In this document: positions 1 to 54,776 of the stretch, piece after piece
Position numbering within the stretch: the first letter of the stretch is position 1
Layout of the letters: every line of letters begins with the position of its first letter
Assembly: GCA_024638265.1 (NCBI GenBank)
Contig: JAHEKQ010000013.1
Location: 1-54,776 of the forward strand
Reading direction: 5' to 3'
From: Flammeovirgaceae bacterium
Lineage (GTDB): Bacteria; Bacteroidota; Bacteroidia; Cytophagales; Cyclobacteriaceae
DNA length: 54,776 nt
Position numbers and translations under genes: made by a program
Notes under the pieces: model-generated
Told to the model about the DNA's origin: nothing
What the model saw: the letters and a program-made list of their open reading frames with translations, nothing else
Databases searched by the model: none

Positions 1-95
1 CGGTCATTGAAAAAACTTTGTGACTGGACGACCTCGGTGAGGACCAGCAAAAAGATCACGGGGAGAATGAGTTTTTTCATATCCAGTTTTCTCAT
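1..95 (-). CDS. Secreted protein, 5' end only (partial)
   Basis: Reading leftward from an ATG at 95 gives MRKLD followed by a second ATG at 80 and a typical export signal (MKKLILPVIFLLVLTEVVQS-QS). The frame runs open off the window edge, so only about 31 residues are visible. The second ATG gives the cleaner signal peptide. The body of the protein lies outside the window, so no function can be assigned. It is transcribed in the same direction as the DUF2911 gene to its right, with 58 bases between them, and may share a transcript with it. Confidence 0.6.
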   Translation of the reverse strand, partial: MRKLDMKKLILPVIFLLVLTEVVQSQSFFND

Positions 96-153
96 AGTTA
101 TTATAAAAGTATAAAATCTCAGGGCAAACTAAAAAATAGTACCGGATATTAAT

Positions 154-690
154 CTACTGTTCTTCAGGAATAAATTCAATAGGAATCCTGATTTTAGTGT
201 CATCCCACGTCATAACCAGGTCTGCTTTTTCATTATTTTGTTCAAAGCGTATAGTGAAAGGCTCCCAAATAGTCCCATTAGTAGATTCTGCATTTGCCTT
301 AACCCTCAGAATATCAAGTTCCGGATTATAGGTGTAAGTTCCCCACTGTCCAAGTCCTTCGTTCAGGATAATTGTCCATTCATCTCTACCGGGTATTGTG
401 AATAGGGAATAGGTACCCGCATTAAGTTCCTCATCATTAAACAGAACGTCTTTCGTGATAGTAATTTCTGTGGCTTCGTTGGCTCCCGTTCGCCATACCT
501 CTCCAAACGGGACCAATCCGCCGAAAATCTCCCTCCCTTTCTTATGGGGTTGACAATAAGTAATCTTAATGTAACTGTCCTCGTATTTCATTGTGACAAT
601 AGCAGTGGGACTTGGACGAGGTTGAATTGCCTCCTGGCTATATGCCAGGGTGCCAAACATTAATATCAATACCACAAAAATTCCTCTCAT
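154..690 (-). CDS. DUF2911 family secreted protein
   Basis: A 178-residue protein with an N-terminal signal peptide (MRGIFVVLILMFGTLAYSQ). The mature part matches the DUF2911 family of Bacteroidota: a proline-rich start, then KGREIFGGLVPFGEVWRTGA and a GTYSLFTIPG segment, which are the conserved cores I recognise. The family is predicted to be extracytoplasmic and mostly beta, with no established biochemical role. Length is normal and the ATG at 690 is directly followed by the signal sequence. The divergent dCMP deaminase starts 64 bases away. Confidence 0.8.
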   Translation of the reverse strand: MRGIFVVLILMFGTLAYSQEAIQPRPSPTAIVTMKYEDSYIKITYCQPHKKGREIFGGLVPFGEVWRTGANEATEITITKDVLFNDEELNAGTYSLFTIPGRDEWTIILNEGLGQWGTYTYNPELDILRVKANAESTNGTIWEPFTIRFEQNNEKADLVMTWDDTKIRIPIEFIPEEQ

Positions 691-754
691 GTTACACTAT
701 TTTGAATTAGGATTTGAATATACGAACTTCCGTGCCAAAATTTGAAGGCCTTTT

Positions 755-1246
755 ATGTCCCTAGCAACAAAACCTGATTTTGATGATATCTACATGGAGT
801 TAGCTGTTAACCTAGCTAAGAGATCCCATTGTGTCAAAAGGCATGTAGGTTCAGTTCTCACAAAGGATACCAGGATTATTTCGGTCGGCTACAATGGTCC
901 ACCGGCGGGGACGCATAACTGTGATGAGGAGTTTCCGGAGAAAGGTTGTGTAAAAGATTCAAAGGGTTCCTGTTCGCTTGCGATCCATGCTGAACATAAT
1001 GCGATTCTTTACGCGGTAAAAAATAAATCCTCAGTGGAGGGCTCCACATTGTATGTAACACTTTCTCCATGTATTGCATGTGCGAGAATAATTTTTACCA
1101 TGGGAATTACACGAGTAGTTTACCTCAAATCCTATGCAGAATACAAAGGGTTGGACGAAGATGAAGGAGTTGAATTCCTCAAAAAATTTGGAGTAGAAAC
1201 CCTAAAGTACAGAGGTAATCTAACCAATGTTACACATATGATATGA
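755..1246 (+). CDS. Deoxycytidylate (dCMP) deaminase, ComEB type
   Basis: A 163-residue cytosolic zinc enzyme that deaminates dCMP to dUMP, feeding thymidylate synthesis. The cytidine/deoxycytidylate deaminase signature is complete: HAE at residues 78-80 supplies the zinc ligand His78 and the proton-shuttle Glu80, and PCIAC at 105-109 supplies Cys106 and Cys109. The segment GYNGPPAGTHNC near residue 45-56 is the substrate-loop sequence typical of dCMP deaminases, not of tRNA or guanine deaminases. Length fits the family. It is divergent from the DUF2911 gene and followed by an unrelated small gene. Confidence 0.92.
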   Translation: MSLATKPDFDDIYMELAVNLAKRSHCVKRHVGSVLTKDTRIISVGYNGPPAGTHNCDEEFPEKGCVKDSKGSCSLAIHAEHNAILYAVKNKSSVEGSTLYVTLSPCIACARIIFTMGITRVVYLKSYAEYKGLDEDEGVEFLKKFGVETLKYRGNLTNVTHMI

Positions 1247-1342
1247 ATTGCTAGATCACTTAATAAAAAGCAGTTGCTATTTATTTGATCTATGTCTAAC
1301 TTAATTCATGAAATCAAACATTAATTAAAAATCATTACTGAT

Positions 1343-1543
1343 ATGATTGCCCAGAAAGCCGAGAAAGAGCGATTAGCTGAAATTCTTTACCATTATTCAC
1401 ACTGTATTACAGCTATGGATGATGTGAAGAGTTTCATCGTTCACAAGAAAGATGTTCAGGCCATAAATAAACTGAAAGATATTAAAACGGAATTGACGAC
1501 GGTCGGCACCTGGTTAAAGGAATTGCACGATAATCTGGAATAG
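1343..1543 (+). CDS. Small helical protein, unknown function
   Basis: A 66-residue protein, charged and predicted almost entirely alpha-helical, with no signal peptide or membrane segment. The first two thirds (QKAEKERLAEILYHYSHC ... DDVKSFIVHKKD) look like a two-helix hairpin. I do not recognise a family. It stands alone 96 bases after the dCMP deaminase and ends 3 bases before the convergent DinB-like gene. Codon use resembles the neighbours and the ATG is the first in frame, so it is probably a real gene rather than noise. Confidence 0.55.
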   Translation: MIAQKAEKERLAEILYHYSHCITAMDDVKSFIVHKKDVQAINKLKDIKTELTTVGTWLKELHDNLE

Positions 1544-1546
1544 CAA

Positions 1547-2056
1547 TTATTTATTTTTCTTGTTTAGGTCCAGACCTTTATAGAATCCCAAATCTTCATC
1601 CCTGGCGAGTTTGGTCAACAGAGCAATTTGTCCCGTGTGATAGGAAAGATGTTCTGTGACATGGAGTATCGCCTCCAATCCTGTCATGGTAAACCCCTGA
1701 AGTTTAAATTCTTTAAACAGGAGCTGATTCTCAACCGATAGAATTGTTTCGCATGAGGCCTCAATGGTAGACTTAATGTTGCTCACCAGTTCCTCTTTAG
1801 ATACCCTGGAGCCCAAGCTAAATTCGCTTTCACGATCTCTCTTATCTTCAACTTCACCTAAGCCCGAAAGGATATATTGGCAGATATTCCCGCACAGGTG
1901 GAGTACCAGGTTTCCAATGCTGTTGGTATTCTGATTTGGTTTAAACCAGATTTGGGATGTATCCAGTTTATCAAGACAAAGTGTTATCCTGTCCAGACTC
2001 ATGGTCATATACCTGGCACTTTGCTCGAGAAAGATCTTATCTGTGTCAGTCATCAC
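1547..2056 (-). CDS. DinB-like (DUF1572-type) four-helix protein
   Basis: A 169-residue cytosolic protein with the layout of the DinB/YfiT superfamily, a four-helix bundle that often binds a divalent metal through three histidines. Candidate ligands are the His in NLVLHLCGN (about residue 53) and the two in HVTEHLSYHTGQ (about residues 131-139), which match the family pattern. Members include thiol-dependent transferases and many of unknown role; the substrate cannot be read here. Two methionines open the frame (MMTD), so the start could be either. Confidence 0.72.
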   Translation of the reverse strand: MMTDTDKIFLEQSARYMTMSLDRITLCLDKLDTSQIWFKPNQNTNSIGNLVLHLCGNICQYILSGLGEVEDKRDRESEFSLGSRVSKEELVSNIKSTIEASCETILSVENQLLFKEFKLQGFTMTGLEAILHVTEHLSYHTGQIALLTKLARDEDLGFYKGLDLNKKNK

Positions 2057-2094
2057 TCTAAAATATTCATTAAATTATTGTAAAATGAACTAAG

Positions 2095-2967
2095 ATGAAA
2101 TTCGGAACTTCCAGTACTGATGAATTGTCAAACCTTAATCTGAGTCTCCCGAAAGAGAAACCCGGGAATGAACACTTCTTTATATCGGATAGAAAAGGGA
2201 GATTTTTTATTGGATGCGCTAAATGGGGTCGTGATGAATGGGTTGGGGAGATATACCCTGAAGGGACCAAAGAAAAAGAGTTTCTGAAGAACTATATAGG
2301 TCATTTCAACGCGATCGAATTAAATTCTACATTTTACAATGCCAAAAAGGCGAATGTATTGAAATGGGCAGGAGAAGGGGATGATGATTTTAAATTCTGC
2401 CCTAAGTTTCCAAGGCTAATAAGTCATATTAAGCGCCTAAAAGGCATCGAAGATTTTGCTGCCTATTTTGCTGATACCTGTATGATTTTTGGCGACAATC
2501 TCGGTATGCCGTTCCTCCAATTGCCGGAAAACTTTGGACCGGCCAACCAGGAACGATTGGAGACTTTTTTCAGATTTTTTCCCAAGGATTTCAGGCTGGC
2601 CCTGGAGTTACGACACAAAGACTGGTTTAACGATCAGGAATTTGAGGAGGTCTGCGCCTTGCTTGAGAAATTCGGACACAGTTTTATAATTACTGACACC
2701 GCAATGAGGAGGGACGTAATCCACATGAAATTGACTTCCCCGGTAGCATTCATCAGGTTTAATGGCTACCTGGAACATCAAACAGATTTTACCAGGATGG
2801 ATGAATGGGCAGATACCCTTGTAAACTGGATAGATAATGGTATTGATGTGTATTTTTTTGCGCATCAACCCGATGAAGCACTGACTCCAAAAACTATTTC
2901 CTACATGGCAAAGAAGATGGAAGAAAAGGGTATACCGGTATCCAAAAGACCAAGATTTATTAATTGA
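2095..2967 (+). CDS. DUF72 (YecE-like) family protein
   Basis: A 290-residue protein of the DUF72 family, a TIM-barrel fold of unknown enzymatic role. Visible family marks are FFIGCAKWGRDEWVGEIYP near residue 37, the FNAIELNSTFY segment near 70, KFCPKFPRLISH near 100, PFLQLPENFGP near 140 and ALELRHKDWF near 165. The first 30 residues (charged, low conservation) precede the domain, so the true start might be later, but no better ATG is seen. It converges on the TonB receptor gene and overlaps its 3' end by 8 bases. Confidence 0.85.
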   Translation: MKFGTSSTDELSNLNLSLPKEKPGNEHFFISDRKGRFFIGCAKWGRDEWVGEIYPEGTKEKEFLKNYIGHFNAIELNSTFYNAKKANVLKWAGEGDDDFKFCPKFPRLISHIKRLKGIEDFAAYFADTCMIFGDNLGMPFLQLPENFGPANQERLETFFRFFPKDFRLALELRHKDWFNDQEFEEVCALLEKFGHSFIITDTAMRRDVIHMKLTSPVAFIRFNGYLEHQTDFTRMDEWADTLVNWIDNGIDVYFFAHQPDEALTPKTISYMAKKMEEKGIPVSKRPRFIN

Positions 2968-5350
2968 TTGAATACTTCAAACTGACTATGAAATTCCTTC
3001 CCGCAGCACTTATTCCGCTGGAATAAGGCCGGTAGTGCAGATCCAGGATATTTTCGATCCCACCAAAAACAAAGAGTTTCTTTCCGAGTTCATACCGGGC
3101 CTTTACATTAAATGTTACCCAGCTGAGTGATCCATCCTGGGTGTACAGATAAGCTTTGTTCTGTTCGCTTGGGGCAAGGTCTTCAAAAGCTATAGGCCCA
3201 TTGTAAATAGAATATACGTCCAAAAGGATTTTATCTTTCTGCCATTGAAGTGAAGTCTTCCCAAATGACGGGGCTGCATGCCTTACGCTATTTCCATCCG
3301 TGTCTTCACCATTGGTAATCGTAAAAGATGAGGTGAGGGACAGATCATCGCTAATAGTTCCTTTGAAAAAGATACTCGCGCCATAAATAAAACCACCCTG
3401 AACATTCTGCAAGGCTTGTACCCGACTAAGGACGTTATCGTAGAGAATAGAGTCCTGACCATTAAATAGAAAATTCCTCCTGGTTATAATATCATCAACG
3501 ATGGTGTAAAAACCGGTGATTTCGAGCTTGACCTTACTTTTGATAACTTTTGATATGCCGACATCAATATTATATGCTTTTTCTGGTTCAAGATTTGGAT
3601 TAGGCACTAACACATTTCCAGGCTCACTATCAAAGAGCTTTCCTGCGTCATCAACATTGGGGGCCCGGAAGCCGGTTGATAAGAGCAAGTCAAATTTCCA
3701 ATCCCTTCCCGGTTTAAAAACCAGGCCAGCATTTCCATTAATAGCGAGTTGGCTTAGGGATATCTTATCAAATGGAAAATCAAAATTCACCTGGTCATTA
3801 ATTTGGGCTTGAAGGCTTACCTGGTTGAGTCTGAGTCCACCATTTATTATTAGCTTATCTGAAATCCCGTTGGACAGGTTAAAATACAGGGCACTTGTCT
3901 GAAACGTGGATCCCCCGTCCGGATAGCGGGTACTTGCAGGTCCTTGCTGTCCATTATCAATATTTTGCGTATACGCTGTGCTAGTAACACTATTGGTTAC
4001 AAATTCAGCCCCATAATATAGATCCGAGGACTCATTGATACTTTTATCGAGATCGAAATTGATGCTGTAAACTTTTACACTTTCCTCCCTGGCGGTCAAT
4101 ATCGGATTTCCAAAATCGCGGGTGTTCCGGCTTTCTCTGAAATCCTGCCGAGCTAGAGTAAGCTTCAGACCATCATAGATTTTGCTCTTGTTGAAATTAT
4201 TGTATTGAATGCTGTTGCGTATCCACTGCTGTGGACCGTAATGCCACTCCGCGTGGCTTGGGATTCCATTACTTTCACGGATCAATCGGTCATATCTGGG
4301 GATATCTGTTGTATTGCTGTAATAGAATCCGTAGGTAAGATTTCTATTTCCACCAAGTTTGAATCGCAATTTTGCAATCCCATTCCATTGATCATAGGAG
4401 GTGGGTATTTGCAGATCGGGATCCTCATTTACAACTTTGGTATCTGTTCCCGCGATTCTCTCCTGGTACCATTCTCTTTTCCCAAAGTCTTCAAAACCTT
4501 TTTTACGTTTTGACCCTGCCATCAGGTGATCAAAAGAATTATAACTCCAACCGGTAAAAAATGAAACCTTACGATTGGTCACTCTCCAATTGAGGTGGCC
4601 ACTCTTTTCAAGGTTGGCCGAGGCAAATCGTAGATTAGCAACTGCCCCTACTTTTTTTTCATCGGTAAAATCCGGGCTTATCGTGTGGAAATCCATTACT
4701 CCCCCCAAAGCATCACTGCCATAAATGACCGACCCGGGCCCGAATATTACTTCCGTATTTTGCAGGGTGTTCGGGTCTATGCTTACAACATTTTGAAGAT
4801 TACCAGACCTGAAAATGGCATTGTTCATCCTTACACCGTCTACAACAATAAGGACTGAGTTGGCAGCAAACCCGCGAATCATTGGGCTACCTCCGCCTGC
4901 CTGGCTCCTCTGTACAAATATCTTCCCACTCTGTTCCAGTATGTCCGCGGCGGTTTGCGGATTTTGAAGTTCAATATCCAATGGACTTATAACTGCAATA
5001 GAATTTGGGATATCGGCCGTGGATTGTTCCCATTTGTTTGCGGAGATCACCAGCTCATTCATTTGGAGTATTTTCTCCTCCAGTAAAATTTCGTTTACCT
5101 TCAACAGGTCTGAATAAGAGTACGTAGCTGACTGGTAAGCCGGATGCTGAAAACTTATATAACTGCCTTCCTCAAAAATTGAAAGGAGGAAAACACCTTC
5201 CTTATCGCTATTAGTTGAAATATTACCACCGAGATCAAAAATGAAAACATCCTCAACCGCATCTCCGGTTTTTTTATCGAGAATTCGAATCTGCTGTGCC
5301 GAAAGGGTTAAAAGTGAAAAAGAAAATAAGATAAAAAAAATGGCCCGCAT
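2960..5350 (-). CDS. TonB-dependent hemoglobin/transferrin-type receptor
   Basis: A 796-residue outer-membrane receptor. A signal peptide (residues 1-18) is followed by a carboxypeptidase-regulatory-like beta domain (about 20-95), a plug domain (about 105-225, with GGSPMIRGFAANSVLIVVDG and VEDI-like barrel lead-in GPGSVIYGSDALGGVMDF), and a 22-strand-type barrel ending in ISAAGRNFIVSLKYSIN with the usual terminal aromatic pattern. The plug sequence RMNNAIFRSGNLQNV is characteristic of the hemoglobin/transferrin/lactoferrin receptor group, so heme or iron-protein uptake is the best guess. The AUG sits against a 6-bp GC hairpin (5342-5373). A Spy-like lipoprotein gene lies 74 bases upstream on the same strand. 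Confidence 0.88.
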   Translation of the reverse strand: MRAIFFILFSFSLLTLSAQQIRILDKKTGDAVEDVFIFDLGGNISTNSDKEGVFLLSIFEEGSYISFQHPAYQSATYSYSDLLKVNEILLEEKILQMNELVISANKWEQSTADIPNSIAVISPLDIELQNPQTAADILEQSGKIFVQRSQAGGGSPMIRGFAANSVLIVVDGVRMNNAIFRSGNLQNVVSIDPNTLQNTEVIFGPGSVIYGSDALGGVMDFHTISPDFTDEKKVGAVANLRFASANLEKSGHLNWRVTNRKVSFFTGWSYNSFDHLMAGSKRKKGFEDFGKREWYQERIAGTDTKVVNEDPDLQIPTSYDQWNGIAKLRFKLGGNRNLTYGFYYSNTTDIPRYDRLIRESNGIPSHAEWHYGPQQWIRNSIQYNNFNKSKIYDGLKLTLARQDFRESRNTRDFGNPILTAREESVKVYSINFDLDKSINESSDLYYGAEFVTNSVTSTAYTQNIDNGQQGPASTRYPDGGSTFQTSALYFNLSNGISDKLIINGGLRLNQVSLQAQINDQVNFDFPFDKISLSQLAINGNAGLVFKPGRDWKFDLLLSTGFRAPNVDDAGKLFDSEPGNVLVPNPNLEPEKAYNIDVGISKVIKSKVKLEITGFYTIVDDIITRRNFLFNGQDSILYDNVLSRVQALQNVQGGFIYGASIFFKGTISDDLSLTSSFTITNGEDTDGNSVRHAAPSFGKTSLQWQKDKILLDVYSIYNGPIAFEDLAPSEQNKAYLYTQDGSLSWVTFNVKARYELGKKLFVFGGIENILDLHYRPYSSGISAAGRNFIVSLKYSIN

Positions 5351-5373
5351 AGATTTCCAGATCGAAACGGGCC
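5342..5373 (-). promoter_or_regulatory. Inverted repeat enclosing the TonB receptor start codon
   Basis: GGCCCG at 5342-5347 and CGGGCC at 5368-5373 are perfect 6-bp GC-only arms. On the mRNA the 3' arm is codons 2 and 3 of the receptor, and the AUG is the last triplet of the 20-base loop. Such a stem could limit ribosome access. This is seen in sequence; the regulatory role is inference. Confidence 0.35.
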
Positions 5374-5424
5374 GAAATTACCATTATATATCCTAAAGCT
5401 CAACCAATAGTTGATGAACCGTAT

Positions 5425-5829
5425 TTAATCATTGTTACCGCCTCCTCTTCTCTGCCTGCGCTGTTGAAATTCTCCACGGATTTCAGTCCACTTTGTCCAC
5501 TGATCCGGGGTGAGTATGCTCTTCAATGATTTTTCTCTTTCTTGGCCAATTTCCTGCATGGCCTCCCTCATTGCTTCCCGGTCCCCGCGTAATTCATCCC
5601 TCATTTCGCGTCTTTTCTCGTCGGATTCCTTGAAGACCTCCGTTACCTGCTGTTTCTGCCCATCATTGAGTTCAAGTGCTTCGGAAATCCTGTCGACTTG
5701 TCTTTCAATCATTTCTGATGAGTCGAAATTTCCACCTCTTCCATCCCGTGCTCTCTCTTGTGATTGTGTACAGGCTGTGAATGATATCAACAACATCATT
5801 GATATCAGTATTTTTATTGTATTTTTCAT
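5425..5829 (-). CDS. Spy/CpxP-like periplasmic lipoprotein
   Basis: A 134-residue lipoprotein. The signal peptide ends in a lipobox (SFTAC, Cys20). The mature part is highly charged and helical, with a repeated LxxxQxxQ-type pattern (LELNDGQKQQ near residue 55 and LTPDQWTKW near 107) resembling the LTxxQ motifs of Spy/CpxP-family periplasmic chaperones and metal-stress sensors. The arginine/glycine-rich tail (RRQRRGGGNND) is unusual. It precedes the heme-type TonB receptor on the same strand, so the two may be co-transcribed. A chaperone or metal-sensing role is inference from fold type only. Confidence 0.65.
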   Translation of the reverse strand: MKNTIKILISMMLLISFTACTQSQERARDGRGGNFDSSEMIERQVDRISEALELNDGQKQQVTEVFKESDEKRREMRDELRGDREAMREAMQEIGQEREKSLKSILTPDQWTKWTEIRGEFQQRRQRRGGGNND

Positions 5830-5919
5830 CTGTTAGCTTTTCCTATTTGACAAAGATATCGATGCAGGGTTTAATTTCTGCGGATAATTAATGAGTAGTC
5901 GGAATCAATACTCCAGCAC

Positions 5920-5951
5920 TTTGTTGTATCCTGTAATATTTCCTACTTTTG
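5920..5951 (+). promoter_or_regulatory. Promoter of tRNA-Cys (Bacteroidota type)
   Basis: A TTTG box at 5920-5923 and a TACTTTTG box at 5944-5951 match the Bacteroidota -33/-7 consensus (TTTG, about 20 bases, TAnnTTTG). The spacer is 20 bases. The mature tRNA begins at 5966, 14 bases after the -7 box, which leaves a short 5' leader. The identical box and spacing occur in front of typA. Confidence 0.7.
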
Positions 5952-5965
5952 ACGCAAAATCAAAG

Positions 5966-6036
5966 GGTGCTGTGGCCGAGTGGCTAGGCAGAGGTCTGCA
6001 AAACCTTTTACAGCGGTTCGAATCCGCTCAGCACCT
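5966..6036 (+). tRNA. tRNA-Cys (anticodon GCA)
   Basis: A full cloverleaf of 71 bases can be folded. The acceptor GGTGCTG (5966-5972) pairs with CAGCACC (6029-6035); the D stem is GCC/GGC; the anticodon stem GAGGT/ACCTT encloses loop CTGCAAA with anticodon GCA; there is a 4-base variable loop; the T stem AGCGG/CCGCT carries TTCGAAT. The discriminator base is U (6036), as expected for tRNA-Cys. CCA is not encoded. It is a single gene, not a cluster, and a strong terminator follows within 15 bases. Confidence 0.97.
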
Positions 6037-6037
6037 C

Positions 6038-6158
6038 AATAAAAAAAGACCCCGCGATAGCGGGGTTTTGCTTTTTTGAGCATCTTAGGAAAGTTTGCTT
6101 TCCGTCAGATGCGGAAAAGGAAAACACTGAGGCGAAGCCGAAGGGGTCTTTTTTTATT
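6038..6158. repeat. Nested, concentric inverted repeat (about 121 bp)
   Basis: Outer arms AATAAAAAAAGACCCC (6038-6053) and its exact complement (6143-6158) are 16 bp and perfect. Inside, GTTTTGCTTTT (6065-6075) pairs with AAAAGGAAAAC (6115-6125) with one mismatch, GCATCT (6080-6085) with AGATGC (6107-6112), and GGAAAG (6088-6093) with CTTTCC (6098-6103). All share a centre near 6096. Each flank carries its own small hairpin (6050-6065 and GGC-GAA-GCC at 6131-6139). It lies between the convergent tRNA-Cys and leuS genes. It may be a two-way terminator or a MITE/REP-like element. Confidence 0.7.
6042..6077 (+). terminator. Rho-independent terminator of tRNA-Cys
   Basis: CCCCGC (6050-6055), loop GATA, GCGGGG (6060-6065), then TTTTGCTTTTTT. 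The stem is perfect and GC-rich with a T tract. It also forms the left part of a larger nested inverted repeat. Confidence 0.9.
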
Positions 6159-6208
6159 GTACTCCGCCCCCCCAGGATCATTGAAAATAATCCGCTCCTC
6201 CCGTGTAT

Positions 6209-6230
6209 CATCTTAGGAAAGCTTGCTTTC
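6209..6230. repeat. Partial second copy of the palindrome core
   Basis: This 22-base stretch repeats 6081-6102 with one mismatch (C for T) and folds as GAAAGC-TT-GCTTTC (6217-6230). Its right edge overlaps two bases of the leuS stop codon (6229-6231). It suggests duplication of part of the neighbouring nested repeat. Confidence 0.6.
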
Positions 6231-8994
6231 AGACTACAATATTGATAATCTTCTTCGGCACGATGATCACCTTCTTTGGGTCATTTCCCTCCAGCCATTT
6301 TTGCACCACTTCTGATTTCAGGGTTTCTTCCTTCATAAAGTCCTGTGTGGCATCGAGTTGAAACTCAATTTTGGTACGAAGTTTACCGTTGATCATTATG
6401 GGGTATTCGTGAGCTTCCTCCTTTATGTATTGCTCTTCAAACCTGGGGAACGGCTGGTCGAGGATACTCTCCTGGTTTCCTGACTTTGCCCATAGTTCCT
6501 CGGCGATGTGAGGGGCAAATGGAGCTAAAACAATAAGAAGGGGCTCTAAAACAGCTCTCTTGTTACATTTCAAGCTACTCAATTCGTTCACACATATCAT
6601 GAACCCACTGACAGATGTATTAAAGGAAAGCCTGTCAATGTCTTCCTCTGTTTTCTTGATGGTTTTATGTAGGATCTTTAATTCATCCGAATTTGGCTCA
6701 TCTTCAGACAGCACAAAGCCCTTCTTGCTGTGAAATAAATTCCACAACTTCTTCAGAAATCGATGTACGCCGTCAATCCCGTTAGTATCCCATGGCTTTG
6801 ATTGCTCAAGCGGTCCCAGGAACATCTCATAAAGTCGCAAGGTATCTGCACCGTAGTCTTTGATAATGTCATCTGGATTAACAACGTTATAAAGGCGCTT
6901 GGACATCTTTTCAATTTCCCAACCACAAATGAATTTCCCCTCCTCGGTTTCGAATTCTGCATCGGCGAGGTCCGGTCTCCATTTCTTGAATGCTTCAATA
7001 TCCAATTCATCATTGCTGACAAGCTTCACATCTACATGAATAGGAACTGTATCGCGCTTGTCCTTGAGTCCCAGGGAAATGAATTTATTGGAATCCTTTA
7101 AGCGATGGGCAATACTGGACCTGCCCTGGATCATTCCCTGGTTCACCAGTTTTTGAAAGGGTTCCTCGTGTGAGATGAACCCCATATCGTATAGGAACAG
7201 GTTCCAAAAACGACTATATAAAAGATGCCCCGTGGCATGTTCGGTACCTCCAATATAAAGATCTACGGACTGCCAATAGTCAGCTTTTGATTTGGATACA
7301 AACTCCTCCTCGTTGCCTGCATCCATATATCGAAGAAAATACCAACTGGATCCCGCCCAACCAGGCATGGTTGTAGTCTCATAATCGTATTTTCCCTTAT
7401 ACTTCCAATCTTCAGCTCTCGCCAAAGGTGGTTCACCGGTTTCCGTAGGCTTATATTCATCGACATCCGGCAGGAGTAAAGGCAGTTCTTCATCCGGTAT
7501 CAGTTTAGGGATACCTTCATTAAAATAAATGGGTACAGGTTCTCCCCAATACCTTTGGCGACTGAAAACGGCATCACGGATTTTGAAATTGATCTTTTCT
7601 TTCCCAATTCCTCTTTTTTCCGCATCCCTGATTATTACTTCGATCGCCTTCTCCGAGTCCAAATCGTTTAGGATTCCAGAGTTAATGATTTTACCATGTT
7701 TCTTTTCAGTCGGATTTTCCAGTTCCTCCGTACCATCAATTACACAACGAATTGGCAGCTTAAATTTCGTTGCAAACCTGAAATCCCGATCATCAGATGA
7801 AGGGACGGCCATCACTACCCCGGTGCCATACCCGGCCAGTACGTAGTCTGCTACCCATAGCTCAACCTTTTCTTCGGTGTATGGATTGAGCACATAGGTT
7901 CCGGTAAATACTCCAGTTACCGATTTGGTCTCAGCCATTCGTTCGCGTTCTGATCTGTTTATGGCCGATTTCACATAGGCTTCCACTTTCTCTCTTTGCG
8001 AATCAGTGGTCAGTTCCGGGACCAGTTCATGTTCCGGAGCAATCACCATATAGGTTACCCCGTATATGGTATCAGGTCTTGTAGTGAAAGCGGAAAGTAA
8101 AATTTCAGAGTTGTCTACCTGGAATTTCAATTCACAACCGTTGGATTTTCCAATCCAATTTGATTGCATTTCTTTCATAGAAGTAGACCAGTCCAGATTC
8201 TTGAGGTTTTCAAGAAGGCGGTCCGCATAGGCAGTAATTCGCATCATCCACTGCCTCATCTTTTTACGCTCTACAGGATAACCACCCCTTTCACTGAATC
8301 CATCCTTTACCTCATCATTTGCCAGAACAGTACCTAATTCAGGACACCAGTTCACAACAGCTTCAGCGTGGTAAGTCAGACGGTACGAATTTAGAATATC
8401 AGATTTCTGCTTATCTGAAAAATCATTCCACTCACTGGCTGAAAATTCCAATACTTCTTCATCGCACGCCGCATTCACTTTGAGGTTACCCGCCGATTCA
8501 AACTCCTCAATCAGTTCATTTAAATGCCGGGCCTTATTAGACTCATTGTCATACCAGGCATTAAATAATTGACTGAAAATCCATTGTGTCCAGCGGTAAA
8601 ACGAGGGGTCACAAGTTTGAACTTCCCGATTCCAGTCAAAGGAAAATCCGATATTCCGTAATTGACTTTTATACCTTTTGATATTCTCTTCTGTGGTAAT
8701 TGCAGGATGTTGTCCAGTCTGAATAGCATACTGTTCAGCGGGTAGCCCAAAAGCATCAAAACCCATAGGATGGAGAACGTTGTATCCTTTAGCCCGCTTA
8801 TATCTTGAGACTATATCTGTGGCGATATATCCAAGGGGATGACCTACATGGAGACCTGCCCCGGAAGGGTATGGGAACATATCCAGTACATAGAACTTTG
8901 GCTTTGAAGAGTCATCGGAGGTTTTGTATACCTCGTTTTCTTTCCATTCCTTCTGCCACTTTTGTTCGATATCCTGGAAACTATAGTCGGTCAT
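6229..8994 (-). CDS. leuS: Leucyl-tRNA synthetase
   Basis: Class I synthetase that charges tRNA-Leu, cytosolic, 921 residues from the ATG at 8994. A TTG 15 bases upstream would add MKTQI but is not needed. The catalytic HIGH-type motif is HVGH (residues 49-52, after FPYPSGAGL), and KMSKR is at 696-700. The editing (CP1) domain lies around 230-420, with the threonine-rich TTRPDTIYG segment near 305. The connective region near 125-190 and the insert before KMSKR are longer than in proteobacterial LeuS, as is usual in Bacteroidota. The C-terminus KKIINIVV is normal. The stop codon touches a palindromic repeat. Confidence 0.97.
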   Translation of the reverse strand: MTDYSFQDIEQKWQKEWKENEVYKTSDDSSKPKFYVLDMFPYPSGAGLHVGHPLGYIATDIVSRYKRAKGYNVLHPMGFDAFGLPAEQYAIQTGQHPAITTEENIKRYKSQLRNIGFSFDWNREVQTCDPSFYRWTQWIFSQLFNAWYDNESNKARHLNELIEEFESAGNLKVNAACDEEVLEFSASEWNDFSDKQKSDILNSYRLTYHAEAVVNWCPELGTVLANDEVKDGFSERGGYPVERKKMRQWMMRITAYADRLLENLKNLDWSTSMKEMQSNWIGKSNGCELKFQVDNSEILLSAFTTRPDTIYGVTYMVIAPEHELVPELTTDSQREKVEAYVKSAINRSERERMAETKSVTGVFTGTYVLNPYTEEKVELWVADYVLAGYGTGVVMAVPSSDDRDFRFATKFKLPIRCVIDGTEELENPTEKKHGKIINSGILNDLDSEKAIEVIIRDAEKRGIGKEKINFKIRDAVFSRQRYWGEPVPIYFNEGIPKLIPDEELPLLLPDVDEYKPTETGEPPLARAEDWKYKGKYDYETTTMPGWAGSSWYFLRYMDAGNEEEFVSKSKADYWQSVDLYIGGTEHATGHLLYSRFWNLFLYDMGFISHEEPFQKLVNQGMIQGRSSIAHRLKDSNKFISLGLKDKRDTVPIHVDVKLVSNDELDIEAFKKWRPDLADAEFETEEGKFICGWEIEKMSKRLYNVVNPDDIIKDYGADTLRLYEMFLGPLEQSKPWDTNGIDGVHRFLKKLWNLFHSKKGFVLSEDEPNSDELKILHKTIKKTEEDIDRLSFNTSVSGFMICVNELSSLKCNKRAVLEPLLIVLAPFAPHIAEELWAKSGNQESILDQPFPRFEEQYIKEEAHEYPIMINGKLRTKIEFQLDATQDFMKEETLKSEVVQKWLEGNDPKKVIIVPKKIINIVV

Positions 8995-9141
8995 AATCTG
9001 TGTTTTCAAGCCGCAAAATTAACAGGTTCCAGTTTAAAACCATGGATTGGATTTGCATTTCAAGGTTACAGCGAATGGTTGTGGAGTTGAGCTTGGTGTT
9101 CTGAAAGTGTTATCCTATTTTCGGAGACAATTTTCTAATTC

Positions 9142-10017
9142 ATGATAAAGTACAATCCAAAAACCTGGTTTGACCTGATTTTCCACCAGTACAGCAGGAA
9201 TGTGATCAAAAGACTATTCCCGGCTCTCACATTTATGATTGTTTATACAAGTCTGCTGGTGTACGTCATTATTGATTACTTCGGGCTCGACTTTGAAAGC
9301 ACTACAACATTCCACTCAATACTCGGTATCGTACTTGGACTTTTCCTGGTGTTCAGGATGAATTCAGCATACGACCGTTGGTGGGAGGGACGAAAGCTTT
9401 GGGGCGCGTTGGTAAATAATACCAGGAATCTGTCGTTTAAGCTTCATTCCTTTCTGCCGGACGGCGATAACGAGAATCGGAAATATTTTGCATCTCAGGT
9501 CCACAATTTTGTGTTTGCCTTCAAGGAACACTTGCGTGATGGCGTAAAGTTTGAAGAAATGATAAATGTTGATGAGGGATTCGAGGACCGGCTCCGAAAG
9601 TCGGACCACAGGCCCAATTTGATAAGCTCTGAAATCTATCAGAAGGTAAACAGGTTGTACAAGGATGGTACGATTACTGGGGATCAACTCTTTTTGCTTG
9701 ACAAAGAACTTAAATCATTTTCAGATATACTCGGAGCCTGTGAAAGGATAAAAAATACGCCTATTCCGTACAGCTACAGTATGTACATAAAGAAGTTTAT
9801 TTTCACTTATATCATTACACTGCCTTTCGGCTTTGTTACACTCTTTTCCTGGCTTACCGTACCAATTGTTGGGCTGCTTTTTTACATTTTGGTAAGCATA
9901 GAGCTTATCGCTGAAGAGATCGAAGATCCATTCGGAACGGATGTAAACGACCTTCCAACTGATAATCTCAGCGAAAAGATTAAGAATAACGTTAATGAGA
10001 TTCTATTGCCCCGTTAA
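9142..10017 (+). CDS. Bestrophin family (RFP-TM) ion channel
   Basis: A 291-residue integral membrane protein of the bacterial bestrophin family, pentameric ligand-gated-like anion or cation channels. Typical marks are HQYSRNVIKRLFPAL at residues 15-30, FRMNSAYDRWWEGRKLWGA near 71-89 in the second helix region, NTPIPYSYSMYIKKFIFTY near 205-223, and the end IELIAEEIEDPFG near 255-267, where the family has its acidic calcium-clasp-like motif. Four hydrophobic segments are visible. Ion selectivity cannot be read. The gene shares TTAA at its stop with the convergent sugar isomerase-like gene. Confidence 0.88.
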   Translation: MIKYNPKTWFDLIFHQYSRNVIKRLFPALTFMIVYTSLLVYVIIDYFGLDFESTTTFHSILGIVLGLFLVFRMNSAYDRWWEGRKLWGALVNNTRNLSFKLHSFLPDGDNENRKYFASQVHNFVFAFKEHLRDGVKFEEMINVDEGFEDRLRKSDHRPNLISSEIYQKVNRLYKDGTITGDQLFLLDKELKSFSDILGACERIKNTPIPYSYSMYIKKFIFTYIITLPFGFVTLFSWLTVPIVGLLFYILVSIELIAEEIEDPFGTDVNDLPTDNLSEKIKNNVNEILLPR

Positions 10018-11009
10018 GCAAGCTTTTGCCTGAGTTCCTCGAGGATTTTTCTGATATGAGCAATATTTTCAGATTCTGGCATCTGTGACCCCTCATATTC
10101 TATACCAATATATCCCGTATATCCAGCAGCTTTGACAATCTTAAGCATCCGTTCAAAATCGATGGTACCGGTTTCCACATTACCACTACCGGTACAGATG
10201 AAGCTGTCGGAAGAAAAGTCAAAATTATGCCCTTTTGCACTTACACCTTTGGCGTATTTCATCATCTCCTCAATTCCCTGATAGTGGTCATAGAACTCGT
10301 TATCGGCTATCTTGAAATTCCCAAAATCAGGTAAAGTGCCACAGTAGGGGTTATTTACCTGTTCAATTACATTGGTAAGCCATTTGCCATTGGAAGAATA
10401 ACCACCGTGGTTTTCGACTATTATGTTGATTTCGTTTTGGGCACCATATTCGCATAGCTTTCCCAGGCCATCGATAGCCGCATCACTTACTTCCTCAGAG
10501 GTTCCTCGTCCATAGGCGTTTACTCTTATGCTATGACAGCCAAGGTACTTGGCCGCATCTACCCATTTGTGATGATTATCCACCGCCGTATTCCTATTTG
10601 TAAAGTCAGTATCTCCTAAGCCCCCTTCTCCATCAACCATAATCAGCACATTCCGGATTCCGTTATTATCAGTAATACCATTTAATTCCTGTAGATAACT
10701 GGAATCAGTCACCTTCCCTCTAAAGAAAGAGCTCACATATTCCACAGCGTTAATCCCCAGTTCTTTGGTTTTGAGAGGGAACTCAAGATTGGTAAATTCA
10801 TTGGCATTCAATGCCCTGTGAAAGCTCCATTCTGCAAGCGAGATATCAAATGACCATGGTGGGTTATCCGATGATGGCATTTCCATATGATCACCCTCAG
10901 TCGATTGCTCAGTCTTTGAACCACAACTCAATATACCGGGGGCCACCGCAAGTGCTCCTATAGTAATTCCGGTATTTTTAATAAATTTTCTTCGGTCTTT
11001 CCTGTTCAT
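10014..11009 (-). CDS. Periplasmic sugar isomerase/epimerase-like lipoprotein (AP endonuclease 2 TIM-barrel)
   Basis: 331 residues. The N-terminus carries a twin-arginine-like signal (DRRKFIKN at 5-12) and a lipobox (ILSCG, Cys29), so the protein is probably exported folded and lipid-anchored. The rest is a xylose-isomerase-like TIM barrel, the group annotated as sugar phosphate isomerase/epimerase: IIVENHGGYSSNGKWL near residue 195 and YIGIEYEGSQMPES near 300 hold the metal-binding acidic residues. A free phosphosugar substrate is unlikely in the periplasm. Homologous exported barrels in gut Bacteroides act on 3-keto-glycosides, so a lyase or epimerase role on oxidised sugars is possible. 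It is followed on the same strand only by the window's bestrophin overlap. Confidence 0.8.
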   Translation of the reverse strand: MNRKDRRKFIKNTGITIGALAVAPGILSCGSKTEQSTEGDHMEMPSSDNPPWSFDISLAEWSFHRALNANEFTNLEFPLKTKELGINAVEYVSSFFRGKVTDSSYLQELNGITDNNGIRNVLIMVDGEGGLGDTDFTNRNTAVDNHHKWVDAAKYLGCHSIRVNAYGRGTSEEVSDAAIDGLGKLCEYGAQNEINIIVENHGGYSSNGKWLTNVIEQVNNPYCGTLPDFGNFKIADNEFYDHYQGIEEMMKYAKGVSAKGHNFDFSSDSFICTGSGNVETGTIDFERMLKIVKAAGYTGYIGIEYEGSQMPESENIAHIRKILEELRQKLA

Positions 11010-11014
11010 ACGTT

Positions 11015-12010
11015 TTATAAATTAGAATATATTATTTCCGTACTGGAGAGTAATTCGTTTTCATTTCCTATTACTGAAAGTTTAACCTTGCCAGTTTCCC
11101 AGTCAATTTCAATCAAGCCAAAGCTGGGCTGCCGGATTAATTCACCTACCCTGTACCGATTAGGCTCAACATCAGAATCACCTCCCCAGGAATGAGTGAG
11201 GCCGCTTGATGTAAAATCTACAAGCCGATAGGGGAGACCTTCAAAGTCAGCAACCGAAAATTCAGAGATATGTCTGTCTCCACTGATAAACATGACTTTC
11301 TTGTCAGGGTATTTTGCGAGTAAATCCTTCATTCTCTGTTGAGCCGATGGAAAGTTGGACCACTTCTCGTAACCATGCTCATCAGAGAGGAATTGAATAC
11401 TGCTTGCAATAAGATGAAGTCTTGACTCGCTGCTGGCAAGTTGATTCTCCAACCACTGCCATTGTTCATCTCCAAGTATATCCCCATCCGGATTCATGGT
11501 ATATCGCGCCTCAGTAAGTGTATCTTCAATTAGTGGATCCCTGAAATACCGGGTATCAAGAAGAATTATTTTTAGCTCCTCAATATCATATGCATGGTAA
11601 ACTCCTTCATGATCATTGATGGGATGGTCCATGGTAAGGTCGAAGAATCGCATGAACTCCTTTTTGCTCTCAGTTTTCATGGAGAATTCTTTACCTCCAT
11701 CATTCAATCCATAATCGTGATCATCCCAGGTTCCTATGATAGGGAAGTTCTTAAGCATTTTCTGATAATCCGGATGTGATTTTTGTTGATCATACTTGTC
11801 CCTTAAAACACTCATATCATCCGAATCACCATAAATATTATCACCGGTCAGCAGCAACAGGTCTGGGTCAGAGTTCAGAATTTCAGCCCACAATTGATTT
11901 TCCGAATACTCACGACTGCAAGAGCCCGTAGCAATTTTAAGAGGTTTACTTTCCTTTACCTGGCATGAGAAGAAAATTATTGCAGGAAGTATAAATGTGA
12001 TTATTCGCAT
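11015..12010 (-). CDS. PhoD-like alkaline phosphatase/metallophosphoesterase lipoprotein
   Basis: A 331-residue exported enzyme with lipobox FFSC (Cys16). Metal-site motifs of the PhoD superfamily are clear: TGDNIYGD (55-62), GTWDDHDYG (93-101) and SGDRHISE (about 243). The family uses calcium and iron to hydrolyse phosphate mono- and diesters at the cell surface. The protein is shorter than classic PhoD (about 550), lacks the N-terminal Fn3-like domain and belongs to the compact Bacteroidota form. It lies 5 bases upstream of the sugar isomerase-like gene on the same strand, so the two form an operon, and it is divergent from the ABC exporter. Confidence 0.85.
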   Translation of the reverse strand: MRIITFILPAIIFFSCQVKESKPLKIATGSCSREYSENQLWAEILNSDPDLLLLTGDNIYGDSDDMSVLRDKYDQQKSHPDYQKMLKNFPIIGTWDDHDYGLNDGGKEFSMKTESKKEFMRFFDLTMDHPINDHEGVYHAYDIEELKIILLDTRYFRDPLIEDTLTEARYTMNPDGDILGDEQWQWLENQLASSESRLHLIASSIQFLSDEHGYEKWSNFPSAQQRMKDLLAKYPDKKVMFISGDRHISEFSVADFEGLPYRLVDFTSSGLTHSWGGDSDVEPNRYRVGELIRQPSFGLIEIDWETGKVKLSVIGNENELLSSTEIIYSNL

Positions 12011-12072
12011 AGGCTGAACTTGATTACAATAAATATATGATCAATCCGACAATAATAGGGTAATTTACCGCT

Positions 12073-13818
12073 ATGACCGAAACGAAAAAAAGCAAAATAA
12101 CGATTGCTCACGTCTTCCGGACACTTATCCGTCCCAGAATTTCACTTTTACTCCTGGGATTATTGTTGATCGTCGTAAACAGGGTCTCAGGATTGGTGTT
12201 GCCCGGAGCCACGAAGTACCTGATGGACGATGTTATTGCTAACGGCGATCTGGATACATTGAAGATAATCCTGATCGCTGTGGTGGGTGCCATCCTTGTG
12301 CAATCGATTACTTCATTTTTATTGACCCTGTTGCTGAGTGTTGAAGCTCAACATCTGATTGCCCGGATGAGGGTACAGGTACAGGAAAAAATACTTAAGC
12401 TTCCAATAAGGTATTTCGACAACAATAAGTCAGGTTCCCTGGTATCGAGAATAATGAATGATGTGGAAGGGGTAAGGAATATTGTAGGTACCGGATTGGT
12501 ACAATTAATAGGTGGATCATTAACAGCAATCCTGGCCTTCTACATGATGGTTAATATCAGTTGGCAAATGACTCTACTGGTACTTATACCGGTCGCAATT
12601 TTCGGTTTTATTTCCCTGAAGGCCTTCAATTATATTCGGCCGATTTTCAGGAAGCGGAGTGTCATCAATGCCGAGGTAACTGGAAGGTTAACGGAATCAC
12701 TTAATGGCATCCGTGTTATAAAAGGTTTCAATGCTGAAAAACAGGAAATATCCACTTTCAATGAAGGTGTGGAACGACTCTTTAATAACGTCAGGAAGTC
12801 ATTGACTACTACAAGCCTTGTAACAAGTTCCAGTACATTCCTGCTCGGACTAGCGTCGGTGGGTATTATGGGATTGGGTGGATACCTGATTGTTGACGGT
12901 TCTATGACAACTGGGGACTTCCTTTCATTTACCCTATTTCTTGGGTTCATGATTGCCCCAATCGTTCAGATGAGCAACATCGGTACCCAGATGACCGAGG
13001 CATTTGCCGGGCTTGACAGAACGGAAGAGATCATGAATGAAGCAACCGAAGAAGATTATATTGATAGCCAAAATGATCTCAAGGAAATCAGGGGCCATAT
13101 AGAATTCAAGGATGTTTCATTTGCCTATGATGGAGAGAAGAACGTGGTGGAGAATATCAGCTTCACGGCACCTCCCGGATCTGTCACCGCTTTGGTCGGT
13201 AGTTCCGGATCCGGAAAAACTACTATTGCCTCGCTGGCGGCATCATTTCTTCGTCCGAATACTGGATTGATCACTATCGATGGATTTAATCTCAGCAATA
13301 TTTCAATTAACGATTACAGAAGCAGGCTCGGTGTGGTCTTGCAGGATGATTTCCTTTTTGAGGGGACTATACGAGAAAACATTCTGTATCCACGGCCGGA
13401 CTCCAGTAAAGAGGATCTCCTTGGTGCTGTAAAGTCAGCTCATGTCAACGAGTTTACCGATCGGTTTGATGATGGATTGGATACTTTAATCGGGGAACGG
13501 GGTGTTAAGTTATCAGGTGGACAACGACAACGAATAGCTATCGCAAGAGCTATCCTTGCTGATCCGGCGATACTGTTGTTGGATGAAGCCACCTCTAACC
13601 TCGACACGGAAAGTGAGTCCTTTATACAGGAAAGCCTGTCGCAATTAATGAGAGGAAGAACAACACTTGTTATAGCTCACCGGTTGAGTACAATTCGGAG
13701 AGCTGATCAGATCCTCGTCATAGAAGAAGGAAATATTGTGGAGCGCGGTACACACGACGAATTGATACAAAAGGAAGGCAGATATTACGAGTTGTATACT
13801 TACCAGGCCCGAATTTGA
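12073..13818 (+). CDS. ABC exporter, fused membrane and ATPase domains (MsbA-like)
   Basis: A 581-residue half-transporter that would work as a homodimer in the inner membrane. Six transmembrane helices occupy about 20-310 and the nucleotide-binding domain follows: Walker A GSSGSGKT (376-383), Q-loop VVLQDDFLF (about 425), signature LSGGQRQR (480-487), Walker B ILLLDEATS (500-508) and H-loop AHRLS (about 535). The arrangement fits lipid or drug exporters of the MsbA type. The cargo cannot be told from sequence, and a housekeeping MsbA elsewhere in the genome is not excluded. Divergent from the PhoD-like gene. Confidence 0.9.
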   Translation: MTETKKSKITIAHVFRTLIRPRISLLLLGLLLIVVNRVSGLVLPGATKYLMDDVIANGDLDTLKIILIAVVGAILVQSITSFLLTLLLSVEAQHLIARMRVQVQEKILKLPIRYFDNNKSGSLVSRIMNDVEGVRNIVGTGLVQLIGGSLTAILAFYMMVNISWQMTLLVLIPVAIFGFISLKAFNYIRPIFRKRSVINAEVTGRLTESLNGIRVIKGFNAEKQEISTFNEGVERLFNNVRKSLTTTSLVTSSSTFLLGLASVGIMGLGGYLIVDGSMTTGDFLSFTLFLGFMIAPIVQMSNIGTQMTEAFAGLDRTEEIMNEATEEDYIDSQNDLKEIRGHIEFKDVSFAYDGEKNVVENISFTAPPGSVTALVGSSGSGKTTIASLAASFLRPNTGLITIDGFNLSNISINDYRSRLGVVLQDDFLFEGTIRENILYPRPDSSKEDLLGAVKSAHVNEFTDRFDDGLDTLIGERGVKLSGGQRQRIAIARAILADPAILLLDEATSNLDTESESFIQESLSQLMRGRTTLVIAHRLSTIRRADQILVIEEGNIVERGTHDELIQKEGRYYELYTYQARI

Positions 13819-13881
13819 TTAGCGGTATTGCCGATCTTTGCTTTTCTTCCTTTCTTTAAATTTCCACCACAGGATCAACCT

Positions 13882-15633
13882 ATGAAAGAGTTACTCTTAG
13901 GCTCCATTCTAAGCCTTTTAATTATTCCATCTGTCCAGGCTCAATACTCTCTTCAGGACCTGAAACCGTTTGAAGTGGGAAAGAATTGGCAAATAGCCGG
14001 CGATGTAAGGGCAGATATGGAAAAAGACCAGACCCTATATATCGAAAAGGGGACGGGTATCCTGGCCAACTTGCCCAACGAGAAACGAAGAAGCAACCTG
14101 TTGACAAGAGACAGTTTCGGAGACGTTGATGTATCCATGGACTTTATGATGGCCAGACATAGCAACTCGGGCATATACCTCATGGGTCGCTATGAGGTAC
14201 AGCTTTTGGACAGTTGGGGTGTAAGGAATCCCCGATACGGGGACCTTGGTGGAATTTACCAGCGCCGAAGGCCTGATGGATCACAGTTCGAGGGACATGC
14301 TCCCAGGATTAATGCAGCAAAAGCCCCGGGGACCTGGCAACATATTTACATATCCTTCAGAGCTCCCAGGTTTGATGCGCAAGGTAAAAAAACCGAGAAT
14401 GCGAAGATCCTCAAGGTGATTCTAAACGGATATACCATCCATGAGAATGTTGAATTAACTGGCCCTACCGGTGGGCCCATTTCTGAGACTGAAGCTGCAG
14501 AAGGACCAATCATGATCCAGGGAGATCACGGGCCTGTAGCTTTCAGAAAGTTTGAAATTAAGGAATTCAAAGACCCTGAATTTCATTTGAAAAACATCAA
14601 AAGAACGCTTTATCGTGGAGAGATCAGGCCATTACTAAATTTTAATTGGGAAGGTATGGAATCGGAAATCATGAAAGTGAATACAATCGACATCTCCGAT
14701 ATAAATGAGGAATTGGGCTGGGCCACGGTCCATGAAGGGGAATTGACCATTCCGGAAACGGGAAACTACACCTTCAGTCTTCAAGCAGGTGGTGAAAGCC
14801 AGCTCCTGCTTGATGGAAAGGAAGTAGTGGAGAAAAGTTGGGCCCGAACCCAGTGGTCCCCTAGAAATAATGGTCCTGTTATGTTGGAAAAAGGAGACCA
14901 CAGCTTTAAACTAATCTATTCCAAGGTGGATGGTTGGCTGACGAATGGATTGGACTTGTTCGTTGAATCGGATGATATAAGACGAAAGTCCATAAGCGGA
15001 GCCAAGGCAGGTATTGTGGGTGGCTCGGAAGAAGGCCCTGTTTACATATCTGCGGAGATTCCGAGGGTTCTTCGAAGTTTCACGGCCATCGATGACAACG
15101 GGACCGAGAAAGTATTAACCCATGTAGTGAATGTTGGTAGCCCCACGGGTATGCATTATACCTATGACACATCTACAGGACGACTTATCAAAATTTGGCG
15201 GGGAGGATTTTTGGATGCCAGTCCAATGTGGAATGGAAGGGGTAATGCCCAGTCAAAGAGCCTGGGAGTAGAATTAGTATTAAATAAAAATACATCTGTA
15301 CCCGAAGGATACAAATCCATGGGGTATGATATTAATAGTGACGGATATCCCACCTTTCGATATACCCTTAAAGGAAGTGAGATTACCGATCAAATAAGTA
15401 CAAATGGAAAATCAGTCACAAGGACCATTAGTGGAGCGTCTATTTCAGGATCGCGTGTTGTGATTTGCACTGCTCCTGAGATTGAGGAACAAGGTGACGG
15501 ATTATTTTCAATAAATGATAAGGAGTATTTTATCAGCTCTTATTCCGCCCTTGATCTTTCAGAAGAAAATGGTAAAAAAATACTATCCGCCAGCGCAAGT
15601 GGCAATACTCTAGTTTATACGATAATCTGGTAA
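13882..15633 (+). CDS. DUF1080 (3-keto-glycoside hydrolase-like) and PA14 domain exported protein
   Basis: 583 residues from the ATG at 13882; a TTG 54 bases upstream would spoil the signal peptide (MKELLLGSILSLLIIPSVQA). Residues about 22-220 form a concanavalin-like DUF1080 domain (NSGIYLMGRYEVQLLDSWGV, IMIQGDHGPVAFRKFEIKE). Residues about 255-345 look like a PA14 domain (TIPETGNYTFSLQAGGESQL LLDG). The last 200 residues carry the YDTSTGRLIKIWRGGFLDASPMW pattern seen in large DUF1080 and cytochrome-linked proteins of Bacteroidota and Planctomycetes. Some DUF1080 proteins hydrolyse or hydrate 3-keto-sugars. It overlaps nothing but lies 2 bases before the propeller-cupredoxin gene, a clear operon. 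Confidence 0.78.
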   Translation: MKELLLGSILSLLIIPSVQAQYSLQDLKPFEVGKNWQIAGDVRADMEKDQTLYIEKGTGILANLPNEKRRSNLLTRDSFGDVDVSMDFMMARHSNSGIYLMGRYEVQLLDSWGVRNPRYGDLGGIYQRRRPDGSQFEGHAPRINAAKAPGTWQHIYISFRAPRFDAQGKKTENAKILKVILNGYTIHENVELTGPTGGPISETEAAEGPIMIQGDHGPVAFRKFEIKEFKDPEFHLKNIKRTLYRGEIRPLLNFNWEGMESEIMKVNTIDISDINEELGWATVHEGELTIPETGNYTFSLQAGGESQLLLDGKEVVEKSWARTQWSPRNNGPVMLEKGDHSFKLIYSKVDGWLTNGLDLFVESDDIRRKSISGAKAGIVGGSEEGPVYISAEIPRVLRSFTAIDDNGTEKVLTHVVNVGSPTGMHYTYDTSTGRLIKIWRGGFLDASPMWNGRGNAQSKSLGVELVLNKNTSVPEGYKSMGYDINSDGYPTFRYTLKGSEITDQISTNGKSVTRTISGASISGSRVVICTAPEIEEQGDGLFSINDKEYFISSYSALDLSEENGKKILSASASGNTLVYTIIW

Positions 15634-15635
15634 CC

Positions 15636-17657
15636 ATGAGAAAAGCACTTATACTGATTCTGTTTACCGCATTACACTTGATGTCCTATGGACAGAAGGA
15701 AGAGGATTACTATAAAATTTTGCGGGTACCCCTTCCTGAAGGAGTGGTGCTTGAAGCCGGAGGAGTATGCAGCCTTCCCAATGGTGAAATAGCCGTATCA
15801 ACCAGGCGTGGAGATATTTACATCATTGAGAATCCACTGGGAGCCAAACCGGTATTCAGGAAATTCGCCACAGGGATGCACGAAATTCTTGGTCTCAGGT
15901 ATTATAATAGTGCATTTTATTGTGCGCAACGATCCGAGCTGACAAAGGTGACTGATAGGAATGGTGATGGCTATGCGGATCGATATGAAACAGTTTTCTC
16001 CTGGCCACTTTCCGGAAATTACCATGAGTACAGCTTTGGACCGGTTATCGATGATAAAGGAAATATGTTTGTTACCCTCAACGTTGGATTTTTCAATCCC
16101 GACTGGTGGAGGGGTAGGAGTAATGCGCCCTGGCGTGGCTGGACCCTTAAGATCTCTGAAAATGGGGATGTTGAACCTTTCGCTACTGGTATGAGATCGC
16201 CTGCCGGAATTGGTATTATTGACGGTGAGTTCTTCTATGCAGATAACCAGGGTGATTGGATTGGTTCCGGTGGATTGGTGCATGTGCAAAAAGGAGATTT
16301 TACCGGTCATCCTGCAGGTCTTGCATGGGCGGATAGTACGATTTCACCTGTAAATGTTTCATTGGAGGATGTTTACGACGTTGTTGATCCACGTTTCGCC
16401 AGTGAAGGTGAGTCCCCCAAACAACCCAATAACATTGAGGATGAACCCATTGTACCATTTTTCTCTCTTAAGGATCAGTATGAATCGATAAAGGCCCCCG
16501 CTGTTTGGCTTCCCCATGGTGTATTGGGTATATCTACCTCTGAAATAATTACGGACAATACTGGAGGAGATTTTGGCCCCTTTGAGGGCCAGGTATTTAT
16601 TGGAGACCAGGGTCAAAGTAAAATAACCAGGGTATTCCTGGAAAAAGTTAAGGGTGAGTACCAGGGAGCTGCATTCGGTTTCAGGGAAGGATTCAGTTCC
16701 GGGGTTCTCAGGATGGCCTGGGCCAGTGATAACAGCTTGTTTGTCGGGCAAACTAACAGGGGATGGGGTAGTACCGGACAGGAACCCTATGCTTTGGAAC
16801 GATTGGTATGGACTGGAAAAATACCCTTTGAAATGAAATGCATTTCAGCCAGGGCAGATGGATTTGAAATTGAATTTACCGAAGCAGTGGATATAAAATC
16901 AGCCGGAAATCCGGAGAATTACCAGGTTTCGAATTTCATTTATAAGTATCATCCTGTATATGGCAGTCCAGCTGTAGATCAGCAAGAATTAAAGATTAAT
17001 GGTATCGAGATTCTAGAGGATGGAATGAAAGTAAGGATTGCAATGGATGGCCTGAAGGAGAGGTATATTCATGAGATTATAGTAAATGTTACAAACTCGG
17101 AAGGAGAAGCACTTTTACATTCCACTGGATATTACACGCTCAATAACATACCAGAGGGAGATAAGATGGAACTAAAAGAAACCAAAATACAAAAGGCTCC
17201 CACTGCAAAGAAGGTTAAGAAACCGGTTAGTAAAACTCTGGCCAAACCGGCAAAACGTACAACGACGATGCCAGCTGGTTGGGGAAATGTTGATCAGACC
17301 GTTCAGGTTCGCGCGAAGCCGGGATTGAAATACGATATTGAAAAGATTGAAGTGAAAGCTGGTCAGAAAATCAGGATCGATTTCATTAATCCCGATGATA
17401 TGCCGCACAATTTCCTTATCGTAATGCCCGGACAAGGTAATAAAGTGGGAGAGGCGGCGTTGAAACTGGGAATCAAGGGTACTGAATTGAATTATGTGCC
17501 TGATATGGAAGAGGTAATATACCATACGAAACTACTTCAGCCCGGTGAAAAAGAAAGCATATATATCATAGCACCTCAAAATCCGGGTAATTACACTTAT
17601 GTCTGCACTTATCCGGGTCACTATATCTCTATGCGGGGAACACTCGTTGTAAAGTAA
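15636..17657 (+). CDS. Beta-propeller (sorbosone dehydrogenase-like) fused to azurin-like cupredoxin
   Basis: A 673-residue exported protein (signal peptide to about residue 20). Residues 25-400 are a glucose/sorbosone-dehydrogenase-like propeller (GGVCSLPNGEIAVSTRRGDI, ATGMRSPAGIGIIDGEFF, FIGDQGQSKITRV). A small beta domain follows at 405-510, then a Lys/Pro/Thr linker (about 520-555). The C-terminal 115 residues form a type-1 copper domain: ligands His591 (DDMPHNF), Cys657, His662 and Met666 in CTYPGHYISM have exactly the azurin spacing. This suggests an oxidation whose electrons leave through copper. The gene starts 2 bases after the DUF1080-PA14 gene. The propeller substrate is unknown. 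Confidence 0.8.
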   Translation: MRKALILILFTALHLMSYGQKEEDYYKILRVPLPEGVVLEAGGVCSLPNGEIAVSTRRGDIYIIENPLGAKPVFRKFATGMHEILGLRYYNSAFYCAQRSELTKVTDRNGDGYADRYETVFSWPLSGNYHEYSFGPVIDDKGNMFVTLNVGFFNPDWWRGRSNAPWRGWTLKISENGDVEPFATGMRSPAGIGIIDGEFFYADNQGDWIGSGGLVHVQKGDFTGHPAGLAWADSTISPVNVSLEDVYDVVDPRFASEGESPKQPNNIEDEPIVPFFSLKDQYESIKAPAVWLPHGVLGISTSEIITDNTGGDFGPFEGQVFIGDQGQSKITRVFLEKVKGEYQGAAFGFREGFSSGVLRMAWASDNSLFVGQTNRGWGSTGQEPYALERLVWTGKIPFEMKCISARADGFEIEFTEAVDIKSAGNPENYQVSNFIYKYHPVYGSPAVDQQELKINGIEILEDGMKVRIAMDGLKERYIHEIIVNVTNSEGEALLHSTGYYTLNNIPEGDKMELKETKIQKAPTAKKVKKPVSKTLAKPAKRTTTMPAGWGNVDQTVQVRAKPGLKYDIEKIEVKAGQKIRIDFINPDDMPHNFLIVMPGQGNKVGEAALKLGIKGTELNYVPDMEEVIYHTKLLQPGEKESIYIIAPQNPGNYTYVCTYPGHYISMRGTLVVK

Positions 17658-17659
17658 TA

Positions 17660-17690
17660 TTGTTTAGGGATTGGGAATGGACTACTTTTG
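17660..17690 (+). promoter_or_regulatory. Promoter of typA (Bacteroidota type)
   Basis: TTG at 17660-17662, a 20-base spacer, and TACTTTTG at 17683-17690: the same -7 box and the same spacing as the tRNA-Cys promoter. The -7 box contains the TTG that would otherwise be taken as an upstream start of typA, which argues for the ATG at 17709. The leader is very short (about 10-15 bases). Confidence 0.68.
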
Positions 17691-17708
17691 CGGCTTCAAA
17701 ACGAGGTC

Positions 17709-19469
17709 ATGCAAAAAATATTTAATGTAGCAATCATCGCCCATGTGGACCATGGAAAAACTACCCTGGTAGATAAGATTATCCATGAGACAAAAGTACT
17801 GGATGAGCGCAAAGAGAGTGGAGAGCTGATTCTTGACAACTTTGACCTCGAAAGGGAACGAGGGATTACAATTCTATCGAAGAACGTAGCAGTCAATTAC
17901 AAAGGCCACAAAATCAATATTATTGATACACCGGGCCACGCTGATTTTGGTGGTGAAGTCGAGAGGGTTCTCAAGATGGCAGATGGAGTTCTCTTATTGG
18001 TGGATGCTTTTGAGGGTCCGATGCCACAAACTCGCTTTGTTCTCAACAAGGCCCTTGAATTGGGATTAAAGCCCATTGTCGTGGTAAACAAAGTGGACAA
18101 GGAAAATTGCAGGCCTGATGAGGTTCAGGAAAAGATATTTGACCTCATGTTTGCCCTGGATGCCACGGAGGATCAATTGGAATTTGAAACTATTTTCGGG
18201 AGTTCCAAGCATGGTTGGATGAGTACTGACTGGAAGAAGCCAACTGATCATATTCAGCCCTTACTGGATGCTATTATTGATAATATTCCGGAAGCTCAGT
18301 ATCATGATGGAGCCTCACAAATGCAAGTAGCGTCTCTCGATTACTCACAATTTGTTGGCAGGATAGCAATTGGTCGTGTATTCAGGGGAACATTGAGTGA
18401 AAATCAGGATTGTGTAATTTTCAGAAAAGATGGCTCCCGGAAGAACGTGAGGATCAAAGAATTGTATGTCTTTGATGGACTGGGTCGTAACAAGGTCAGT
18501 GAAGTTAGATGCGGTGATCTATGTGCCGTTGTTGGTTTGGAAGAATTTGACATTGGGGATACTATCGCTGACAGGAATGAACCGGAAGAGCTCCGGCGAA
18601 TCGCGGTCGACGAACCCACGATGAGTATGCTATTCACTATTAATAACAGCCCGCTTTTTGGAAAGGAAGGTAAGTTCGTTACAAGCCGGCACCTTCGTGA
18701 TCGGTTGTTTAAGGAAACTGAAAAGAACCTGGCTCTTCGTGTCTTACCTACAGATTCAGAAGATAAATTCAATGTATACGGACGGGGAATCCTACATCTT
18801 TCCGTCTTGATTGAGACCATGAGGAGAGAGGGTTACGAGCTACAGGTCGGGAAACCTCAGATCATTGAAAAAGAAATTGATGGAGTACGTAACGAACCAT
18901 TTGAACACCTGGTGGTTGATGTTCCAGAGGACTATTCAGGCAAAGTCATTGAGTTGGTAACGCAGCGTAAAGGGGACCTAACAGTGATGGAGCCCCGTTC
19001 AGATGTACAACATCTTGAATTTGATATCCCATCCCGGGGCTTGATAGGATTGAGGAATAATGTGCTTACCGCCACTTCCGGTGAGGCAGTTATGAGTCAC
19101 CGTTTTGTTGAATACAGGCCAGCAAAAGGTGAAATTTCAGAGAACAGGAATGGTTCATTGGTATCCATGGAAGCAGGTATGGCACTGGCCTATGCAATTG
19201 ACAGGTTGCAGGATCGTGGCCGATTCTTTATCTCACCCGGAGAGAATGTGTATAAAGGCCAGGTCATTGGCGAACACTCCCGATCGAGTGATCTTGATGT
19301 GAATGTAATCAAGGGAAAAAAGCTGACGAATATGCGTGCAGCAGGAAGTGATGATAATGCCAAAATTGCCCCAAAAATTCAGTTTTCACTCGAGGAAGCC
19401 ATGGAGTACATCAAGGACGACGAATACCTGGAAGTGACCCCCAAAAGTATTAGAATGCGTAAGATTTGA
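17709..19469 (+). CDS. typA: Ribosome-associated GTPase TypA/BipA
   Basis: A translational GTPase related to EF-G and LepA that assists 50S assembly and stress or cold adaptation; 586 residues from the ATG at 17709. G1 is AHVDHGKTT near residues 11-19, the switch I region [11 protein letters not shown] is near 50, G3 is [11 protein letters not shown] near 73 and G4 is NKVDKENC near 131. Domain II, the EF-G-like domain III/V core and the TypA-specific C-terminal domain ([18 protein letters not shown] near 440) are all present. Length matches the family. It has its own promoter immediately upstream. Confidence 0.96.
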
Positions 19470-19547
19470 GCAGGATAATGATACCATGAAGTTGTAAAAC
19501 ACTTTTGATTATGGCATATTGTGAGTCAACTCAAAAAAAGTGTCATC

Positions 19548-20126
19548 ATGAAATTAGTACTGGCTACAATTTTTACCCTCACAACATTTGTTACTTATTC
19601 GCAGTTAGGAGATCTCGTTAGTTTGGGAGGCAAATCCTATTTTACAGAAACTGCTAGGAAGAAATACGAATTACTGGATGTCCCAATGGACCAGGTACAA
19701 TATTATATTGATGACGTTATATGGGCTGAACGGGAAGTTCCTGAGGAAGAAATTAAGAACAGTATCGACTGGGAGAAATTAAAAGATACTGGTCGAATTG
19801 CTATTCGAGAAGGTAAAACCTACGAAACTTTGAAGTTTCCAAGAAAGACTGCTTGTGTTCTGGAATTAGCTGAACCTGACAAATTAATAATGAGATTTGG
19901 CAGAGGTGAGGAAGAATTGTTGGTCTTTTATCGTACTAGCCCTGTTAATTATGATAAGAACCAGTATTATCAATTAAAGGTAGACAAAGAAGGTTATGTG
20001 ACTTACTCCAAAAAGAAGTTCAAGATATTAGAGGGTAAGACTACAAAAGTTGAATTTAAGGATACTTTCAAGAGCAAAACAAAGAAGAAAAAGACTAAGG
20101 TTAAAGGAATGAAAGTTGACAACTGA
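19548..20126 (+). CDS. Secreted protein, unknown function
   Basis: 192 residues from the ATG at 19548; a GTG 27 bases upstream would place nine polar residues before the signal peptide (MKLVLATIFTLTTFVTYS). The mature protein is mixed alpha/beta, with a clear basic tail (KSKTKKKKTKVKGMKVDN) that may bind an acidic surface or nucleic acid. I do not recognise a family. It sits alone between typA and a strong terminator, convergent with the outer-membrane barrel gene. Confidence 0.7.
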   Translation: MKLVLATIFTLTTFVTYSQLGDLVSLGGKSYFTETARKKYELLDVPMDQVQYYIDDVIWAEREVPEEEIKNSIDWEKLKDTGRIAIREGKTYETLKFPRKTACVLELAEPDKLIMRFGRGEEELLVFYRTSPVNYDKNQYYQLKVDKEGYVTYSKKKFKILEGKTTKVEFKDTFKSKTKKKKTKVKGMKVDN

Positions 20127-20131
20127 AATCT

Positions 20132-20155
20132 AACCGTCGGAAGACGGTTTTTTTT
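20132..20155 (+). terminator. Rho-independent terminator
   Basis: AACCGTC (20132-20138), loop GGAA, GACGGTT (20143-20149) and a run of eight T. It ends the 19548 gene and overlaps the stop codon of the convergent barrel gene at 20154. Confidence 0.88.
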
Positions 20156-21485
20156 ATAAGATATAGTTCAATACCAGGTTGAAATGCCTAAAGAAGTATT
20201 TATTGAAAGATGATTGGGGGAATTCAATTCTTCCACCGGTATTAGTCGCTATGTAGAGAAAACGGAAATTAGCCTTGTCGTTTTTTAACCGATAACGAAA
20301 ATCCAGCATCAGTTGGTGGTAATCGTCAAAGCCCAGTTTATTAAGTCTATAGTTACTGCTTGAAGGAAGTACATTAATCCCATAAGAGGTATTAAGGGTG
20401 AAATTATCTATTCCGGTCAACCGGATGCTCCCCATCCAGGAATGTACATCCCCGAAACCCTCAATACGCATCCTTGGAAGAAATGTGTAAAAGCCGTTTT
20501 CCGTACCGAACTCCCTTGGAAAAATATATCGTCCGCCCTTACCGACACGCGTGTAGTTCAATATCGCCTGAAGGTTATCCATTTTGTAGCCAGCCCGCAG
20601 GCTAACGGCATTGGTTCTTTCATCAGAACGGTAATATATCTCATTGTCAGACCCACCTAAAGGTCGTTGAAAAAGACTTGAAATACCTAAAATCCAATTT
20701 TGTTTACTCAAGTCAACTTTTAAATTGATTGAGTTATTTACATCGAGGATTGCATAATTCCACATTTGAATATTTAGTCCTTCCGCAGGCTTGACGGAAG
20801 CAAATCCTACCACCACTCCATCAGACATTATTTTGTCACGGTACGTAAAGCTGTTTCCATTAAGATCAAATCCATTGCCAAAATGCCCGATGATGTTCCC
20901 TGTTTTTTTCCACGTTTCAACTCCCCATGTTGTAAACTTTTGAAGGTAGGAACCTCCCAGAGAAATTTTTGAGTTTGGAAAAAATGAGAGATTGATTCCC
21001 TGGACTGCCGTGGGTTTCATCCTGCCATCCATTTTATTAATAAATGGGGAGTTATAGAAAAACCTCCCAATTTTCACATCGTATTTAGCATTCCTGAGAT
21101 TGAGGTTAAGAACATCTATGGTGCCCAGGAACCTTTTATTCATAGGTTCGAGGAACCCAGTTAGCTGGCGCTCAAAACGGGAGGATCTCATAGCAATTGG
21201 GTCTTCCATTGCAATGTCATTGCTGAAGACCCTGGAAGAGCCAATGAATTCGCTGTTGATTGATAATGATTTTCCAAATGATAACTTCACTCTTCCCCTT
21301 ATCCCGGTAACATTTGCATAGTAATCAGTACCCTCACCAGGATTTACAGTAGCCATGAAGTAATTCCTGGCCGATAAGCCATAAGACAATTTAACTTTTG
21401 AACTATCGCTTGACGACTGGCTCATTGCCGATAAACTTACCAATACAAACAGAGTAAGGATAACAGATATCCTAATAATCTTCAT
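20154..21485 (-). CDS. Predicted outer-membrane beta-barrel protein
   Basis: 443 residues from the ATG at 21485. Upstream extension would put 25 residues of the SulP frame before the clear signal peptide (MKIIRISVILTLFVLVSLSAMS). The mature protein is rich in alternating polar/aromatic strands (KLSYGLSARNYFMATVN, LQAILNYTRVGKGGRYIF, LMLDFRYRLKNDKANFRFLY) and ends in HFNLVLNYIL, a typical barrel closing strand. No named family is recognised. Its start overlaps the sulP stop by 14 bases, so translation is probably coupled. It may be the outer-membrane partner of the anion transporter. Confidence 0.72.
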   Translation of the reverse strand: MKIIRISVILTLFVLVSLSAMSQSSSDSSKVKLSYGLSARNYFMATVNPGEGTDYYANVTGIRGRVKLSFGKSLSINSEFIGSSRVFSNDIAMEDPIAMRSSRFERQLTGFLEPMNKRFLGTIDVLNLNLRNAKYDVKIGRFFYNSPFINKMDGRMKPTAVQGINLSFFPNSKISLGGSYLQKFTTWGVETWKKTGNIIGHFGNGFDLNGNSFTYRDKIMSDGVVVGFASVKPAEGLNIQMWNYAILDVNNSINLKVDLSKQNWILGISSLFQRPLGGSDNEIYYRSDERTNAVSLRAGYKMDNLQAILNYTRVGKGGRYIFPREFGTENGFYTFLPRMRIEGFGDVHSWMGSIRLTGIDNFTLNTSYGINVLPSSSNYRLNKLGFDDYHQLMLDFRYRLKNDKANFRFLYIATNTGGRIEFPQSSFNKYFFRHFNLVLNYIL

Positions 21486-23202
21486 CAGCCTGGAGGGCGG
21501 CATCTTTGAGTTGACCATTTTGGGTAGGGGAATCAGACTTGAAATGTTGAACTGCTTCATCTATATAATTAAAAAATCGATTTTTTCCGACTTTTTCAAA
21601 AAAGCCGGATCTCGCAAAAACATCTCTGACAGGTCCTATGGTTCCAGTCAGGTAAACCTCTATTCCCTCGTCCCTGTATTCTGAAATCAATTCTTCGAGG
21701 TGATGTTCTGCCGAAGAGTCCATATTGCTGACAGCTTCAAGGCTCAATATAATCAATTGAAGTGCTTCACCTTTTTTCTTTTTTTCAATTTCTACCCTGT
21801 CCCTGATATTACTGTTGTTGGCAAAAAACATCTGGGCATCAATCCTGATAATTAGTATTTCCTTGTCAATAATAGCTTCGGGAAACCTGCCGGTATTCCT
21901 GTAAATGGTCGTCTCCGGAATCTTTCCTAATACTGCCATGTGTGGATAAGCACTCCTGTATATCACCATGGCCAGTGATAGAATCACGCCTATGCCAATT
22001 CCAATTTCGACTCCCAGGGAGGCTGTGAAAACAAAAGTGATCAGTAAAAGCACAAAGTCAGTTCTGTCTGTTTTCCAAAGTCTCACAGGTTCTTTAAAGT
22101 CGATTAGTCCAAATACAGCGACCATAATCACTGAAGCAAGGATCGCATTTGGTAGGTAATAGAAAAGTGGTGTGAGAAATAAAAGTGTAAGCACGATCAG
22201 AACAGCACTGATAAGAGATGCCATACCAGTTTTTGCTCCCGCCTGGTCGTTTACGGCTGTCCTGGAGAACCCTCCCGTCGTGGGGAATGATTGGAAAAAG
22301 AATCCAAATAAATTAGCAAGTCCAAGACCAATCAACTCCTGGTTGGAGTTGACCTCATAATCTTTGTGTTTGCTTTGAATGGCGCGGGCAACCGCTATTG
22401 ATTCCATATACCCAATTAGCGAAATGGTTAATGCTATGGGTAGTAATTCCCTCCACTGGCCCAATCCCTCAAAAGAGAAATTAAGGCTTGGTAATCCGGC
22501 TGGAATTTCTCCAACAATAGCGACACCGGCATCCTGAAGATTAAAAAGTTTTACCACCAGGATCGAGGCAATAACAGCAACTAGGGACCCCGGGATAGAT
22601 TTGCTCACTTTCCTGAGAACCAGGATCAGGATGACCCCCGAAATTCCAATAATAAAGGTCACTATGTGCGTATTTTCGAGCCCTGCAACAGTATTGGTAA
22701 TAATCTCATGAATATGGTGACTCCTGGGAATATTAAATCCCAGCAGATGTTTTAACTGACTGAAACCTATGATCAGGGCAGCAGCCGAGGTGAATCCACT
22801 GATCACCGGGTGGCTTAGAAAGTTAACGAGGAAGCCAAGTTTAAACAATCCCATTAAAAACTGGAAGCTTCCAACCATAACAGCCAATAGAATGGCCAAT
22901 CTTATGAATTCATCAGAACCGGGTTGAGCAATCTGGCTGATTCCCGAAGCAACGAGAAGTGAGATCATGGCAACAGGTCCTACGGCGAGTTGTCGACTGC
23001 TTCCGAACAGAGCGTAGATGAATAGCGGAACAGTAGAGGCATAAAGGCCATAAATTGGGGGTAGGCCTGCAAGCATTGCATAGGCCATTCCTTGCGGAAT
23101 AAGCATAATGCCTACAGTGATCCCAGCCGAAAGGTCACCCTTTAACTGGGACTGGTTATAAGTGCGAAGCCATGAAAAAGCCGGAATCCACTTTGAGATC
23201 AT
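21472..23202 (-). CDS. SulP family anion transporter with STAS domain
   Basis: A 576-residue inner-membrane transporter of the SulP/SLC26 family (sulfate, bicarbonate or other anions). The signature GDLSAGITVGIMLIPQGMAYAMLAGLPPIYGLYAS-like segment at 22-56 (split here for length) and SFPTTGGFSRTAVNDQAGAKT near 305 are clear; about 12-14 membrane segments run to residue 420. The STAS domain (about 440-550, with ILIIRIDAQMFFANN and LEAVSNMDSSAEHHL, carrying the nucleotide-binding-like loop) is present. A -7 promoter box lies 18 bases upstream and a perfect palindrome about 50 bases upstream. Confidence 0.92.
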   Translation of the reverse strand: MISKWIPAFSWLRTYNQSQLKGDLSAGITVGIMLIPQGMAYAMLAGLPPIYGLYASTVPLFIYALFGSSRQLAVGPVAMISLLVASGISQIAQPGSDEFIRLAILLAVMVGSFQFLMGLFKLGFLVNFLSHPVISGFTSAAALIIGFSQLKHLLGFNIPRSHHIHEIITNTVAGLENTHIVTFIIGISGVILILVLRKVSKSIPGSLVAVIASILVVKLFNLQDAGVAIVGEIPAGLPSLNFSFEGLGQWRELLPIALTISLIGYMESIAVARAIQSKHKDYEVNSNQELIGLGLANLFGFFFQSFPTTGGFSRTAVNDQAGAKTGMASLISAVLIVLTLLFLTPLFYYLPNAILASVIMVAVFGLIDFKEPVRLWKTDRTDFVLLLITFVFTASLGVEIGIGIGVILSLAMVIYRSAYPHMAVLGKIPETTIYRNTGRFPEAIIDKEILIIRIDAQMFFANNSNIRDRVEIEKKKKGEALQLIILSLEAVSNMDSSAEHHLEELISEYRDEGIEVYLTGTIGPVRDVFARSGFFEKVGKNRFFNYIDEAVQHFKSDSPTQNGQLKDAALQADEDY

Positions 23203-23220
23203 AATCCTTGATTTATATCA

Positions 23221-23228
23221 CAAAATTA
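23221..23228 (-). promoter_or_regulatory. Candidate -7 box of the SulP operon
   Basis: On the minus strand the bases read TAATTTTG, matching TAnnTTTG. No matching TTTG is seen at the usual distance, so the promoter may need an activator; the palindrome at 23253-23271 lies just beyond that position. Confidence 0.4.
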
Positions 23229-23252
23229 AATGGCAGCTACTTCAAGCTGAGT

Positions 23253-23271
23253 GATTAAGGTCACCTTAATC
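23253..23271. promoter_or_regulatory. Perfect 19-bp palindrome (possible operator)
   Basis: GATTAAGGT (23253-23261), centre C, ACCTTAATC (23263-23271). It sits 4 bases beyond the stop of the 23275 gene and about 50 bases upstream of the SulP start. No T tract follows on the minus strand, so it is more likely an operator than a terminator. Confidence 0.45.
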
Positions 23272-23274
23272 CTT

Positions 23275-23853
23275 TCAGTTCTTTGGGGGTGTGATCATGA
23301 TATGAGCTCGGTGGGTGCCAGGATCCATTAACCATGGAGCACCCGGAAACGGAGGAGCCAGTGGTAGTCCGGTGTTTTCAGTAGTGGCATAGGGAATGTA
23401 GATAACCCACCTGAGGTTTGCGTTTTCAAGTGTCCCGGTTTCTTCATTGTAAACGGCATCACTGCCAGATAATACATGTAGGGTAACCTTATCCGGCATC
23501 TTCAGTTGGCCACTCTTAACTTCATTTTCCCTGATCTCAAATATCTCCTGTCTTCCTTTACCTTCTGTTCTCAATTCCCTACCTCTTTTCATAAATGGCT
23601 CTAGGCTGGAATGGTAACAACTTACACTGATTCCATCCCTTTTTGGATCATCAGCAATACAGACGGTCTGGTTTGACCCCTTTCGAAGTGTTACGAATTC
23701 ACCATTTTCATCAAATCCAAGAACGGTGGCACCGTCCCTTTGATCAGCCGGAGCAGCCAGGACGGCAATCTTAATACTTGTCTCTTCCGTTTTGGATTGG
23801 GCACAAGCGGTGGTGTAAAATATTAGCATTATAAGTGTGAAAGCGAATCGCAT
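23275..23853 (-). CDS. Exported protein, unknown function
   Basis: 192 residues with a signal peptide ending in a lipobox-like TTACAQ (Cys17). The mature part has a compact beta-rich look with two cysteines (VCIADD and VSCYHS, about 63 and 78) that could form a disulfide, and a proline-rich end GLPLAPPFPGAPWLMDPGTHRAHIMITP that looks like a conserved motif. I do not recognise a named family. It lies upstream of the SulP operon on the same strand but is separated from it by a palindrome and a promoter box. Confidence 0.7.
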   Translation of the reverse strand: MRFAFTLIMLIFYTTACAQSKTEETSIKIAVLAAPADQRDGATVLGFDENGEFVTLRKGSNQTVCIADDPKRDGISVSCYHSSLEPFMKRGRELRTEGKGRQEIFEIRENEVKSGQLKMPDKVTLHVLSGSDAVYNEETGTLENANLRWVIYIPYATTENTGLPLAPPFPGAPWLMDPGTHRAHIMITPPKN

Positions 23854-23925
23854 AGAATGAGTAGTTTCGTTGATATTTAATATACATATTTTTCATTAGT
23901 ATTAGGCTTTAACCCCAAACCTATT

Positions 23926-25293
23926 ATGACTGAAGAAAGCATCCAAAAGGAAGAATTGCGGCCCTGGCAGGAATTGGAGAATTTTCTTGAAGCAGATGAT
24001 ACTGCTGCTGTTTTGTCCTTTGTTGAGAAGTCTGATGCAGATGATATCCGTATAGCCTTGAACCACCTGTCTCGTGAGGACAGAATGAAGTTCATTTCGA
24101 TTGCAAACCCGGAAGATGCTGCAGAAGTCTTAAATGATATCCCGGAAAGCCAGGCGGTTACTATTATCGAGGATCTTGAAGCAAGTGATGCAGCCACTAT
24201 CATCGAGGAACTGCCCAGTGATGACAGGGTGGATATTCTCAAGGCCCTGGATGATGAGGACGCAGAGGCTATTATCAGTCAACTCGAAGAGGAGGATTCA
24301 CTGAGAAAACTGATCCAGTATGATTCTGATTGCGCTGGTGGTTTGATGATCACTGAATTTCTCTCGTTTGATCAAGACGTAATGGTCGAAGCAGTCGTTG
24401 GTGAGCTAAGAGAGAAGGCAGAAAAGTACCAAAAGTTCAATGTCCAGTACATCTATGTAACAGCCGCTGGAAAATTCGCTGGGGTAGTCCAGATGCGTAA
24501 CCTCATCTTGTCCCCAAGGAATACAAGGTTATCAGAAATTCTTATCCGGGATGCCCTTACGGTAAGGGACCTCGATGATATTGATGAGCTGATTAATTTT
24601 TTCGATTCACACGATTTTTATGGGGTACCTGTCGTCAATGAGCTCGATGAAATGGTTGGGGTAGTACTTCGGAAAGATATCAGGGAAACTGAAGCAGAAC
24701 GATCTAATATTGAACTCCTTGAGACGCAGGGTATTGTGGGAGGGGAGGAGCTAAGAACCATGTCAGTATGGTTAAGATCTCGACGACGATTGTCGTGGTT
24801 AAGTGTGAACATAATATTAAATATTATTGCTGCAAGTGTCATAGCGCTTTACCAAGACACATTAAGTGCCGTGATCGCATTGGCAGTATTCCTCCCTGTG
24901 ATATCGGATATGAGTGGTTGCTCCGGAAACCAGGCAGTGGCCGTGAGTTTGAGGGAATTATCATTGGGATTGGTCCGGCCTTTTGAGGTATTCAGGGTTT
25001 GGGTCCAGGAAATCTCCGTAGGTATAATCAATGGCCTGGCCCTGGGTCTGCTGATTGGAGTGGTAGCCTGGTTATGGCAGGGAAGTGTTATTTTGGGACT
25101 GGTAATAGGGGCTGCTCTTTGCCTTAATACCATGGTAGCAGTTTCACTCGGAGGAATGTTACCACTTATCCTGAAGAAATGGAATGTGGATCCCGCATTG
25201 GCCTCCGGTCCGATACTTACCACGGTAACAGATATGATGGGGTTCTTCCTTGCTCTAAGCTTTACAACAATGGCCCTGTCACAATTGACTTGA
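23926..25293 (+). CDS. mgtE: Magnesium transporter MgtE
   Basis: A 455-residue homodimeric Mg2+ channel of the inner membrane. The acidic N domain (about 20-125, with repeated DAAEVL/DAATII superhelix units) senses Mg2+. Two CBS domains follow (about 130-250, with GGLMITEFLSF and DSHDFYGVPVVNE), then the plug helix and five transmembrane helices (about 285-455). The pore signature DMSGCSGNQAVAVSLREL near 325-342 is present. Length matches the family (about 450). It ends one base before the convergent YceI gene. No Mg2+ riboswitch-like leader is seen in the 70 bases upstream. Confidence 0.93.
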   Translation: MTEESIQKEELRPWQELENFLEADDTAAVLSFVEKSDADDIRIALNHLSREDRMKFISIANPEDAAEVLNDIPESQAVTIIEDLEASDAATIIEELPSDDRVDILKALDDEDAEAIISQLEEEDSLRKLIQYDSDCAGGLMITEFLSFDQDVMVEAVVGELREKAEKYQKFNVQYIYVTAAGKFAGVVQMRNLILSPRNTRLSEILIRDALTVRDLDDIDELINFFDSHDFYGVPVVNELDEMVGVVLRKDIRETEAERSNIELLETQGIVGGEELRTMSVWLRSRRRLSWLSVNIILNIIAASVIALYQDTLSAVIALAVFLPVISDMSGCSGNQAVAVSLRELSLGLVRPFEVFRVWVQEISVGIINGLALGLLIGVVAWLWQGSVILGLVIGAALCLNTMVAVSLGGMLPLILKKWNVDPALASGPILTTVTDMMGFFLALSFTTMALSQLT

Positions 25294-25294
25294 A

Positions 25295-25873
25295 CTAGTT
25301 CTCAATTACTTCGTTGAGTTCGACGTTGCAGGTAATGGAGATTTCGTCACTGACTACCAATCCACCGGAATCCATGGCATTGTCCCATTTTAACCCGTAA
25401 TCAAACCTTTTTATGGAACCTGTTATCTTAAATCCGGCTTTCATACCTCTTCTCCCCTGTACAGTTCCATTGAATTTGGTGGGAAACTTGACTTGTTTTG
25501 TAACATCGCGGATAGTAAAGTCACCCACAAGAAAATATTGATCTCCATCCTTTTGCAGCATACCTGAAAAAGTAAGCTTAGGGTACTTTTCTGCATTAAA
25601 GAAGTCGTCACTTCTGAGATGATTGTCTCTCCTTTCATTTCCAGTGTTAACAGAAGCAACGTTTGCACTGAATTCAATTTGAGCGCCATCGAAATCTTTA
25701 TTTGACGCTACAACTTTGCCATCAAAGTCAGTAAAGTTGCCATCTACCTCAGTTACGACCATATGGGTCGCTGAAAAGCGTATATTGGTATGTGATTTAT
25801 CAAGCGACCAGGTAGTCTGGGCCCAGGCAGGCACTGATAAGAAAAATGCAAATAGGTAAACGTATAGTTTCAT
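25295..25873 (-). CDS. YceI family exported lipid-binding protein
   Basis: 192 residues with a signal peptide (MKLYVYLFAFFLSVPAWAQ). The mature part is the YceI lipocalin-like barrel: TWSLDKSHTNIRFSATHMVV at the start, FTDFDGKVVASN, NERRDNHLRSDDFFNAEKYP and KQVKFPTKFNGTVQG. The family binds polyisoprenoids or similar amphiphiles in the periplasm. It is the last gene of an operon with the BNR-repeat protein (8 bases upstream) and the M28 peptidase. Its conserved HLRSDDFF segment is intact, so it should be functional. Confidence 0.9.
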   Translation of the reverse strand: MKLYVYLFAFFLSVPAWAQTTWSLDKSHTNIRFSATHMVVTEVDGNFTDFDGKVVASNKDFDGAQIEFSANVASVNTGNERRDNHLRSDDFFNAEKYPKLTFSGMLQKDGDQYFLVGDFTIRDVTKQVKFPTKFNGTVQGRRGMKAGFKITGSIKRFDYGLKWDNAMDSGGLVVSDEISITCNVELNEVIEN

Positions 25874-25881
25874 AGGTCTTT

Positions 25882-28800
25882 TTATTTATTAGATAAATTA
25901 AGTGGAATATCATCCATTTTCTCCTTTGTCAGCCTTTCCCACTCAGGGATTAGTGAATTCAGTTTTGTAGATAGCTCATCAAAACGATCATAAGCATCTT
26001 TTCCCGGTAATTGATCAGCCCTTCTTAGCATGCTTGCCAGATAGTTTATCTGGGCTTCCAATTTTGGAACCATGTACCGTCCTTCCCGGCTATTTATTTC
26101 ATAGTACAATTCTTCAAATCCCTTTCTCGGCTTTCTCTTCTTCTCCTCATACTCACTTTTCATTTCTTCGAGCTTACCGTTCATATAACGCACCTTACTC
26201 TGCAGGTCCCTGATCTTTAAATTCAACTCTTCTTGGGCTTTGAGATCCTGGACAGTTATACCTGCGTATTTAAGCCTGGGATCAGGGGATATTCTTACTT
26301 CACTATCAAATAGTTTGCCATCCACGTTAAGTTGGACCTTATAATCTCCCGGGCTTACCCTTGGTCCTCCAAGACCACTTCTTGATTCATTCTCATGCCA
26401 AGGCCCTACATGATTGAACGTCCATTGAAAACGGTTGAAACCGGGGTTTGTACCGGGCGAAGGAGATGAGCCCCCAAATGAAAACCCGGTGGCCATACTT
26501 GTGCTGCGTGGACTACTTCTGTCACCTGCTTTGCTCGTAAATGAGTTAATAATTGCACCATCAGAAGACAAAATATTGATGGTAAGTTCACTGTTTATTG
26601 AATCTTTCAGGTAGTAATCGATGTTAACACCGGGAGTAGAGTAGGAGGGTGTAGAATTTCTACTTCGATACCTATACATTATAGCATCCTCAGGATTTAA
26701 TAAGGTTACTTGATCGGGCTCTTTATTAACTTTTCTTAAAACTGAAATATCATCCATAATCCAAAAGGACCTTCCCATGGTACTAAGAATCAGGTCATTT
26801 CTGAATATTTTAATATCAGTGATTGGTGTTACAGGAAGGTTTTGCTGAAATGCAGACCATTCCTCTCCATCATCATGTGAATGATAGAGTCCAAATTCAG
26901 TTCCGGCAAACAACAGTCCTTCAGTCTCCGGATCTTCTCGTACAACGCGGACCGGATAATCATCCGGAATTCCATTTGTGATAAGCTCCCAGGACTCTCC
27001 TTTGTCATTGGTCTTGAAAATATAGGGTTTCCAGTCTCCCAATTGATATCTTAATACCGTTACAAAGGCTTTGTTTTCGTCGTGCGGAGAAGGTTCCACA
27101 CTATCTACCCTGCCATATGGGCCAATACCCTCGGGTGTCACATCCGTCCAGGTTTTACCATTATCATATGTTACGTGGACAGGTCCATCATTTGATCCAA
27201 CCCAAATCACACCTTTTGAAATAGGTGATTCCCTGATCGCATAAATTGTACTATGGAATTCTTCCCCTGTAACATCCCGAGTGATCGGATTACCGGATAT
27301 TACCTGGGTTTCAGGATCGAATGCGGTCAGGTCGGGAGAAATGATTTCCCACGTCTTACCATCATCCAGGGTTCGGTGTACATATTGCGATGTGTGATAT
27401 ACGACTTCGGGGTTGTGCGGGGAGACGTGAATCGGCGACACGCGCTGAAAGCGGAACTTGAGGTCTTTGGGATTATGACCATACATATTGGAAGCTCCGA
27501 CGTAATATTGCGACTCCTGGCCGGTGATTTTGTTATATACACCAAACCTGCCTTTACAATTGGAATAGACTGTGTTGGGATCACCTGGCTTTGGAACTGC
27601 AGGACCTGTTTCGCAGCCACCTACTGACATCCAATACCCGTTGGGCCCTGCTGGAGAATTAAATGGAGGGTTGCTGGGTACTGAAATTGTGCTATTGTCC
27701 TGCTGTCCCGCGTACAACCAATAGGGATATTGATCGTCAACCTCAACCTGGTAAAGTTCTGCTGTAGGTTGATTACTTTGAACAGACCAGCTTTCACCAT
27801 TGTTCAACGTAACATTGCCACCGCCATCATTTGCCTGCACCCATAAGCTTGTATCCGTGGGGTGAATCCAGATGTCGTGGTTGTCCCCATGTGGAGTACG
27901 CATTGTTTTCCAGTCCTTACCCCCATTAAAACTTCGATAGAATCGTGTGGAATTGACAAAAACCGTTTCCTCATCCAAAGGGTTAACATCAACATTGCAG
28001 TAATAAAACGGGCGATCCAGGATTCCCCTGTCCGCAGACATTAATTCAAAAGATGCTCCCCGATCATTCGAACGATATAATCCTCCATCACCCTCCGGTG
28101 CCTCTACCAGCGCATACAAAACATCGGGATTGGCAGGGGTAACTGCCAAATCTATTTTTCCAATTACTTTACTTGGAAGTCCACTTGTTAGTTTAAACCA
28201 GTTGTTACCGCCATCAATAGATTTCCAAATACCCCCATAAGGACCACTCTTAATGGTCCAGGGCTTACGGTCTACCTGCCAGGCAGAGGCGTACATTTCG
28301 TTTGGATTATCAGGATTGAATTCAAAGTCGACGATTCCGATCGTGTCAGCAATATATAACACCTTCTGCCACGATTCCCCGCCGTCCGTCGAACGGAAAA
28401 GACCACGCTCTTTATTGGGTGCATGAGCCTGTCCAATGGCAGCCACAAATACGACATCAGGGTTTTCCGGGTGAATTTCCACTGCTCCGATATGCCCTGT
28501 TTCCTCAAGGCCAATATGTTCCCATGTTTTACCCGCATCTGAAGATTTGTATACCCCTTTACCTACAATAATATTACTCCTGATTCCGTCTGATCCCGTA
28601 CCTGAATAAATAATCTCTTGATCCGAAGGAGCCACCCGAACAGCACCAATAGAACCGGTAGAGAAGTATCCGTCGGAGATATTCTTCCAATTGATCCCGT
28701 AATCTGTGGTCTTCCAAAGGCCACCCCCGGTTGTCCCCATATAAAACGTGCCTGGAGATTGCACAACCCCTGTCACAGTGGTAGACCTTCCCCCACGGGT

Positions 28801-28905
28801 CGGCCCTACATTCCTGAATTTTAAACTAGAATAAAGTCCTGACTCCTGGGCAAATGTGAATAAACCCAACAACAAAAACAGGAAACTTATTGACATCCTT
28901 TTCAT
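25882..28905 (-). CDS. Large BNR/sortilin-like repeat exported protein
   Basis: 1007 residues with a signal peptide (to about residue 20). Residues 25-720 are two beta-propeller-like blocks of repeated Asp-box/BNR motifs such as SDAGKTWEHIG, STDGGESWQKV, SIDGGNNWFKL and NDKGESWELI, of the VPS10/sortilin-like and glycosidase-like exported family common in Bacteroidota. A C-terminal segment (about 760-870) resembles a beta-sandwich, and the last 130 residues are helical (coiled-coil-like, Lys/Glu-rich). No catalytic triad is evident. It lies one base after the M28 peptidase stop and 8 bases before YceI, so all three are one operon. The function is unknown; binding or processing of an exported polymer is a guess. 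Confidence 0.85.
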   Translation of the reverse strand: MKRMSISFLFLLLGLFTFAQESGLYSSLKFRNVGPTRGGRSTTVTGVVQSPGTFYMGTTGGGLWKTTDYGINWKNISDGYFSTGSIGAVRVAPSDQEIIYSGTGSDGIRSNIIVGKGVYKSSDAGKTWEHIGLEETGHIGAVEIHPENPDVVFVAAIGQAHAPNKERGLFRSTDGGESWQKVLYIADTIGIVDFEFNPDNPNEMYASAWQVDRKPWTIKSGPYGGIWKSIDGGNNWFKLTSGLPSKVIGKIDLAVTPANPDVLYALVEAPEGDGGLYRSNDRGASFELMSADRGILDRPFYYCNVDVNPLDEETVFVNSTRFYRSFNGGKDWKTMRTPHGDNHDIWIHPTDTSLWVQANDGGGNVTLNNGESWSVQSNQPTAELYQVEVDDQYPYWLYAGQQDNSTISVPSNPPFNSPAGPNGYWMSVGGCETGPAVPKPGDPNTVYSNCKGRFGVYNKITGQESQYYVGASNMYGHNPKDLKFRFQRVSPIHVSPHNPEVVYHTSQYVHRTLDDGKTWEIISPDLTAFDPETQVISGNPITRDVTGEEFHSTIYAIRESPISKGVIWVGSNDGPVHVTYDNGKTWTDVTPEGIGPYGRVDSVEPSPHDENKAFVTVLRYQLGDWKPYIFKTNDKGESWELITNGIPDDYPVRVVREDPETEGLLFAGTEFGLYHSHDDGEEWSAFQQNLPVTPITDIKIFRNDLILSTMGRSFWIMDDISVLRKVNKEPDQVTLLNPEDAIMYRYRSRNSTPSYSTPGVNIDYYLKDSINSELTINILSSDGAIINSFTSKAGDRSSPRSTSMATGFSFGGSSPSPGTNPGFNRFQWTFNHVGPWHENESRSGLGGPRVSPGDYKVQLNVDGKLFDSEVRISPDPRLKYAGITVQDLKAQEELNLKIRDLQSKVRYMNGKLEEMKSEYEEKKRKPRKGFEELYYEINSREGRYMVPKLEAQINYLASMLRRADQLPGKDAYDRFDELSTKLNSLIPEWERLTKEKMDDIPLNLSNK

Positions 28906-28906
28906 A

Positions 28907-30529
28907 TTACTTTCTTTGCTTATCCCTAATTGATTTAAAACTCACGCCTTCATTCCACTCCGGCCAATCGTCGTTGTTGGCAAGGTCCCGACCTATTTCG
29001 TAATACAGTTGAAGGTCAGAAGTAAGCCCCCTCAAATCCATGTCCTCAGTATATTCATCAGCTGGCTTATGGTACCGGTTGGATGTATAATTTTCCATTT
29101 CCTCCATCATCCAGCTTTCACCTTTTTCGGTATGTTCAATACCGTTATCAAGGTACAGGGCCGGAACACCCACTTTGGCAAAATTGAAATGGTCCGAACG
29201 GAAATAATACCCTTTTTCCGGGCTAGATTCAGCTTTGATTGTTCGTCCGGCAGTTTCAGCATGCTTTTTCAGATACTCATCTAATTCGCTGTTACCATAA
29301 CCGACTACTGCGATATCTACCGTTGGCCCAAAGGTATTCATGGCATCCATGTTGAGATTGGCAACCGTGTTTTCCAATGGGTAAATTGGATTCTCGGCGT
29401 AGTATTTTGATCCAAGGAGACCCTTTTCTTCGGCCGTTACCGCGAGCATTACTATAGATCTCTCGTGGGGTTCCGTTTCACTAAAAATGCGTGCCAGTTC
29501 AACAAGACTGGCAGTTCCGCTTGCATTATCATTTGCGCCGTTGAATATCTGATCCCCTTCCAAAGTCTTATTGACCCCCAGGTGATCCCAATGTGCTGTA
29601 TAAATAATATATTCATCAGGTCGTTGCGAACCTTCGATAAGTGCTACGACATTGTTACTGACCGACCTTTCAAATTCGGTAATTACTTCAATACTCATTG
29701 ATTGATCCAGTGATACTGCCTCAAATCCAGGGTCGACAGCTCTTTCCGAAACTTCTATAAAATCGAGACCTTCACTTTCGAAAAGCTTGATCGCTGCTGC
29801 TTCCGTGATCCATCCTTCAACAGCGCTCCTTCCCATATTGTTGTCAGGGGATACCAGGCCGAACCTCGTGGTTGACCAGCTTCCGGATACGACTTCCCAT
29901 GGATAACCGGCAGGCCCGGTCTGATGAATTACAAGGATTGCTTCAGCACCTTGTCTGGCTGCTTCCTCGTACTTATAAGTATATCTCCCATAGTAGGTCA
30001 TGGCCCTGCCATTGAAGAAATTGGGGTCTTCGGTATAGTAACCGGGATCATTTACAAGTACCAATACTGTTTTACCCTCCACATCCAGGTTGGCATAGTC
30101 ATTCCAATCATATTCCGGGGCGACAATACCATATCCTGCAAATACTATTTCTGAATCGGTAATAGAAACAGTATCCTCGATACGTTCGGTGAAAGCCATC
30201 ATATCATTTAAATACTCAAATTGATAACTTTCTTCTCCCTTAATATTTATGGGAGTTGATCTACCATTCATGGCGATCAGTGGAACTTCCTGAAAATAGC
30301 TATTTCCGTTACCGGGAGTTGCACCATATTTTTCAAATTCAGATGCTAGAAAGTTTATAGTCAGTTCTTCACCCAGCGTTGATGGACTCCTCCCTTCAAA
30401 TTCATCTGAGGCAAGCGTTTTAATAAGTCGGTGCAGGTGGTCTTCCCGTATTCCATCCGACATTCCCTCTTCATTATTACATGAATAGAGAAAGACAATA
30501 ATCAATAGAAGAAAAAATATTTTTTTCAT
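28907..30529 (-). CDS. M28 family zinc aminopeptidase lipoprotein
   Basis: 540 residues from the ATG at 30529; upstream methionines would precede the signal peptide MKKIFFLLLIIVFLYSC and its lipobox (Cys17). A protease-associated (PA) domain insertion is seen around residues 120-250. Metal-ligand motifs of M28 follow: YTAHWDHLG (His/Asp), NGANDNASGTASL (bridging Asp), VTAEEKGLLGS (catalytic and ligand Glu), NMDAMN and the late RSDHFNFAKVGVPAL (His). It is an exported aminopeptidase that would release N-terminal residues from peptides. It heads the operon with the BNR protein and YceI. Confidence 0.92.
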   Translation of the reverse strand: MKKIFFLLLIIVFLYSCNNEEGMSDGIREDHLHRLIKTLASDEFEGRSPSTLGEELTINFLASEFEKYGATPGNGNSYFQEVPLIAMNGRSTPINIKGEESYQFEYLNDMMAFTERIEDTVSITDSEIVFAGYGIVAPEYDWNDYANLDVEGKTVLVLVNDPGYYTEDPNFFNGRAMTYYGRYTYKYEEAARQGAEAILVIHQTGPAGYPWEVVSGSWSTTRFGLVSPDNNMGRSAVEGWITEAAAIKLFESEGLDFIEVSERAVDPGFEAVSLDQSMSIEVITEFERSVSNNVVALIEGSQRPDEYIIYTAHWDHLGVNKTLEGDQIFNGANDNASGTASLVELARIFSETEPHERSIVMLAVTAEEKGLLGSKYYAENPIYPLENTVANLNMDAMNTFGPTVDIAVVGYGNSELDEYLKKHAETAGRTIKAESSPEKGYYFRSDHFNFAKVGVPALYLDNGIEHTEKGESWMMEEMENYTSNRYHKPADEYTEDMDLRGLTSDLQLYYEIGRDLANNDDWPEWNEGVSFKSIRDKQRK

Positions 30530-30787
30530 AGGTTCCAATTTAATGAAAAGTAGAGGCCAAGTGCTCACAGATATTACAATACTGCTCATATTATGTGATG
30601 TTCGGTAGAGCATGGTTATAAAATTGTGTTGAATATTTCACTCGTTTCACAACCCGGATTGCCCTGTTTGGAAAGACTTTGGCTCATTTTTTGAATCGCA
30701 TGTACCATCCTCGTAGGAATAACTTGGTTTTATCCTTTTATCCAATGGGGTTTTGTACGAAATTGTGAAAAGTAAATTGTGTCAACT

Positions 30788-33010
30788 ATGAAGTATGTGT
30801 ACACCTTTCAAAAATCTGGCTTCTTCGCCAGTATTGTACTGCTTTCAGTACTCACTATTGTAAGTTCCTGTAGTTCTGGGAAAAAGGCCCTGGAGCGAGG
30901 TGATTATTACCAATCGGTAATGAAATCGGTAAATCGACTGAGGTCGAATCCCAATCACAAAAAGTCAAAGGAAACCTTGAGAATGGCCTATCCATTGGCT
31001 TTGAACTATTATGAGACTGAAGTTACAAATCTGCAGGCCAGGAATGACCGCAATAAATGGCGTGGAATTCTCAATGCCTATATCTCAATAAATTCAATGT
31101 ATGAGGGAATCCGGACAGCACCAGGGGCAATTCAAGTGGTATCTGATCCCAAGAATTATTACGACGAACTAGAAACCGCAAGGAATAATGCAGCTGAGGA
31201 GAGCTACCAATTTGGACTCGTAGAATTGGCGAAGGGTACACGAGAAGGGGGAAAGGAGGCATATTTGGCCTTCCAGGATGCCAATACCTATGTAAACAGC
31301 TACAAGGATGTAATCCAGAAAATGGAAGAAGCCTATTGGATCGCTACACTTAAAGTATTAATCGCACCGATTCCTGTGACAAATGCCCGTGTTCAGTTGA
31401 GTGCGAATTTCTTTGAGGACAAGATCCATGAAGAGTTGAAGAATGCTCCGATTAATCAATTTGTAAGGTTTATGACTGAAGCAGAGTTGATGGATCTCAA
31501 CATGAATCCGGATCATGTGCTGGAACTTAGCTTTGATGAGTTCACGATAGGAGAGGTATATCTTGTCGAAAAGCAAGTAGAGGCTTCAAAGGACAGTGTA
31601 AAAGTTGGTGAAGCGACTTTCGCGGCCAACACAAATAATTCGAATAATCAAAACAATGTTTCGAATCTTACAAATACTGTAAACAATACTAATAATTCCA
31701 ACACAGTCAATAATACGAATACGTCAAATACGTCAAACACAACGAACAATACCAATACAACCAATACGACAAACAATACCAATACGACGAATACGACAAA
31801 CAACACCAATACGACGAATACGACAAACAATACCAATACGACGAATACGACGAACAATACCAATACGTCGAATACGACAAACAATACCAATACGACGAAT
31901 ACGACGAACAATACCAATACGTCGAATACGACAAACAATACCACTACTACCAATAACACAAGTGGAACAGGTGAGACAGGCAACACTGGCAACACTGGAA
32001 ATACTGGAAATACTGGAAATACTGGAGAGACAACCTACTCAGGAAAAAAAGTACAAATTTGCCAGGCTAACCAAACTAAATCAGTTGCAGTGGAAGACTT
32101 GGTTGACTACCTCAACCAGGGAAGTTCTGTTTATCCATGTGGCACATCAAAGAACAGAAAGGTTCGGGTTTGCCATGTTGCAGGTAATAGCGGAAACACC
32201 AATACTCTTGAGGTTTCAGTTTATTCGCTGAAGGCACATCTTCAACATGGTGACACCATTGGAGGATGTGATGGATCGGGTTATGAAGTAGCTGAGAAAG
32301 GACCTGGTAACAACCAGGGAGGAAATGAGAAAGAGAAGAAAGAGAAGAAAGGCGGAGAAGATAAGAAGGGCGGAGAAGATAAGAAAAGTGGAGAAGATAA
32401 GAAAAGTGGAGAAGATAAGAAAAGTGGAGAAGATAAGAAGGGCGGAGAAGAGAAGAAGGGCGGAGAAGAGAAGAAGGGCGGAGAAGATAAGAAGGGAGGA
32501 GAGGATAAGAAAAGTGGAGAAGTTAAGAAAGGTGGAGAAGATAAGAAGGGCGGAGAAGAGAAGAAAGGCGGAGAAGAGAAGAAGTCCGGTGAAAAGAAAA
32601 AGAAGAAAGGCGGAAACGGAAATCCTTTATTGATTGAAACACCATACTCTACGGCTTCGACTTCAGACTTTATGCCTATAGATACCACGATCAATGTTTA
32701 CACCACCGTAAAGGCAAAAGTTTTCATATTCGAAAAGACGGTGAGAAGTACAGGAACTCTTGATATGAAGATTCTGGAAGCTAATACCGGTTCACTTGTT
32801 GCAACAGATAAATTTTCGGGGGAACATATTTGGATGTCGCAATGGGGTTATTTCAATGGTGATGAAAGAGCATTGACGGAAGAACAGAAGCAGATAGTCT
32901 CCCAAAGGGAACAAATACCTCCATCTGAGCAGGATATGTTCATTGGGTTCTCCAGGCCAATCTTCCAGCAATTAATGACGAAGATCAGGAATTACTACGG
33001 CAGATACTAA
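30788..33010 (+). CDS. Repeat-rich lipoprotein with tandem cysteine motifs
   Basis: 740 residues from the ATG at 30788 (a GTG 9 bases earlier is also open). A lipobox (VSSC, about Cys28) anchors it. Residues about 30-280 are a helical domain of no recognised family. Then come an Asn/Thr block of eight 9-residue units (NTTNNTNTT), a GNT run, two tandem cysteine motifs (QICQAN ... SSVYPC and RVCHVAGNSG ... AHLQHGDTIGGC), a block of fourteen 6-residue units (GGEDKK type), and a C-terminal beta-type domain (about 620-740). The second cysteine motif matches a short CHxxG...HLxHGD...C pattern found in other bacterial surface proteins. The role is unknown; a terminator follows. Confidence 0.82.
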   Translation: MKYVYTFQKSGFFASIVLLSVLTIVSSCSSGKKALERGDYYQSVMKSVNRLRSNPNHKKSKETLRMAYPLALNYYETEVTNLQARNDRNKWRGILNAYISINSMYEGIRTAPGAIQVVSDPKNYYDELETARNNAAEESYQFGLVELAKGTREGGKEAYLAFQDANTYVNSYKDVIQKMEEAYWIATLKVLIAPIPVTNARVQLSANFFEDKIHEELKNAPINQFVRFMTEAELMDLNMNPDHVLELSFDEFTIGEVYLVEKQVEASKDSVKVGEATFAANTNNSNNQNNVSNLTNTVNNTNNSNTVNNTNTSNTSNTTNNTNTTNTTNNTNTTNTTNNTNTTNTTNNTNTTNTTNNTNTSNTTNNTNTTNTTNNTNTSNTTNNTTTTNNTSGTGETGNTGNTGNTGNTGNTGETTYSGKKVQICQANQTKSVAVEDLVDYLNQGSSVYPCGTSKNRKVRVCHVAGNSGNTNTLEVSVYSLKAHLQHGDTIGGCDGSGYEVAEKGPGNNQGGNEKEKKEKKGGEDKKGGEDKKSGEDKKSGEDKKSGEDKKGGEEKKGGEEKKGGEDKKGGEDKKSGEVKKGGEDKKGGEEKKGGEEKKSGEKKKKKGGNGNPLLIETPYSTASTSDFMPIDTTINVYTTVKAKVFIFEKTVRSTGTLDMKILEANTGSLVATDKFSGEHIWMSQWGYFNGDERALTEEQKQIVSQREQIPPSEQDMFIGFSRPIFQQLMTKIRNYYGRY
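31736..31951 (+). repeat. Coding tandem repeat, 27-bp unit x 8
   Basis: Eight in-frame units of 27 bases encode NTTNNTNTT with Ser/Thr variants (last unit NTTNNTTTT). The units are nearly identical at DNA level (codons AAT/AAC, ACG/ACC/ACA), so slippage or recombination could change copy number in steps of 9 residues without breaking the frame. Confidence 0.9.
32351..32602 (+). repeat. Coding tandem repeat, 18-bp unit x 14
   Basis: Fourteen in-frame units of 18 bases encode [GS]GE[DEV]KK, giving a strongly charged, probably disordered or helical spacer in the lipoprotein. Variants GGEDKK, SGEDKK and GGEEKK occur in runs, which suggests segmental duplication. Array length may be variable between strains. 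Confidence 0.9.
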
Positions 33011-33016
33011 ACAAAA

Positions 33017-33046
33017 TCAAAAGGGGCTTTTTGCCCCTTTTTTTAT
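33017..33046 (+). terminator. Rho-independent terminator
   Basis: AAGGGGC (33021-33027), loop TTTTT, GCCCCTT (33033-33039) and a T run. It ends the repeat-lipoprotein transcript 10 bases after the stop. Confidence 0.9.
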
Positions 33047-33106
33047 TTCCGAATTGACTATCTGATTTATAGAATTTGTATTATTGCATTTGAACCTTTT
33101 TTACAG

Positions 33107-33123
33107 ATCGTTCACCGAACGAT
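33107..33123. promoter_or_regulatory. Perfect 17-bp palindrome upstream of the membrane zinc-ribbon gene
   Basis: ATCGTTC (33107-33113), ACC, GAACGAT (33117-33123), about 70 bases before the start at 33191. It has the size of a dimeric repressor site, but this is inference. Confidence 0.35.
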
Positions 33124-33190
33124 TTTAACTATGTAAATTGTTTAATTAAGCAATATTTAGCTAATTACCACTAACAAATCTAGCGTTACT

Positions 33191-34093
33191 ATGAAGGACG
33201 AAAAAATGAACAATTTCCTAGAGACTTACCATGATATCATGTTATGGTCTGCCCTGGGTCTTGTAGCACTGGCGATCATATGGTATATCATTCACCTCAT
33301 AAGGTATGCCGGTATCAGCGAATACAAGGCCAAATATGACTATGTCAGGGAAAAGGAAATTAAGCATTATAGGGCCAGTTTTTATATGATTGCAATTGCA
33401 GTATTTGCCTTTGTGAACCTGTATGCTGTGGGTGACTTTGATTGGGTCTGGTTTTCCATGCGTGCATTTATGGGAATAGCTGTGGGTACGCTTGTCGGTT
33501 ATGTAGCCAATCTGATCCTGTTGTATTATTATCCGGCTACGCTAGATAAGAAGTTGAAAAAATGGAGGTATACTCCCCGGATTAATCCAAAAACAGGAAA
33601 TAAAATGAGGCTTCTTTCCGAAGAGGAGGAAGATGTTCACCTCGATGAAGGAATGCAGGCGGAAGAGGAAGCATTCTCTGTGGATTACGATGTTTGGATT
33701 GACGAAGAAACGGGAGATGTGAAAATCGAGAAGTACCAAGGTCATTTGCAGGCGGTACAATGTAACAATTGCGGATTCTTCACCATGAGGGTAATTAAGG
33801 AAGAAATCCTGTCTGAACCCACCGATACGGAAGAAGGTGAACTTGTTAAGCATTATGAGTGTACTTACTGTGGTTCAATAAGAGCTACTCAGCATGATAT
33901 TGCACCACTTAAGTCTGGCGAGATCGATCATGTTGATCCGACTTCAGTGAAGTTTGCAGGCAAGCGTCTGGTGGCAAGTGTTGAGGTTGAAATCACTGCA
34001 AATGACGGACACAAAAAAGTATATGTATTTCAAACCGTTGACCAGGCCACTAAATTCCTGGAGGAATTTGATTACGATAAGGTAGCTGAATAA
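33191..34093 (+). CDS. Membrane protein with C-terminal zinc ribbon, unknown function
   Basis: 300 residues. Three hydrophobic segments (about 17-38, 63-80 and 86-112) are followed by a long soluble part. An acidic stretch (SEEEEDVHLDEGMQAEEE, 143-160) precedes a four-cysteine zinc ribbon: CNNC at 191-194 and CTYC at 224-227. The remaining tail is alpha/beta. I recognise no named family. A second ATG five codons in (33206, MNNFL) is an alternative start. Flanked by terminators on both sides, so it is a single-gene transcript, with a palindrome in its leader. Confidence 0.72.
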   Translation: MKDEKMNNFLETYHDIMLWSALGLVALAIIWYIIHLIRYAGISEYKAKYDYVREKEIKHYRASFYMIAIAVFAFVNLYAVGDFDWVWFSMRAFMGIAVGTLVGYVANLILLYYYPATLDKKLKKWRYTPRINPKTGNKMRLLSEEEEDVHLDEGMQAEEEAFSVDYDVWIDEETGDVKIEKYQGHLQAVQCNNCGFFTMRVIKEEILSEPTDTEEGELVKHYECTYCGSIRATQHDIAPLKSGEIDHVDPTSVKFAGKRLVASVEVEITANDGHKKVYVFQTVDQATKFLEEFDYDKVAE

Positions 34094-34112
34094 GCTATTC
34101 CAAAAAATATAT

Positions 34113-34145
34113 AAGGTTGCCCTGTTTGGGGGCAACCTTTTTTTG
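34113..34145 (+). terminator. Rho-independent terminator
   Basis: AAGGTTGCCC (34113-34122), loop TGTTTGG, GGGCAACCTT (34130-34139) and a T run. It lies 20 bases after the zinc-ribbon gene. Confidence 0.92.
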
Positions 34146-34225
34146 TGTTCGCGGGTTAAAAAGAAGTAATGGGCTAAGCTTAAATTTTTTGGTATCTTTT
34201 CTGCTTAGTACCTCTTAAAGAATTC

Positions 34226-36265
34226 ATGAAGATAGTTATGAGGAGATTATTGTTGTTTTTCGGGTTTTTACTGATCAGCTCGGGTATACTCTTCGGCCAG
34301 GAAGAAGAGAACCGGCTCGAAGTAAAACCCCACTATACAAAGGAAGCGGTAACCGTTGTGCGTTTATTGGATATGTACCACTTTAAAAAAGTGGAGTTTG
34401 AGGATTCCCTGTCTGCCGTAATACTTGATAACTATCTCGCTAACCTGGATAATGGTAAACAATATTTCTATGAGTCTGACATCTCACTTATTCGTAAATA
34501 CTATAAACATCGAATTGATGACCTGACCAAAGAGGGAAATGTCAGGCCGGCATTCTCAATCTATGAGGTGTTCGAAAAACGATTTGATGAGAGGATGAAA
34601 TATCTCCGTGAAAATTTACTCGATTATGAGTTTGATTTTACGTTGGATGAAGATTACGAAACGGATCGTGAAAAAATAGCCTGGATTGATTCAGAGGAGG
34701 AAATGAATGATCTCTGGCGCAAAATTATTAAAAGCCAATACTTGAGCCTCAAGCTCAATGGCAAAGAAGAAGCGGATATCAGAAAGGCACTCACAGACCG
34801 TTACAACAATTTTGAAAAACGACTGAAGCAGTACAGGAGTGAGGATGTATTCCAGTTGTTTATGAACCAGGTAGCCGAGGCATATGATCCACATACCAAT
34901 TACTTCTCTCCTGTAACATCCGAGCGATTCAGGCAAAATATGACACTGTCATTAGAGGGTATTGGTGCTCGACTTGTATCGGAAAATGACTACACCAAAA
35001 TTGTTGAGATCGTCCCGGGAGGTCCGGCATATAAGAGCAATCAACTTCATCCCGAAGACCGAATTATAGGCGTCGGACAAGGCAGGGAAGCAGATGCGGA
35101 GATGGAAGATGTGATTGGTTGGAGGCTCGATGACGTAGTGAGTAAGATCAAGGGTCCAAAGGGAACCTGGGTGACTTTGCAGATAATTCCCGCGGAATCA
35201 GGATTGGATGGCCCCACGAAATTGGTTACGCTCCAACGAGAGAAGATTAAGCTTGAGGATCAAAAAGTTACCAGCAAGGTTTATGAAATCAGGAAAGACG
35301 GCAAGGATTTCAAGATGGGTGTAATTACCGTTCCCGGGTTTTATTGGGATTTTGAAGCAGCCCAGGCGGGTGAAACAGATTATAACAGTACCACACGCGA
35401 TGTAAAGAAAATATTAGTGAACCTCAAGGAGCAGAAAGTTGATGGCGTTTTGATGGATTTACGTGATAATGGGGGTGGTTCGCTCAAGGAAGCCATTGAT
35501 CTCACAGGTTTGTTCATCAAGAAAGGTCCTGTGGTTCAGGTGAAAAATTCAGTAAATAAAGTAGATATCAATGAGGACGAAGACCCGGATATTACCTGGG
35601 ATGGCCCTTTGACAGTAATGATAAACCGCTTCAGCGCCTCTGCCTCAGAAATTTTTGCAGGAGCAATCCAGGACTATAACAGGGGCGTAGTGATCGGTGA
35701 ACAAAGCTTTGGCAAAGGTACTGTTCAAACTATAATAGACCTGCAACGCTTTCTGCCACGCGAAAAAGAGAAACTCGGTCAACTAAAAATCACATTTCAG
35801 AAGTTTTACCGCGTTACCGGAAGTAGTACACAACACCTTGGTGTGATGCCTGATATAACTTTGCCATCTGCTTTTGATGCAGATGAGTACGGTGAGAGCA
35901 GCCAGCCGAGCGCACTGCCATGGGATCAGATAAAAGAGACCAAGTTTTCGAGTACCAATGAGATTTCCGGCGATTTGTTGGCCAGCTTGAATGCCAGTCA
36001 TTCTAATCGCCTTCAGAACGATCCTATGCTTAAGCAGTTGGTTAAAGACGTAAACGAACTTCGTGACTCAATGAACGATACGAAAATAAGTTTGAATGAA
36101 GAATCACGAAAGAAGGAGAGGGAAAGGAGAAGTAAAAGCGGAAATGACCTGGGAACAGAAATTGTTAAGGAAGGCGAATTGGAAGATATTATTGAAATTG
36201 AAGACACCTACCTACGAGAAGGAGTGATTGTGCTTTCTGAACTCGTGAAATCCAAGATCGGTTAA
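34226..36265 (+). CDS. prc: Carboxy-terminal processing (tail-specific) protease Prc
   Basis: A 679-residue periplasmic serine protease of the S41 family. A signal peptide (to about residue 25) is followed by an N-terminal helical domain (30-230), a PDZ domain (about 235-330, with LSLEGIGARLV and VVSKIKGPKGTW), the protease core (345-545) and a C-terminal helical DUF3340-type domain. The catalytic pair is Ser472 in SASASEIFAG and Lys497 in SFGKGTVQ; their 25-residue spacing equals that of E. coli Tsp (430/455). It degrades or trims exported proteins from their C-termini. Its stop overlaps the convergent TrpF-like gene by 4 bases. Confidence 0.95.
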   Translation: MKIVMRRLLLFFGFLLISSGILFGQEEENRLEVKPHYTKEAVTVVRLLDMYHFKKVEFEDSLSAVILDNYLANLDNGKQYFYESDISLIRKYYKHRIDDLTKEGNVRPAFSIYEVFEKRFDERMKYLRENLLDYEFDFTLDEDYETDREKIAWIDSEEEMNDLWRKIIKSQYLSLKLNGKEEADIRKALTDRYNNFEKRLKQYRSEDVFQLFMNQVAEAYDPHTNYFSPVTSERFRQNMTLSLEGIGARLVSENDYTKIVEIVPGGPAYKSNQLHPEDRIIGVGQGREADAEMEDVIGWRLDDVVSKIKGPKGTWVTLQIIPAESGLDGPTKLVTLQREKIKLEDQKVTSKVYEIRKDGKDFKMGVITVPGFYWDFEAAQAGETDYNSTTRDVKKILVNLKEQKVDGVLMDLRDNGGGSLKEAIDLTGLFIKKGPVVQVKNSVNKVDINEDEDPDITWDGPLTVMINRFSASASEIFAGAIQDYNRGVVIGEQSFGKGTVQTIIDLQRFLPREKEKLGQLKITFQKFYRVTGSSTQHLGVMPDITLPSAFDADEYGESSQPSALPWDQIKETKFSSTNEISGDLLASLNASHSNRLQNDPMLKQLVKDVNELRDSMNDTKISLNEESRKKERERRSKSGNDLGTEIVKEGELEDIIEIEDTYLREGVIVLSELVKSKIG

Positions 36266-36840
36266 TCCCAGGGATCGTCCTCGAGCACCTCAAGGATGTC
36301 CATTAATTCATTGTAATCCTTATATCCCGGACGTATTTCTTCACTGCCCTTCATGGCAATGCCTGAAATAGCAGGGTGAGCAACTAACTCAAGTACATTG
36401 TCCTTAGTGAAGCCATAACCCAGTAGGATTTTACTACTACCACTATACGTGCTAAGTTCATCCAGGTCACTTTTGCTGATTATTGCATCAGTCCCTGTTA
36501 ATAGGATATAGTTAGTGTTATCAGGCAACTCCGGATATGATCTGAGCTCATCAATCGTTACAGTAATCACTCTGGGAAGTGGGGATCCAATATCTTGTGC
36601 CTGGGAAAGGTTGAGTTGAATTCCATCAAACAGTTCCGAAATTTCAGGCTCTTTACCTTCCGCGATTATTTCAACCCCGCTAATCCATTCCCGGATGGAT
36701 TCGATATCCTCCTGCTTGACATAAGACTCCGAGTCTGGATCGGTATTGAACCCAAGCTGATCCACACCCATTCCGGCACAATACCGAGCATCACTTAGAT
36801 TGGTGATATTTCCTACCTTTACAAACGATTTTAAAGCCAT
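36262..36840 (-). CDS. TrpF-like (phosphoribosylanthranilate isomerase fold) protein, catalytic cysteine lost
   Basis: 192 residues from the ATG at 36840; the upstream extension (52 residues) crosses the promoter region of the divergent lipoprotein and has no coding character. The start KVGNITNLSDARYCAGMGVDQLGF follows the TrpF pattern K[IV]CGIT..xDA..GAD..GF, but the catalytic Cys is Gly10 and the following Gly is Asn11. The phosphate-binding GG motif near the C-terminus is not seen either (LLGYGFTKDNVLELV). It is probably an inactive or repurposed relative. No other trp gene is near. TrpF is normally about 200-210 residues. Confidence 0.75.
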   Translation of the reverse strand: MALKSFVKVGNITNLSDARYCAGMGVDQLGFNTDPDSESYVKQEDIESIREWISGVEIIAEGKEPEISELFDGIQLNLSQAQDIGSPLPRVITVTIDELRSYPELPDNTNYILLTGTDAIISKSDLDELSTYSGSSKILLGYGFTKDNVLELVAHPAISGIAMKGSEEIRPGYKDYNELMDILEVLEDDPWD

Positions 36841-36864
36841 TTTGAAAAATTTTCTGGGGTAAAA

Positions 36865-36884
36865 ATAATCTAATTTCAGATTAT
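36865..36884. promoter_or_regulatory. Inverted repeat between divergent genes
   Basis: ATAATCT (36865-36871), AATTTC, AGATTAT (36878-36884): perfect 7-bp arms, 25 bases before the TrpF-like start and 37 before the lipoprotein start. It could serve either gene as an operator. Inference only. Confidence 0.35.
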
Positions 36885-36921
36885 AAATGTTACCTATAGT
36901 GTTCAGATTCCATAAATAGTT

Positions 36922-37587
36922 ATGAGATTGATTTTTTGGTGTGTGTTGAGCCTGGTGGCCATTTCCTGTACTGATAAAGTAAATCCATTGCCCCAACCGG
37001 AACTATCTTATATGAACCTTACAGCAGGTAATACCTGGACCTACTCGGTAGAAGAAAATGAATATACTCCTGGAAATGTGGTTAGTTCGCTCTACTACCT
37101 GAAAGACTCACTAGTCGACGCAGGGAATGGATACAGTGTTTACAGGTTCAGGACAGTGGATCTTGACCAGGATTGGGATTTGGAATTAGTCTGGAATATT
37201 GAGGTTTCAGAGCAGAGAGTATTGTTTACCATAGATGACAAAATCAGTATTAATTGGGTATTTCCACCTAAAGAGGGGAAAACCTGGATCGGAACAGCAT
37301 TTTCACAGGATCCGGTACAGGAGTTTCGAATGGAAGAAGTAGGAATCTCATTTCTAAGTAAAGAAAACATCGATTTTGATCAGACTACGAGGGTTACTCA
37401 ATGGAACAATGAGGATTTTATTGTAGAACTTGAATATCGGACAGAGGTGTTTCAAAAAGACATTGGCCTGGTCGAGTCGGAAGAGAAGAACTATATTTAC
37501 TGTCAGGAACCCTCTTGCCTGGGTGATCAACAGGTGGATGTCGGGTTTGATAAGGTGATTAGCCTGGTTGAATGGAATCTGAATTGA
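36922..37587 (+). CDS. Lipoprotein, unknown function
   Basis: 221 residues with a lipobox (VAISC, Cys16). The mature part is beta-rich (WTYSVEENEYTPGNVV, YSVYRFRTVDLDQDWDLELVW) with no recognised family. Its last 16 bases overlap the first codons of the T9SS subtilase, so the two are translationally coupled. It may be a partner, inhibitor or substrate of that protease. It is divergent from the TrpF-like gene, with an inverted repeat in the gap. Confidence 0.78.
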   Translation: MRLIFWCVLSLVAISCTDKVNPLPQPELSYMNLTAGNTWTYSVEENEYTPGNVVSSLYYLKDSLVDAGNGYSVYRFRTVDLDQDWDLELVWNIEVSEQRVLFTIDDKISINWVFPPKEGKTWIGTAFSQDPVQEFRMEEVGISFLSKENIDFDQTTRVTQWNNEDFIVELEYRTEVFQKDIGLVESEEKNYIYCQEPSCLGDQQVDVGFDKVISLVEWNLN

Positions 37588-39182
37588 GAAGATGGTTAAC
37601 ATATGTGGTGATATTCCTGTGCTTTACAGCCCACGCCCAGGACCGGTACATGGTTTTTTTTAATGACAAAGAAGGGTCACCTTTTACAGTCAATCAGCCC
37701 CTGGATTTTCTGTCACAGGAAAGTATAGACCGCAGGGCACATCATGGAGTAGAAATAACTGCTACAGACCTTCCGGTTAATCCTGATTATATAAGCCAGG
37801 TTAAGGCCATCGGTGCCGAGACGTACTATGCTAGCCGTTGGATGAATGGGCTAATGATTCAGGCCGACGCAGCGCAGGTTGACCAGGTGGAAGGACTTCC
37901 AATCGTACAGTCGGTGGAGTGGATCGGTCCGGGGGCACCTCTGACCGGAGGCAGGGTGGCAAACACCAGTAAATATGAGGATCTTGAGGACGAGGAAACG
38001 GCGGTCCAGAATAATCTCATCGGAACAACCGAGATGTTCCAGGAGGGTTGGAGGGGAGAAGGTGTAACCATTGCTATCCTGGATGCAGGTTTTCCCGGAG
38101 TAAACACGATGGAGGGTTTCACGGGCCTAAGGGATCAGCAGGGGATTACTGAAACATGGAACTATGTTGGGAATGAACAAGGAGTATACATAAGTAATAC
38201 ACATGGGACTTACGTTCTGAGTATTCTAGCGGCTGAAATTGCCGGGACTTTTCAGGGAATAGCCACAGAATCAAAATTCTTATTGTATTTAACTGAGGAT
38301 GTCGGATCAGAGCACCGTGTTGAGGAATATAACTTTCTTTTTGCTACAGAACGGGCTGATAGTGCCGGTGCTGATATAATAACTGCCAGCCTGGGATATA
38401 CCGATTTTGATTCACCTTCACCATCTTATTCCACAAGTGACCTGGATGGGAATACGGGAATCGTAACCAAGGCGGCCAATTGGGCGGCAGAACGGGGAAT
38501 TCTTTTTGTCACCAGCGCCGGAAATTCAGGGGGAAACTCATGGCAGAAGGTAACAATGCCCGGAGATTGTATAGACTGTCTTGCTGTAGGCTCAGTTACT
38601 GCCCAGGGGCTCAGGAGCAATTTTTCGTCACTGGGCCCTACCGAAGATGGTCGAATTAAGCCGGATGTAATGGCGATGGGTAGTGGGGTTAAATTGCTTA
38701 ACAGCCAAAATCAGGTTGTAACCAAAAATGGTACAAGTCTATCCGCACCGCAGATTGCCGGTTTGGCTTCAGGGCTCTGGGAGCGCTACCCCGAACTGAC
38801 TTCCACAGAATTGCTTAATGCAATACGTATGTCCTCCGACCGCGCTTTTTCTCCGGATAATTTCTATGGCTACGGAATCCCGCATTACTATGGTGTGGTA
38901 AATTATCTCGAAACCAATAACCAGGTAGAAGATATCCGGATATTCCCTAACCCTGTTGACGAGGCAAAGCTTTATTTTAAGGTGAAAGACCCATTTGAAA
39001 TCAATTCCATTAATTATTCACTGGTGAATATGAATGGACAGGAGGTAAGCAAAGGAGGGATCAATTTCAGCTGGGCAAATTTTGAGAAGGTGTTGGATAT
39101 TGGGGGCCTTAATAACGGACTATACATTTTAAGGGTTCAATATGGGGATGTGCTATTGACTCGCAGAATAGTGGTGAGGTGA
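37572..39182 (+). CDS. Secreted S8 serine protease (subtilase) with T9SS sorting domain
   Basis: 536 residues. The signal sequence (RRWLTYVVIFLCFTAHA) starts inside the preceding gene. Catalytic residues are all present: Asp171 (AILDAGF), His211 (NTHGTYV), Asn318 (SAGNSGG, oxyanion) and Ser389 (NGTSLSAPQ). A prodomain-like segment spans about 25-125. The last 75 residues (IRIFPNPVDEAKLYF to GLYILRVQYGDVLLTRRIVV) are a type A T9SS C-terminal domain, so it is exported across the outer membrane and probably attached or released. It overlaps the lipoprotein gene by 16 bases. Confidence 0.93.
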   Translation: MESELRRWLTYVVIFLCFTAHAQDRYMVFFNDKEGSPFTVNQPLDFLSQESIDRRAHHGVEITATDLPVNPDYISQVKAIGAETYYASRWMNGLMIQADAAQVDQVEGLPIVQSVEWIGPGAPLTGGRVANTSKYEDLEDEETAVQNNLIGTTEMFQEGWRGEGVTIAILDAGFPGVNTMEGFTGLRDQQGITETWNYVGNEQGVYISNTHGTYVLSILAAEIAGTFQGIATESKFLLYLTEDVGSEHRVEEYNFLFATERADSAGADIITASLGYTDFDSPSPSYSTSDLDGNTGIVTKAANWAAERGILFVTSAGNSGGNSWQKVTMPGDCIDCLAVGSVTAQGLRSNFSSLGPTEDGRIKPDVMAMGSGVKLLNSQNQVVTKNGTSLSAPQIAGLASGLWERYPELTSTELLNAIRMSSDRAFSPDNFYGYGIPHYYGVVNYLETNNQVEDIRIFPNPVDEAKLYFKVKDPFEINSINYSLVNMNGQEVSKGGINFSWANFEKVLDIGGLNNGLYILRVQYGDVLLTRRIVVR

Positions 39183-39192
39183 GCAATATTTC

Positions 39193-39200
39193 TATCTTTG
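39193..39200 (+). promoter_or_regulatory. Candidate -7 box upstream of rpe
   Basis: TATCTTTG matches TAnnTTTG, 26 bases before the rpe ATG and 10 bases after the subtilase stop. No clear TTTG lies at the usual -33 distance, so the promoter is tentative; read-through from the subtilase transcript is also possible. Confidence 0.4.
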
Positions 39201-39226
39201 TCAGATAATTTCATCAACCATTTCAA

Positions 39227-39880
39227 ATGAGTAATACGCTAATTGCACCATCGGTTTTGGCCTGTGATTTCGGCAGAATTAATGAAGAGATTGCAATGCT
39301 GAATGAGAGCGAGGCCGACTACATCCATATTGACATTATGGATGGGGTCTTTGTCCCAAATATATCCTTCGGCCTCCCCGTAGTCTCGGCAATGAATAAA
39401 ATGGCAGAGAAGCCTCTGGATGTACATTTAATGATCGTGGAGCCAGAGAAATATGTGGAGGAATTCGCTAAACGAGGGGCGAGTATTATCAGCGTACATT
39501 ATGAAGCATGCCCGCATCTCCACAGAAATCTTCAACAGCTTAAAGACCTGGGCGTAAACCGCGGTGTTGCTATAAACCCCCATACTCCTGTGGAACTGCT
39601 GGAGGATGTCATTATGGATATTGATCTCGTATGTTTAATGTCTGTAAATCCCGGATTTGGTGGACAAAAATTTATCGAACAGACCTACCAGAAAGTCACT
39701 AAACTCAAAAAGATAATAGAAGAACATGGTACGCAAACCAAAATTGAGATCGATGGTGGTGTTACCTCCTCGAACGCCAGAAAACTGGTTGATGCAGGTG
39801 CCGATGTCCTCGTAGCAGGGAGCTTTGTCTTCAAATCTGACGACCCCGTCCACACTATACATGAACTAAAAAACGTTTGA
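39227..39880 (+). CDS. rpe: Ribulose-phosphate 3-epimerase
   Basis: 217 residues, a cytosolic TIM-barrel metalloenzyme interconverting ribulose-5-phosphate and xylulose-5-phosphate in the pentose phosphate pathway. Motifs: APSVLACDFGRINEEI near 7-22, HIDIMDGVFVPNISFG near 33-48 (metal His and catalytic Asp), DVHLMI near 65, LMSVNPGFGGQKFI near 136-149 (phosphate and metal) and KIEIDGGV near 168 (second catalytic Asp). Length and sequence are normal. The next gene, a TonB receptor with a GTG start, begins 6 bases later, an unexpected partner for a housekeeping enzyme. Confidence 0.96.
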   Translation: MSNTLIAPSVLACDFGRINEEIAMLNESEADYIHIDIMDGVFVPNISFGLPVVSAMNKMAEKPLDVHLMIVEPEKYVEEFAKRGASIISVHYEACPHLHRNLQQLKDLGVNRGVAINPHTPVELLEDVIMDIDLVCLMSVNPGFGGQKFIEQTYQKVTKLKKIIEEHGTQTKIEIDGGVTSSNARKLVDAGADVLVAGSFVFKSDDPVHTIHELKNV

Positions 39881-39886
39881 CAGTTT

Positions 39887-42190
39887 GTGATCCGTCGCAT
39901 ATTTCTGTCAATAGTATTCATTCTCGCAGGGACCACTTTTCTATTTGCCCAACAAATGATCAGTGGGACGGTCACCGACCTGTCGGGTACCCCTATAGAA
40001 GGTGTGGCCGTGAAGGTTCAGGATCAGACGGTTGGAACAACGACGAACTCAAGGGGACTCTTTGAACTTCAGCTTTATATTTCTGATTCCGTCTGGGTGG
40101 AATTCCTGCATGTTTCGTTCCAATCAATAGGAATCTGGATAAAAGATGAAACCCTTGATCTCGATATCAGGATGGAGGATAAAAGTACCCTTCTCAACCC
40201 CGTCGAGATACTTGGAAATCCCAGGCAAACCGTTGGATTGATCTCTATTTCAGGGAGATCCTTTCTGGAAGCGCCTTCCGGAAATAACGATATCAACTCG
40301 ATTCTTAAGACCCTTCCCGGGGTGGTCTCAAATAATGAACTATCATCAAATTATTCTGTGAGGGGGGGCAATTTTGATGAAAACCTAATATTCATCAATG
40401 AGATACCTGTTTACAGGCCGTTTCTGATCAGTAATGGTCGCCAGGAGGGGTTGGGGTCAGTAAACTCTGATATGGTCGATAACGTCGAATTTAGTACCGG
40501 AGGCTGGTCTTCTGTTTACGGGGGGCGTCTAAGCTCTGTTTTACGAGCTCAATACAAGCAACCTAACAGGAATTCGCTTAGAGCTTCTGCAGGTTTATTG
40601 GGAGGAGACCTGACCGCTGGCATGAAGGGAAATAAATGGAGCGTGTTAAGTGGAATTAGATATAAGTCTTCTCAATATCTATTGAATACCTTTGAAACCC
40701 AAGGTGAATATCAACCTCGGTTTGCCGATATCCAGACCATTGTAAATTTTTCGCCCACTACAAATACCAATGTTTCCTTATTCCTAAACTATGCTCAAAA
40801 CCGGTTCCTGGTGATCCCATCGAGCAGGACTTCTGAATTTGGTACGTTCAATCAATCATTCAGACTTTTCGTAGCCTATGAAGGAAGGGAAATAATGAAC
40901 TATGATACCTGGCAGGGTGCAATAACTATTAAACAAAACCTGTCTGATCGTTGGCAGGTAAATCTTGTAGCCTCAAGGGTGAATTCAATTGAAGAGGAAT
41001 CCGTCGATGTGGAAGGGGGCTACAGACTCTGTGACATTGACAGAGGATCAGGCAATGAGGATTGCCTTATCACCCGCGGCATCGGAACTGAATACCGCTA
41101 CGGAAGAAATCAACTCAATGCCGCTATTTCTGATTTTCGCCTGGTATCGGATCATCAACTGAATTTGAATAACGATCTTTCCTGGGGTATTGACTATAAG
41201 ACGGTCGATATTGACGATGTCGTCGATGAATACAGCTTTGTAGATTCTTCGGATTATGTAACCTCATTAGAGCGAATTGATTCCGATAACAAGCTGTCTT
41301 ACAATATACTGGCATTTTTCCTTAACCATCAGATCCGCAGCATGGACAGGACGCTGGAATGGGGTGTTCGAACTACTTATTCGGGTGTCAGTGATGAATG
41401 GTTAGTTGCTCCAAGGTTGAGATTTATTCAGCGGTTATCGCCGAGATCAAAAATACAGCTGGCCACCGGAATTTATTATCAACCTCCGTTTTACCGCGAA
41501 CTCAGGGGGAATGATGGGATGCTGAATACCGTCAGAGCGCAGTCATCCATTCACTTCATTGCGGGATATGACCGGAATTTTCAAATTTGGCAACGACCGT
41601 TTCAGTGGAAGGTCGAAGCCTACCTGAAGGAGCTTAGAAACTCAATCCCCTATGATATTCAGAACGTTCGTGTAAGATATTTACCTGATCTGTTGGCAAG
41701 CGGCCGTATCCAGGGAATTGATTCGAGGATAGGGGGAGAGTTTATTCCCGGAACGGAATCATGGTTTTCGATGAGTGTATTATCGGCCCGGGAAGATATC
41801 GATGGAGATGAACGCGGACTGATTAGAAAACCCACTGACCAGCGACTCACACTCGGTATATTATTTCGCGATCATTTACCAAATAATCCATCCGTACGAG
41901 TGACGATGAATCTGCAGGTGGGCACGGGATTACCCTTCGGTCCGCCGGGAGATTTATCGAACAGGAATGTTTTCACGGGCAGGATTTACCGTCGATTGGA
42001 CCTGGGATTTACTAAGGAATTTAACCCTGATTTTGGAGATGTATTTATCTCACTGGAAATCCTGAACGTTTTGGGAGTGGATAATGTAATTACCTACAAC
42101 TGGATTACAGATATCGTAAATCAGCAGATCGCTGTTCCCAATGCACTATCCGGTAGGTTTTTTAATCTTAAGGCTTCAATTAACCTGTAA
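39887..42190 (+). CDS. TonB-dependent outer-membrane receptor
   Basis: 767 residues from a GTG start; the signal peptide (residues 1-22, IFLSIVFILAGTTFLFA) begins right after it, so the GTG is probably the true start. A carboxypeptidase-regulatory-like domain (about 25-105) precedes the plug (about 115-230, with SNYSVRGGNFDENLIFINE and STGGWSSVYGGRLSSVL) and the barrel, ending in FNLKASINL with a terminal hydrophobic residue. It lacks a recognisable ligand signature. It is separated from rpe by only 6 bases. The substrate is unknown; the plug SVRGGNFDEN is typical of Cytophagia receptors without SusD partners. Confidence 0.87.
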   Translation: MIRRIFLSIVFILAGTTFLFAQQMISGTVTDLSGTPIEGVAVKVQDQTVGTTTNSRGLFELQLYISDSVWVEFLHVSFQSIGIWIKDETLDLDIRMEDKSTLLNPVEILGNPRQTVGLISISGRSFLEAPSGNNDINSILKTLPGVVSNNELSSNYSVRGGNFDENLIFINEIPVYRPFLISNGRQEGLGSVNSDMVDNVEFSTGGWSSVYGGRLSSVLRAQYKQPNRNSLRASAGLLGGDLTAGMKGNKWSVLSGIRYKSSQYLLNTFETQGEYQPRFADIQTIVNFSPTTNTNVSLFLNYAQNRFLVIPSSRTSEFGTFNQSFRLFVAYEGREIMNYDTWQGAITIKQNLSDRWQVNLVASRVNSIEEESVDVEGGYRLCDIDRGSGNEDCLITRGIGTEYRYGRNQLNAAISDFRLVSDHQLNLNNDLSWGIDYKTVDIDDVVDEYSFVDSSDYVTSLERIDSDNKLSYNILAFFLNHQIRSMDRTLEWGVRTTYSGVSDEWLVAPRLRFIQRLSPRSKIQLATGIYYQPPFYRELRGNDGMLNTVRAQSSIHFIAGYDRNFQIWQRPFQWKVEAYLKELRNSIPYDIQNVRVRYLPDLLASGRIQGIDSRIGGEFIPGTESWFSMSVLSAREDIDGDERGLIRKPTDQRLTLGILFRDHLPNNPSVRVTMNLQVGTGLPFGPPGDLSNRNVFTGRIYRRLDLGFTKEFNPDFGDVFISLEILNVLGVDNVITYNWITDIVNQQIAVPNALSGRFFNLKASINL

Positions 42191-42200
42191 GGGATATAAT

Positions 42201-42224
42201 CCGGTCAGAGAATTATCTGTCCGG
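42201..42224 (+). terminator. Near-perfect palindrome after the TonB receptor (weak terminator?)
   Basis: CCGG-T-CAGA-GAATTA-TCTG-T-CCGG is a 24-base palindrome with a T/T mismatch, 11 bases after the receptor stop. The downstream TTAAACTTTTT gives only a poor T tract, so termination is uncertain; it may also be an operator of the next gene (42292). Confidence 0.4.
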
Positions 42225-42291
42225 TTAAACTTTTTAAAAGAGCTTTCCAGTACTGATTTATTTCTTTCGCGTTTTGAAAATTGGAAGAATT

Positions 42292-42783
42292 ATGAAATAC
42301 TGGATAACAGGAATGATTATGCTTTTGGCTGTTGGATTTGTAAATGCCCAGGAAACAGCTGAAATATCTGATGAAGAACTTACAAGGTACGCGGAAGCCA
42401 TGGACTCCCTTGATCGGCTTCAGGGAATAGTCAGCCAAACGATAAAGGACATGGTATCTACTACTGAAGATATAGCACCTTCCCGCTATAACAATCTGTA
42501 CAAGATCAGTAAGGATTCGGTAAAGCTGGCAGAGGCTGAAGCTACTGAGATAGAAGTCATGTTTCTACAGAAAGTGGATGCGTATAAGGATTCCATGACC
42601 GCTTCAATAAAGTCAACGTTTAGCTCATTAGCCAAGGATTATGTAGGGGATGGTGGAAGAGTTTATAATAAAATCAGGAAAGCTTTGAAATCGGATGCTG
42701 AGGTGAAAGCGCGGTACGAAGCGATCCTCGAACAGTTGAAGAATAGCTCCGAAGAAGATAATTCCACGGGGGAACCTAAATAA
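42292..42783 (+). CDS. Secreted helical protein (possibly DUF4168-like)
   Basis: 163 residues from the ATG at 42292; a TTG 18 bases upstream is less likely. Signal peptide MKYWITGMIMLLAVGFVNA is clear. The mature part is helical with the opening ISDEELTRYAEAMDSLDRL, which resembles the exported DUF4168 family pattern, then a long helix and a polar tail (SSEEDNSTGEPK). The family assignment is only a resemblance. It is followed 78 bases later by another unknown gene. Confidence 0.7.
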   Translation: MKYWITGMIMLLAVGFVNAQETAEISDEELTRYAEAMDSLDRLQGIVSQTIKDMVSTTEDIAPSRYNNLYKISKDSVKLAEAEATEIEVMFLQKVDAYKDSMTASIKSTFSSLAKDYVGDGGRVYNKIRKALKSDAEVKARYEAILEQLKNSSEEDNSTGEPK

Positions 42784-42822
42784 GCAGGGATAAATTCCCA
42801 ACCGTATTTTCCTCCTACAACA

Positions 42823-42856
42823 CTCAGAATTTCTATATTTAAAAAATAATTCTGAG
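42823..42856. promoter_or_regulatory. Inverted repeat next to the start of an unknown gene
   Basis: CTCAGAATT (42823-42831) and AATTCTGAG (42848-42856) are perfect 9-bp arms with a 16-base A/T-rich spacer, ending 5 bases before the ATG at 42862. In RNA it could fold and hide the start; in DNA it could bind a dimer. Confidence 0.4.
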
Positions 42857-42861
42857 CCGTT

Positions 42862-43473
42862 ATGTTTAGCGAGTACGAGGTAAGCACTTTTATGAATATC
42901 CCTGAAGTTGACGAAGCTGTCAGGGAAGTAAAAAAAGATTTCATTACCACCGAGGCAAAGTTCCTCGAGATCAGTGATCATGATTTTCTTTCGCTGATCC
43001 TGATGACCCCATCCGTTGCAATTGCCAATGCGAATGACAATATCAGTCTGTTTGAGGAAATTGCGCTGAATAAGGCAGCTCGGAAAATGTCCAAAGGTGG
43101 ATATTTTCTTAAAAAAGACCCCGTAGAGAGGGGAATGAAATTCCTTATAAAGAGTTTTGACAAATGGGAAGCACCTTTTCTTAATGTGATAAGAATGGTA
43201 ATGGACAATACCTTTGACAAGTCCAGTGTTCACACCACCATAGAAAACGAATCAGAGATCAGCTTTGAAAGCTTTCCTCTTGAATTAATGCATGTTCCAT
43301 TTATACTGGTTCGTTATCTATCTTCGTTTTTCCTTCAGGGTGAAGTTGAAATCGTGGGGGAACATAAAATATCAAAAGTGGAATATGAATGTGTCCTTGA
43401 TCTTGGTAAGAAGCTTGAAATCGATGATTTGAATGTATTTAAGGCATTTCTTACTACATTTAAGGTGAAATAG
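42862..43473 (+). CDS. Cytosolic protein, unknown function
   Basis: 203 residues, no signal peptide or membrane segment, mixed alpha/beta, with an acidic N-terminus (EVDEAVREVKKDFITTEAK). Segments SDHDFLSLILMTPSVAIANANDN and KKDPVERGMKFLIKS are the most distinctive. I do not recognise a family. It is preceded by an inverted repeat and followed 25 bases later by the barrel-like gene at 43499, with which it may be co-transcribed. Confidence 0.65.
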   Translation: MFSEYEVSTFMNIPEVDEAVREVKKDFITTEAKFLEISDHDFLSLILMTPSVAIANANDNISLFEEIALNKAARKMSKGGYFLKKDPVERGMKFLIKSFDKWEAPFLNVIRMVMDNTFDKSSVHTTIENESEISFESFPLELMHVPFILVRYLSSFFLQGEVEIVGEHKISKVEYECVLDLGKKLEIDDLNVFKAFLTTFKVK

Positions 43474-43498
43474 CATCATTTTTGCCTTTTCATACCGC

Positions 43499-44611
43499 AT
43501 GAGCAAGCTAATGCTTACATTTTTTAGACTGAGGTCGCTGCTGCCCATCCTGGTTCTTTGTTCTATGGCTTATACGGTTTCCTCACAGAACCGTCAAAAC
43601 CGTGAGCAGGAGAAGCACATCAAAAGATTGATGAAGGAAAGGGAGCCTGTCAGGACACCCCCCGGATGGTATCATGAGCCGGGCGGACAAGGGTGGTTGC
43701 GGAAGATTCTGACCAAAGTCAATGTTGAAATTACTCCTGGTTATTCAAGGACATTTTATTCCCACAAACTCGATGGATATGCGGTGTATTCAGGGGCATC
43801 AGGAGTGAGAATTCTTAATCCTGCGGATTACAATTCGGGCACCAATTCAATAAACAGTTCACTGACCAGCTGGTTTAATACTTCAGCAGGATCCGGGCCT
43901 TTTGCACTGACTGCAGGGGATTACCTGGTGAGTAGCGATTCAAGTAAGCTTAAATTCCGCCACGTATCTACCGGTATTCCCATCAATGCGGCTGCATTTA
44001 TCAGGATTGATCGATTCAAAGTGGGAGGCGGATATTGGATCCAACCGGAGATTATTGGAAAGTTCACATTGATCAAGTTCCCGGAGCCTGACATTATTTA
44101 TAATCCATCTATGGGTTTTACCTGGTTGAGAAAATACTATGGAATGGTAGGGGCTGATGCTATTCGACTGGGTGATTGGGTTATTTCAGGTGATCTGAGA
44201 ATAGGAGGTTGGAACCCCGGAAGGAAATTCAACCGTCCACAAATGGAAAAAAGCCTCTTCTTTAATTTGGGGGGAGGATTTGAATATGACAAGGCTGAAT
44301 ACTTTAAGATATTCATCAGGCCTTCGTTTGAATTAAGATCTTATAATTTACTTATCCCAGAGACTTCAAGCTCACTCAGACACCGGAGCAATAATCTAAA
44401 CGTTCAGTTTGGTGCCATTGTGAGACTGCCAGAGAAGCGCCGCTGTCCACTGAAAAGATGCCAGGTTCAGATCGATCATTTACATGGGGATAAGGAGTAT
44501 AGGAGCCGAATGTTCCCTATATGGAAACGACAAAATCCTAACTACGGAGAGAACTATCCACAGCTTATCAGGTACAAGGGAAAAAACAAGAGGAAAAAGA
44601 ATCCTTATTAA
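43499..44611 (+). CDS. Predicted outer-membrane barrel protein, unknown function
   Basis: 370 residues with a signal peptide (SLLPILVLCSMAYTVSSQ). A basic charged segment (NREQEKHIKRLMKEREPVRTP) follows, then strand-like repeats (VNVEITPGYSRTFYSHKL, AFIRIDRFKVGGGYWIQPE, VISGDLRIGGWNPGRKF, IFIRPSFELRSYNLLI) of alternating pattern. The last 40 residues are very basic (KNKRKKNPY end) and contain two cysteines (CPLKRC, 356 region), unusual for a barrel. No family is recognised. Confidence 0.6.
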   Translation: MSKLMLTFFRLRSLLPILVLCSMAYTVSSQNRQNREQEKHIKRLMKEREPVRTPPGWYHEPGGQGWLRKILTKVNVEITPGYSRTFYSHKLDGYAVYSGASGVRILNPADYNSGTNSINSSLTSWFNTSAGSGPFALTAGDYLVSSDSSKLKFRHVSTGIPINAAAFIRIDRFKVGGGYWIQPEIIGKFTLIKFPEPDIIYNPSMGFTWLRKYYGMVGADAIRLGDWVISGDLRIGGWNPGRKFNRPQMEKSLFFNLGGGFEYDKAEYFKIFIRPSFELRSYNLLIPETSSSLRHRSNNLNVQFGAIVRLPEKRRCPLKRCQVQIDHLHGDKEYRSRMFPIWKRQNPNYGENYPQLIRYKGKNKRKKNPY

Positions 44612-44773
44612 AGTATTACTTCAACTTCTATACTACGTTAGCAATCGTTTTCTGGCATAGTAGATGATGAGATTATTCCATGATTTTGTATTGATTTTTA
44701 TTAAAGATCACTGGAATTTTTACGTAACTTGCAGGGTCATTTGAACCAAAGCTACACATCATTTTTTTAGTGC

Positions 44774-47281
44774 ATGTCGGAAGAAATTGAGAACCAGGAC
44801 GGAAATATAATTCCTATAAATATTGAGGATGAAATGCGCTCGGCTTACATCGATTATTCGATGTCGGTTATTATCTCCAGGGCGCTACCCGATGTCAGAG
44901 ACGGATTGAAGCCTGTTCACCGCAGGGTTTTGTATGGAATGCTTGAGCTAGGGGTAAATTACAATCGTCCCTACAAGAAGTCTGCGAGGATTGTTGGAGA
45001 GGTATTGGGTAAATATCACCCTCATGGTGATTCCTCTGTATACGATACTATGGTGAGAATGGCCCAGGAGTGGTCACTGAGGTATCCGCTGGTAGATGGA
45101 CAGGGTAATTTCGGAAGCATAGACGGGGATTCACCTGCTGCCATGCGCTATACGGAAGCGAGGCTCAAGAGAATTGCTGAAGAACTGCTGACCGATATTA
45201 ATAAGAATACCGTCGACTATCAATCGAATTTTGATGATAGCCTAAAGGAACCCAGCGTTTTACCCGCAAAAATTCCCAATCTTTTGATAAATGGAAGTTC
45301 GGGAATTGCTGTGGGAATGGCCACTAACATGCCTCCACACAATCTAACCGAGGTGGTAGATGGTATTAATGCTTATATCGATAACAACGACATTACAATT
45401 CCGGAGCTGATGGAGTATGTCACCGCTCCGGACTTTCCCACGGGGGGTATAATATATGGTTCGCAAGGTGTCAGATCGGCATTTGAGACAGGTCGCGGCC
45501 GTATTGTAATGAGGGGTAAGGCTGAAATTGAAACAGGCAAATCAGGGAAAGAGCAAATCATTGTGACTGAAATTCCATACATGGTCAATAAGGCCAGTAT
45601 GATCAAGAAGACTGCAGACCTCGTTAACGAAAAGAGAATTGATGGTATCACCGCAATTCGTGATGAATCCGATCGTAGGGGAATGCGCATCGTATATGAA
45701 TTGCGAAGGGATGCCGTTCCCGAAGTAGTCCTCAATAATCTCTACAAAAATACTCAGCTACAGTCTTCTTTCGGTGTAAATAACGTAGCGCTGGTAAAAG
45801 GAAGACCTGAAACGCTGAATCTAAAGGATTTGATTTCGCTCTATGTCGAGCATAGGCATGAAGTGGTGGTTCGCAGGACTGAATACGAACTCAACGAAGC
45901 TGAAAAACGGGCCCATATCCTTGAAGGTTACCTGATTGCCCTGGACAACTTAGACGAGGTAATTGAATTGATCAGGAAATCCAAGGACCCCGACGAGGCT
46001 AAGGAAGGACTTATCACAAAATTCAAACTTTCCGACATCCAGGCAAAAGCTATCCTCGAGATGCGTTTGCAGCGATTAACCGGCCTTGAGCGAGACAAGA
46101 TCCAAAGCGAATACAAAGATGTGATGGCACTAATCACACGCTTGAAGGAGATCCTTGAGAGTAAGGAGATCAGGATGAACATGATCAAGGAAGAACTCGA
46201 AGAGGTCAAGGAGCGGTACGGTGATGACCGAAGAACGGAAATCGACCATGCTGCAGAAGAACTCATGGATGAGGACCTTATTCCAAGGGAGGAAATGGTC
46301 ATTACCATTTCACATAGCGGTTATCTAAAAAGAACCGGGTTATCCGAATACAGGACCCAGGGCAGGGGTGGTGTTGGATCCAGGGGTGCAACCTCCAAGG
46401 ATGACGATTTCACCGAGCACTTATTTGTGGCCAATACTCACCATTATCTTTTGATTTTTACAGAGTTTGGAAAGGTTTACTGGATTAAGGTGTACGCAAT
46501 ACCCGAAGGAAGTAAGACGGGTAAAGGAAGAGCAGTTCAGAATTTGATCAATATAGAACCGGGAGACAAAGTACGAACCGTAATTAATGTTGCTGACCTC
46601 GGCGATGAGGATTATATCAATAATAATTACCTCATCATGGCCACAGAGGAAGGTGTGATTAAAAAGACTGCTTTAGAAGCTTATTCACGACCTCGTTCTA
46701 ATGGAATTAATGCTATTACCGTTAGAGAAGGAGATAAGTTACTCGAGGTGAAGCTCACCAATGGCGATAACCACATAGTGTTGGCAAAGAGATCTGGCAA
46801 GGCTATTCATTTTCATGAAAGCGATGTCCGCCCCATGGGAAGAACAGCTGCAGGTGTACGTGGAGTTAGGCTTGAGGGAGAAGATGACCGAGTGATCGGA
46901 ATGGTCTGTGTGGCAAGGGATGATGCGACCCTGATGGTAGTATCTGAAAAAGGTTATGGCAAACGATCCAATGTAGAAGACTACAGGATTACCAAAAGAG
47001 GAGGGAAGGGAGTCAAAACGATAAACCTTACTGATAAAACTGGCAAGCTTGTTGCAATAAAGGAGGTGACTGACACTGATGACCTGATGATTATCAATCG
47101 ATCCGGTATCACCATAAGGTTCGAAGTGGCAGACTTGAGAATAATGGGAAGGGCGACACAGGGAGTGAAGCTCATACGACTCAGCGATGATGATGAGATA
47201 AGTTCAGTGGAGAAAATTGAACAAATTGATGGAGAGGAACCGGAAGAAGCGGATTCACCAACTGAGGAGAAAGAAAAATAA
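44774..47281 (+). CDS. gyrA: DNA gyrase subunit A
   Basis: 835 residues; with GyrB it introduces negative supercoils using ATP. The catalytic Tyr126 lies in [10 protein letters not shown]; the quinolone-resistance region [19 protein letters not shown] has Ser87 and Asp91 at the positions of E. coli Ser83 and Asp87, the susceptible form. The C-terminal beta-pinwheel is complete, but the GyrA box that is QRRGGKG in E. coli reads QGRGGVG (529-535). A later RGGKG occurs in a blade. The ATG start has no Shine-Dalgarno. A TPR gene follows at 47327 without a terminator, so the two are probably co-transcribed. Confidence 0.96.
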
Positions 47282-47326
47282 TTTTATTTAAACTAACTTA
47301 GAATACTAATACCTAAAGAATTGATT

Positions 47327-48505
47327 ATGAGACGGATCTTGATGATTTTGATGGTTTTGACCGCCGGTTACGGAATGGTTGAGGCACAAAAGATGAAAAA
47401 GCCTAAACTCAGCGCAGCAGAAGCAGCTTGGAAAAATGGAGAATTTGCCACAGCAAAAGAAATTGTAGATAACGCGATTATTCACGAGAAAACCAAAGAG
47501 GACAGTAAGTCATGGTTCTTGAGAGGGCTTGTTTATGCAAGTATGGATACTACTGGAATGGATGAAGGAGATATCTCGGTTGCCCGTGAGTCCTTCATGA
47601 AAGCAAGAGAGTTAAAAGGAAGCGGTGGTGAGAACTTTATTTCTACAGGGGGATTTCCACTGCCACAATCGCAAGTAGAAACCAATTATTGGGCGTTTTA
47701 TGTAAATGCGGGAATTGATGCGTTCCAGCAGGACAATACCGAAGGAGCATTGGAAGCATTTACAAAATCCTCCATCCTGGTACCGGATTCTATTGCCGGG
47801 AATTACTACGCAGGTCTTGCAGCCATTAGTTTGGAGAAGAACGATATCGCGTATAATAACTTTAAGACCTATACAGATGCTGGAGGTACGGAAATTGATG
47901 CCTACACCAGGCTCGCCTTCCTGATGGCCAATGACAGGGATGATAAAGAAGGAGCACTTGCCTTCATCAGAAAATCCATGGAAAAATTCCCCGGAAATAA
48001 GGATTTACAGGATTGGGAGTTCAGATTGTTATTTGATCTCAACATGGTAGATGATGCAATTGCTGCACTTAAAAGACAAATTGAGGCTGAGCCTACTAAT
48101 CCCGAGCTATACTTTAATCTCGCAGTAATGTATGAAAAGCTTGAGGACATGGACCAGGCAAAGTCGTCTTATGAAAAGGCCCTGGAAGTCGATCCCGATT
48201 ACTTCAATGCACTTTTCAATCTGGGAGTAATGTACCGAAACAAGCTGGTGGATCTGGCCACTGAAAGAAACAACCTGGGAATTTCAAAGGAAGACTTGGC
48301 CAAAGAAAAAGAACTTGTAAAGCAAATAGAAGTGAGTTCCAAGGAAGCACTTCCATTCTGGGAAAAGGCCAGGGAGATGAAGCCTGAAGACAGGACTACC
48401 CTTGAAACGCTTCAGTATATCTATGTCCAGTTAAAGGACTACGACAAAGCCGAAGAAGTTCAGAACAAAATGAAAGAACTCGGATTCTCCGAGGAGGGTA
48501 ACTAA
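47327..48505 (+). CDS. Secreted TPR-repeat protein
   Basis: 392 residues from the ATG at 47327; a TTG two codons earlier is unnecessary. Signal peptide RRILMILMVLTAGYGMVEA. The mature part is built of helix pairs of TPR type; clear units are AWKNGEFATAKEIVDNAI, DAFQQDNTEGALEAFTKS, NPELYFNLAVMYEKLEDMDQ and NALFNLGVMYRNK. TPR proteins of this kind act as periplasmic scaffolds. It follows gyrA by 45 bases and precedes a terminator. No partner is evident. Confidence 0.88.
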   Translation: MRRILMILMVLTAGYGMVEAQKMKKPKLSAAEAAWKNGEFATAKEIVDNAIIHEKTKEDSKSWFLRGLVYASMDTTGMDEGDISVARESFMKARELKGSGGENFISTGGFPLPQSQVETNYWAFYVNAGIDAFQQDNTEGALEAFTKSSILVPDSIAGNYYAGLAAISLEKNDIAYNNFKTYTDAGGTEIDAYTRLAFLMANDRDDKEGALAFIRKSMEKFPGNKDLQDWEFRLLFDLNMVDDAIAALKRQIEAEPTNPELYFNLAVMYEKLEDMDQAKSSYEKALEVDPDYFNALFNLGVMYRNKLVDLATERNNLGISKEDLAKEKELVKQIEVSSKEALPFWEKAREMKPEDRTTLETLQYIYVQLKDYDKAEEVQNKMKELGFSEEGN

Positions 48506-48524
48506 AGATTAGATTAACCAATAA

Positions 48525-48551
48525 AAAAGCCGGCCAATGCTGGCTTTTTTA
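48525..48551 (+). terminator. Rho-independent terminator
   Basis: AAAAAGCCGGC, loop CAAT, GCTGGCTTTTTT (48539-48550) with one G/U pair in the stem. It ends the gyrA-TPR transcript. Confidence 0.85.
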
Positions 48552-48579
48552 TTTACTAATATTTTCGAGTACAACTCAC

Positions 48580-48670
48580 CAACCCATCTACCCATGTATC
48601 CACCGAAGCCTGGGCGCAAATGGATCTACCCATCTACCACTGTTAGCTGTTAACTTTTAACTTTTAACTA
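48580..48670. repeat. Octamer and heptamer short tandem repeats
   Basis: CTACCCAT occurs at 48588-48595 and 48626-48633, each flanked by imperfect copies (CAACCCAT, CTACCACT). A separate 7-base run TTAACTT x about 3 (48650-48670) ends at the stop codon of the dienelactone hydrolase gene. The octamer recurs in the array at the right end of the window. Confidence 0.7.
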
Positions 48671-49513
48671 AAATATCTCTCCCAAAAACCTCTTCATATC
48701 CTCCCACGATTGCTTATCAGCAGCTTCGCTATACCCGACTCCAATTCCGAACTCTTCATCGATGGCATCAGCCCCGGGATTCGTAAAAGAATGAATCGCA
48801 TCGGCATATTCAACGAACTCCATTTCAATACCCTCACTGGACATCAGTGCCTGGAATTGTTCTATGGTTTCAGGTGTAATAAATGAGTCATTGGCTCCGT
48901 GGCAAACGAGGACTTTGCTGGTGGTTGCTGTCTCAGGATCAGGATCTGCTACAGGCAATGATCCATGGAAACTCACCACTCCGTCAAGGTCGGCACCCAT
49001 CAGGGCCATGTTGAGTACGATACCGCCGCCAAAACAGTACCCGATGGCCGCGGTTTGCTCGGCATCTACACTGGGATGATTCCTCAGGACTTCCATTGCA
49101 GCCATAAACCTTTCCTTAGCTCCAGACATATTACTCATTACCATACCAGCAAATGTCCCGGCATCACTTGGATGACCTGCGATCTTACCATCACCATACA
49201 TGTCAACTGCAAGGGCCGTATAACCCAGCTCAGCGAGCATATCCGCTCGTTTGCGCGCATAATCATTGTGGCCCCACCATTCGTGTACTACAATGATCCC
49301 CGGCCTCTTTTCCTCGTTCGAGGCGTTGTAGGCCAGGTATCCACTCATAGTTACACTATCAGCGGAATAGTTAACTTCCTCTCCTACGATTTCAACGACC
49401 GCTTCCTCAACTGGCATTTCAGCAGATTCGTCTGCGGCAGATTCCTTGCTGCCTCCACAGGCAAGCATTAATGCCGCCATTGAGGCTAAAGTGAGTAGTT
49501 TAATTGTCTTCAT
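48668..49513 (-). CDS. Dienelactone hydrolase family lipoprotein
   Basis: 281 residues from the ATG at 49513; the longer frame starts inside the terminator of the M16 gene and adds no signal features. Lipobox LMLAC (Cys19). Alpha/beta-hydrolase fold with the dienelactone hydrolase triad Cys160 (IGYCFGGG), Asp209 (HGANDSF) and His241 (DAIHSF). HEWWGHNDYARKRADMLAE near 77-95 is typical of the family. The true substrate is unknown; many members are broad carboxyl esterases. Lipid anchoring makes it unusual for a cytosolic-type enzyme family. Confidence 0.88.
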   Translation of the reverse strand: MKTIKLLTLASMAALMLACGGSKESAADESAEMPVEEAVVEIVGEEVNYSADSVTMSGYLAYNASNEEKRPGIIVVHEWWGHNDYARKRADMLAELGYTALAVDMYGDGKIAGHPSDAGTFAGMVMSNMSGAKERFMAAMEVLRNHPSVDAEQTAAIGYCFGGGIVLNMALMGADLDGVVSFHGSLPVADPDPETATTSKVLVCHGANDSFITPETIEQFQALMSSEGIEMEFVEYADAIHSFTNPGADAIDEEFGIGVGYSEAADKQSWEDMKRFLGEIF

Positions 49514-49540
49514 AATAATTTTTCCTTTTTTCAAAACTAC

Positions 49541-49573
49541 AAAAAAAGACCTCTCCATATGGAAAGGCCTTTC
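49541..49573 (-). terminator. Terminator of the M16 peptidase gene
   Basis: On the minus strand AAAGGCCTTTCC, loop ATAT, GGAGAGGTCTTT then a T run (reading 49573 to 49541). The stem has two imperfect pairs. It explains why the hydrolase gene starts downstream at 49513. Confidence 0.8.
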
Positions 49574-49593
49574 AGTATTAGTCAGATTTTATT

Positions 49594-52467
49594 CTATCTC
49601 AGGACATCAACCGGGGTTGGCATTTCAACCGGGTTACCCTGTTTATCCAGTAATTGTACTTCATTAAATCCGGCATCGGAGAACCTGTCGAATTGAGTGG
49701 CACCATCGCCAACCACCAGGTAAATCATCTTATCCGGATTGAGATATTGCTGTGCCAGCTCTTTATGACGATCAAGGGTCATACTGCGGATCACTTCTTC
49801 CTCCTGTTTGACATAATCTTCAGGAAGTTCATAAGCACTCATCTCCTGTAGCATTCCCAAGAGGGCGCCTAATGTTTCGAACCTGCGAGCATTACTCTTG
49901 ATCAAAGCGTTTTTTGTGAAATCGAGGTCTTCCTGCTCAATACCCTCGCGGTATTTAGAGATTTCTTCCTCGAAGATCTTCACTGATTCGTAAGTGACAT
50001 TAGTCCTTACCGAAGAACTCGCTGTAAAAGTACCATACCGCTTACTGCCGGAAAATCCACTTCTCGCTCCATAGGTATATCCTTTCTCTTCCCTGAGAAC
50101 CATGTTTACATTCCCGGAGAAACTTCCCCCGAGCTTGTAGTTCATGACCTCAGCTGCATAGAAGTCTGGATGGCTCCTGGGAATAGTCAGGTATCCAATG
50201 TTGATCACTGACTGTTTAGACCCGGGTACATCCACGAAATAGAGTCCGTTACTATCCCTTTCAGCAGGATCGGGATATTCGGGGAACTCTACATCCTTTG
50301 CTGCCCAATTGGCCTCCAGGTCGCTGAGTGCTTCCATAACTTCATCCTGGGTAATATCTCCAACAACATGGAAATCAGATACTGAAGGGGAGTAGTTCTT
50401 CTCGTAAAAAGCTTTGAGATCGTCCATAGTAATAGATTCTACCTGATCTACTGTTCCAAACTGATCGTAGGCAAGGATGTGATCTTCCCCGTAAAGCATT
50501 TTCCTGTATACACTTCCCGCAATGAAATTGGGTTGCGCACTATTGCGCTGGATCCTGTTGATGGTGGAAGTCTTGATTCTCTCAAGTTCCTCTTCATCCC
50601 AACGAGGCTCCAGGAGGATTTCCTCAACCAGGTCAATTGTCTTTCCAAAATTCCTGGCCAGTGTATTGCCATAAATGGTAACGGAATTTGTTCCGGTATA
50701 CATTCCTAGGCTTGCACCCAAAAGCTCAATTTCTTCTTCGAGTTCCTCAGGGGTTTTATTGGCTGTACCTTCCATCATGATATCGGTCATCAGGTTGGCT
50801 ACACCGTTCTTATCAATGTTGTCGAGGAAATGACCACCTTCTATGACAAGGTTGAAGTTGACCAGTGGAATCTCATTGCTTTCAATTCCCCAAACCTTCA
50901 TCTGGTTGCCCAATTCAGCTTCCCAGGTAGAAGGGATGCTCAGCGGTGGCTGTTCCCCTTTTCCAGGCTCGGTAGTCCGGTCGATCTCTGAGGGAGTTTT
51001 TTCAAACTCAGCATTGAGTTCAGCAACTTCTTCTTCAACATTTTCGGTAATCTCTTCTTCAACTACCTGGGCTTGTTCAGAATCCCTGGCCACCAGGTCA
51101 AGTTGACCTTTAGGAACAAAGCTTGTGATGACATAATTTTTGTCCTTGACATACTCATTATAAACACGCATCACATCTTCCTTGCTCACTGCCTTGATAT
51201 TCTCGATATCCTGGGAGACGAAGCCCGGATCGCCTTTGAATACATTGTATTGGGCAAGTCCGAAGGATTTACCGAGCACACTTCCGATCTGGTTATAGAA
51301 CCCGGTCTCCAGACTGGCTTTAACTCTTTCGAGGTCCCTGTCTGAAACACCTTCCTCCTCGAATAGGGCCAGTGACTCAAAAACAGCCTGCTCTATACTG
51401 TCGAGGCTTACCCCTGAGTTTCCTGTTACAGAAACCCGGAAGGTTCCCGCTACCTCACGCGAATCAGGATAAGCGAAATAGGAAGAAGACAATTCCTTGT
51501 CTTTTTCAATAACCCTGTACATAGGTGATTTCTTTCCGCTGGAAAGCAGTTGTGCAAGGAATTGTAATGGATAGGAATCCGCACTGTACTCTTCCACTGC
51601 AGGCCATATCATATTCAACTGGGGTGCCTGTGCAAAATTATCTTCATGGTACAATCTCTTGGTTTCGCTGAGAGTGACATTCTGGGGTTCCATTGGAGCG
51701 ACTTCCTGACGTCTCTTTATTTCACCGAAATACTTTTCAATCAAAGCCTTAGTCTCCTCTTCATCATAATCACCTGCAACTACAAGTGTAGCGTTATTGG
51801 GGCCATAGAATTTATCGTAGAAATCTTTTACATCGGCAACTGTAGCGTTCTGAAGATCCTCCAATTCACCGATTACCTGCCAGTTGTAGGGGTGTCCTTC
51901 GGGATAGATCGCCTTGTCGATCACGTAACCTGTGTGACCATAAGGATTGTTATCAACACGTTGTCGCTTCTCGTTCTGAACAACTTCCTGCTGGTTGGCA
52001 AATGCGGCTTCAGTGACGGTGTTGATCAGGAATCCCATCCTGTCAGATTCCAGCCACATGACCATTTCAAGTGCGTTCTTTGGAACGACTTCATAATAAA
52101 CAGTACCATCGTTCCAGGTACCCCCGTTTAGGGTTCCACCGGCATCCTGGATCTTTTTAAAGAACTGATCCTGTCCGACGTTTTCAGATTCCTGGAATAG
52201 CATATGCTCAAAGAGATGAGCAAATCCGGTCCTACCGGGCTTCTCCCGGTTAGATCCCACATGGTACATAATAGCTACCGATACAATGGGATCCGACTTG
52301 TCTTCATGTAAAATGACTTCCAGCCCGTTATCGAGCTCGTACTTTTCATAATCAATTGAAAACTGTGTTTCACTGGTTGTTTCACCACTACCAGTACAAC
52401 CGCTTACCAGGAAGGCAAACAGGAGGGAGGCTGTGAAAATCCAGATATTAGACTTTTTCATAAGCAT
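49594..52467 (-). CDS. M16 family zinc metallopeptidase lipoprotein (two-domain)
   Basis: 957 residues from the ATG at 52467 (an alternative ATG is at 52461, giving MKKSN). Lipobox VSGC, about Cys24. The N-terminal half carries the inverted zinc motif HLFEH (His84, Glu87, His88) and a downstream glutamate in the VQNEKRQ segment. The C-terminal half (from about 500) has the same fold but no HxxEH, as in two-domain processing-peptidase-like proteins where that half is structural. A low-complexity acidic linker (QVVEEEITENVEEEVAELN) joins the halves. It probably degrades short exported peptides at the envelope. Confidence 0.92.
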   Translation of the reverse strand: MLMKKSNIWIFTASLLFAFLVSGCTGSGETTSETQFSIDYEKYELDNGLEVILHEDKSDPIVSVAIMYHVGSNREKPGRTGFAHLFEHMLFQESENVGQDQFFKKIQDAGGTLNGGTWNDGTVYYEVVPKNALEMVMWLESDRMGFLINTVTEAAFANQQEVVQNEKRQRVDNNPYGHTGYVIDKAIYPEGHPYNWQVIGELEDLQNATVADVKDFYDKFYGPNNATLVVAGDYDEEETKALIEKYFGEIKRRQEVAPMEPQNVTLSETKRLYHEDNFAQAPQLNMIWPAVEEYSADSYPLQFLAQLLSSGKKSPMYRVIEKDKELSSSYFAYPDSREVAGTFRVSVTGNSGVSLDSIEQAVFESLALFEEEGVSDRDLERVKASLETGFYNQIGSVLGKSFGLAQYNVFKGDPGFVSQDIENIKAVSKEDVMRVYNEYVKDKNYVITSFVPKGQLDLVARDSEQAQVVEEEITENVEEEVAELNAEFEKTPSEIDRTTEPGKGEQPPLSIPSTWEAELGNQMKVWGIESNEIPLVNFNLVIEGGHFLDNIDKNGVANLMTDIMMEGTANKTPEELEEEIELLGASLGMYTGTNSVTIYGNTLARNFGKTIDLVEEILLEPRWDEEELERIKTSTINRIQRNSAQPNFIAGSVYRKMLYGEDHILAYDQFGTVDQVESITMDDLKAFYEKNYSPSVSDFHVVGDITQDEVMEALSDLEANWAAKDVEFPEYPDPAERDSNGLYFVDVPGSKQSVINIGYLTIPRSHPDFYAAEVMNYKLGGSFSGNVNMVLREEKGYTYGARSGFSGSKRYGTFTASSSVRTNVTYESVKIFEEEISKYREGIEQEDLDFTKNALIKSNARRFETLGALLGMLQEMSAYELPEDYVKQEEEVIRSMTLDRHKELAQQYLNPDKMIYLVVGDGATQFDRFSDAGFNEVQLLDKQGNPVEMPTPVDVLR

Positions 52468-52565
52468 GGTTTTAATTCTAATTAAGATCAAAAATAGTCA
52501 TCAAAGCCGAATCTCAATAGCCAATTTGATTAAAGGATTAAATTGCAGTTAAATAACCGTTACAT

Positions 52566-53792
52566 ATGAAGAATCTACTTATAATCATCATTTTCCTGTC
52601 TATTGCATGCACCGGCCAGGAGGAACAAAAACTCACTGCAGATATTCAAGAATATCCCGATCCTGTTGATACGCGGACCAGAGATATCGAATATCAATCC
52701 AGGGGAATTACCGAGGTAGGAGATGTTGCGGTGTCCAATGACTTTCCCGCAGCACGGCTCAATAGTTTTGAACAAGTCAACGATACCCTCTACCGTGTAA
52801 CCGTAAGCCCGGAAAACACACCCATCAATCACAGTCCATGGTATGCCTTCAAGATCTGGTCCGATGAGGACAAGACGGTAAATATTGAGCTGAATTACAC
52901 CGAGCATTTTCACCGGTATCCACCAAAAGTAAGCTCTGACGGTGAATCGTGGACTGAATTGGATTCAACGGTGGTGAGGCTTGCCCCAGACAGCGTGAAT
53001 GCTTTCCTGCGATTGGAAATTGGTCCTGATACCTTATGGGTGGCAGCCCAGGAGATACAGGATCACCGACGGGTGGGAGAATGGACCCGGGAACAGTGTG
53101 AAAATGTGATAGTGGAATGTGGCGAGGCGGGAATGAGCGCGGAAGGAAGGAGTTTGTATTTCATAGACATCACGAAAGGGGAGAAGGTGGATAAACCGGC
53201 AGTGATTATCATCAGTCGGCAGCATCCCCCGGAGGTTACCGGATTCCTGGCAATGAAGGCATTTGTGGAAACCATAATCAACGAAGGTGAATCTAACGGA
53301 TTCCTGGATAGGTTTCGTGTGATGGTATATCCATTGATGAATCCCGACGGAGTAGACCTTGGACATTTCCGTCACAATACGGGAGGGGTGGACCTGAACA
53401 GAGACTGGGCCGAATACAACCAGCCGGAAGTCAGGCAGGTGGCAGACCACATGGTCAGGGAAACCGTACTGAATAAAAACGAGGTTCTCCTGGGACTTGA
53501 TTTCCATAGTACCTGGGAGGATGTTTACTATACATTCGATGAATCACTCACCAGCAAGTTGCCGGAATTCACCTCAGAATGGCTAAACCGTATTCAGGAT
53601 GAACTTCAGTTGGACGACATCAATGAACAACCCAGTGGATTGGGCCAACCGGTATCGAAAAGTTGGTTTTACCAGCAATTTAAAGCCGAGAGCATTACTT
53701 ACGAAATAGGAGATCGGACGCCAAGGGATTTTATCAAAGTAAAGGGTGAAGTGTCAGCCAGGGCCATGATGGATATTCTGATGAAAGATTGA
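52566..53792 (+). CDS. M14 zinc carboxypeptidase lipoprotein
   Basis: 408 residues with lipobox LSIAC (Cys15). A beta-sandwich domain (about 30-165) precedes the carboxypeptidase domain. Zinc ligands are His220 and Glu223 in RQHPPE and His314 in LDFHSTW; Asn-Arg of the substrate site is DLNRDW (Arg279) and the catalytic Glu is Glu380 in ITYEIGD. The set is complete, so it should be active. It is divergent from the M16 gene; together with M28, S41 and S8 enzymes it makes five peptidase families in the window. Confidence 0.93.
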   Translation: MKNLLIIIIFLSIACTGQEEQKLTADIQEYPDPVDTRTRDIEYQSRGITEVGDVAVSNDFPAARLNSFEQVNDTLYRVTVSPENTPINHSPWYAFKIWSDEDKTVNIELNYTEHFHRYPPKVSSDGESWTELDSTVVRLAPDSVNAFLRLEIGPDTLWVAAQEIQDHRRVGEWTREQCENVIVECGEAGMSAEGRSLYFIDITKGEKVDKPAVIIISRQHPPEVTGFLAMKAFVETIINEGESNGFLDRFRVMVYPLMNPDGVDLGHFRHNTGGVDLNRDWAEYNQPEVRQVADHMVRETVLNKNEVLLGLDFHSTWEDVYYTFDESLTSKLPEFTSEWLNRIQDELQLDDINEQPSGLGQPVSKSWFYQQFKAESITYEIGDRTPRDFIKVKGEVSARAMMDILMKD

Positions 53793-53875
53793 AATAATTA
53801 TTCGTTTAGTCGTTTACTTAATAATTCCAGGGGGTATTAACCCCAGACTGAAACAATTAAAAAAACGACTATTCT

Positions 53876-54601
53876 ATGAAAAACAAACTTGCAGCGGTTG
53901 GCTTTATCGCGATGAGTGTATTTTGGTTTACATCGTGTAACAGTGATGAAACAACCAATATAAGCCTTGAAATCAAGGCAGTATCCGAATATAATAATAT
54001 TAACTCCGGTGGAAGGGTTGAAGTATCGGATCTCACCTTTACATCCATTCTGATTGGCGTAACCGAACTCGAATTCGAGTCAGAAACGGAAGATGAGAAT
54101 GAGGTAGACGGGGTGGAATTCGAAGAGGAACTGGAATATGAAGGTGAATTCGTGATTGACCTGATCTCAGGAACAAGCACTCCTGAATTTGGTCTTGCAG
54201 ATGTGAATCCCGGGGATTACAATGAATTTGAGATTGAACTGGCTCCGCTTATTGAAGACTTACACAGTGTGAAAATCGAAGGAACCTATATTCCATCCGG
54301 TGGATCGAATCCCGTGCAATTTGTATATACCAACGACCAGGAATTCGAAATTGAAATCGAAAAGGAGGGAGGCAATTTCAACCTTCCTGAAGGTGCGATA
54401 AGTAATATCCTGGTTTTGCTCGATTTGGATGCAGTATTCGCGTCCGTTTCATTAGATAATGCGGTGGCAGACAATGACGGAATTGTACGGATCCGTCGCG
54501 GCAATGAAAATGAAGCCCTTGCAATCGCAATTGAAAACGCATTCGTTCAGTCATTTGATTGTGGTGAAGACAACAATAATGACGATAAATTTGATGATTA
54601 A
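53876..54601 (+). CDS. Acidic lipoprotein, unknown function
   Basis: 241 residues with lipobox FTSC (about Cys21). The mature protein is strikingly acidic and beta-rich (FESETEDENEVDGVEFEEELEYEGEF), with an aspartate/asparagine-rich end (DCGEDNNNDDKFDD) that may bind calcium. The layout (lipobox, strand-rich middle, GDYNEFEIEL) resembles DUF4382-type lipoproteins, but I cannot assign the family. The leader has a short hairpin GGGGT-ATTA-ACCCC (53831-53844). A terminator follows. Confidence 0.75.
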   Translation: MKNKLAAVGFIAMSVFWFTSCNSDETTNISLEIKAVSEYNNINSGGRVEVSDLTFTSILIGVTELEFESETEDENEVDGVEFEEELEYEGEFVIDLISGTSTPEFGLADVNPGDYNEFEIELAPLIEDLHSVKIEGTYIPSGGSNPVQFVYTNDQEFEIEIEKEGGNFNLPEGAISNILVLLDLDAVFASVSLDNAVADNDGIVRIRRGNENEALAIAIENAFVQSFDCGEDNNNDDKFDD

Positions 54602-54631
54602 TTGATGCCCTTAACAGTGCATTTAATAAGG

Positions 54632-54660
54632 AAAGGTCGCTTTAGGCGACCTTTTTTTTC
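54632..54660 (+). terminator. Rho-independent terminator
   Basis: AAAGGTCGC (54632-54640), loop TTTAG, GCGACCTTT (54646-54654) and eight T. It ends the acidic lipoprotein transcript. Confidence 0.92.
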
Positions 54661-54776
54661 TTATGGGTTCACGATTAAAGTTCACGAGTTCACGAGATTA
54701 GAGTTCACGGGAATGCCGTTTGGATCCATACTACCCATCTACTCATCTACGCATCTACCCGTCCACGCGTCTACGC
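54661..54776. repeat. Octamer tandem arrays GTTCACGA and CTACCCAT
   Basis: GTTCACGA (or one-base variant) lies at 54667, 54680, 54688 and 54703; the two middle copies are adjacent. CTACCCAT-type octamers run without gaps from 54731 to the window end: CTACCCAT, CTACTCAT, CTACGCAT, CTACCCGT, CCACGCGT, CTACGC. No gene is seen here. The array may continue beyond the window. Confidence 0.8.

Follow-up and report, generated by a model that had tools for sequence, protein, structure and literature searches.

A conserved Bacteroidota lipoprotein with a CsgG/PelC/PqiC-like core and a cysteine/histidine module in a predicted hairpin-tip insert

The lipoprotein gene and its core

The window, which is the whole stretch of DNA that was analysed (54,776 nucleotides), contains an open reading frame of 740 amino acids at 30788-33010 on the forward strand, which starts with ATG and is preceded by an in-frame GTG at 30779. 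An earlier note on this DNA had taken the product for a lipoprotein, and this is borne out by the lipobox at its N-terminus (...VSSC28SSGKK). The features of the gene are collected in Table 1.

Table 1. Features of the lipoprotein gene in the window, in order along the sequence
Feature	Positions	Strand	Residues and description	Basis
Signal peptide and lipobox	30788..30871	+	aa 1-28, ...VSSC28, then SSGKK	
TPR-type helical domain	30869..31348	+	aa 28-187	AlphaFold2 (pLDDT mostly 96-98); TPR by profile and fold
CsgG/PelC/PqiC-like domain, first half	31346..31618	+	aa 187-277, with the rising hairpin strand at 243-277	AlphaFold2, fold match
Hairpin-tip insert	31619..32683	+	aa ~278-632 (~355 residues)	absent from most homologues found
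27-bp array, x8.5	31727..31955	+	Asn/Thr repeat, presumed disordered linker	TRF (89% match); pLDDT
9-bp array, x4.7	31985..32026	+	NTG (Asn-Thr-Gly) repeat	TRF
CH module 1, degenerate	32048..32140	+	aa 421-451	alignment to intact module 1 of L089 and L125; pLDDT ~88-92
CH module 2, intact	32159..32269	+	aa 458-494; C462 H463 H484 H487 G488 D489 C494	predicted beta-beta-alpha
18-bp array, x13.6	32340..32583	+	(G/S)GE(D/E)KK charged linker, presumed disordered	TRF (89%); pLDDT
CsgG/PelC/PqiC-like domain, second half	32687..33007	+	aa 634-740, descending strand and FNGDERAL motif	comparison, AlphaFold2, fold

An M28 peptidase gene (28907-30613) lies upstream in the divergent orientation, and the segment downstream (33191-36265) holds a gene of 300 amino acids and a tail-specific S41 protease. 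The neighbours were compared using the window's own genes as queries, with open reading frames of at least 120 amino acids, and ten loci were also inspected by eye. The 300-amino-acid gene recurs beside the core in loci L089 and L125 only, while the S41 protease is found near the core in these two loci and also in three Pedobacter loci (L123, L124, and L136, at about 30% identity). An M28-like peptidase is present in L101 and L105 (31-36% identity), upstream and divergent, in the same arrangement as in the window. Gene neighbours were considered as a clue to function and rejected, given that none of them is common to the whole family and that they point to no function. Short imperfect tandem repeats, with units of 16-24 bp, are found at the end of the window (54667-54776).

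The structure of the protein was modelled with AlphaFold2 from an alignment of 51 rows, with a mean pLDDT of 71.7 for the whole chain and a pTM of 0.52. The values reach 96-98 over most of the core and fall below 50 at residues 283-416 and 506-628, which are the two repeat blocks and are presumably disordered. Two long predicted strands, at residues 243-277 (35 residues) and 634-664 (31 residues), flank the insert, which in the model sits at the tip of the long beta-hairpin of the core.

Structural comparison of residues 187..740 with VIA-align gave as matches the DUF330/PqiC-type protein 2iqi_B (Z 11.4, 127 aligned residues, 2.8 A), CsgG (6lqh_A, Z 10.3, 163 aligned, 4.7 A; 6l7a_A, Z 10.0), and PelC (5t11_K, Z 10.2, 117 aligned, 3.0 A). 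The modelled core shares the CsgG-type fold, and this is not specific for CsgG, given that PelC and 2iqi match equally well. Foldseek alone, used with the full model, gave no match at E <= 0.001. CsgG is the curli secretion lipoprotein of the outer membrane, and the window protein resembles it in this fold, but differs from it by an additional N-terminal TPR domain, by a charged hairpin that does not clearly span the membrane, and by the lack of a Pfam or profile match. Direct comparison of the core profile with true CsgG found nothing, and the Pfam CsgG model (PF03783) matched none of 31 plain members of the family (those without the insert) at E <= 1, gave no CsgG row for the window protein, and in the same genome matched only another gene, a true CsgG at G000:C102:6116-6760. 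The Pfam matches of the 31 plain members scanned are all at chance level. Filing of the whole protein under a known family was attempted with Pfam, NCBIfam, and PHROGs and abandoned, with rows at chance level only.

A link to the CsgG domain was obtained with hhalign, in which the plain family aligned with the lipoproteins L162 and L164 with a probability of 94.9% (E 4e-8, 315 columns), a score to which the lipobox and the TPR region contribute and in which the L162/L164 side consists of two sequences only. These two proteins, from two other genomes of the order, combine TPR and CsgG domains. They share with the window protein the lipobox, a TPR-like N-terminus, and an F/YxGDxR motif, but score above the CsgG cut-off of Pfam and have no CH insert. 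Given the fold matches and the profile link to L162/L164, together with the lack of a direct profile match to CsgG, the core is described as CsgG-like and not as CsgG. In fold it resembles CsgG, PelC, and PqiC, and it is distantly related to the TPR-CsgG lipoproteins. Among PelC and DUF330/PqiC-type lipoproteins, which are similar to it in fold, none is known to have a TPR domain or an insert of this kind. According to PMC12141448, twelve PelC subunits form a periplasmic ring, which sits on a barrel of the outer membrane. A distant plain paralogue of the core, with 21% identity, is encoded in the genome of the window (L002, G000:C41:8467-9207).

The insert and its repeat linkers

Plain homologues, among them those of Ohtaekwangia koreensis (L099) and Chryseolinea (L138 and L140), have a core of about 380 amino acids, in which a short turn corresponds to residues ~278-632 of the window protein. 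The set of 59 genomes, made of the window's own and 58 relatives, gave matches in 27, of which 26 have the core and one (G051) matches by the module only. The insert is present in three of the 26 core-bearing genomes (G000, G007, and G038), while the sequences of the other 23, all of them aligned, run through the insertion point. A survey of named records, in which the queries were insert-bearing proteins and both patterns used were drawn from the core, gave 55 core loci (53 Bacteroidota records, one labelled Balneolales, and one labelled Opitutaceae MAG), with a long insert at the same point in 17, no insert in 37, and one fragment (L142). At least one CH module was found in 16 of the 17 insert-bearing loci, and L109 (4540-6051) has the hairpin-tip insert without the module. 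The spacing between DS[VI] and VYGTVKA is 8-23 residues in 29 of the 37 plain loci, where the other eight were not measured and values of 16 or more reflect capture of an earlier site by the pattern. The same spacing is 66-365 residues in 18 insert-bearing proteins, using anchors that differ by about two residues and leaving the fragment L125 unmeasured.

In the phylogenetic tree, the insert-bearing proteins are distributed in a clade of ten rows that includes the window protein (support 100/99), a clade of seven rows (100/100), and L028, which stands apart. The starred branches of this tree force at least two changes of the insert, and a single change suffices in none of the 200 bootstrap trees. 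A single insert-bearing clade is not rejected by the AU test (p 0.142). The insert may have been gained once or more than once.

Within the insert, the in-frame 27-bp Asn/Thr and 18-bp charged repeats that had been noticed previously are real, with 8.5 and 13.6 copies according to TRF, which lists the 18-bp array also under periods of 90 and 108 bp. The third array, of 9-bp units, was absent from the earlier note. The 27-bp and 18-bp arrays had also been described as nearly identical at the DNA level, and the identity at a lag of one unit is 0.896 in both of them. Shuffling of the bases (1000 replicates) gave maxima of 0.446 for the 27-bp array and 0.500 for the 18-bp array, and resampling of synonymous codons for the same peptides (1000 replicates) gave maxima of 0.841 and 0.847. 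The likeness of the DNA is, therefore, above what the peptides force and points to tandem growth of the arrays, and not merely to a repetitive protein. The arrays are of ~230-245 bp in a draft assembly of 173 contigs, and their sizes may be wrong.

The composition of the linkers changes with the lineage. Asn/Thr-rich linkers are found in the window protein, L089, and L125, KPxD-rich linkers in L092, L093, L141, and L143, a Pro/Thr-rich linker in L097, and Gly/Ser-rich linkers in L106 and L117, while those of L090 and L091 are short and Asn-rich. The nearest homologue (L089, 70% core identity) has an Asn/Thr array with other periods and does not have the charged 18-bp array. In the sequences compared, the DNA arrays are lineage-specific and their copy number is not the conserved feature. 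In six sister pairs, the core and module align at 82-97% identity with 0-1 gaps, while the linkers align at 40-93% identity with 0-18 gaps, with an identity below that of the core and module in nearly every case. The supposition that the length of these blocks can vary is supported in this form: between related species it shifts more readily than that of the core or module. The fact that the module and the core are kept while the linkers diverge suggests that the repeats act as a changeable tether and that the module is the cargo that is kept.

The CH module

The CH-module family is defined here by the pattern C-H ... H-x2-H-G-D ... C, which is present in module 2 together with a beta-beta-alpha prediction. 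The suggestion that the second cysteine module matches a recurrent motif is, thus, upheld: it belongs to a recurrent family. Modelling of the cysteine modules, as had been proposed, gives small folded units with pLDDT of 87-94 in both of them, and the model of the module itself is a beta-beta-alpha arrangement with pLDDT of about 92 in its centre. Module 1 ('ICQ...YLNQGS...C') keeps both cysteines, while the three histidines and the aspartate are replaced by Q, Y, Q, and S. Its description as a degenerate copy agrees with the presence of an intact CH module at this place in L089 and L125, which are the closest homologues with an insert and the only ones on which this reading is based.

The 126 profile hits correspond to 108 distinct module sequences, of which 11 were left out for a gap in a key column. 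In the remaining 97, the full C-H-H-H-G-D-C set is present in 87, which is a count within the retrieved sequences and not an unbiased rate, given that the HMM was built from an alignment of 29 rows, which had been selected with a pattern already requiring most of the 'invariant' residues; owing to this selection and to the 11 sequences left out, loss of cysteine could be under-counted. All of the other ten keep both cysteines and the glycine: between one and four of the His/Asp residues are missing in nine of them, and the tenth deviates only by an X. Module 1 of the window protein, which is not among the 97, follows the same pattern with all four His/Asp residues lost. The nine degenerate modules are found in L050, L055, L056, L057, L059, L195, L196, and L197, several of them with an extra cysteine in the second strand. 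The fact that degenerate copies keep the cysteines and lose the His/Asp residues indicates that the two sets are separable, from which we infer a structural disulphide and a separate His/Asp site, the simplest reading of which is a metal site. In L184, the His/Asp residues seem to be kept and the second cysteine lost, which cuts against the disulphide. From its residue conservation, the module may bind a metal.

No row over the module was given by Pfam or NCBIfam in the module-bearing proteins scanned (those of the window, L003/L200, and L022), nor by PHROGs in the two module-bearing proteins scanned. A GH16 glycosidase found in the PDB by sequence (E 0.0097) was considered as a relative of the module and judged a chance match, as it lacks the HxxHGD histidines. 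A structure search with the module alone gave nothing at E <= 0.001, with a best Z of 4.1 and no convincing neighbour. The predicted order of beta-beta-alpha, the Cys/His at strand 1, and the H-x2-H on the helix are all reminiscent of C2H2 zinc fingers, from which the CH module differs by the absence of a C-x2-C knuckle, by its extracytoplasmic location, and by having cysteines that are separable from the histidines. No C2H2 zinc finger is listed among the structural matches of the module, which excludes nothing. Strings of the module sequence were not found in print within open-access PubMed Central.

The module is not confined to this lipoprotein. At E <= 0.001, 41 of the 291 genomes in a sample of the window's order have a match to it, as do 30 of the 296 in a sample of the phylum. 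The same CH...HxxHGD...C arrangement occurs in secreted host proteins that differ from one another. In the genome of the window itself, a protein of ~1617 amino acids (L200, G000:C133:12600-18500) combines a pair of intact CH modules close to its N-terminus with an Asp-rich linker and numerous Ig/PKD domains. A family of proteins of ~465 amino acids, from one other family of Bacteroidota (f35) and with an N-terminus that appears pilin-like by eye, has the module near residue 95 in six genera (L172, L173, L176, L178, L179, and L180). Judged also by eye, the module is carried by vWA-like proteins (L044/L045) and, on IMG/VR contigs, by wall-protein-like proteins with LPxTG-like anchors (L145, L149-L153, and L155). 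It was not found in named phage records. In the haloarchaeon Halorussus limi, it lies at the end of a hypothetical protein encoded on a plasmid (L202:1501-1608, NZ_CP096660.1).

The hairpin turn could tolerate any sequence, in which case the insert would be neutral DNA of low complexity, and the common module that it captured would be without function. The arbitrary composition of the linkers across lineages, the L109 insert without a module, and the decay of module 1 in the window protein would all be expected of such a filler. The module is nonetheless kept in nearly all of the inserts, shows in the six sister pairs a conservation close to that of the core, with no gaps, against linkers that diverge, and occurs in inserts of two well-supported groups and of L028. 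This makes a neutral origin of the whole insert quite unlikely.

Side of the membrane and proposed role

A signal for surface export of Bacteroidota lipoproteins, located after the lipidated cysteine, is given in PMC5080379 as K-(D/E)2, SDDDD, or SDDFE. In the window protein this cysteine is followed by SSGKKALE, which contains no export signal according to that rule, as it is worded in PMC5080379 for other genera. No acidic pair follows the lipidated cysteine in any of the 78 family proteins whose N-terminus could be read, which are the 80 rows minus the fragments L125 and L142 that lack it, were partly read by eye, and include some identical rows. The periplasmic side of the outer membrane is for this protein the default, with the surface as a possibility.

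The earlier note had proposed a surface location, with the repeats forming an adjustable stalk that presents a small domain; the lipoprotein would be flipped to the cell surface and slippage in the arrays would alter its reach. It is true that the arrays are in frame, that their DNA likeness exceeds the constraint of the peptides, that they have the low model confidence of disordered stretches, and that the length of the linkers differs between sister species, and the same module is found on proteins with LPxTG-like wall anchors. The missing export signal in the window protein and its 78 readable relatives speaks against this stalk, as does the absence of the 18-bp array in L089. Moreover, a single folded domain holds the insert at both of its ends, which makes it an internal loop and not a stalk that presents a domain at its tip. 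Taken together, a slippage-tuned surface stalk is considered unlikely.

A different way to place the module outside the cell would be a pore similar to CsgG, where the hairpin crosses the outer membrane like the first transmembrane hairpin of CsgG and brings the insert to the outside, with the pore surrounded by the many CH modules of a ring of subunits. The range aligned with CsgG (186..740, which is a range only and not a set of residue-by-residue pairs) spans the insertion point, and the predicted strands of the hairpin are very long. CsgG presumably has a membrane hairpin at the point equivalent to that of the window hairpin, and a lipid anchor that faces the periplasm. The hairpin of the window protein is, however, highly charged, with mean charged fractions in the two phases of 0.34/0.44 for the rising strand and 0.20/0.28 for the falling strand, versus 0.00-0.19 for CsgG strands measured likewise. 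Given this difference and the lack of a CsgG profile match, such a crowned pore is considered quite unlikely.

The reading that is preferred, with a probability of roughly 0.5, is that of a loop-extended form of an outer-membrane lipoprotein, conserved in Bacteroidota and as yet unnamed, in which length-tolerant tethers hold a disulphide-stapled CH module with a metal site. The alignments and the structural model support the architecture, namely a TPR and CsgG/PelC/PqiC-like core with a predicted hairpin of which the turn is replaced by linkers holding one or two CH modules. In the proposed mechanism, two linkers grown by repeats and presumably disordered would take the place of the turn of the long beta-hairpin and would serve as length-tolerant tethers, allowing the CH module to reach away from a platform that is tethered to the membrane and perhaps forms a ring. 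The module would be a beta-beta-alpha unit stapled by one disulphide between its two conserved cysteines, and its His/His/His/Asp site would bind either a divalent metal ion or, by way of this metal, a ligand. It could thus be a metal-dependent or metal-sensing binding head that is held at reach from the membrane platform. In the species of the window, module 1 would have decayed to a structural spacer and module 2 would do the work.

A wider and rather doubtful proposal is that Bacteria and Archaea share in the CH module a metal-binding domain that acts outside the cytoplasm and has not been described before, a beta-beta-alpha unit of about 35 residues with a disulphide and a separable H-H-H-D site. 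It would have been grafted, possibly repeatedly, at one and the same hairpin tip of an outer-membrane lipoprotein that forms rings, giving a ring of tethered metal-dependent heads.

The fold type of the core is already known, while the loop-extended form built around an undescribed module is new. Small Cys/His modules that low-complexity linkers join to secreted proteins are readily missed, and the CH module has no match in the model libraries scanned despite its frequency in the order and in the phylum. A function established for a single CH module would carry over to many hypothetical secreted proteins. The host protein shows repeat growth making tethers around a conserved module and is also a natural experiment, in which one hairpin tip is found with and without cargo in related bacteria. 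Two genomes, G059 and G113, contain both an insert-bearing and a plain copy; the plain paralogues are located at G059:C15:216385-217497 and G113:C1:2239985-2241109, and were found in a search that scored three candidates per genome.
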